Shown here in pieces: positions 1 to 28,318 of a stretch of DNA of 28,318 nucleotides (the stretch's first letter is position 1; each line of letters opens with the position of its first letter). The notes under the pieces are model-generated. The model made no database searches. It was not told where the DNA came from and worked only from the letters and a program-made list of their open reading frames with translations. Origin of the DNA: a virus. The stretch covers positions 1-28,318 of the IMG/VR virus record IMGVR_UViG_3300007539_000145. One strand, written 5' to 3'. The position numbers and the translations under genes are program-made.

Positions 1-1
1 A

Positions 2-30
2 CATAACCCTTATTTTACTTAGGGGTTATG
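2..30. repeat. Inverted repeat at window start
   Basis: CATAACCC (2-9) is the exact reverse complement of GGGTTATG (23-30), separated by an AT-rich spacer. A competing hairpin, GGGGTT (22-27) with AACCCC (31-36), uses the same right arm, so two folds exclude each other. It could be the terminator of a gene lying before the window or a regulatory structure. No long T-run follows, which weakens the terminator reading. Confidence 0.4.
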
Positions 31-66
31 AACCCCCTTGTAATTCACAGAAAAACACACCCCCCC

Positions 67-147
67 ATGAGATGATGAGATGGATGAGATGAATGCTCGC
101 AGTACAGCGTTTTTCCGTCTTATGAGAGTGATATGGATGATGAGATG
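67..147. repeat. ATGAGATG iteron-like repeats
   Basis: The octamer ATGAGATG occurs at 67-74, 75-82 and 84-91 (two abutting, one a base further on) and again at 140-147. A partial copy (TGAGATGG) lies near 209-216. All are in non-coding DNA ahead of the first gene. Short tandem repeats like these are typical of replication-initiator or repressor binding arrays. Which of these applies cannot be told from the sequence. Confidence 0.5.
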
Positions 148-226
148 GATTGTTGATTTTTCATAAGTTGAAAATCGTTGAAATCAAATAAATGGTTGAT
201 AATAGATTTGAGATGGTACGGTTGAA

Positions 227-243
227 AAAAACGGGCCGTTTTT
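227..243. repeat. Dyad AAAAACGG-G-CCGTTTTT
   Basis: An 8-base arm (227-234) and its exact reverse complement (236-243) flank one G. As DNA it is an operator-like dyad. As RNA it would form a short hairpin with a GGC loop followed by U residues, resembling a weak terminator. It lies between the ATGAGATG repeats and the operator-like palindrome at 294-310. Confidence 0.4.
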
Positions 244-293
244 CTGTTCGGTAGAATCTCCATCCTCCAAAACCTTAGTTTGGACTTTTCAAC

Positions 294-310
294 GATGTAG
301 ATTCTACATC
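294..310. promoter_or_regulatory. Operator-like palindrome upstream of TATA box
   Basis: GATGTAGATTCTACATC is a perfect 8+1+8 palindrome ending 21 bases before the TATA box at 332-339. This is where an archaeal activator, or a repressor acting on TBP/TFB recruitment, would bind. The right arm runs into ACATCAAT, an octamer that recurs at 1059-1066, 1427-1434 and, inverted, at 1450-1457 in other non-coding DNA. Confidence 0.5.
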
Positions 311-331
311 AATTGCTCAAAATGACATCGC

Positions 332-339
332 TTTATATA
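332..339 (+). promoter_or_regulatory. Archaeal TATA box (first gene)
   Basis: TTTATATA matches the archaeal TATA consensus. A transcription start about 25-27 bases downstream would fall near 360 and leave a short leader before the ATG at 391. An identical TTTATATA is found at 1134-1141. Confidence 0.55.
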
Positions 340-390
340 TGGATAGCAAGTGGAGAGATTGCCTCAACAAAAGGGGCAGGATATGATAAA

Positions 391-870
391 ATGGATAATG
401 TAAAATGGGACTCTCTAGTAATAGAGATTAACGAATATTTAGACGCAGATGATACTTTGGATGCCGCACTTCGACAAGTTGTTGAATTGCACCTCCAAGT
501 TGGACAAGAAAACCCGAATGAGCGAGAAGCGGCACAAAACGCACTTAAGGCTCTACTCAAAGGTCGAGATGGAACACCTTTCCGTCGAGGACAAAAGAGT
601 AGCGTTCCTGCAAGTGTTCGTGTAGCAATTGACCGCATTTGTGGTGTTGTAAATGAAGCAAACATGGCTTATTACGGATATGATGGAATTATTGCATCAT
701 TGTCGTTTAAGCATAATAAGTCAGGTGGCGGCCTTTACGAAGACGCTGATGAATTTGCTTCTGCACAAACAAAGAAGATGCGAAACAAACTTTCAACTCT
801 TTACCGTGAAGGTAACTGGGATGGAAGCGTTGAATCTCTTCTTTCTTCTGAAGAACCTGCTGAAGAGTGA
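391..870 (+). CDS. Unknown protein, first gene of the window
   Basis: This 159-residue protein is not recognised. I start it at ATG 391 because the TATA box at 332-339 would lie inside or upstream of any earlier start; a purine-rich GGGGCAGG precedes ATG 391. In-frame TTG 313 and ATG 322 are alternatives. The protein is soluble, with no membrane segment. The middle is basic (GRDGTPFRRGQKSS), followed by a region with Gly and aromatic residues (YYGYDG, SGGG). The C-terminus is acidic (SSEEPAEE). It has its own promoter with a palindromic operator and is followed by a hairpin terminator, so it is an independent, probably regulated, transcription unit. An early or regulatory protein is possible but is inference only. 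Confidence 0.75.
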   Translation: MDNVKWDSLVIEINEYLDADDTLDAALRQVVELHLQVGQENPNEREAAQNALKALLKGRDGTPFRRGQKSSVPASVRVAIDRICGVVNEANMAYYGYDGIIASLSFKHNKSGGGLYEDADEFASAQTKKMRNKLSTLYREGNWDGSVESLLSSEEPAEE

Positions 871-893
871 ATTAAATTACTTTGAAGCATTCA

Positions 894-912
894 CCTAATT
901 AAATTAATTAGG
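894..912. repeat. AT-rich 9+1+9 palindrome after the stop codon
   Basis: CCTAATTAAATTAATTAGG is a perfect palindrome about 24 bases after the stop of the preceding gene and just before the terminator hairpin. It is built like the palindrome at 4076-4090, which also follows a stop codon. It may be a protein-binding site or an mRNA 3'-end structure. Confidence 0.5.
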
Positions 913-926
913 AGAGCCGAAACATT

Positions 927-957
927 GGGGGGTTCGCCCCCCTTTGTTTCCTTTTTT
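927..957 (+). terminator. Hairpin terminator, GGGGGG-TTCG-CCCCCC plus T-rich tail
   Basis: Six G (927-932), a very stable TTCG tetraloop (933-936) and six C (937-942) are followed by a T-rich tract that ends in TTTTTT (952-957). It is placed after the first gene and would end its transcript. Confidence 0.75.
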
Positions 958-1133
958 AACTACATGGGAGTTTGGCAATTTAAAAAGCCCAAGTCTCCAG
1001 ATACTTGCAATAAAGGGCTAATCTTTCTCCCTTAAGGGCTTCTCCCGCCGTAGTTACAACATCAATAGGCTAACTAGAGCCATTGATTTTTATTCTTATT
1101 AATATGCAATTGGGGTGGAGGGGGGTACGAGCC
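958..1133. other. Non-coding stretch with small inverted repeats
   Basis: No convincing gene is seen here. AAGCCC near 985-990 can pair with GGGCTT near 1036-1041 or with GGGCT near 1015-1019. CCCTTAAGGG near 1030-1039 is self-complementary. One ACATCAAT octamer lies at 1059-1066. On the minus strand the first pairing would be followed by a run of T, so a minus-strand terminator is possible. A G-rich run (near 1111-1125) precedes the TATA box at 1134. Confidence 0.4.
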
Positions 1134-1141
1134 TTTATATA
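1134..1141 (+). promoter_or_regulatory. Archaeal TATA box (tRNA/ncRNA unit)
   Basis: TTTATATA is identical to the box at 332-339. Transcription would start near 1165, about 60 bases before the mature tRNA-Leu 5' end, so the transcript would need RNase P processing. The candidate RNA at 1318-1399 could be on the same transcript. Confidence 0.5.
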
Positions 1142-1223
1142 CTGTTCACAGCCATATTGCTGAATCACCGACTAATATCCGAATGATTGAGATTAGTCAA
1201 ATAGATTCATAATCAAACTAAAT

Positions 1224-1305
1224 GTCGGATTGGCTGAGTGGTCAAAGGCGCAGGGCTTAAACTCCTGTTCATAATGATTCGCAGGTTCAAATCCTGCATC
1301 CGACA
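1224..1305 (+). tRNA. tRNA-Leu (anticodon UAA)
   Basis: The full cloverleaf can be drawn. The acceptor stem GTCGGAT (1224-1230) pairs with ATCCGAC (1298-1304). The D arm starts at 1233. The anticodon stem CAGGG (1251-1255) pairs with TCCTG (1263-1267) around a 7-base loop carrying TAA (1258-1260). A 13-base variable arm makes it class II. The T stem GCAGG/CCTGC encloses TTCAAAT. The discriminator base is A, as expected for leucine. CCA is not encoded and no intron is seen. It would read UUA, a common leucine codon in this AT-rich window, so it may supplement the host tRNA pool. Viral tRNA genes are also common integration sites, but no att-like duplication is visible. Confidence 0.93.
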
Positions 1306-1317
1306 CTTATATTCAAT

Positions 1318-1399
1318 GGGCGAAGTAGAGAGTAAATCGAAACGGGTGCGACAAGAAGTAGTAGTTGAGCAATCAACTTAATTCGTATCTCCTTCGCCC
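1318..1399 (+). ncRNA. Candidate structured RNA downstream of tRNA-Leu
   Basis: GGGCGAAG (1318-1325) is the exact complement of CTTCGCCC (1392-1399). After a 2-base TA bulge the helix continues with GAGA (1328-1331) against TCTC (1388-1391), closing an 82-nt domain. Inside, AGTTGA (1363-1368) pairs with TCAACT (1373-1378) around a GCAA tetraloop of the GNRA class, and TCG (1337-1339) can pair with CGA (1349-1351). It starts 12 bases after the tRNA, probably on the same transcript. It is not a tRNA, because no T arm or D arm fits. The family is not recognised. Confidence 0.5.
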
Positions 1400-1426
1400 A
1401 CTCTTATTCCTATATGGTTGGATAGC

Positions 1427-1457
1427 ACATCAATATCCAAAAAATTAAAATTGATGT
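1427..1457. promoter_or_regulatory. Inverted repeat before helicase gene
   Basis: ACATCAAT (1427-1434) and its exact reverse complement ATTGATGT (1450-1457) flank an A/T spacer. They lie 31 to 61 bases upstream of the helicase start. The same octamer forms part of the first operator region (306-313), so one regulator may act on both units. A weak TATA-like TATATGG is at 1411-1417. Confidence 0.45.
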
Positions 1458-1487
1458 AAAAATAAAAATAAAAAAGTGTGATGAAAA

Positions 1488-2939
1488 ATGAGTAACATAA
1501 CTGGAACAAACGAACAAGAAGCGATATGGGATGCCATTGAAAATAGTATGGATGATATAGTAGTTAATGCCGGTGCCGGCACTGGTAAAACATTTACTAT
1601 TGTGGAAGCATCAGGAAGACTGCCACCTTTTCTCAAGCGTGGCTTTTTGTGCTTTAACAAGTCTATTCAACTAGAACTACAAGAAAGACTACCGGAAGGA
1701 GTAGAAGCAAAAACTTTTCACTCTCTTGGATTTAGTGCATTCTTTAAGAATGGTATTAAGCCTAGAGTGAACAATTACAAGGTAAAGAACATTATTGACT
1801 CTATTCCTGAACTTGGTCGAGATTACAAAAGCACAAGCCAACTTAAGAAATTGATTGGTTTGCTCAAAGGTTCTATGGTAGATTGTAATGATGAACAAGC
1901 AGTACGAAATATTATTGATTACTATAATATCGAGTTCAAGAATATTCTTGAAGAGAACAACGGCATTGCTAATGTTTGTCGCATTCTTGATGAATGTCAA
2001 GCCAATAAAAATCAAATTGATTATGATGATATGATTTGGATTCCTCTTGTTGAAAACTGGGCATTTCCTAAGTTTGATGTACTATTTGTAGATGAAGCAC
2101 AAGACTTCAATGAAATGCAAAGAGAGTTGATTGTTCGTTGTACGACAAATGGTCGATGTATTATTGTTGGTGATAAAAACCAAGCAATCTACGGCTTCCG
2201 AGGTGCGGATAGTAATTCAATGGCTATTTTCTCCGAGCGTTTGACAAAGATGGGCAAAAATGTCCGTCATTTTCCTATGACACTTACATGGCGTTGTCCG
2301 AAGACCGTCGTTACTGAAGCAAACCGATATGTCAAAGACTTTAATGGTCTTGATACTGCCGAAGAAGGTTCAGTGAAGGTTAATTCTCACTTTAATCCTG
2401 TAAAGGATGACATTGTTCTTTGTAGATACAATGCTCCTTTGGTAAGTGCGTTCTATGATTTGCTCACACAAGGTAAATCAGCATATGTTCTTGGTCGAGA
2501 TATGACAACTGGGCTAGTTAATGCAGTCAATAAGATTACTAAGGATAAAAACATGCCGACTAGTGAGTTTCTTCACTTGTTTGAGGTAGATTTCAATACG
2601 CAATACTCTCGTTTGGTTGCGGCTAATAAGCAAAACCAAGCAAATAACTTAGAAGACAAGGCTAGTTGTATTCGTATTTTTGCGAGTAGAACAAATAATG
2701 TTGGTAAAATTATCAGTGAAATTAAGCGTGTCTTTGATGGAAAATCGAAGGGAGATATTATGCTCTCTACTGTTCACAAGGCTAAGGGTCTTGAGGCGGA
2801 TAATGTTTATATCCTTACTCCTGAAAGAATGCCACACCCGAAGGCAACTAATATGCAAGAAGAACGAAACATCTGTTATGTTGCAATTACAAGAGCAAAG
2901 AAGAATCTATATTATGTTGGGTCAAGACCAAAAAACTGA
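1488..2939 (+). CDS. UvrD/Rep-family superfamily 1 DNA helicase
   Basis: This ATP-driven DNA helicase would act in replication or repair of the viral genome. All core SF1A motifs are visible: Walker A GAGTGKT (29-35), motif II DEAQDF (202-207), motif III GDKNQAIYGFRGAD (228-241), motif IV TWRCP (267-271), motif V HKAKGLEADNVY (in the 420s-430s) and motif VI YVAITRAKK near residue 464. At 483 residues it is shorter than cellular UvrD/PcrA (about 700), mainly because the 1B and 2B insertions are reduced. Such compact forms are usual in phages. It follows a non-coding leader with an inverted repeat and is nine bases from the next gene. The motif set is complete, so it should be active. Confidence 0.93.
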   Translation: MSNITGTNEQEAIWDAIENSMDDIVVNAGAGTGKTFTIVEASGRLPPFLKRGFLCFNKSIQLELQERLPEGVEAKTFHSLGFSAFFKNGIKPRVNNYKVKNIIDSIPELGRDYKSTSQLKKLIGLLKGSMVDCNDEQAVRNIIDYYNIEFKNILEENNGIANVCRILDECQANKNQIDYDDMIWIPLVENWAFPKFDVLFVDEAQDFNEMQRELIVRCTTNGRCIIVGDKNQAIYGFRGADSNSMAIFSERLTKMGKNVRHFPMTLTWRCPKTVVTEANRYVKDFNGLDTAEEGSVKVNSHFNPVKDDIVLCRYNAPLVSAFYDLLTQGKSAYVLGRDMTTGLVNAVNKITKDKNMPTSEFLHLFEVDFNTQYSRLVAANKQNQANNLEDKASCIRIFASRTNNVGKIISEIKRVFDGKSKGDIMLSTVHKAKGLEADNVYILTPERMPHPKATNMQEERNICYVAITRAKKNLYYVGSRPKN

Positions 2940-2948
2940 GGGATAAAA

Positions 2949-4067
2949 ATGGAAATCACAATTGAAGCAAAGAGAGATTTAGGCGAAGGTAAGTGGGATA
3001 AAATCCTAAAACGCAAAATGGTAGAATTATCATTTGCTGATACTTATGAAGAAGCGAGAGATGAATGGGAAGCAACTGGTAATGTGTATAAACACACTCA
3101 TAGAGGTAATGAACCGGAATGGACTAATGGACATACCGGACATTGTTTATGTGGGCATCCCGTTGTTTATCACTTTGAAATACACAATACTGTAACAGAT
3201 GTTCGAGAATGTGTTGGTTCAGACCATATCGGTGCGTATTTGATTATACGACAACTTATTAGTTTGGGCCACCAAGAAGAAGAGATTACTGACAAAATGA
3301 TTGAGGATTGGCTAAAAGACCGTGTTCAAACTATGAAAGCAGAAGCATGGTGGAAAGAAAACGGTGAACATTTCAAGGAAATGTATAATGAAATACAAGA
3401 ATTAGACAAGGCTGTAAACATTAAAGACAAAGGTTTAAGGATTAGAGGAACTACTTACGAATACTACTATGAACCTAAAACTAGAGCAACAGGGAAGTTT
3501 GGTAATCATGGTTATCAAATGGCCTCAATTACTTGGCGTTGGGATAACGAAAACAACGGTAAAAATCAACTTAACAAGTATGGCTATCCTAATGATAGGC
3601 TTTGGGGAGATTTGAATCTATTTTACCACACTCGCCACCTACACCAACATAAGTTAGATAATGACAGAAAACTATGTAAAGAATACAATGACCGCCATGC
3701 CGAACAACTTCGGCTAAATGCGATAGCAACTCAAAAGCGAAAAGAGGAACAACTTCGCAGACAGCGAGAATGGGAAGCAGGTGCGGAAGATAGGCGACTT
3801 GCTGAAATTGAACAAGAGAAAAGAGTAGAGAGACAAAGAAGAATCCGACAGCGTAAAGCAGTAGCAAGGGCTAAAGAAATTATGGAAGAATCCAGTGAAG
3901 TATTTGATAATATGTGCGACTATTATGGTATAAGACCATTTGATACCGAAGGTGATTATCGCTCACATGAAATGCGTAGCCTTGCCACAATGAAACAAAT
4001 GATTATTGAAGGCAGTACATTATCTAATACCCAGTTACAGACGCTTAAAAGTATATTAGAAGGTTAA
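2949..4067 (+). CDS. Unknown protein with CxC/EC zinc-like motif and coiled coil
   Basis: This 372-residue protein is not assigned to a named family. Near residue 68 it has GHCLCGHPVVYHF, followed some 20 residues later by RECVGSDHIG. Short CxC...C knuckles of this shape occur in other phage proteins and suggest a bound zinc ion and nucleic-acid contact. Residues about 255-320 are rich in Glu, Arg and Lys with heptad-like spacing (LRRQREWEAGAEDRRLAEIE), so they probably form a coiled coil. The gene starts nine bases after the helicase stop, suggesting co-transcription with it. Its role is unknown. Confidence 0.85.
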   Translation: MEITIEAKRDLGEGKWDKILKRKMVELSFADTYEEARDEWEATGNVYKHTHRGNEPEWTNGHTGHCLCGHPVVYHFEIHNTVTDVRECVGSDHIGAYLIIRQLISLGHQEEEITDKMIEDWLKDRVQTMKAEAWWKENGEHFKEMYNEIQELDKAVNIKDKGLRIRGTTYEYYYEPKTRATGKFGNHGYQMASITWRWDNENNGKNQLNKYGYPNDRLWGDLNLFYHTRHLHQHKLDNDRKLCKEYNDRHAEQLRLNAIATQKRKEEQLRRQREWEAGAEDRRLAEIEQEKRVERQRRIRQRKAVARAKEIMEESSEVFDNMCDYYGIRPFDTEGDYRSHEMRSLATMKQMIIEGSTLSNTQLQTLKSILEG

Positions 4068-4075
4068 TAACTCCA

Positions 4076-4090
4076 GTCAATTTAATTGAC
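4076..4090. repeat. AT-rich 7+1+7 palindrome after the stop codon
   Basis: GTCAATTTAATTGAC is a perfect palindrome with a central T, about 12 bases after the preceding stop codon. It resembles the palindrome at 894-912 in composition and position. Confidence 0.45.
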
Positions 4091-4095
4091 AGGCA

Positions 4096-4185
4096 AGTTG
4101 GGTTTTATAGAGTAATAAAGGGTTAAGCATGTTTCACAAAACGCTTGATGGGGGCTTTGTTTTTACCTCCCCCCTTTCCCCAACT
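4096..4185 (+). promoter_or_regulatory. Structured leader that can fold as a three-way junction
   Basis: An outer helix AGTTGGG (4096-4102) with CCCAACT (4179-4185) encloses two hairpins. The first is AAGC (4125-4128) with GCTT (4143-4146), stacked through a 2-base bulge on GTTT/AAAC (4131-4134/4139-4142, loop CACA). The second is GGGGG (4150-4154) with CCCCC (4170-4174). The ribosome-binding site AGGAG (4187-4191) for the gene at 4200 starts directly after the outer helix. This layout suits a cis-regulatory RNA. A competing view is that TTTTATAG (4103-4110) is a TATA box, in which case the left outer strand would not be in the transcript. Confidence 0.45.
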
Positions 4186-4199
4186 AAGGAGATAATAAA

Positions 4200-4439
4200 A
4201 TGATAAATTGGATAAAGCAGTTTTTTGTAACTGATAGAAAAGAAAGAAAAGTTCCTAAGTGTTCATCATGTGGACTTAGAGCAACTAAATATGTGCTAAT
4301 GGAGTTTAAAACATTAGCACTAGAAGAATTAGAAGAAAAAATATTAATAAAAATATGTGATGATTGTTATGATGAAATATATGAAAGATATAATCCCAAT
4401 TGGCTACCACCGCCAATACAAAAAGAAGTATTTGAATAG
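4200..4439 (+). CDS. Small zinc-binding protein (CxxC...CxxC)
   Basis: This 79-residue protein has CSSC near residues 21-24 and CDDC near 53-56, a four-cysteine arrangement that would hold one zinc ion, separated by an acidic helix (LALEELEEKI). The N-terminus is basic and hydrophobic (INWIKQFFVTDRKERK). Such small zinc ribbons in viruses often contact nucleic acids or host proteins; the exact role is unknown. A clear AGGAG lies nine bases before the ATG, and the leader upstream is highly structured. It is the first gene of the small-gene cluster running to 7367. Confidence 0.85.
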   Translation: MINWIKQFFVTDRKERKVPKCSSCGLRATKYVLMEFKTLALEELEEKILIKICDDCYDEIYERYNPNWLPPPIQKEVFE

Positions 4440-4440
4440 G

Positions 4441-4548
4441 TTGGTAAAATTGGAAGAACAAAGAGTAACGCTCTATAAACAATATGTGGCTAATGGTATG
4501 CGCCACTTTGAAGCATACCAAAAATCAATAAGGAGATTAAGATTATGA
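4441..4548 (+). CDS. Very small protein, TTG start
   Basis: Thirty-five residues from TTG 4441, one base after the preceding stop, ending in an ATGA overlap with the next gene. The frame is open further upstream, but that part overlaps the zinc-protein gene and reads as low-quality sequence (many Met, Tyr, Lys). The later part (YKQYVANGMRHFEAYQKSIRR) looks like a real amphipathic helix with a basic end. Its own 3' end carries AAGGAGA, which serves as the ribosome-binding site of the next gene. No strong site precedes the TTG, so translation may depend on coupling to the upstream gene. Function unknown. Confidence 0.5.
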   Translation: MVKLEEQRVTLYKQYVANGMRHFEAYQKSIRRLRL

Positions 4549-4694
4549 AAGTTAATGAAGAACTATACAAAAGAATGATTCTGCACTTAGCAGAAATGAA
4601 TAACTGTTATCACGAAAGTATTTATGAAAACTTTGGAATAACATGGATGGAACTACATGACCTGCGAAGGGAAATAGAAGGTGAAGAAGAATGA
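4545..4694 (+). CDS. Small acidic protein, 49 residues
   Basis: It starts at ATG 4545 with AAGGAGA (from about 4530) and overlaps its neighbours on both sides by ATGA. The sequence is helical with an acidic end (RREIEGEEE). The last codons, GAA GGT GAA GAA GAA TGA, also form the purine-rich stretch ahead of the next gene's ATG. Unrecognised. Its place in the coupled gene chain supports it being a real gene. Confidence 0.75.
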   Translation: MKVNEELYKRMILHLAEMNNCYHESIYENFGITWMELHDLRREIEGEEE

Positions 4695-4849
4695 AAAATT
4701 ACGAAAAATTGCCACTACCGAGAATAACAGAAAAAGAATATCATTTGTTATCATATATCATTGGAGCCGAAGAATTCAATGAGGATTCAGTAGCCGACAT
4801 TATTAGGAATATACTTCGCACAAACACTGAAAAGGAGGGGACTCAATGA
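4691..4849 (+). CDS. Small protein, 52 residues
   Basis: ATG 4691 overlaps the previous stop, and its own TGA overlaps the ATG of the next gene at 4846. The protein is polar, with a short helix (YHLLSYIIGAEEF) and no cysteine or membrane segment. Its 3' end contains AAGGAGGGG (about 4832-4840), an excellent ribosome-binding site for the next gene. Function unknown. Confidence 0.75.
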   Translation: MKNYEKLPLPRITEKEYHLLSYIIGAEEFNEDSVADIIRNILRTNTEKEGTQ

Positions 4850-5502
4850 ACATATTTGCACTATCAAAAGACCCCGAAGAATCAGCAACACAAATGATTG
4901 ATAAGCATGTAATTAAGATGCCAACTGAAACATGTCAAATGCTTCATACTAACATTATTTATATGGAATATGTTCAAGCATACGGTAAAGAACCTCAATT
5001 GAAAGACCTTAAGCGTTTTCACAAACAAACAGAGTCAAAATTGATGAAGCCCGCTATGCTAAACCACCCCTCAACCATTTGGGCGAGGCAATCTATCGCC
5101 AATTTTCATTGGCTTTATCAGCATGGTTTGGCCCTTTGTGAAGAATACACCCTTCGCTATGGTAAAAGACACGGTTCACATGATAGAATAATTATAGGTA
5201 TGAGGCGAAGAGATAATATAAATTATTCTTTTCCACATACAGGATTAACTCCGGTAACTATTGCTATGTTTGATAAATATAGACTGAATGAAAACGAATA
5301 TTACAATCGTAACCCTAATGCAAAAGATTGGGATTTTGTAATTGCTTCATACAAACACTATTACCTTACAGGTAAGTGGGAGTTTGCATCATGGAAAACT
5401 TCGCCACCTAATTGGTGGCCTAAGAACCATTATGATAACATGATGGCAAAAAAGGTTGAAGCGTTCAACCGAACTTATAACGCTAAATTAGAGGAGGAAT
5501 AA
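4846..5502 (+). CDS. Conserved phage-type protein, DKHVxKM family
   Basis: This 218-residue protein has the signature of a family I know from marine phages, which normally starts MNIFxLDxDP...DKHVVKM. Here this is MNIFALSKDPEE followed by IDKHVIKMPTETCQML, then NHPSTIWARQSIANF and LCEEYTLRYGKRHGSH. The conserved His, Lys, Glu and Arg suggest an enzyme or nucleic-acid binder, but I know of no established function. It has a strong upstream site (AAGGAGGGG) and overlaps its neighbour by ATGA. The C-terminus is KLEEE, set by the GAGGAGGAA site of the following gene. Confidence 0.85.
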   Translation: MNIFALSKDPEESATQMIDKHVIKMPTETCQMLHTNIIYMEYVQAYGKEPQLKDLKRFHKQTESKLMKPAMLNHPSTIWARQSIANFHWLYQHGLALCEEYTLRYGKRHGSHDRIIIGMRRRDNINYSFPHTGLTPVTIAMFDKYRLNENEYYNRNPNAKDWDFVIASYKHYYLTGKWEFASWKTSPPNWWPKNHYDNMMAKKVEAFNRTYNAKLEEE

Positions 5503-5504
5503 AT

Positions 5505-5597
5505 ATGATAAATAATGGACATTGGCTAGCCCAAATATTAGAAGAATTAAAGAAAATAACCGCCCATTTGGGTATAGAAGGAGATGAAGAAGAATGA
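5505..5597 (+). CDS. Microprotein, 30 residues, ending GDEEE
   Basis: ATG 5505 follows the strong site GAGGAGGAA (from 5491), two bases after the preceding stop. It is a single predicted amphipathic helix (WLAQILEELKKITAHL) with an acidic tail, GDEEE. The last 18 bases (5580-5597) are one of three exact copies of the coupling signal described separately. Its good ribosome-binding site and ATGA junction support expression. Function unknown. Confidence 0.65.
   Translation: MINNGHWLAQILEELKKITAHLGIEGDEEE
5580..5597 (+). promoter_or_regulatory. Gene-junction coupling signal, copy 1
   Basis: GGAGATGAAGAAGAATGA holds the end of one gene (Gly-Asp-Glu-Glu-Glu-stop) and the ATG of the next at 5594. 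Exact copies are at 5795-5812 and 18149-18166. Confidence 0.6.
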
Positions 5598-5812
5598 ATG
5601 AAAGACTATTAAAAGAACTGTATGATGATATGCTAGATGAGTGTTACCCAATGATTAAAATTGGCAATTTGGAGTATATGCCATCAGTGGGATTGTATCG
5701 AATTGACCCAATAGCATATGGAGTCGGAATGCTTGATTATGAAAGTAGTCTTCGTGAAGATTATGAGAATGGACATGGTTATGAAGAATTATTTGGAGAT
5801 GAAGAAGAATGA
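5594..5812 (+). CDS. Small acidic protein, 72 residues, ending GDEEE
   Basis: It starts in the overlap at 5594 and ends with an exact copy of the junction signal. The protein is very acidic (DDMLDECYP, LREDYENGHGYEELFGDEEE) and has no basic patch, so it could mimic DNA or bind a basic host protein. That is speculation from charge alone. No known domain is recognised. Confidence 0.8.
   Translation: MNERLLKELYDDMLDECYPMIKIGNLEYMPSVGLYRIDPIAYGVGMLDYESSLREDYENGHGYEELFGDEEE
5795..5812 (+). promoter_or_regulatory. Gene-junction coupling signal, copy 2
   Basis: Exact second copy of GGAGATGAAGAAGAATGA, joining the genes at 5594 and 5809 by an ATGA overlap. Confidence 0.6.
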
Positions 5813-6132
5813 TTAACACAGACAATTATAAAAGACATACGAAAGGTGATAATGAAGTCGGTTGGAGAATAGTTGGGGATAACTTTGTCATGAATGATAA
5901 GTCTCCTACGAGATTCATCGCTTATGTTCAAGTGAACAATGATGGAGAACATACTATCGTTGGGTTTTCCGATGCTGATGCGAACTTGATAGCAGACGCA
6001 CCACTATTAGTAGAAGAAGTCAAGCAATTACAATCCGATTTGAGAGATTGCCATGATTTACTTAACGATTGTGGTTTTTTCTATGAAGATGGAACATGGA
6101 TAGATGGAGATAATAGAGAGGGAGAAGAATGA
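5809..6132 (+). CDS. Phage-type protein with ANLIADAPLL motif
   Basis: This 107-residue protein has an N-terminal β-rich part (VGWRIVGDNFVM, TIVGFSDAD) followed by ANLIADAPLLVEEVKQLQ, which matches a motif (NAxLIAAAPxLLEAL) shared by many small phage proteins of unknown function. Such proteins often pair a small strand-rich head with a helical tail. The tail ends REGEE, again set by the junction GGAGAAGAATGA with the next gene. Probable role unknown. The motif is good evidence that it is a viral accessory gene. Confidence 0.8.
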   Translation: MINTDNYKRHTKGDNEVGWRIVGDNFVMNDKSPTRFIAYVQVNNDGEHTIVGFSDADANLIADAPLLVEEVKQLQSDLRDCHDLLNDCGFFYEDGTWIDGDNREGEE

Positions 6133-6428
6133 ATTGCGAAGAATGTAATAATAAAGGATATGTTTTACAAGCGGATTATCAACATGATGTAATGATGAGA
6201 GTAAATTGTATTGAGTGTTTAGCCCATGAACAGATGAAACATGATTTGAGCATTAAATTAACAATGGTTCTAATGGATTTGAGTATGAATAGAATGGCTA
6301 GATTACTCTCCGATACTCTAATTAGTTTGGTTGATGCTGACGATACTCCCGACTATGATAGGCTTTTAGCACTTGTAAGGGCAAAGAATAAAGAGTCCCT
6401 TGTGTCCTTGTTGCAGGTGATGGTATGA
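6129..6428 (+). CDS. Small zinc-ribbon protein (CEEC...CIEC)
   Basis: Ninety-nine residues. CEEC at 3-6 and CIEC near 27-30 form an N-terminal four-cysteine zinc ribbon, and the rest is helical (SIKLTMVLMDLSMNRMARLL). It overlaps its neighbours by ATGA at both ends. The end of the gene carries AGGTGATGG, the ribosome-binding site for the next gene. Function unknown. The ribbon could bind nucleic acid or a protein partner. Confidence 0.8.
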   Translation: MNCEECNNKGYVLQADYQHDVMMRVNCIECLAHEQMKHDLSIKLTMVLMDLSMNRMARLLSDTLISLVDADDTPDYDRLLALVRAKNKESLVSLLQVMV

Positions 6429-6790
6429 CCTTAACCGGCCAAGAGGAAAATAGTATGTTGGGTCAGATAGATAGAAATATACTTAACTTACTATTTGCTA
6501 ATGGAGTTATTACTCTTAGTGAAATAACTGATATTATTAAGAGTAGTGAACTACCTATAACAAATGAAGCGGCAGAAGCCTATTCTGAAATATTAGTCAT
6601 GGAATTACAAAAGCGTTTCTTCGATAATGTAGAAGTGCCATTGTTTTCTAACAATAGCGACAATGTTCGCTTGGTAATGCACGAAGATGCAAAATGGGTA
6701 ATGGAACAAATAACTCAAGAAGAATATGACGAGAACGGAGAGGTAGTTGCCAAAGTGCTACCCAATTTTGAAATGGAGGAATATCAATGA
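6425..6790 (+). CDS. Unknown acidic protein, 121 residues
   Basis: No domain is recognised. It starts at ATG 6425 after AGGTGATGG, overlapping the previous stop. The first part (IDRNILNLLFANGVITLSEI) resembles the start of a small helical or winged-helix fold, and the C-terminal third is acidic. Its end (GAAATGGAGGAATATCA) supplies the site for the next overlapping gene. Confidence 0.8.
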   Translation: MTLTGQEENSMLGQIDRNILNLLFANGVITLSEITDIIKSSELPITNEAAEAYSEILVMELQKRFFDNVEVPLFSNNSDNVRLVMHEDAKWVMEQITQEEYDENGEVVAKVLPNFEMEEYQ

Positions 6791-7053
6791 ATATAATGGA
6801 AAAGGAAAAGAAAGTCGAATTTAGAATGGTTGATGATAGTGAATTACCACCAATCGTGATTACGATGAATGAGAACGATGACCCTAAAGTAATAGTCAAT
6901 ATCTATCATAAGATATGGATTAGTTATAACAGGAAGGTTATTGCAGGAATAATGGAAGCCCTTCAAGGGAAGATGGATTCGCTATTAGATGCGTATTTAT
7001 TGGAACAAAGAAGTTTTGAACGAGAAGATAGGGCTTACGAAGCAGAATATTGA
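6787..7053 (+). CDS. Unknown protein, 88 residues
   Basis: It overlaps the previous gene by ATGA. A possible second start at ATG 6796 (MEKEKKVEF) would shorten it by three residues. It has strand-like segments (VEFRMVDD, PPIVITMN, KVIVNIYHKIWISY) followed by a helix, compatible with a small α/β fold. The end is acidic (FEREDRAYEAEY). No family is recognised. Confidence 0.75.
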   Translation: MNIMEKEKKVEFRMVDDSELPPIVITMNENDDPKVIVNIYHKIWISYNRKVIAGIMEALQGKMDSLLDAYLLEQRSFEREDRAYEAEY

Positions 7054-7068
7054 AAGGAAGTGAAAAAA

Positions 7069-7170
7069 ATGAATAAACAAAAAATGAAGAAAAATGAAAA
7101 GACCGCCCAACAGACATCTGTTTATAAGGGTGTAGAACATGGAGAGAATACAACGGAGGATTACGAATGA
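7069..7170 (+). CDS. Microprotein, 33 residues, basic head and acidic tail
   Basis: ATG 7069 follows AAAGGAAGTGA, a moderate ribosome-binding site, 15 bases after the preceding stop. The first half is lysine-rich (MNKQKMKKNEK) and the second half acidic (EHGENTTEDYE). It overlaps the ubiquitin-like gene by ATGA, and its coding sequence contains that gene's site GGAGGA (7155-7160). It may be a leader that couples translation to the next gene rather than a functional protein. Confidence 0.6.
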   Translation: MNKQKMKKNEKTAQQTSVYKGVEHGENTTEDYE

Positions 7171-7367
7171 TTAAATTACGAATTTTGAACGAAACAGGCC
7201 ACACCGACCTCACACTTGAAAGTAGTGGGGTTCTTGAACAAATTGATACGCACCCGACTCATTGGGTGTTTATTGACAATGTTTTGGTTTCAAGGGAGAA
7301 TATTACTGAAATTAACTGGGATGAAGTTACTTCAGTCAATTTGACCCCTGCTATCGTTGGCGGATAA
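7167..7367 (+). CDS. ThiS/MoaD-like ubiquitin-fold protein with C-terminal Gly-Gly
   Basis: Sixty-six residues, the size of a ThiS/SAMP protein. The N-terminal hairpin (IKLRILNETG, HTDLTLES) is followed by a short helix-like turn (GVLEQI) and then HWVFIDNVLVSREN...DEVTSVNLTPAIVGG. The last part follows the ThiS/MoaD order: V-x-(V/I)-(N/D)-x-x-x-V-x-R, then DxV, then a strand ending in Gly-Gly exactly at the stop. In that superfamily the terminal Gly is adenylated by an E1-like protein and then carries sulfur or is joined to lysines. An E1-like gene (12246) and a JAMM protease gene (13878) lie in the same window. The site GGAGGA precedes the ATG and a strong hairpin follows. The fold assignment comes from pattern only, so a chance Gly-Gly cannot be fully excluded. 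Confidence 0.65.
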   Translation: MIKLRILNETGHTDLTLESSGVLEQIDTHPTHWVFIDNVLVSRENITEINWDEVTSVNLTPAIVGG

Positions 7368-7402
7368 GCAGGTTATTAAACCGACCACAACTTGCGAATC
7401 TT

Positions 7403-7447
7403 GGGGTGGGGGTGTTGCCTTACGAGGCAATCCCCTGCCCCTTTTTT
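7403..7447 (+). terminator. Long GC-rich hairpin with T6 tail
   Basis: GGGG-TG-GGGG (7403-7412, counting the inner T·G and G·T pairs) pairs with CCCC-TG-CCCC (7432-7441). Above a small internal loop, TTGCCT (7415-7420) pairs with AGGCAA (7425-7430) around TACG. TTTTTT follows at 7442-7447. It is a textbook intrinsic terminator shape 36 bases after the ubiquitin-like gene. It also lies 14 bases ahead of the next ATG, so it could instead be a leader structure controlling that gene. Confidence 0.75.
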
Positions 7448-7460
7448 GAGTGTGGCAAAC

Positions 7461-7835
7461 ATGGACTTATCTACTTTTATCTCTAAGGAAGCATTAAATC
7501 TTTTTTTACAAACAAAAGGTTGGCAAATGCTCATTCCCCATGTCTTCGGAGAGAAAGCGGTCTTTAAACCCGACTTTTATGAAGACATGTATATTATAGC
7601 GCAGGGTAAGTCTGGAAAAATATGCGCTAAAGGACATTCAATTATAAATTATCAAGGTAATACCTTCGATTGTGTTAATATGCTTATTTCTAAGCATGGT
7701 GAAACAGCACTAGAAGATTTTGATAACTGGAAGTTTATTGAAGAAAAAGAATGGGTTATCTACAAAGATGGCGAATGGCTTCATTCCTTTACTTCTCTTC
7801 TAGAATTACCAAATGCAAAAACATACAGGTGTTAA
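7461..7835 (+). CDS. Unknown protein, 124 residues
   Basis: I start it at ATG 7461. The frame is open from TTG 7392, but that start would put the whole terminator hairpin inside the coding region. The protein is α/β-like, with aromatic-rich strands (WVIYKDGEWLHSF) and one internal CVNML. No motif is recognised. No ribosome-binding site is clear before ATG 7461, so it may be leaderless or translated by readthrough. It sits two bases before the ribonucleotide reductase gene and supplies that gene's AGGTG site. Confidence 0.7.
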   Translation: MDLSTFISKEALNLFLQTKGWQMLIPHVFGEKAVFKPDFYEDMYIIAQGKSGKICAKGHSIINYQGNTFDCVNMLISKHGETALEDFDNWKFIEEKEWVIYKDGEWLHSFTSLLELPNAKTYRC

Positions 7836-7837
7836 AA

Positions 7838-9712
7838 ATGAAAAAACAGAAAGAAAACAAAGCGATTCAAATACTATCGGATATTACTGTGCATATGAAA
7901 TATGCTAGGTTTTTACCCGAACTAAATAGAAGAGAAACTTGGGATGAAATAGTCTCAAGAAACGAACAAATGCACATCAAAACATATCCCCAACTGGAGG
8001 AAGAAATACATGACATCTATACTAACTTTATCAGAACCCGAAAAATCCTCCCGTCAATGCGTTCTATGCAATTTGGCGGAAAGCCTGTGGAAATTAGCCC
8101 GAATAGGGTTTATAACTGCGCTTATATGCCTATTGACTCCTATATTGCTTTTAGTGAATCTATGTTTCTTCTTCTCGGTGGAACGGGGGTTGGGTACTCT
8201 GTCCAAAGACATCACATTGAACAATTACCGGAAATCCAACAGCCTAATGACTCAAGAAAGCGTCGTTATCTTATTAACGATTCTATTGAAGGTTGGGCTG
8301 ACGCTGTTAAAGTATTGATGGAATGTTATATGGGAATTAAAAAGGATAGCCCTAAGTTTGACTATTCTGATATTAGACCTAAAGGTTCTCTTTTGAAGAC
8401 TTCTGGTGGAAAAGCCCCCGGCCCTCAACCTTTGCGTGAATGTTTAGTAAAGGTCGAAGGTATGTTACAAAATATCCCTAATGGTTCTAAACTTGAGCCT
8501 ATTCAAGCACATGATATTATGTGCCATATTGCTGATGCAGTTTTAGCCGGAGGTATTCGTCGTGCCGCTATGATTAGTTTATTTAGTGCTGATGATGCTA
8601 AAATGCTTTCATGTAAATCTGGTAATTGGTGGGAAAATAGCCCACAACGGGGAAGAGCAAACAATTCAGCAGTATTGCTTAGACATAGAATCAATAAAGA
8701 GTTCTTTATGTCTATTTGGGAAAGAATACAATTAAGTGGTAGTGGAGAACCGGGAATTTATTTCAGTAATGATAAAGATTGGGGAACAAACCCTTGTTGT
8801 GAAATTGCACTACGACCATTTCAATTCTGTAATTTAACAGAAGTAAATGCTTCAAACATTGAAGGGCAAAAGGATTTAGAAGACCGAGTTAAAGCGGCTT
8901 CTTTCTTAGGAACATTACAAGCAGGATATACTGACTTTCATTATTTGAGAGATATTTGGCGTAAGACTACTGAGAAGGATTCTTTGTTGGGGGTATCAAT
9001 GACAGGTATCGCATCTAATATTGTCGAGAAGTTGGATATTGAATCTGCTTCTCTACAAGCAAAATTAGAAAACCGTCGTGTTGCTAAATTATTACAAATT
9101 AACCCTGCAAGTAGAGTAACTTGTGTTAAACCCGCAGGTACAACTTCTCTTGTATTAGGTTCTTCTTCGGGAATACATGCTTGGCATGATGAATATTATA
9201 TTCGTCGTGTTCGTGTTGGAAAGAATGAAGCAATCTATTCTTATTTGGCAAACAATCATCCCGAATTAGTAGAGGATGAGTATTTCAATCCAACAGAACA
9301 GGCAGTAATTAGTATTCCTCAAAAAGCACCAGATAACGCAATCACTCGAAAAGAAAGCGTATTTGATTTACTTGAACGAGTAAAGCAGTTTAGCATTAGA
9401 TGGGTTAATAACGGTCATGTTGATGGAATGAATACCCATAATGTTTCAGCGACTATTTCAATCAAAGAAGATGAATGGGATGATGTTGCAGAATGGATGT
9501 GGTTTAACCGACATTATTACAATGGATTGGCTGTTCTTCCTTATGATGGTGGAACATACAAACAAGCACCATTTGAAACTATTACCAAGGAACAATACAA
9601 TGACATGTATGCTCTTCTCGGCTCTATTGATTTAACTAAAATAGTAGAAAGCGAAGACAATACTGACTTATCCGGTGAAATTGCTTGTGCCGGTGGACTT
9701 TGCGAGATTTGA
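7838..9712 (+). CDS. nrdJ: Class II (B12-dependent) ribonucleoside-triphosphate reductase, monomeric type
   Basis: It converts ribonucleotides to deoxyribonucleotides for viral DNA synthesis, using adenosylcobalamin to make the thiyl radical. The start at 7838 is set by AGGTG four to five bases upstream. Motifs: SMRSMQFGG near 73-81; VYNCAYM with the N-terminal redox Cys94; GGTGVGYSV; NPCCE at 318-322 with the radical Cys320 and Glu322; FCNLTEVN with Cys331; and the C-terminal shuttle pair CAGGLC (Cys617, Cys622). The GTGVGYSV segment and short length (624 residues) point to the monomeric RTPR-like branch. It does not need a NrdB subunit, which suits a virus. Hosts must supply or import B12. 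Confidence 0.93.
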   Translation: MKKQKENKAIQILSDITVHMKYARFLPELNRRETWDEIVSRNEQMHIKTYPQLEEEIHDIYTNFIRTRKILPSMRSMQFGGKPVEISPNRVYNCAYMPIDSYIAFSESMFLLLGGTGVGYSVQRHHIEQLPEIQQPNDSRKRRYLINDSIEGWADAVKVLMECYMGIKKDSPKFDYSDIRPKGSLLKTSGGKAPGPQPLRECLVKVEGMLQNIPNGSKLEPIQAHDIMCHIADAVLAGGIRRAAMISLFSADDAKMLSCKSGNWWENSPQRGRANNSAVLLRHRINKEFFMSIWERIQLSGSGEPGIYFSNDKDWGTNPCCEIALRPFQFCNLTEVNASNIEGQKDLEDRVKAASFLGTLQAGYTDFHYLRDIWRKTTEKDSLLGVSMTGIASNIVEKLDIESASLQAKLENRRVAKLLQINPASRVTCVKPAGTTSLVLGSSSGIHAWHDEYYIRRVRVGKNEAIYSYLANNHPELVEDEYFNPTEQAVISIPQKAPDNAITRKESVFDLLERVKQFSIRWVNNGHVDGMNTHNVSATISIKEDEWDDVAEWMWFNRHYYNGLAVLPYDGGTYKQAPFETITKEQYNDMYALLGSIDLTKIVESEDNTDLSGEIACAGGLCEI

Positions 9713-9721
9713 GGTGATTGA

Positions 9722-10060
9722 TTGTCTCGCCCGCTTTCTTATAGAAAATTACCCTATTCGGGCTATAAGAAAGCGATAGTCTCAATGCTGAAAGAGTTCT
9801 CAAGTGTTAGTAGAACCAAAATACTATTAGCCATAGAAGTTTGTGAAGAGTTGCCGAAGGAAGACAGATTGTATAGAATTGAACAAAGTTTGAATACTGC
9901 CCTGTGGGAATTAGATGAGGCAATTGAACTAGGTTTTGATGCTTGGAAGAATAAACACTTAGTAGAAAGAGCAAACGCCTTTCTTTATCACGAAAATAAT
10001 AAAGACGAATGCGACTACGATTGCGAAGTTTGTAAAATAGCATTTAGGTGGAAGGCATGA
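9722..10060 (+). CDS. Unknown protein with CxxxC/CxxC C-terminus
   Basis: This 112-residue protein begins at TTG 9722, preceded by GAGGTGAT, the archaeal ribosome-binding core. It is mostly helical (TKILLAIEVCEELPKEDRL, NTALWELDEAIELGF), with a cysteine group near the end (DECDYDCEVC) that could hold a metal. It overlaps the next gene by ATGA. Its position right after the reductase suggests a shared operon, but no functional link is established. Confidence 0.8.
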   Translation: MSRPLSYRKLPYSGYKKAIVSMLKEFSSVSRTKILLAIEVCEELPKEDRLYRIEQSLNTALWELDEAIELGFDAWKNKHLVERANAFLYHENNKDECDYDCEVCKIAFRWKA

Positions 10061-10227
10061 AAGAAAAAGACCCCAAATATACTACAAGTCATAGGACTTA
10101 CAAAAAAAGAATAGCAACTTCTTGTCGCATATGCGGCCAACAATTGCTAATACCAGAAGAAATTAAAAGAGAAAGGCACGATAATTGTGCCAAAAATAAT
10201 AAACATGACAATATATACATGATGTGA
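10057..10227 (+). CDS. Small zinc-finger protein, 56 residues
   Basis: It starts in an ATGA overlap. CRIC near residues 23-26 and HDNC near 41-44 form a possible C2HC knuckle in a basic protein (TTSHRTYKKRIATS). It resembles small nucleic-acid-binding zinc knuckles. The stop overlaps the GTG start of the next gene. Confidence 0.7.
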   Translation: MKEKDPKYTTSHRTYKKRIATSCRICGQQLLIPEEIKRERHDNCAKNNKHDNIYMM

Positions 10228-11411
10228 ATAATATGGATAAAATAGGAATAAGAATAAGAAAACCAGATGATAGTCGAGACTACTACCCCACAGTTACAGT
10301 AACAAGTGATAGTATTATCAATTATAGTAACGGTTGGGAATATAGGGTCGAATACTTAAGAAATGAAAAAGACCCTATTCATGCGGGTCTTGTTAAGTTT
10401 TGGAAGACAACATTGGGTAATAAAAGAATGGATTACAGTGCGCCTAAAATACGGTTTAGTTCAGATATTGTTGTAATAAATATTGAAACTCTACCAATAG
10501 CAATACACCGCAAGAATGGTAGATTTCGCTTAAATGGTAAATCTGAATCGGCTAGCACTATTGCTAATGCTTTGGCTAGAGTAACAATTTCAGCAATTCG
10601 TGAAAAATCACCAGTTAAATTAATGTCATCCTTGATGAAAGTTTTAAGCCTATCCGAGAATGTAAAGTATTGTCTTGAGAACAGAGTTCCTTTTCACTAC
10701 TTTGTCAATTTCAAGAAAGTAGATGTCCGTTTGAATATTCAACAAATTTCCGAAAAGGAATGTGCTATTGAGATAAGCGACGGTGTTTGGGCAAGTATTT
10801 CTAATAAGGAGTTGGATAAGTTTTGTACTTTTTTCTTACATGGAAAGAAGCAGGGTAAGTTTAAGCATATGGGAATAAAGCGTCTATATACTTACTTACT
10901 AGGACAAGAGCCATCTGACTCAGATTTAGAGTTAATGCGTCAATTCCTTAGACAAAACCGACAGCAGGACATTGTAGAGGATAGAGCAATTCAACTACTA
11001 CATGAATTAGTAGAAGAATCGCCAAATCATCTCCACTTAATTATGGAAGAAAACCAACCTAAGTCCCTTTACATTAAAGGGGCGGGCTATGATTGGCTAC
11101 TAAGTGCTAATGAATACAAAAGCGATATTCAACTGGTATCAACTTATGTCTGTCAGCCAATACCGCAAACAGATGAAAACCAAATGCCACTACCAATATT
11201 GGATTGTGAGTGGAAATGGAAAGGCCCAATCTGTATTGATAATATGGCAAAGGGTTCTTCACTTGGCGACCAATTCGCAACAAGAGCATTAGCACTGATT
11301 AATGATACTCATACAATACAAATAGTAAATACGATTAAGCGATACTTAATCGCAGATGAAAATACGAATAGGATGGATTTTGATGAAATGCTTAGAGTGC
11401 AACACAAGTGA
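10224..11411 (+). CDS. Unknown protein, 395 residues
   Basis: A long, well-formed gene starting at GTG 10224 (GTGA overlap), or at ATG 10233. The N-terminal part has repeated strands (KIGIRIRKPDD, YPTVTVTSDS, WEYRVEYL). The middle is helical and the C-terminal part has WKWKGPICIDNMAKGSS and a helical end. There is no P-loop, zinc motif or membrane segment. The long 3' overlap (29 bases) with the TFB-like gene suggests coupled expression. Function unknown. Confidence 0.85.
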   Translation: MNNMDKIGIRIRKPDDSRDYYPTVTVTSDSIINYSNGWEYRVEYLRNEKDPIHAGLVKFWKTTLGNKRMDYSAPKIRFSSDIVVINIETLPIAIHRKNGRFRLNGKSESASTIANALARVTISAIREKSPVKLMSSLMKVLSLSENVKYCLENRVPFHYFVNFKKVDVRLNIQQISEKECAIEISDGVWASISNKELDKFCTFFLHGKKQGKFKHMGIKRLYTYLLGQEPSDSDLELMRQFLRQNRQQDIVEDRAIQLLHELVEESPNHLHLIMEENQPKSLYIKGAGYDWLLSANEYKSDIQLVSTYVCQPIPQTDENQMPLPILDCEWKWKGPICIDNMAKGSSLGDQFATRALALINDTHTIQIVNTIKRYLIADENTNRMDFDEMLRVQHK

Positions 11412-12243
11412 GTTTGAATATGACGAAGTAATGGGTGAAACCGCATGTGTAGCATGTGGTCTTATTGCTGTAACTGAATTGTTTGAAGAACGGCAAATGT
11501 CCGTAGATAAAGAAGTTTTGCTGAAATCTTCAGAAAGAACGGGATTAGGTAGCATTATTTCCGGAAAGGGAAAGATTGCACACATTCACAATAGGTATAG
11601 TGATAAAGACCACCATATCAAGAAAGGCGTAGTAATGTGTCAAATGGTTCTTTCTAATGTGTTTGATTCTACTACCTCTCTTAGAGATAGAGTGGGAGAA
11701 GTATATAGAGAATTACATTCTAAGAACATATTCAAGGGTGTTTCTTTAGAAGTGAGAGCAACCGCAGTAGTATGGCTTGTGATGAAAGAAAATAAGACCC
11801 CAATCAAAATTAAAAAATTAAGTGAAGAGTTTAGTTGTTCGGGTAAACCATTGAATCGCCTGATACGCAAAATATCCACATATTATGGTGGTAGAATGCG
11901 CCAAATGGAAGCAGACCCGCAATACTTACTAAAGAAAGTAGCCAACCAAATAACAGATGATATAGTTTACATTTCTCAATGTATGGAAACTTTAGAAATG
12001 TTTGAGAGAATAATTAATAGTAGTGATTATAATAAAAGAAACGCTTACTATGAAAGCATTTGTTGGATTTCAAAGAATATCTTTGTATATCCAAGAATAA
12101 CATTGACACTTATTGCCGAGAAGACTGATGCTTCTTGGTCGGCAATACAAAAACAAACCAAAGACCTTTTAGGTTTAATTGGATTAAAGACTTGTGCCCA
12201 AGTAAAAGGCAAACAAATAAGTGAATTAGAAAGGAGAGAATAA
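11383..12243 (+). CDS. TFB/TFIIB-like transcription initiation factor
   Basis: TFB bridges the TBP-TATA complex and RNA polymerase in archaea. The start at ATG 11383 places an N-terminal zinc ribbon right at the beginning: Cys3, Cys6, Cys22 and Cys25 (CLEC...CVACG). After a B-finger-like linker come two helical repeats of about 90 residues, consistent with the cyclin folds (LRDRVGEVYREL...VRATAVVWLVMKEN and a second one near 190-270). At 287 residues it is slightly short of cellular TFB (about 300), and the linker is divergent. The gene overlaps its upstream neighbour. A viral TFB could redirect host polymerase to viral promoters such as the TTTATATA boxes seen here. Confidence 0.85.
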   Translation: MKCLECNTSEFEYDEVMGETACVACGLIAVTELFEERQMSVDKEVLLKSSERTGLGSIISGKGKIAHIHNRYSDKDHHIKKGVVMCQMVLSNVFDSTTSLRDRVGEVYRELHSKNIFKGVSLEVRATAVVWLVMKENKTPIKIKKLSEEFSCSGKPLNRLIRKISTYYGGRMRQMEADPQYLLKKVANQITDDIVYISQCMETLEMFERIINSSDYNKRNAYYESICWISKNIFVYPRITLTLIAEKTDASWSAIQKQTKDLLGLIGLKTCAQVKGKQISELERRE

Positions 12244-12245
12244 AT

Positions 12246-12803
12246 ATGAGAAAAATATTAATAATTGGAACAGGCGGAATTGGGTCATTCTTGACTCAAT
12301 ATTTAGATAAAGTCGGACTATACAACATTACTGTTGCAGACCCCGATTCAGTTGAAACTAAAAACTTAACATATCAAAACTTTAGTAGAGGTCATGTTGG
12401 ACAGAATAAGGCCAGTGTTATGTTTGATGAGTATGAATCAGTCAATCATTACTCTAAGTTTCCTATCCTCACAGCAAAGCAAATGGATGGATTTGATTTG
12501 GTTATCTGTTGTGTTGATAATTTGAGTGTTCGTCGAACCTTATACAACACAAGTATTAAATGGTTGGACTTAAGAGCGCAAGGCAGGAACGCCGCCCTTG
12601 TTAGCCATATGGCAGATGTTAAAATGCACGATACTTTGCTTATGGGTGAAGATGGTTCGTTTAGTTGCCAAGGTGATTCTTGGGATGGAACAAATAAGAA
12701 TGTTCACTTTATGCAAATAACAATAGCAGGTATGGGCGCACAGTGGATTCAAAGATATTTTAATAAAGAAGAAGTAAGTGATTTTAAGGTTGTGAATGTA
12801 TGA
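12246..12803 (+). CDS. Minimal E1-like ThiF/MoeB-family protein
   Basis: E1-like proteins adenylate the C-terminal Gly of ubiquitin-like or sulfur-carrier proteins. Visible parts: Rossmann ATP loop GTGGIGS (8-14); the acidic strand end with Asp32 and Asp34; NLTYQNF (40-46), then HVGQNKA (50-56); and the nucleotide-contact segment CCVDNLSVRR with Asp91, Asn92 and Arg96. Cys141 (SFSCQGD) is a candidate catalytic cysteine, followed by a helix (ITIAGMGAQWIQRYF) as in MoeB. Oddities: it is 185 residues instead of about 250. The Arg of the usual NLxRQ motif is Tyr43. The two CxxC zinc pairs of MoeB are absent. It follows the TFB-like gene by two bases after GGAGAG and overlaps the SANT gene by ATGA. 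Confidence 0.85.
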   Translation: MRKILIIGTGGIGSFLTQYLDKVGLYNITVADPDSVETKNLTYQNFSRGHVGQNKASVMFDEYESVNHYSKFPILTAKQMDGFDLVICCVDNLSVRRTLYNTSIKWLDLRAQGRNAALVSHMADVKMHDTLLMGEDGSFSCQGDSWDGTNKNVHFMQITIAGMGAQWIQRYFNKEEVSDFKVVNV

Positions 12804-13876
12804 GTGAAGATATAAGAAAGATAAGAACAGTCTGGACAGAAGAAGTTGTAGATTACATTACAATGCAAAGGAACATTAAAAATGCTAAGTGGTCTCAAAT
12901 TGTTCGTAGGCTTCAACAGCACTTTAATATTACAACTACTGTTAAGAACGCTATGAATCAATATCACAAAAGGAAAAAACAAATGGAAAGTGAAAATATG
13001 AATTGGAAAGATGAACCCGCAACTCGGAAACAATGTAATTATATTGCAGGGCTAACCCTGCCTAATGGTAGTAAGAAACTAAAGAAAACATTAGAAGACC
13101 AACTATATAATAAGTCTCTTGCTCAAGAGTTTACTAAGAATATGGCTAGTGAAAGGATTCAGTCTTTAGAATCACAATTACTTGCTACTAATTCCGGTGT
13201 AAACCGTCGTTGGACAATATTAGAAGATAATGTTATTATGGGTTGCCATAGTGCTATGTCAGCCATCGCACTAAAATTACCGAATAGGACTGAAAGTGCT
13301 GTAAAACAGCGTTACTATGCTCTTAGGAAAAAGGCAAAATCCAATAGTGAACCAACTCCAATTGTAGCAAAGAAACAACCTAATACACAGTTACATAAAA
13401 CTGAACTACCTCAAAAGATTGAAACTTTTGTAGAAAAGCATGGTAATCCAACAACTCGTCATCTTTCAAATGATGAGAAAGAAATGTTCGAGGAAGTGAA
13501 AGAAGTGTTGGAAGAAGCAGTAGTTGAACGAAAGCATCTAAGAAGCCCAAAGACTTGGAAAACTGAAGAAGACTTTGATTTGCTTTGTAATTTCTATGAA
13601 TTGTCTATTTTGGAAGCAAAAGAGCGATATGGTCGAGACTATGGTACTATTGCTTCTCGGCTTGAATCTCTCTTTGAAAGCACACAACCTAAACATATGT
13701 CTTTACTTATGGAAGCCAGTGCCTTTATCAAAGCACGAAAGGCTGAAGAGATAGAATCCTATAAGAACGGCTATTTTAAGCGACGGAAAGCGGCTAAAAT
13801 GGCAAAGAAACAACTCAAGAAGGAACGCAAGGCGGAGAAACTTGAGGCAAAATTGAAAAAACTACGAGGTGAATAA
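12800..13876 (+). CDS. DNA-binding protein with three SANT/Myb-like repeats
   Basis: Three tryptophan-centred helical repeats are visible. The first is near 10-58 (VWTEEVVDYI...WSQIVRRL...TVKNAMNQYH). The second is near 136-177 (RRWTILEDNVIMGC...IALKLPNRTESAVKQRYYAL). The third is near 250-297 (WKTEEDFDLL...YGRDYGTIASRL). A short ATRKQCNYIAGL motif near 74-85 is common in phage proteins. The last 50 residues are a Lys/Arg/Glu-rich coiled-coil tail (KRRKAAKMAKKQLKKER). SANT/Myb domains bind DNA or histone-like proteins, so this is probably a viral DNA-binding or transcription regulator. It overlaps the E1-like gene, and the JAMM gene follows directly. Confidence 0.75.
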   Translation: MSEDIRKIRTVWTEEVVDYITMQRNIKNAKWSQIVRRLQQHFNITTTVKNAMNQYHKRKKQMESENMNWKDEPATRKQCNYIAGLTLPNGSKKLKKTLEDQLYNKSLAQEFTKNMASERIQSLESQLLATNSGVNRRWTILEDNVIMGCHSAMSAIALKLPNRTESAVKQRYYALRKKAKSNSEPTPIVAKKQPNTQLHKTELPQKIETFVEKHGNPTTRHLSNDEKEMFEEVKEVLEEAVVERKHLRSPKTWKTEEDFDLLCNFYELSILEAKERYGRDYGTIASRLESLFESTQPKHMSLLMEASAFIKARKAEEIESYKNGYFKRRKAAKMAKKQLKKERKAEKLEAKLKKLRGE

Positions 13877-13877
13877 A

Positions 13878-14426
13878 ATGGGAAGAATGAGCGATAAAAG
13901 TATAGAAAATGAAGAACGATATGGAATTAATGATGATGCTTGGGAATATCAAATGCAGGTCGAAGAAGCGAGAAACGAAATAATTTCTTTCTTGCAGAAC
14001 AATTGGATTGAAGAGTTTGATATGAACGGAGAAGATGCAATACATTCTAAGTCATGGCATTACTCTATTTGGTATGCTTCTACTCAAATGTTACCAAACC
14101 TTGAGGTTCAAGTAGTAATTGATGCTAAGAATAGAGCGCACATTTCATCAGGAACAAGTGGCTATGTTTCTTTCCCTATGCCACCTAAAGGAATGGAATT
14201 ACCTATGAAATGTTGGTTTCACACTCATCCTTTTGGTTCTGCTTATTTTAGCGGAACAGATTGGAATACTGTAAATATATTTCATACGGTCATGGAAACA
14301 GCATATGTTATTGGTGGAGATGAACACTATGGATTTTGGACTAATGCTAAAAGAAACCTTTTAGAAATAAAAGAAAAAGACGGAAGTTACCGAATGCAAA
14401 CACAAACAGGAAGTGAAGAAGAATGA
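13878..14426 (+). CDS. JAMM/MPN-family metalloprotease (desampylase-like)
   Basis: JAMM proteases are zinc enzymes that remove ubiquitin-like tags from lysines. The full motif HxH-x7-S-x2-D is present at residues 115-128: His115, His117, Ser125 and Asp128 (HTHPFGSAYFSGTD). The β-strand context upstream (LEVQVVIDAKNRAHIS) could supply the catalytic Glu (Glu76 is a candidate). The start at ATG 13878 is chosen because GAGGTGA (13866-13872) lies five bases upstream; GTG 13869 would overlap that site. The length, 182 residues, is that of a stand-alone JAB protein with an N-terminal helical extension. It ends GSEEE in an ATGA junction. With the Ubl and E1-like genes it completes a minimal sampylation-type set. 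Confidence 0.88.
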   Translation: MGRMSDKSIENEERYGINDDAWEYQMQVEEARNEIISFLQNNWIEEFDMNGEDAIHSKSWHYSIWYASTQMLPNLEVQVVIDAKNRAHISSGTSGYVSFPMPPKGMELPMKCWFHTHPFGSAYFSGTDWNTVNIFHTVMETAYVIGGDEHYGFWTNAKRNLLEIKEKDGSYRMQTQTGSEEE

Positions 14427-14695
14427 AGACAGGAGATAGAAACGCAAGCAAACTGCAAGAAATACCAATGAGAGAATACGAAAAGATTACTCTCACTGAA
14501 CGACATAAACGCCATCAACAACAACACCCAAACGATAACAATATTGCAAAGGGGAAGAACGGAGTTACTTGGAATACAGCAGGTAAACATACTAAAAAGA
14601 TGGATAAGTTTTACAAAGAACATATCTATACTTTTGTTGATAGAGATATGAATAGGGCTTGGGTACGAGTTGCAGGATTTGAGGAGGAAGAATAA
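14423..14695 (+). CDS. Unknown basic protein, 90 residues
   Basis: It overlaps the JAMM gene by ATGA. The first part is basic and His/Gln-rich (ERHKRHQQQHPNDNN), and the second part contains KMDKFYKEHIYTFVDRDMNRAWVRVAGF. The C-terminus is EEEE, produced by the GAGGAGGAAGAA site of the next gene. The family is not recognised. Direct coupling to the JAMM gene makes it a candidate partner or substrate of the Ubl/JAMM system, which is inference from position only. Confidence 0.75.
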   Translation: MKTGDRNASKLQEIPMREYEKITLTERHKRHQQQHPNDNNIAKGKNGVTWNTAGKHTKKMDKFYKEHIYTFVDRDMNRAWVRVAGFEEEE

Positions 14696-15037
14696 ATGGA
14701 TAAAAGATTTGGAACAGTAACAATAGATACTAATTGGTTAAACGAATACTACCCTAAAGCATTACAGGATTGGATAGTTGAAAATGAAAGACGACAGGCT
14801 AAATTAAAAATTGCTTTTAATAAGAAACTTAAAAGGGTTCAATACTTTTTAGATAATGATACTGATGATGATGCGAAAACTTTAGACATTAAAAAGGCTA
14901 TGCAATTCGCAGTAGATACTGCTTTTAATACCAATACACCAGATACAAGAGCGAGTATGTGGTCGGCAATTCGCTCTTTAGGTTCAACATTACCTAATTA
15001 TCCACACCATAGAGTAGGAAAGGAGGAAGAAGAATGA
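14696..15037 (+). CDS. Unknown helical protein, 113 residues
   Basis: ATG 14696 follows GAGGAGGAAGAATAA directly. The protein is helical and charged (NERRQAKLKIAFNKKLKRVQYFL), with a possible C-terminal helix (RASMWSAIRSLGSTL). It ends GKEEEE through the site GGAAAGGAGGAAGAAGA of the co-chaperonin gene. No domain is recognised. Confidence 0.75.
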   Translation: MDKRFGTVTIDTNWLNEYYPKALQDWIVENERRQAKLKIAFNKKLKRVQYFLDNDTDDDAKTLDIKKAMQFAVDTAFNTNTPDTRASMWSAIRSLGSTLPNYPHHRVGKEEEE

Positions 15038-15261
15038 TGTTGAAAGGTTGTGGAGAATGGATTCTTATTGAAACTGAACAAGCCAGTAGAAGTGGCATTG
15101 TTATGAAGTCTGACAATAAAGGAAAGTGCTTGAGTACAAGCGACGATTACAAGTATTTGATTGGTAAGACTGTTTATTTTGACAATACTGGAACAAAATA
15201 TCAGACTATTGGACACTTAACAGTTGTTCCCTTTAATCGAATATATGGTTATGAGGTGTGA
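15034..15261 (+). CDS. GroES-like co-chaperonin
   Basis: Seventy-five residues, somewhat short for GroES (about 95). The pattern follows the GroES fold: an N-terminal strand EWILIETE; a mobile-loop region QASRSGIVM ending in the hydrophobic triplet (Ile22-Val23-Met24) that contacts GroEL; then KGKCLS, GKTVYFD and a C-terminal strand VVPFNRIYGYE. T4 gp31 shows that phages can encode highly divergent GroES equivalents. The group I chaperonin gene starts about 480 bases downstream on the same strand, which strongly supports the call. A strong GGAAAGGAGGAAGAAG site precedes it. The roof β-hairpin of GroES seems reduced. Confidence 0.7.
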   Translation: MMLKGCGEWILIETEQASRSGIVMKSDNKGKCLSTSDDYKYLIGKTVYFDNTGTKYQTIGHLTVVPFNRIYGYEV

Positions 15262-15263
15262 TA

Positions 15264-15587
15264 ATGTTTGAAAAAGATTGGAATAAGATAGCAAAGAGGG
15301 TTTATACTAATGCTGTTAATCACGGATTTTGGAAAGAAACTCCAAATGATGGTGAAAGAATAGCATTGATTCATGCAGAAGTCAGTGAAGCCCTTGAAGC
15401 ACTTAGGGATGGAAACCCTTCATCTAATAAGATTATTGAGTTTTCTTCACTTGAAGAAGAATTGGCAGATGTTATAATAAGAATTATGGACTATTCTTTT
15501 GGTAAAGATTTAGATGTTGCAGGAGCAATTATTGCTAAAATTGAATATAACCAAAATAGAGAATACATGCATGGTAAAAGTTTTTGA
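15264..15587 (+). CDS. MazG-like nucleotide pyrophosphohydrolase
   Basis: All-α NTP pyrophosphohydrolases of the MazG/dUTPase superfamily hydrolyse non-canonical or regulatory nucleotides, and phage versions can affect host nucleotide or alarmone pools. The metal-binding pattern is visible: AEVSEALEAL (ExxE) near residues 36-45 and EEELADVIIRIMD (ExxxD) further on, with a KxxxNxxR-type end (AKIEYNQNRE). I start it at ATG 15264, five bases after GAGGTG; GTG 15258 is the alternative. The 107-residue length is normal for the family. It sits between the GroES-like and GroEL genes. Confidence 0.85.
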   Translation: MFEKDWNKIAKRVYTNAVNHGFWKETPNDGERIALIHAEVSEALEALRDGNPSSNKIIEFSSLEEELADVIIRIMDYSFGKDLDVAGAIIAKIEYNQNREYMHGKSF

Positions 15588-15596
15588 GGTTTTGGT

Positions 15597-15740
15597 ATGA
15601 CAGATAAACATAACAAAGATGCAGAATACTTGATTGAGTTAATTAAGTTATTCTATAAGGAAATGAATGATGGCCCACCATTAAGGGCAAGACAAATAAT
15701 GGAAAAATATGAAAAGTTTTTTAGGGGGCAATTGAAATGA
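15597..15740 (+). CDS. Small protein, 47 residues, before groEL
   Basis: ATG 15597 is preceded by GAGGTTTTGGT, and the TGA overlaps the ATG of the chaperonin gene. The protein is helical and basic at its end (LRARQIMEKYEKFFRGQLK). The end contains AGGGGGCAATTGAA, which acts as the ribosome-binding site for groEL. It fills a gap that otherwise has no gene. Function unknown. Confidence 0.7.
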   Translation: MTDKHNKDAEYLIELIKLFYKEMNDGPPLRARQIMEKYEKFFRGQLK

Positions 15741-17239
15741 TTATACACGGAAAAGAAGTAAAAGAAAAACTATTACAAGGAATTAATTTAGTAGCAGATA
15801 CAGTATTACCGACACTTGGCCCACAAGCCAAAACGGTAATTCTTCAAGGGAATCCACCAGTTATTATTAACGATGGTGTTACCATTACTAAGTATGTATC
15901 GCATGAAGACCCTTATGTTCAAATGGGCGTTCAAATGGTTCAAAATCTAGCGAGTAAAGCACAGGATAATTCAGGTGATGGAACAACAACTGCTTGTATT
16001 GTTGCAAGAGCATTATGTGAACAAATCCATACTGCTGATGTTTCAAACCTTCATACTCTCCGTAAAGAATTAGATGAAGCACAGGCAATTATTGTAGAAT
16101 CACTTGAAATGATGGCAGTAGATGTTGGTGATGCCGATATTGTTTCTGTTGCTACTATTGCGGCAAATAACGATTCTTACTTGGGTGGGCTAATTGAAGA
16201 GGCACTTAATGAAGTTGGTCGAGATGGTATTATTACTGTTGAAGAATCAAATAGTCATCGAACAAACTTAGTTGTCCGTAAGGGATTAGAAATTGATGAA
16301 GGGTATTTGAGTCATTTGATGGCTAATGGCGATGACGGAAAGGTTCAATTCAATAACCCTCTTATATTTACTTCTAATTTGGCAATCAAAAACTTTAGTG
16401 ATATTCTACCAATGTTGGAATTAGCGGCAGTTGAGAAGCGACCAATGGTAATGTTTGTGAAGGGAATGGATGGAAGTGCATTGAATAATATTATTATGAA
16501 TGTTCTTCAAAAGACAATTGAAGTTGCAGTTGTTACTGCGCCTAATTTTGGTGATGCCCAATTAGATGAATTGGGTGATATTGTTTCTATTGTTGGAGGT
16601 CGCCTATATACTGACGAAAGTAAGGATGACCCAGAATTGATTACCAAAGAAGAATTAGGTTCTTGTGAAAAGATTGTTATTACAAAGGAGACTACTACTA
16701 TTATTGGTGGTAATTCGGCCGATGAAAGAATCAATACTCTCAAATCTGTTTTTGAAACATTGGATGATGATTTCGATAAGAAGCGTATGAAGAAGCGCAT
16801 TTCTCGTTTGAGTGGCGGTATTGCTACTATTCAAATCGGTGCTTCTTCTTCTATGGAAATGCGTGAAAAGAAAGAAAGGTTGGATGATGCTTTGAATGCA
16901 ACAAAAGCGGCACTGTCCGAAGGTATCATTACAGGTGGTGGTCTTGGTCTATTACATGCAAGAAATGACTTAGAAATTGAGAAGACTGGGCATAAGATTG
17001 TTTATGATGCTTTATCTAAACCTGCTCTTGTTCTATTGCAAAATAGTGGAAAAAGCGGTTTGTCATATAATTTAAATGACCCTCACTACGGTTACAATGC
17101 TCTTTCTGAAAAATATGAAAACTTGTGGAATGCAGGTGTCTTTGACCCTGTAAAGGTAACAAAGGGAAGTTTTAATGCGGCAATCTCAATTGCTTCATTG
17201 TTCTTAACTACTGAAGTTGCTGTTCTTTTGGAGGAATAA
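15737..17239 (+). CDS. groEL: Group I chaperonin (GroEL/Hsp60)
   Basis: This ATP-driven folding chamber subunit has the group I hallmarks: LVADTVLPTLGPQAKTVIL (near 18-36), NDGVTITK, MGVQMVQNLASKAQD and GDGTTT (80-85, with the nucleotide Asp81). It has DGIITVEE with the following EGYLS-type segment, and RLDDALNATKAALSEGIITGGG with the catalytic Asp equivalent to E. coli Asp398. It also has the end FDPVKVTKGSFNAAISIASLFLTTE. These are closer to bacterial GroEL than to the archaeal thermosome (group II). It is 500 residues against about 540, and the Gly-Gly-Met tail is absent. Together with the GroES-like protein it may fold capsid or other virion proteins. The gene probably came from a bacterial-type source. 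Confidence 0.95.
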   Translation: MIIHGKEVKEKLLQGINLVADTVLPTLGPQAKTVILQGNPPVIINDGVTITKYVSHEDPYVQMGVQMVQNLASKAQDNSGDGTTTACIVARALCEQIHTADVSNLHTLRKELDEAQAIIVESLEMMAVDVGDADIVSVATIAANNDSYLGGLIEEALNEVGRDGIITVEESNSHRTNLVVRKGLEIDEGYLSHLMANGDDGKVQFNNPLIFTSNLAIKNFSDILPMLELAAVEKRPMVMFVKGMDGSALNNIIMNVLQKTIEVAVVTAPNFGDAQLDELGDIVSIVGGRLYTDESKDDPELITKEELGSCEKIVITKETTTIIGGNSADERINTLKSVFETLDDDFDKKRMKKRISRLSGGIATIQIGASSSMEMREKKERLDDALNATKAALSEGIITGGGLGLLHARNDLEIEKTGHKIVYDALSKPALVLLQNSGKSGLSYNLNDPHYGYNALSEKYENLWNAGVFDPVKVTKGSFNAAISIASLFLTTEVAVLLEE

Positions 17240-17240
17240 T

Positions 17241-17642
17241 ATGAAAAAGAGAGCAGTTACAGTAACACTACCCGCACCACACAATGCTGAAATACCTTGT
17301 CCTATTTGTGAAGGAAACAAATGTAAAGTATGTGGAATGAAAGGTAGATTATCAATTAAAGTTGCACCGAAGATTCCTATTCAAAGGGCGCACATCATTA
17401 AGTATGTTGTAGATAATATACATGAAGTAGCAAATGAAATTACTAAAATGTATGGGCTTGTTCCTGAGTTTAGCACTACGGAAGTAATTAATATAAACGA
17501 TGGGCAATATGAAATTGTTCAAGTTTCTTCTTTAGGTGGTGCTTGTTGGGTTGTAAATCGTTTAGATGATTTAGAATCACCAAGGTATTTTACTTCGAGA
17601 AAAGAATTGGACAAGTTTAAGCAGGGGTGGTTTAATGAGTGA
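17241..17642 (+). CDS. Protein with DnaJ-like cysteine cluster
   Basis: The start at ATG 17241 follows GGAGGAA at the end of groEL. The 133-residue protein begins with a strand and then CPICEGNKCKVCGMKGR, two CxxC pairs packed with Gly as in a DnaJ zinc repeat. The rest is α/β (YEIVQVSSLGGACWVV) and ends with an RKELDKFKQGW helix. It lies directly after the chaperonin, so a folding-related or redox role is possible but unproven. It contains no J domain. Confidence 0.8.
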   Translation: MKKRAVTVTLPAPHNAEIPCPICEGNKCKVCGMKGRLSIKVAPKIPIQRAHIIKYVVDNIHEVANEITKMYGLVPEFSTTEVININDGQYEIVQVSSLGGACWVVNRLDDLESPRYFTSRKELDKFKQGWFNE

Positions 17643-17838
17643 TGGTTTTGAAACAAGAGGAACGATTGCAAGAAATGAAAAGGATGAAATCCTAATCAAA
17701 ACAGGTGAATATTACAATATCGAAGTCTTGGATATTCGTTGGCACACCTTATCAAAGCCGACAAGAAAAGGTATTCGATTGAATATGGAAGAAGCAAAGA
17801 AATTATTAAATGTATTAAAGAGGGTTTTAGATGAGTGA
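17635..17838 (+). CDS. PC4/YdbC-like ssDNA-binding transcription cofactor
   Basis: Sixty-seven residues that follow the PC4 pattern: a first strand (GTIARNEKDEILIKTGEYYN, 9-28), VLDIRWHTL (31-39), then KPTRKGIRLN (41-50) and a C-terminal helix EEAKKLLNVLKRVL (52-65). PC4-like dimers bind single-stranded DNA, and archaeal and phage forms act in transcription or recombination. GGGGTGG lies before the ATG. It overlaps both neighbours by about eight bases. Confidence 0.75.
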   Translation: MSDGFETRGTIARNEKDEILIKTGEYYNIEVLDIRWHTLSKPTRKGIRLNMEEAKKLLNVLKRVLDE

Positions 17839-18166
17839 AGAAAGAGAATATCAAGAGAATAGGATTCCCTATCAACAGGCGAGAAAATCACTACGATTGG
17901 CTAATCCAAAACGACAATATGCAACTGGTTCAGTAGATAGGTTTAGGACAAAAGCAAGTGCTATTGTAGATTTGTTTGCTAAGTATGTTGATGAACAAAT
18001 GATAAAGCCCCCAAATACAGGTCATGGTTGTAGAGTAACTACTAGCCATGTCAATATAGCGTATAGAAAAATAGAGATGGACTTAGATGCCTTCTTTAAG
18101 AAAGAATCGGAATTGATGGCTTCCGTAAGAATTGCCATGAATATTAATGGAGATGAAGAAGAATGA
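17831..18166 (+). CDS. Unknown helical protein, 111 residues, ending GDEEE
   Basis: The N-terminus is basic and polar (YQQARKSLRLANPKRQYAT). A helix (TKASAIVDLFAKYVDEQMI) is followed by HGCRVTTSHVNIAYRKIEMDLDAFF. The layout is loosely like a small DNA-binding fold, but no family fits well. The last 18 bases are the third exact copy of the junction signal. Confidence 0.8.
   Translation: MSEEREYQENRIPYQQARKSLRLANPKRQYATGSVDRFRTKASAIVDLFAKYVDEQMIKPPNTGHGCRVTTSHVNIAYRKIEMDLDAFFKKESELMASVRIAMNINGDEEE
18149..18166 (+). promoter_or_regulatory. Gene-junction coupling signal, copy 3
   Basis: Exact copy of GGAGATGAAGAAGAATGA, some 12.3 kb from copies 1 and 2 and joining two unrelated genes. Its preservation argues for a functional translation-coupling signal. 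Confidence 0.6.
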
Positions 18167-18498
18167 ATTATGAAAAACATTGGAAAACAGACAAGTCCAT
18201 GAACCAATGGGCAAAAAACATGCGAAAGAAATTATCCGGTAGATATTTAGATTTGTTTAATCAACAACATGCTACCATGAGTAAGGCTAACCTTTACATC
18301 AAAGCAACATTTGTAATCTATTGGGAAATACAAACAGATGATAATTTGTCTAAGTATGCAGTATATATCACACAGGCGACTTTAATGACTATGGCTGATA
18401 AGTTCTTGCAGATAAATAAAATGCAAGAAGCCAACGCAGTTCATATGATGAACATTAACTTTACAAGGCTCTTAGGTGGTTTAGATGAAGAAGAATGA
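18163..18498 (+). CDS. Unknown helical protein, 111 residues, ending DEEE
   Basis: It starts in the junction overlap at 18163. The protein is polar, Met- and Asn-rich, and mostly helical, with an internal strand-like segment (LYIKATFVIYWEIQ). It ends LLGGLDEEE. The next gene's ATG is at 18485, inside its last codons. No domain is recognised. Confidence 0.8.
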   Translation: MNYEKHWKTDKSMNQWAKNMRKKLSGRYLDLFNQQHATMSKANLYIKATFVIYWEIQTDDNLSKYAVYITQATLMTMADKFLQINKMQEANAVHMMNINFTRLLGGLDEEE

Positions 18499-18721
18499 TT
18501 GGGATTACATCTCAACGCTAATGTGGGCATATGCCGAAAACAATGAAAAAATGAATCAGCGTATCAGTAGGCTGTTAAAACAACTGGTAAAAACAATAAA
18601 CGAAAATATGGAAGTGATTATAGATGACAATGAAGAGAATGACAAGACTACTGGAAGCAACGGAGCAAATGACTCCAACACAACAAGTAACATCAATTTC
18701 GAAGGCTCTGGAGAATTTTGA
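18485..18721 (+). CDS. Unknown small protein, overlaps ligase start
   Basis: ATG 18485 follows GGTGGT (18475-18480) with good spacing. Residues 1-45 form a helix (WDYISTLMWAYAENNEKMNQRISRLLKQLVKTI). The rest is low-complexity Asn/Ser/Thr/Gly (SNGANDSNTTSN). The last 98 bases also encode the start of the ligase in another frame, which explains the odd composition. If the ligase starts at ATG 18669, the dual-coded part is only about 53 bases. Confidence 0.65.
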   Translation: MKKNDWDYISTLMWAYAENNEKMNQRISRLLKQLVKTINENMEVIIDDNEENDKTTGSNGANDSNTTSNINFEGSGEF

Positions 18722-20153
18722 AGAAAAAGATATTTTCTTTTCTATTCTAGCCCAAGAATACCCATCAAATAATATTGGGCTAGCAAAGGCTAAAAAATGG
18801 CTAACTAAGATGTATGATTGTTTTGATGATGAAATTGAACAAGAATATCAAGTACATGATGATTTAGGTGATGCTATTTATTACCTTGACCCATCTGCAC
18901 AGACTCAAACAGAACATAGTCTTGCTACATTTCACCGGATTCTTTCTTTAGATTGTGGTGGTGTTGATTCTGATGCGTATAAGACTATTGATTTATTCCT
19001 ATCAGATTTATCTGCATTGGAAGCAAAATGGTTTATTCGCCATTGGTTAAAGACAACTCGCAATGGTTTGCGTGATGGTGTGGTTAAGAAGATTATTGCC
19101 AAACACTACAATAAGAAAATTACACTTGTAAAGAAGCATTGTAATTTTAATTCAATCAAAGATGTAGTTTCATATTATGAGCGTGATGAAGAACCTCCAT
19201 GTAATTTAACACATGGGAAGTTTATTTCACCCATGCTTGCTAAAGAAATACCTATGAAGAAGTGGCCGTCAAATCCTATTGTTGATTATAAGTATGACGG
19301 TAATCGTTATCAAATCCATAAGAATGGAGATAGTGTTATTATTTTTAATCGTAAAGGTAAGATTGTAACTGCCCAATTTGCTGATGTTGCACAACAAGTA
19401 AGTAAGTATGCAGTTATGCAAGCCATATTCGACGGTGAAATCTACCCGATAAAGGAAGACGGAAGCCCCGATGAACACAAGAAAATGGGTACGAGAGTAC
19501 ATTCTAAAGACCATGCCGAGGCAATGGCGAGAGTGCCGGTTCGTTGGGTTATTTTCGATTGCTTGAAGTGGGAAAGTGAAACTATTATGAATCTTTCTTA
19601 TGCTGAAAGATTAGAGAAGTTTAAGTCTAATCCCGACCAAGCACATAGAATGGAAAAAGACGGAGACATTATGGCATTCTATAACAATGCAATTAATGAT
19701 GGCTTCGAGGGTATTATTGTCAAAGATACAACATTACCATATGAAGCGGGTAAAAGAAGCACAGGTTGGGCTAAATACAAGCCACCCCAAATTGAATTAG
19801 ATGTTGTTATTCTTGCGGCTTCTTATGGGGAGGGTCGTAGAGCAAATGTATTCGGAACTTTTGAAATGGGCGTTAAGTCTGAAAGTGGATTTACTAACAT
19901 TGGTTCTATTGGAAGCGGCTTTACTGATAGTGATTTGATTAGTCTAACTAATCAATTGCGTAAGATTGTAGAGTCTTACAGTGATGGAAGGTATGTATTC
20001 CTTCCTCGAATTGTTTTAGAAGTTAAGGCTGATTTGATTAGTCGAGATGTAAAGGGGAATATCGGTTTGCGATTCCCTAGAATGAAACGAATTAGAAATG
20101 ATAAGTTTGTAGCAGACATTAATACAATTGAAGATGTGGAGAGATTAATATGA
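18624..20153 (+). CDS. lig: ATP-dependent DNA ligase
   Basis: It seals nicks in DNA, for example between Okazaki fragments. Motif I DYKYDGNR has the adenylated Lys223. Motif III is the IFDGEIYP strand, motif IV is EGIIVKD, and motif V is WAKYKP. The following OB-fold part has VFGTFEMGV and GSIGSGF. The N-terminal 200 residues form the helical DNA-binding domain typical of archaeal/eukaryotic ligases (KWFIRHWLKTTRNGLRDG). At 509 residues it is close to archaeal Lig1 (about 550-600). Start choice: ATG 18624 has GAAGTGAT upstream; ATGs at 18630, 18639 and 18669 are also in frame. The stop overlaps the next gene by ATGA. Confidence 0.95.
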   Translation: MTMKRMTRLLEATEQMTPTQQVTSISKALENFEEKDIFFSILAQEYPSNNIGLAKAKKWLTKMYDCFDDEIEQEYQVHDDLGDAIYYLDPSAQTQTEHSLATFHRILSLDCGGVDSDAYKTIDLFLSDLSALEAKWFIRHWLKTTRNGLRDGVVKKIIAKHYNKKITLVKKHCNFNSIKDVVSYYERDEEPPCNLTHGKFISPMLAKEIPMKKWPSNPIVDYKYDGNRYQIHKNGDSVIIFNRKGKIVTAQFADVAQQVSKYAVMQAIFDGEIYPIKEDGSPDEHKKMGTRVHSKDHAEAMARVPVRWVIFDCLKWESETIMNLSYAERLEKFKSNPDQAHRMEKDGDIMAFYNNAINDGFEGIIVKDTTLPYEAGKRSTGWAKYKPPQIELDVVILAASYGEGRRANVFGTFEMGVKSESGFTNIGSIGSGFTDSDLISLTNQLRKIVESYSDGRYVFLPRIVLEVKADLISRDVKGNIGLRFPRMKRIRNDKFVADINTIEDVERLI

Positions 20154-20599
20154 TAGAAGTAGGAGGATTAACAGTAATAGATTTTAAAACATATTCTTGT
20201 GTTAAAATTGACATGGAAGGATATGCACACTTGAAAGACATAACTACTACCCAAGGAAGACCAAAGAAAATGAAAGCGGTATTAGTTCCGTATTTTGAAA
20301 ATGGTGTTTTCATTACCCCCGAACCTGAACCAGTTGAAGACTTTAAGGTAAAGACTAAAATTAGTGTAAGGAAAGTAGCAAAGGAAGAAGTAGAAATGCC
20401 GATTAGTAATTCAGCAATACGACTATTATCCGAATGGGCAGATACAGGAATCCGTAATGCTATTATCAATGCACAACATAATGCTATGATTAGGGGCGGC
20501 AAGACAATTCAAGCGGCAGATATTTATTGGTTTGAGACTAATAATCAAGTTCGTGGTTATTGGCCCACGCAAAATGAATATGCTAAGAAGGATGAATGA
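20150..20599 (+). CDS. Probable histone-fold protein with N-terminal domain
   Basis: Residues 70-132 follow the archaeal histone layout: α1 KISVRKVAKEE (70-80), loop VEMPIS, long α2 NSAIRLLSEWADTGIRNAII (87-106) continuing to about 114, then GGKTIQAADIYWF (116-128). The last stretch parallels the RKTIKAEDIELA end of archaeal histones, with the K-T-I-x-A-x-D-I core. Residues 1-69 are a separate strand-rich domain (GLTVIDFKTYSCVKIDM, KAVLVPYFENGVFI) not found in ordinary histones. If the fold is right, the protein could dimerise and wrap viral DNA or displace host histones. It lies between the ligase and clamp-loader genes and overlaps both neighbours by ATGA. The assignment is from pattern only. 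Confidence 0.6.
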   Translation: MIEVGGLTVIDFKTYSCVKIDMEGYAHLKDITTTQGRPKKMKAVLVPYFENGVFITPEPEPVEDFKVKTKISVRKVAKEEVEMPISNSAIRLLSEWADTGIRNAIINAQHNAMIRGGKTIQAADIYWFETNNQVRGYWPTQNEYAKKDE

Positions 20600-20997
20600 T
20601 TATGTTTAGTAAAGATATGTTAATTGGAATTATTCTTGGTATGTCTAAAACTGACATTTACTTGGATAGAAATGATAAATCGCAGATTGGTTATAGAGTT
20701 AGGCTTAGAGTAAACCTTCGAGCAAACGCTGATTTTCTTTTGGCAATTCAGCGAAGTTTAGAACAACACCAAATAGGCTCAACCTATAAGGAAACTGAAC
20801 ATAAGAGTCGCCCTAAACCAATTCTTAGAATTGGTGGAATTAAAAACTTATATAAGTTATGTCTTTTGATTCCTGAGATTTTACCGGATTCAAAGGATGA
20901 ATGGGTAGTGTTTAGGAAAGCAGTAGATATTGTAGCCAATGATAGGCACTTACAACTAGACGGCTTGGAAGAATTATTTGAATTGAAAGGTGTTTGA
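20596..20997 (+). CDS. Degenerate single-domain LAGLIDADG-like protein
   Basis: This 133-residue protein has the shape of half a LAGLIDADG endonuclease. It opens with a helix, LIGIILGMSKTDIYLD, followed by strands RVRLRVNLRANADF, a helix FLLAIQRSLEQH, then GSTYKE, LRIGGIKNLYKLCLLIPE and a closing FRKAVDIV helix. In the LAGLIDADG position (LIGIILGMS) the catalytic acid is replaced by Met, so nuclease activity is unlikely; a DNA-binding role is more likely. AAGGATGA precedes ATG 20602, so the protein may start there. It is not inserted into another gene. A chance similarity is possible. Confidence 0.5.
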   Translation: MIMFSKDMLIGIILGMSKTDIYLDRNDKSQIGYRVRLRVNLRANADFLLAIQRSLEQHQIGSTYKETEHKSRPKPILRIGGIKNLYKLCLLIPEILPDSKDEWVVFRKAVDIVANDRHLQLDGLEELFELKGV

Positions 20998-21849
20998 ATG
21001 GGATTTACAACAATGGAGATAAAAAGACCAATACTTTTAACTGGCAAAACGGGTACAGGAAAAACAACTAAAGCAAAAGAATGGTTGCCAAATGCCGCAT
21101 TGTTTTATGCTAATAAAATGAGTATTAGAGAATTGGGTTCGATGTCAATAGAAAATGGTATAATCATAGAGGATATTCACATTAAACCGAAGAGAGATGA
21201 GATACTCAATGTACTTAGAAAGTATCGAGGACAGGTTGTAATTACTTCTATCAATGAAAAGTCAGTGCCTAAAGACATTAAGAGTATGTGCCAAATTAAA
21301 AGAGCAGGTTCAACTAAACATTTACTAAATGCTATTCAAGAAATAGCACCACGCTCCTGTGAGCCTTTGTCTATGGAACAAGATACTTACAGTTTAGTTT
21401 CAATGTATCTAAAAGAAACAGATAGAGACTTGATGGCAAAAATATTGAAATATAATAAACCATCTGATACCCAAATGCTTTCTTGGTTGGTTGAAAATAT
21501 GCACCCAAACAAAATAGTATTCATTGATAGTGTAGTAAAGCGTAGATGGCCTTTGTCTTATTTTTATGAGATGTTGGCATATACCCATAGTGGTAAAACA
21601 TTCGGGCAAGTATCAATGCCAAAGAGAGGCAAGTATTCACAGAAACCTAAACTAATCAAAAGGTTGGGAATTAAAAGTGGAGAAGAACGACTATTCAAGC
21701 AGTTTAAGAAAGACGAAGAGTTTGTAGAGTTTGCTAAAACTAAACTTAACAATGGTGATTGTCGAATACTTGGACTTGGAGAAAAGAGAAGAAGAAAAAA
21801 GACTGACCCAATAAGGGTTCAGCAAAAAACATTAGGTGATTACCTATGA
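20998..21849 (+). CDS. AAA+ ATPase with C-terminal PCNA-binding (PIP) box; clamp-loader large-subunit-like
   Basis: Walker A is GKTGTGKT (16-23) and Walker B is IIIEDI (55-60). The last eight residues, QKTLGDYL (276-283), match the PIP box Q-x-x-h-x-x-a-a and are placed exactly at the C-terminus, as in archaeal RFC large subunits. The preceding segment is basic (GEKRRRKKTDP). At 283 residues it is much shorter than cellular RfcL (about 450-500). The RFC small-subunit gene is at 22552 and the clamp at 25811, so it is probably the viral second loader subunit or another clamp-tethered ATPase. AAAGGTG precedes the ATG. Confidence 0.7.
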   Translation: MGFTTMEIKRPILLTGKTGTGKTTKAKEWLPNAALFYANKMSIRELGSMSIENGIIIEDIHIKPKRDEILNVLRKYRGQVVITSINEKSVPKDIKSMCQIKRAGSTKHLLNAIQEIAPRSCEPLSMEQDTYSLVSMYLKETDRDLMAKILKYNKPSDTQMLSWLVENMHPNKIVFIDSVVKRRWPLSYFYEMLAYTHSGKTFGQVSMPKRGKYSQKPKLIKRLGIKSGEERLFKQFKKDEEFVEFAKTKLNNGDCRILGLGEKRRRKKTDPIRVQQKTLGDYL

Positions 21850-22133
21850 GTAGAAATAAAAATAATAAAAAAAGAATTAGAGCGATTCTAGAAGAAGGGC
21901 CAAAAACAACAGGTCAAATTATGACAAGGTTGAAAGATGACGAATCTACTAGAGGAACAAGAAAGATTACTGTAAATGGTGAAATAATTGGATATAAGAA
22001 AGTTAAGCGTTCTAATAGGCGTTTAGATGCACCTACTATGAACCAATTATGTAACATTATGCGAAGTGTCGCAAATAAAGAAGGCTTTTGTAAAGAAACG
22101 AAGCAGGTAATTTGGGAATTAAAGGTGGAATAA
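21846..22133 (+). CDS. Small winged-helix-like protein
   Basis: It starts after AGGTGAT (21834-21840) and overlaps the ATPase gene by ATGA. Residues 9-30 (KRIRAILEEGPKTTGQIMTRL) look like the first helices of a winged helix, and the second half (APTMNQLCNIMRSVANKEGF) continues as helix followed by a strand (QVIWELKVE). It is basic overall. A DNA-binding regulator is likely, without further detail. Confidence 0.7.
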   Translation: MSRNKNNKKRIRAILEEGPKTTGQIMTRLKDDESTRGTRKITVNGEIIGYKKVKRSNRRLDAPTMNQLCNIMRSVANKEGFCKETKQVIWELKVE

Positions 22134-22135
22134 AT

Positions 22136-22549
22136 ATGGAAGAAGATTACGAAAAAATTAGAAGGATTTCATTGGGTCTTTTCTTTGTGGCAAATATTTG
22201 GCTTATGTTTTGGTATGTTGTTATTTATGATGATGGTTTGAGAGTAGATTGTTGGACAAGTAGTTACGGCAATACTTGGTGCGATGTCGAACAAAGAAAC
22301 TACGCAGCACTTCTTTTATTACCGTTAATATATTCAGTGGCTTTCCCCTTAGTCTATTGGATATTCTATTACCCATTGAAGTTTATTCAAGACTATACTA
22401 ATCTACTTAAGAACAGTAAAGAACAAGAGATTCGATATTTACCTATGCCAAATCTACCAATAGAAAAAGTAAGTGAGATTAAACATGAGACTCCAAATAT
22501 TGTAATCAAAAATATCAATGTAAAGGATGGAGTAATTACGGAGGAATAA
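22136..22549 (+). CDS. Membrane protein with two transmembrane segments
   Basis: The start at ATG 22136 follows GGTGGAATAAAT. It has two hydrophobic segments: about 11-30 (ISLGLFFVANIWLMFWYVVI) and about 57-80 (AALLLLPLIYSVAFPLVYWI). They are joined by a polar loop containing Cys39 and Cys49, which could form a disulfide on the outside. The C-terminal 55 residues are soluble. It is the only clear membrane protein in the window, so it might be a host-membrane modifier or take part in virion exit. It sits within the replication gene group and shares GGAGGAA with the RFC gene. Confidence 0.8.
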   Translation: MEEDYEKIRRISLGLFFVANIWLMFWYVVIYDDGLRVDCWTSSYGNTWCDVEQRNYAALLLLPLIYSVAFPLVYWIFYYPLKFIQDYTNLLKNSKEQEIRYLPMPNLPIEKVSEIKHETPNIVIKNINVKDGVITEE

Positions 22550-22551
22550 AT

Positions 22552-23466
22552 ATGTTATGGACAGAAAAATATAGACCAAAGAAGATAGGAGACATTGTAG
22601 GGCAAGAACATTTTGTTATGGATGCCGCTACTTGGATTGAAGAAAGAAATATGCCAAATGTATTATTGTTTGGTAATGCAGGAACAGGTAAAACTGCATC
22701 TGGAATTGCATTAGCAAGAGATATTTTAGGTGATTGTTTTAATGATAACTTTGTAGAAGTAAATGCTTCCGATGATAGGCGACTTGAAGTTGTAAGAACA
22801 ACAATTAAGAATGTAGCCCAAAGTGGAACAATAGGAGATGTTCCTTTCCGAGTAATTCTACTGGATGAATTGGGAGGAATGACGGTTGATGCCCAAAGTG
22901 CATTGAAGCGCATTATGGAAAGATATGCACATAATGTTCGTTTCATTATTACTTGTAATGACCGAAGTAAGATTATTCACCCACTACAAAGTCGGTGTGC
23001 TAATTATCATTTTAAGCCACTCACTAATGAAGTCATTCTTGATGTAATCAAATCAATGCTTCAAAAAGAGCAAGTAACTGTATTTGCAGATGATGAATTA
23101 GCAACATTCATATATGAGGTAGATGGAGACTTGCGTAGAGCGATAACCGAGATACAGGCGGCAAAGTCTTCCGGCTTCTCTTTATCGAAACAAATAGAAT
23201 CATCTCACAAAGAATACAATGAAATATTAATCGAAATTTTAAATAAAAATCCAAACAAAGCACTAGCAACCCTTCATAACATAATTTATGAAGGTAGAAG
23301 CGTTAAACAAATCTGTTTAGGTTTGCATAATGCTGTTATTGCTTCGGATGGCTTGGATAATGCTACCAAGTATAAACTGTTAAGAACAGTCGGAGAAAGC
23401 GAATACCGTTCAACTACCATGACTCCGAAAGTATTACTATCATGGATGGTTGGACAATTAATATAA
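22552..23466 (+). CDS. rfcS: Replication factor C small subunit (clamp loader)
   Basis: This AAA+ ATPase loads the PCNA-like clamp onto DNA. WTEKYRPK at the N-terminus is the RFC-box signature. Walker A is GNAGTGKT (41-48), followed by EVNASDDR. Walker B is ILLDELGG (102-109), with DELG in place of the usual DEAD/DExD. FIITCND is sensor 1 and LQSRC (145-149) is the SRC arginine-finger motif. At 304 residues it is close to archaeal RfcS (about 320). The C-terminal collar domain is helical. GGAGGAATAAAT precedes the start. Confidence 0.95.
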   Translation: MLWTEKYRPKKIGDIVGQEHFVMDAATWIEERNMPNVLLFGNAGTGKTASGIALARDILGDCFNDNFVEVNASDDRRLEVVRTTIKNVAQSGTIGDVPFRVILLDELGGMTVDAQSALKRIMERYAHNVRFIITCNDRSKIIHPLQSRCANYHFKPLTNEVILDVIKSMLQKEQVTVFADDELATFIYEVDGDLRRAITEIQAAKSSGFSLSKQIESSHKEYNEILIEILNKNPNKALATLHNIIYEGRSVKQICLGLHNAVIASDGLDNATKYKLLRTVGESEYRSTTMTPKVLLSWMVGQLI

Positions 23467-23482
23467 GGAAGGAAGTGAAAAT

Positions 23483-24706
23483 ATGTTAAGCGAAAAAATG
23501 CAAGCAGAAATAGAAAAGAGCGCACAATACCTGAAAATGACGGTAGAGGAAGCAACTGAGAAATATACGGAAATTTGTTCCGATAATAACATGGAAGTAA
23601 GTGATGATTTAGCAATAGGGCTATGGCGTTCATATGCGGCACAAGTTGTTCGACGGGCAAAGCAAGGCGAATCTCCAAAATCTACCGGAAGCAATTCTTT
23701 AGTAAAGAAATGTTTTGGTGTTTTTATTGCCTTAGAAGCACCAAGAGATATGATGTCTTGGAATCGCAATAAAGCAAAAGAAGAATACAACCGTGATTCG
23801 GATAATGCTTTGAATGAAGGACATGTAGCGGTTGCTACAAAGAATGCTTTAGGTAAATGGATGATTAGCCGTTATCATAATGGTGAATATCAAGAGCGAA
23901 TGGTCGCTGATTTACCCTCCGGTGCAGAAGAAATGCCGGATGGTGTAATGGTTATTCCTTTGGATAATACTAAAACATACATGAGTGGTGGAGATAACCG
24001 AAGTTATGGTAAGCCTTTGCCTTTGGAACAAATGCGAAGAACAGGTATTTTCTACGGAAGTGTAGATGGTGCTGATATGAAACGATATACTTTTTCATAT
24101 AAGAATGACGGTGGAGTAGCATTTACTCCCGATTGTTATGACTTTGTTCACTTTGTTGCAATTCCTTCAGATGATGGAAATAACCTTTATGGTATGACAA
24201 TGACAACAAAAGACAGTCTTATTCGTAATGCTGACTTAGACCCCGAAAACTCAGACTATCGAGATATGGGAGAAGTAGAATGGTTAAATGTTCTTAATGA
24301 AAACTTTGAAAGCCATATGGTTGAATTGGTAGAAATTGACCGAGCGCACATTACTCGACAAACACTACCTGCTAAAGACCGCTTCGTTATTACTGGTGGA
24401 ACAGTTTGTAATATGAATATGATGCCAACTTCAAATGGTAATCGCATTCTAAATATTACAGACTTGAATGCTGAATTCGATTATGATAATGAATCAAACA
24501 TGACTACTTGTTGGATTCCCGAACATCTAAATATTGACTTTGGTATCGGTTCTACTGTAATTGTTGTTGGTCGAACATCACAACGATTAGTTGATGGAGT
24601 TGCTGACCCTGTAACTATCAATGTTTCTTCTGTTCTTGTAACTGAAAAGCGTGGTGCGCCTATTGAAGTAGATGCTCCCGTTGAAGAATCATTTGATTGG
24701 TTTTGA
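23483..24706 (+). CDS. RPA-like single-stranded-DNA-binding protein
   Basis: This 407-residue protein has a helical N-terminal part (1-70) and then one or more β-barrel domains. The best pattern is near 275-395: DRFVITGGTVCNMN, TSNGNRILNITD, TTCWIPEHL, FGIGSTVIVVGRTSQR and VTINVSSVLV. This is the strand order and Gly spacing of an OB fold in archaeal RPA. The C-terminus is acidic and ends in aromatic residues (EVDAPVEESFDWF), like the acidic-aromatic tips of bacterial SSB and T7 gp2.5 that recruit partner proteins. It lies between clamp loader and clamp genes. AGGAAGGAAGTGA precedes the ATG. RPA assignment is likely but not certain. Confidence 0.75.
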   Translation: MLSEKMQAEIEKSAQYLKMTVEEATEKYTEICSDNNMEVSDDLAIGLWRSYAAQVVRRAKQGESPKSTGSNSLVKKCFGVFIALEAPRDMMSWNRNKAKEEYNRDSDNALNEGHVAVATKNALGKWMISRYHNGEYQERMVADLPSGAEEMPDGVMVIPLDNTKTYMSGGDNRSYGKPLPLEQMRRTGIFYGSVDGADMKRYTFSYKNDGGVAFTPDCYDFVHFVAIPSDDGNNLYGMTMTTKDSLIRNADLDPENSDYRDMGEVEWLNVLNENFESHMVELVEIDRAHITRQTLPAKDRFVITGGTVCNMNMMPTSNGNRILNITDLNAEFDYDNESNMTTCWIPEHLNIDFGIGSTVIVVGRTSQRLVDGVADPVTINVSSVLVTEKRGAPIEVDAPVEESFDWF

Positions 24707-24796
24707 TATTTAATTAGTAAAGTGCGTGTGTAGTCTTACACCAATGAATGTAGGCCAAAATGGGTGCAAAGCCCGTTCCTTAAAGGAGGAAAATAA
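24707..24796 (+). promoter_or_regulatory. Non-coding leader with hairpin and ribosome-binding site
   Basis: GTGTA (24728-24732) pairs with TACAC (24737-24741) around a GTCT loop. A short GGG/CCC pairing lies at 24762-24774. The strong site AGGAGGA (24784-24790) sits beside TTCC (24776-24779), which could partly mask it. An AT-rich TATTTAAT (near 24708-24715) may be a TATA box, so this may start a new transcript for the clamp and polymerase genes. Confidence 0.4.
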
Positions 24797-25063
24797 ATGA
24801 ATGATATTATAGAAGATAGATTTATTCTAAAGGGAGAAAGTTATATTGCAGATTTGCAAAAGGTTGATTTTCTAACTTGGAATGAAAATGATAAGATAGC
24901 AGAAACATACTTTGTTAAGTTTCATATTGGAGAAAAAGAAACAAGGTTTGTCTGTTCATCGAAGAAAGAATTACTCGGCATCATCAAGGCATGGTGTCAA
25001 GCGAATGGTAAAAATGTAGATATAAATGAAAATGATATAGGTGATTGGCTTGCTAGGGACTAA
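24797..25063 (+). CDS. Unknown protein, 88 residues
   Basis: It starts at ATG 24797 after AAAGGAGGAAAATAA, the best ribosome-binding site in this part of the window. The protein is α/β (RFILKGESYIADLQKVDFL, ETYFVKFHI) with one CSSKKELLGIIKAWC helix. It ends in a 23-base overlap with the RecA-like gene. No domain is recognised. Confidence 0.8.
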   Translation: MNDIIEDRFILKGESYIADLQKVDFLTWNENDKIAETYFVKFHIGEKETRFVCSSKKELLGIIKAWCQANGKNVDINENDIGDWLARD

Positions 25064-25814
25064 GAAAGAAAAAACGAATTTTAAAGAATTGATGGCTCAA
25101 AAAAGAGCGCAACGAAAAGCACGAATGGTATTAGGTATTTGGGGAGAACCCAAAACTGGAAAGACTGGAATTGCATTAGACTTCCCCGATAAGAACATTT
25201 ATGTTCTTGATTGGGATAGGGGTGTTGAATCAACTTGGTTTGAACACCATGATGCAACAGACCGAATCAATGTATATTGCCCAATTGTAATGCGAAAGGA
25301 CAACATTATGGATATTGATAAGAGCGAACAAAACTCTCTCGACTTCATTAACTTTGCTAAAGAACAAATGGCCGAAGGTGAAGACATTGTATTCGTCATG
25401 GATGGTGTTGATACTTGGCTTGATAGTTGTATTCTAAAGGTTAATCCTAACCCAAGAGTAGTTACCAAGATTATGCCATTTCAGTATGGTAATAGAAATA
25501 AGACTTTCTATTTCCTATTGGAAGCAATTTACCAATTGAATTGTGATGTAATTTATATTACTCACGAAACAGAGAAGTATGTTGATAATACCCCTGTTGG
25601 TGTGCAACCTGCTTGGAAAGATTGGGGCGGAAAACTTGAACAAGAGATTTATTGCTCAAAGAAGAAAGTAAAGAACGAGTTGCATTTCAGTGCTGAATTG
25701 ATTGGTTCAAGAACCAATGGTAATTTAGTTGGAAAGAAATGGACTGTGCGAGAAGGAACTCCCCCTAATATTCAATGGAACGGTGTTCCTGAATTAAGGG
25801 AGGGAAAGATTTGA
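25041..25814 (+). CDS. RecA-like P-loop ATPase (Sak4-type)
   Basis: Walker A is GEPKTGKT (35-42). YVLDWDRGVEST near 54-65 and Walker B IVFVMDG (116-122) follow. The order and size (257 residues) match single-domain RecA-core ATPases of phages, such as Sak4 recombinases and AAA_24 proteins, which act in recombination and repair. The N-terminus is basic (KRAQRKAR). The start is uncertain: GTG 25041, or TTG 25050 after AGGTGAT. It lies between RPA and clamp genes, consistent with DNA repair. The exact family was not verified. Confidence 0.75.
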   Translation: MIGLLGTKKEKTNFKELMAQKRAQRKARMVLGIWGEPKTGKTGIALDFPDKNIYVLDWDRGVESTWFEHHDATDRINVYCPIVMRKDNIMDIDKSEQNSLDFINFAKEQMAEGEDIVFVMDGVDTWLDSCILKVNPNPRVVTKIMPFQYGNRNKTFYFLLEAIYQLNCDVIYITHETEKYVDNTPVGVQPAWKDWGGKLEQEIYCSKKKVKNELHFSAELIGSRTNGNLVGKKWTVREGTPPNIQWNGVPELREGKI

Positions 25815-26578
25815 AGTTTGTTGTAAATAACAAAGAAATGGAGAAAGCATTAACAGATATTCAAGGAAAAGGAAAGTATCTAGGTAATGGAGGACTTGGC
25901 TCATCTAAGATGGGTTCTTACTTTTACATGACACTTAATGATAATTCTTTGGAGATATGGAACGGAGATGCTACATTTGGAATGAACATTACATTAACAG
26001 TAGAAGGTGTAACGAATGGTTCTTTTATTGGTGATGCTAATTTTATTATTCCTTACTTGAAAAAGTTTGGTGAAAGTGTATTCTTTGAGAGTGGAGACTT
26101 TTTGAAATTGACTTCTGGAACAAAGAAGGCTTCTCTACCTATGGTGGTTAATCATCCAAACATGGATGCTATCTCCCGTATTAGAGAAATGGTAAAGCAC
26201 ATTTCATATGAAGAAGCATTAGACAAACTTTGGTCTTTTGGTTCAAAAACCTTTGAAGGTGCATTTCAATTAAATAGTGATATTTTTAATGAAGCAATAA
26301 GTCTTTGTGAATTAGTTAAGAGTGGAGTTTACAAACTAAACTATCTCGGAGGTAATGTAACCTTTTCAAGTAGAGCAAACGCTTCAAATCAATATGAACA
26401 AACAATTCAATTAGCATCAGCGATAGGAGAAGACGCAACGCTTGAATATTCAGGCCCGCTACATAACTTCTTTGAAAAAGGACAGACTCTTAACTTTTAT
26501 GTGAAAGATGAATTCCCTTTAGTTATTGTAGCCAATAACAGAATGATATTAAAAGCCCCGTATTCGGGAGGAAATTAA
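25811..26578 (+). CDS. pcn: PCNA-like sliding clamp
   Basis: The clamp encircles DNA and tethers the polymerase and ligase. At 255 residues the protein has the length of archaeal PCNA (about 245-250). The start is TTG 25811 after GGGAGGGA. Recognisable parts are the central linker region and the C-terminal strands (QTLNFYVKDEFPLVIVANNRMILKAPY), which match the closing DxPLxI...LAP pattern of PCNA. The rest is divergent. It is directly upstream of the polymerase gene, and a PIP-box protein and RFC small subunit are encoded nearby. Confidence 0.85.
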   Translation: MKFVVNNKEMEKALTDIQGKGKYLGNGGLGSSKMGSYFYMTLNDNSLEIWNGDATFGMNITLTVEGVTNGSFIGDANFIIPYLKKFGESVFFESGDFLKLTSGTKKASLPMVVNHPNMDAISRIREMVKHISYEEALDKLWSFGSKTFEGAFQLNSDIFNEAISLCELVKSGVYKLNYLGGNVTFSSRANASNQYEQTIQLASAIGEDATLEYSGPLHNFFEKGQTLNFYVKDEFPLVIVANNRMILKAPYSGGN

Positions 26579-26579
26579 A

Positions 26580-28217
26580 ATGATAATTAGTAAATGTATA
26601 GATGAAAAGCATATTTACACAGCATGGAGAGAAAACGGAGAAAGAAAGTTTAAACTTGAAGCACATGAGCCATACTTCTTTATTGAGGATGATGAGTTTG
26701 AGTTTGAAAGTTACACTGTAAAGAAATACATTTCCCGTTCTTTCAAGTATGAGAAGGGGGATTGGGTTTCTCTTCAAGGAAAGTCTTTGAAGAAAGTTAT
26801 TGTTGAACAAGCAACGGACATTTACAAGGCTCGTAAAATGTGGAATAAAACATATGAAGCAGATGTTTCTTTTGGCTTTCGATATGCAATTGATAAATTA
26901 GATAAATTGCCGGAGTTTGAAATGCGTAAATGGTATTGGGATATGGAATGGCAACAAGGTGGAGAACACCATGATAAGATTACAGTTATAGTTGCTTATG
27001 ATAACTATGATAAAAAATATTATCAATGGGCTTGGTTTCCTAATTATGAAGGTGATGAAGAATTATATTTTCGTAATGAAAAAGATATGATTGAATCCTT
27101 CATTAATGTTATGATAGATAAAGACCCCGATATGTTAATAGCATGGTTTGGGCTTAAGTTCGATTTGCCTAAATTACTTGAAAGGTGCTGTGCATTGGGA
27201 ATCAACCCTATGCGTATGTCTCCAATTAACCGCATAGACGGGGTTAAAAAGACCGGCAACGGCTTTACTTTCAGTAAGGCTGAAAGTGGATTCTCCCCGA
27301 TACAACAGCCATTAGGGGGTCGCATAACCCTCAATTTAGACCTTGCCTTTGAGCGACAATGGAATGATTCACAAAGAGGAACATTACCATCAATGAGTCT
27401 TGAGTTTGTATCTCAAACATTATTCGGTGAAGGTAAATCAAAGGAAACTATTTTTGAAGACCCGAATGAGTTTTACCGTAGAGGTTGGCTTGAAGATACA
27501 GAAGCCTATTTAAAATATGCTTTAATAGATGTTGAATTGCTTGTGAGAATAGATGAAACAAACTTTTGTAGCGAAGCGATTATTGCACTACAACGATTGC
27601 TTGTTGCACCGTTTGAAGCGTGTTTTTATGCTAGCCATATGGGTTCTATTTACTTTATGCGTAATGCTGATTGGATTTGTAAGACTGGAAGTAAAGTGGA
27701 TAAAAGAGAAACTTATGACGGTGCTATGATTTACGACCCGCTTAGTGAAGGAACAAACGGATTACATTTGAATGTAGCGGCTTTTGATTTTGCCGGTCTT
27801 TATCCATCAATGATGATTGCTCGCAATATCTCTTTTGAAACTAAAAGTGAAGAACCTACGGAGTTTGCAGTTAATATCGCAACTCCAAGAGACTTTAGCC
27901 CTGTAACAAGAAAGCACATGTTGTATTACAAAACAGATAAATTGGGCTTATTGCCAAGAGCAGTTCTCGAATTGAAAGAGTTGCGAAATGAATATAAGCG
28001 TCTTATGCGAGATGCAAGAGAGGCCGGAAACGATTCGGAAGTAGTTAAATGGAATAATAATCAAATGGCTGTAAAGCGATTAATGGCATCTTTTTATGGC
28101 ATTGTTGCGTTTCAAGGATTTGGTTGGGCTGATGTTAATTTAGCCGCAAGCATTACTGCAAGTGCAAGAGAAGCAATTAGATTAGCAGCATTTAAAGCGA
28201 AGGAGATGGAAGCATGA
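26580..28217 (+). CDS. polB: Family-B DNA polymerase, N-terminal part, ends before motif C
   Basis: The 545 residues cover the exonuclease and the first half of the polymerase domain. ExoI is WDMEW (Asp121, Glu123). ExoII is WFGLKFDLP (Asp195). ExoIII is YALID (Tyr313, Asp317). Motif A is DFAGLYPS (403-410). Motif B is QMAVKRLMASFYG (495-507), with Lys499 and Tyr506 but Ala503 in place of the usual Asn. Motif C (YxDTD), which carries a second catalytic Asp, and the thumb are absent. The gene stops at 28217, some 38 residues after motif B, right where motif C should follow. GGGAGGAAATT precedes the ATG. Its TGA overlaps the next ATG (28214). Either the polymerase is split in two genes or it is interrupted. 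A second part would be expected beyond the window. Confidence 0.93.
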   Translation: MIISKCIDEKHIYTAWRENGERKFKLEAHEPYFFIEDDEFEFESYTVKKYISRSFKYEKGDWVSLQGKSLKKVIVEQATDIYKARKMWNKTYEADVSFGFRYAIDKLDKLPEFEMRKWYWDMEWQQGGEHHDKITVIVAYDNYDKKYYQWAWFPNYEGDEELYFRNEKDMIESFINVMIDKDPDMLIAWFGLKFDLPKLLERCCALGINPMRMSPINRIDGVKKTGNGFTFSKAESGFSPIQQPLGGRITLNLDLAFERQWNDSQRGTLPSMSLEFVSQTLFGEGKSKETIFEDPNEFYRRGWLEDTEAYLKYALIDVELLVRIDETNFCSEAIIALQRLLVAPFEACFYASHMGSIYFMRNADWICKTGSKVDKRETYDGAMIYDPLSEGTNGLHLNVAAFDFAGLYPSMMIARNISFETKSEEPTEFAVNIATPRDFSPVTRKHMLYYKTDKLGLLPRAVLELKELRNEYKRLMRDAREAGNDSEVVKWNNNQMAVKRLMASFYGIVAFQGFGWADVNLAASITASAREAIRLAAFKAKEMEA

Positions 28218-28318
28218 AAGAATGTGTGATATGTAATGAACAATTTGAGCCATCAAGAAATAACAGAATTACTGCGAAGTATTGTGGTAAGAGATGTAAG
28301 CAAAATGCTGAAAATATA
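28214..28318 (+). CDS. Zinc-finger protein, partial at window end
   Basis: Only the first 35 residues are in the window. ATG 28214 overlaps the polymerase stop (ATGA), and GAAGGAGATGGAAG precedes it. The sequence opens with CVICNEQFEPSRNN and then YCGKRCKQNA, the C2C2 knuckle often found at the start of HNH-type or other homing endonucleases and related phage proteins. It would fit a mobile gene lodged between two polymerase halves. No nuclease motif can be seen because the window ends. Confidence 0.65.
   Translation, partial: MKECVICNEQFEPSRNNRITAKYCGKRCKQNAENI

Follow-up and report, generated by a model that had tools for sequence, protein, structure and literature searches.

A viral DNA segment in which three genes on one strand resemble the parts of a ubiquitin-like conjugation system raises the question of whether an archaeal virus tags proteins with a pathway of its own. 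The segment analyzed here (the window) comprises positions 1 to 28,318 of IMG/VR record IMGVR_UViG_3300007539_000145, read on one strand. A preliminary description had assigned the three genes to a Gly-Gly-ending ubiquitin-like protein (Ubl), an E1-like activator, and a JAMM protease. All three open reading frames are confirmed on the + strand, and their positions and those of relevant neighbors are as follows.

7167-7367, + strand: Ubl, 66 residues, ends ...PAIVGG*; predicted β-grasp with C-terminal Gly-Gly
10224-11411, + strand: protein X, 395 residues; invariant Cys 337 in a GPICID motif (codon 11232-11234)
11356-12243, + strand: TFB/TFIIB-like transcription factor, flanked by X and E1; in 120/127 loci
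12246-12803, + strand: mini-E1, 185 residues, ThiF-type adenylation domain; Cys 141 codon 12666-12668
12800-13876, + strand: Myb-like/HTH-containing protein, between E1 and JAMM in the window's sublineage (Myb 3e-4, below cut-off)
13869-14426 (GTG start) or 13878-14426, + strand: JAMM/JAB metalloprotease, motif HTHPFGSAYFSGTD
15737-17239, + strand: GroEL-type chaperonin, conserved neighbor downstream of the set

The gene set is fixed in magroviruses

The window belongs to a magrovirus, a member of the order Magrovirales, which infects Poseidoniales, and its genes for PolB, SF1 helicase, TFB, RFC, ATP-dependent ligase, and GroEL fit this lineage; the structural genes lie outside the window. Magrovirales are tailed viruses with genomes of roughly 86-110 kb (PMC10768690, PMC12999244), and the near-complete relatives of the window are 86-97 kb.

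The Ubl-E1-JAMM set is a fixed part of the magrovirus lineage. Exactly one copy of each gene is present in all 17 near-complete magrovirus genomes, and in every case the three share a strand and run Ubl, E1, JAMM, so that the linkage proposed for one contig extends far beyond it. GroEL served as an independent bait, with which the set was found in 15 of 15 magroviruses and in none of 62 other GroEL-bearing phages. It was chosen because the TFB protein, whose alignment is too variable, gave just six contigs, all known; JAMM as bait yielded only three contigs, its back-translated patterns being poorly conserved. For both the viral Ubl and E1, dN is well below dS, which together with an invariant Gly-Gly and the single-copy set in 17/17 genomes indicates more than chance association.

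The genes around the set serve replication and transcription and include those for SF1 helicase, TFB, GroEL, ligase, RFC, and PolB. The TFB/TFIIB-like factor is probably a conserved neighbor outside the chemistry, and the Myb-like/HTH protein is missing from loci in which E1 and JAMM are adjacent.

The Ubl, mini-E1, and JAMM

The Ubl is predicted to adopt a β-grasp fold with a C-terminal Gly-Gly. Its AF2 model (pLDDT 94) has the topology β-β-α-β-β-α-β followed by a flexible GG tail, and its best fold matches include MoaD, ubiquitin, and TtuB, with Z-scores of only 5.0-5.7, as expected at 66 residues. The Gly-Gly is invariant among 65 distinct viral Ubls, of which 51 carry a tail of one or two residues past it (for example ...GGCY) and would thus need a peptidase. 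The other 14, including the Ubl of the window, have no tail, so the role of JAMM there cannot be processing alone. In the AIVGG end of the window Ubl neither Lys nor Arg stands before the Gly-Gly, and trypsin would therefore leave a long remnant on a modified lysine. PinA/Inhibitor_I24, the T4 Lon inhibitor, matched 24 of 58 Ubl members below cut-off and mid-profile only; given the β-grasp model, we take this match as chance.

Profile searches, which the preliminary description had proposed for all three proteins, bear out the E1 assignment. The E1-like protein matches Pfam ThiF (PF00899) at 1.5e-18; its 67.2 bits lie well above the cut-off of 28.1, which the proteins of 17/17 near-complete relatives exceed as well. 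Pfam ThiS/MoaD (PF02597), in contrast, gave no match to the window Ubl and reached 17.9 bits for the best member against a cut-off of 22.5, and the Prok-JAB profile matched the window JAMM at 1e-3 only.

In the E1, the ATP-site residues GxGG, N40, Q44, K55, and D91 are invariant and align with canonical E1s, and an invariant Cys 141 aligns with the catalytic cysteine of the canonical E1s of the host. The protein lacks the N-terminal helices (Arg-finger region), the Zn CxxC, and a rhodanese domain, and the Arg of the canonical N-L-x-R-Q motif is replaced by Tyr or His. It scores 31.5 bits with the UbaA-type E1 model (NCBIfam NF047750; cut-off 450), and in the E1 tree it falls within a separate mini-E1 clade, in which E1s of Poseidoniales chromosomes are also found. 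Virus and host E1 clades are deeply separate there, and on the basis of this tree we reject a recent host-to-virus capture. Distant E1 relatives (27%) are found in crAss-like phages; the DAC15 neighbors are annotated as hypothetical only.

The JAMM residue set is complete (E...HxH-x7-S-x2-D); among 76-88 sequences, E79, H118, H120, S128, and D131 (numbered from the GTG at 13869) show little or no variation. The family profile matches AMSH deubiquitinases (1.4e-4), and the AF2 model (pLDDT 88.8) is closest in fold to AMSH (Z 8.9 over 112 residues) and Pyrococcus JAMM1 (PfJAMM1; Z 8.8 over 107 residues). JAMM thus has the fold of deubiquitinases, and it is predicted to process and deconjugate the Ubl.

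The three features on which the preliminary description had staked its proposal, namely a β-grasp fold, a conserved Gly-Gly, and co-occurrence of the E1 and JAMM genes with the Ubl, were all found. To that description the present analysis adds JAMM E79, E1 Cys 141, gene X, and a host pathway with poly-Ubl precursors.

A fourth conserved gene

X is the fourth gene of the set and goes with the mini-E1 clade. Of 127 related viral loci, 121 contain it. Cys 337 is invariant in the alignment of X, and its domain also lies near E1 in loci of Poseidoniales, Methanoperedens, and a divergent virus-like contig (L078), where the genes form a compact operon, X-Ubl-JAMM-E1. Searches against Pfam and PDB profiles gave X no convincing match. 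Its G-x-I-C-x-D motif and spacing resemble those of UBC-type E2s, but no E2 emerged from the profile searches, and hhalign against yeast Ubc4 (an approximate sequence) returned a probability of 1.6%. Matches to the PADLOC E1-E2 models are confined to the E1 part. We regard X as a candidate transfer (E2/E3-like) or adaptor component. The preliminary view that E1 alone suffices may not hold, because this invariant-cysteine protein accompanies the mini-E1.

A homologous set in Poseidoniales

Poseidoniales chromosomes carry a related Ubl-E1-JAMM set. Among the sampled genomes, E1 and Ubl occur together in 43, neither occurs in 47, and one alone is found in 7 (Fisher 3e-19); JAMM occurs in a near-identical set of genomes, and the host set is missing in about half of those sampled. 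Host poly-Ubl reading frames contain two to four head-to-tail units, and the genes are also fused as Ubl-Ubl-E1, E1-JAMM, and Ubl-X. Virus and host probably both use a dedicated protein-tagging pathway, of which the literature searched gave no description.

Proposed mechanism and alternatives

We consider it likely that these genes equip magroviruses with a pathway dedicated to reversible Ubl conjugation, a homolog of the one on Poseidoniales chromosomes. The folds of Ubl and JAMM, the E1 family, the invariant catalytic residues, the universal linkage, the Ubl tails, and the poly-Ubl precursors and fusions of the host were all computed here. In such a pathway, JAMM would trim residues beyond the Gly-Gly and, in the host, cut poly-Ubl precursors. 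The mini-E1 would use ATP to adenylate the C-terminal Gly, after which the Ubl would be held as a thioester on Cys 141. Its transfer from there onto target lysines would be direct or would go by way of X, whose Cys 337 could work as an E2/E3-type cysteine, and JAMM would take it off again. The virus may re-tag host proteins, shield viral ones, or rival the pathway of the host; host defense or virion proteins as targets are speculation.

Several points count against conjugation: no E2 is recognizable in the set, the mini-E1 lacks the Arg-finger region and has Tyr for Arg in N-L-x-R-Q, and some sulfur-carrier systems (QbsCDE) also combine JAMM with a tailed Ubl. E1 and JAMM could instead ready a ThiS/MoaD-like sulfur carrier, and its thiocarboxylate would supply an enzyme, of virus or host, that thiolates tRNA, a nucleotide, or a cofactor. 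The ThiS/MoaD/TtuB-like fold, a ThiS profile match of 0.0045 for one Ubl member, and the reported presence of CysH in some magroviruses (PMC10160649) are in keeping with sulfur transfer. However, rhodanese (PF00581), MoaE (PF02391), and ATP_bind_3 (PF01171; TtuA/Ncs6-type) were found in none of the 17 near-complete genomes, which makes it less likely, though host partners could still serve. Moreover, the mini-E1 has no rhodanese domain, whereas the Poseidoniales examined possess a separate canonical E1 fused to one, and modifiers fit the poly-Ubl precursors and four-gene linkage better. We regard sulfur transfer as unlikely.

The homology between viral and host sets also accommodates interference, in which the viral proteins act chiefly on the host pathway, with a decoy Ubl and a JAMM that strips host tags, instead of driving conjugation for the virus; JAMM de-modifiers in Borgs have been proposed as counter-defense (PMC12660748). 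Stripping, however, would require neither a GG-ending Ubl nor an E1 conserved down to its catalytic residues, the deeply separate E1 clades give no sign of recent transfer, and the viruses have the set as a fixed feature even though the host set is missing from about half of the Poseidoniales genomes sampled. This, too, seems unlikely. A role in virion morphogenesis, with the Ubl processed as proposed for the tail-assembly proteins I and K of lambdoid phages (Ubl-like and JAB/NlpC; PMC1779556), is very improbable, since that precedent has no E1 and the set is located among replication and transcription genes.

Relation to known systems

The conjugation reading recalls sampylation (SAMP/UbaA/HvJAMM1), as the preliminary description held: both have a GG-ending β-grasp Ubl, one E1-like enzyme, and an AMSH-like JAMM in an archaeal setting. 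Nevertheless, the E1 score and separate clade indicate that this is not SAMP/UbaA sampylation as such. The viral E1 is short and lacks the UbaA flanking regions, the Ubls are tailed or poly-Ubl, the genes are clustered and virus-borne, and X is additional.

Bil, Bub, and type II CBASS likewise cluster Ubl, E1-like, and JAB genes in mobile or defense-related contexts, but in the magrovirus set no canonical E2 or E1-E2 fusion was found and E1 is an adenylation domain alone. PRTRC shares a ThiF-type E1, a JAB, and a small Ubl; the viral E1, however, at 41.8 bits falls far short of the PRTRC_ThiF cut-off of 144.75, and a scan of ten window proteins detected none of the other PRTRC families. The QbsCDE and CysO/Mec+ sulfur-carrier cassettes resemble the viral set in their MoeB-like E1, tailed ThiS-like protein, and trimming by JAMM, but no viral sulfur acceptor or rhodanese was detected, and the homologous host set has poly-Ubl precursors.

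Bacterial poly-Ubl operons combine tandem Ubl repeats with JAB, E1, and an inactive E2-like protein (Iyer et al. 2006; reviewed in PMC11354881). The sets described here share JAB and E1, and in the host the tandem repeats, but they lie on an archaeal chromosome, with two to four Ubl units, and in an archaeal virus, with a single unit, and X resembles no E2 by profile. Borgs carry AMSH-like JAMMs, putative deSAMPylases, on archaeal extrachromosomal elements (PMC12660748), but reportedly in many copies and with SAMP being rare, unlike the fixed single-copy Ubl-E1-JAMM-X of magroviruses.

Implications

More tentatively, marine Poseidoniales might possess an undescribed type of Ubl-conjugation pathway, composed of a poly-Ubl or a single one, the mini-E1, an AMSH-like JAMM, and X as a cysteine-bearing transfer protein replacing E2. 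Magroviruses would then carry a fixed copy of it that diverged anciently and would use this copy to re-tag proteins in infected cells. If conjugation is correct, this would be, within the literature searched, the first complete Ubl-conjugation set forming a fixed core of a whole archaeal virus order, with a companion, apparently undescribed poly-Ubl pathway in archaea among the most abundant of the surface ocean. It would bear on the origin of polyubiquitin-like precursors outside eukaryotes. Two questions also become open to testing: does an infecting virus operate a protein-tagging system of its own, and are a short E1 and a cysteine protein unrelated to UBC enough for conjugation in the manner of ubiquitin?

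Gene content and the ubiquitin-like locus

The window, an IMG/VR virus record, carries genes for an SF1 helicase, TFB, a GroEL-type chaperonin, RNR, an ATP-dependent ligase, RFC and PolB. This content is in agreement with the ICTV description of Magrovirales, tailed viruses tied to Poseidoniales (Marine Group II archaea) (PMC10768690, PMC12999244), and the window is a magrovirus. Poseidoniales are associated with it as the probable host by assignment from the same literature. A tRNA-Leu (taa) gene lies at 1224-1306, upstream of the helicase gene. The preliminary description had placed genes for a ubiquitin-like protein (Ubl), an E1-like protein (E1) and a JAMM protease on one strand, and all three are found in the sequence:

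7167-7367 (+), Ubl, 66 residues
10224-11411 (+), protein X, 395 residues, with Cys 337 in the motif GPICID
11356-12243 (+), TFB
12246-12803 (+), E1
12800-13876 (+), Myb-like/HTH protein
13869/13878-14426 (+), JAMM
15737-17239 (+), GroEL

Folds and conserved residues

The β-grasp fold expected of the Ubl is borne out by its AF2 model (pLDDT 94; 58 aligned sequences). Structural comparison of the model places MoaD, ubiquitins and TtuB among its top hits (Z 5.0-5.7). Foldseek E-values are weak for so small a protein (about 0.01), and the β-grasp assignment is based on the topology of the AF2 model. In profile searches the window Ubl has no family match by itself, and ThiS is hit weakly by a few of its relatives; for one of these the alignment stays in register as far as the C-terminal Gly-Gly. 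Pfam Inhibitor_I24 (T4 PinA, a Lon inhibitor) is also matched, below cut-off, by 24 of 58 Ubl members.

As had been anticipated, the Gly-Gly is kept in relatives, without exception among 65 different viral Ubl sequences. Fourteen of these end at Gly-Gly, 12 continue for one residue and 39 for two, and the added residues vary (CY, NL, NY, Q, Y and others). By analogy, variable short tails beyond an invariant Gly-Gly are the look of ubiquitin-family precursors. Such tails call for a peptidase, which JAMM could supply. Since the window Ubl has no tail, JAMM must have another job too, the simplest being deconjugation.

The window JAMM alone matches Prok-JAB weakly (1e-3), but 49 of 76 members of its family match that model, and the family profile reaches AMSH deubiquitinases in the PDB (1.4e-4). 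The nearest structures to its AF2 model (pLDDT 88.8) are those of AMSH (Z 8.9) and Pyrococcus JAMM1 (Z 8.8). Its predicted catalytic residues E79, H118, H120, S128 and D131, counted from the GTG at 13869, show little or no variation over 76-88 family sequences.

E1 is of the ThiF type, as proposed, scoring 67.2 bits against a Pfam cut-off of 28.1. GxGG, N40, Q44, K55 and D91 are invariant, as is Cys 141, which aligns with the catalytic cysteine position of the hosts' rhodanese-fused canonical E1s (PSCAEGGVLG vs SFSCQ); MoeB/Uba4-type E1s use this cysteine for catalysis. The protein is devoid of the N-terminal helices and the rhodanese domain, and Tyr replaces the Arg of NLxRQ. Substitution rates relative to the related contig L004 (Ubl, dN 0.050, dS 0.40; E1, dN 0.059, dS 0.39) show that both genes are under purifying selection.

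Linkage across magroviruses

With E1 as bait, 79 contigs were gathered, 78 with a magrovirus-like E1. Gene order and strand are constant (Ubl, E1, JAMM). JAMM is present in 76, the exceptions being two contigs whose ends lie about 510 bases or less from E1, and L078, a divergent, virus-like contig of 155 kb. Ubl is found in 61, 2.8-8.2 kb upstream of E1; those without it, L078 aside, have less than about 5.1 kb available upstream. E1 and JAMM touch or overlap in about 16 contigs (gaps of -22 to 16 bases), whereas the Myb-like gene separates them in the window. Copy number was taken from 17 records of 86-97 kb, classed as near-complete by comparing their lengths with those of published magrovirus genomes. 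The predicted co-occurrence holds in all 17, each with exactly one Ubl, E1 and JAMM; in one, the JAMM frame is broken into two pieces. Two contigs recorded as belonging to Maricaulis isolate IN14, a bacterium (L128, NZMJ01000151; L129, NZMJ01000073), have magrovirus E1, X and JAMM, and look like viral contigs placed in the wrong bin.

GroEL served as an independent bait, chosen against bait bias. In all 15 magrovirus contigs that extend far enough upstream, Ubl, X, TFB, E1, JAMM and GroEL follow one another in this order; a sixteenth, truncated by the contig edge, has E1 and JAMM, and two more begin at GroEL. None of the 62 other GroEL-bearing phage contigs in this search has the set.

Related sets in Poseidoniales

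A genome scan revealed that many Poseidoniales MAGs, and one single-cell-type genome, encode relatives of E1 with about 30% identity. They occupy a recurring chromosomal site, JAMM overlaps E1 by four bases in most loci, and this JAMM keeps all catalytic residues. Among 97 Poseidoniales genomes, 47 have E1 (E up to 1e-50) and 46 have Ubl; 43 have the two together and 47 lack both (Fisher p 3e-19, phylogeny ignored); JAMM is in 47, largely the same ones. Many of these genomes have a Ubl gene built of 2-4 head-to-tail units, linked at Gly-Gly and followed by a short C-terminal tail, a layout like that of polyubiquitin (L220 820-1677, L221 878-1525, L224, L225, L228-L230). Natural fusions comprise Ubl-Ubl-E1 (L222, L223), E1-JAMM (L226, L227) and Ubl-X (L212). 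In L078, X, Ubl, JAMM and E1 form a compact operon (8974-10597), with a Ubl ending in NLQGG, a JAMM motif HSHP...S..D and a divergent E1. Because the genes are fused and overlapping, a functional link between the parts is very hard to doubt. The Poseidoniales contig L149 holds two different Ubl genes (271-507 and 6178-6423) in one cluster with several X-domain genes, a TFB and an AAA ATPase.

In the E1 tree, magroviruses form one group (support 83/86) and Poseidoniales a separate one (99/99), with no sign of recent virus-host exchange. These two groups join Methanoperedens and L078 in a clade that excludes the other E1s in the tree (97/95), long branches restricting statements on the root. Distant E1 relatives (about 27-33% identity) occur in crAss-like phages, including DAC15 (MT074136, 75859-76869), where their annotation is hypothetical protein or thiamine biosynthesis protein.

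Protein X

X is found in 121 of 127 related viral loci and has one invariant cysteine, within GPICID. A model of its C-terminal domain, compared with all ORFs of non-magroviral loci, gives as top matches genes near Poseidoniales Ubl, E1 and JAMM (E 5e-4 to 1e-2). The reciprocal model, which already included the E1-adjacent Methanoperedens genes, recovers these, the viral X proteins (E about 1e-6) and a small X in L078. These two-way matches near E1 loci show that X regularly accompanies E1s of this clade. Profile searches found no convincing Pfam or PDB family match for X. GPICID resembles the E2 active site G-x-I-C-L-D, but profile comparison with yeast Ubc4 gave only 1.6% probability, and an E2-like role for X is speculative. 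In Methanoperedens contigs (L140 10673-11173, L144 10589-11059, L148 10580-11080), X and E1 overlap by four bases or nearly so, followed by a ~160-residue protein; its C terminus, ATHKGKGG, is conserved, and the protein may be a GG-terminated modifier with a different fold.

Proposed mechanism and relation to known systems

In the proposed mechanism, JAMM would mature the Ubl, and E1 would adenylate it and then form a thioester at Cys 141. The Ubl would pass to lysines, directly or via Cys 337 of X, and JAMM would reverse the attachment. The main rival is sulfur transfer, for which the virus could use host acceptors. However, rhodanese, MoaE and ATP_bind_3 proteins are found in none of the 17 near-complete viruses, and in the Poseidoniales genomes examined, sulfur chemistry has an E1 of its own, fused to a rhodanese domain; both observations weaken sulfur transfer.

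The preliminary description had likened the set to archaeal sampylation. The parts are indeed present (Ubl, E1-like protein and JAMM), but the E1 is not UbaA, falling far under its cut-off (31.5 vs 450 bits). Neither is it PRTRC (41.8 bits vs a cut-off of 144.75), and the set is probably not of the E1-E2 fusion type, the PADLOC E1-E2 models matching only its E1 part. Operons that combine poly-Ubl with JAB and E1 are known from bacteria (Iyer 2006, PMC1779556; PMC11354881), and a link between JAB and Ubl genes is reported as rare in archaea (PMC2948915). Borg elements have many JAMM proteins (PMC12660748) but are not reported to have this set. The open-access literature yielded no paper joining magroviruses and ubiquitin, though papers behind subscription, the first magrovirus paper among them, may annotate single genes; two open-access papers mention both Poseidoniales and ubiquitin, and judging from title and abstract neither concerns this set. 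Judged from its sequences, the magrovirus set is predicted to work like a ubiquitin-like conjugation system.
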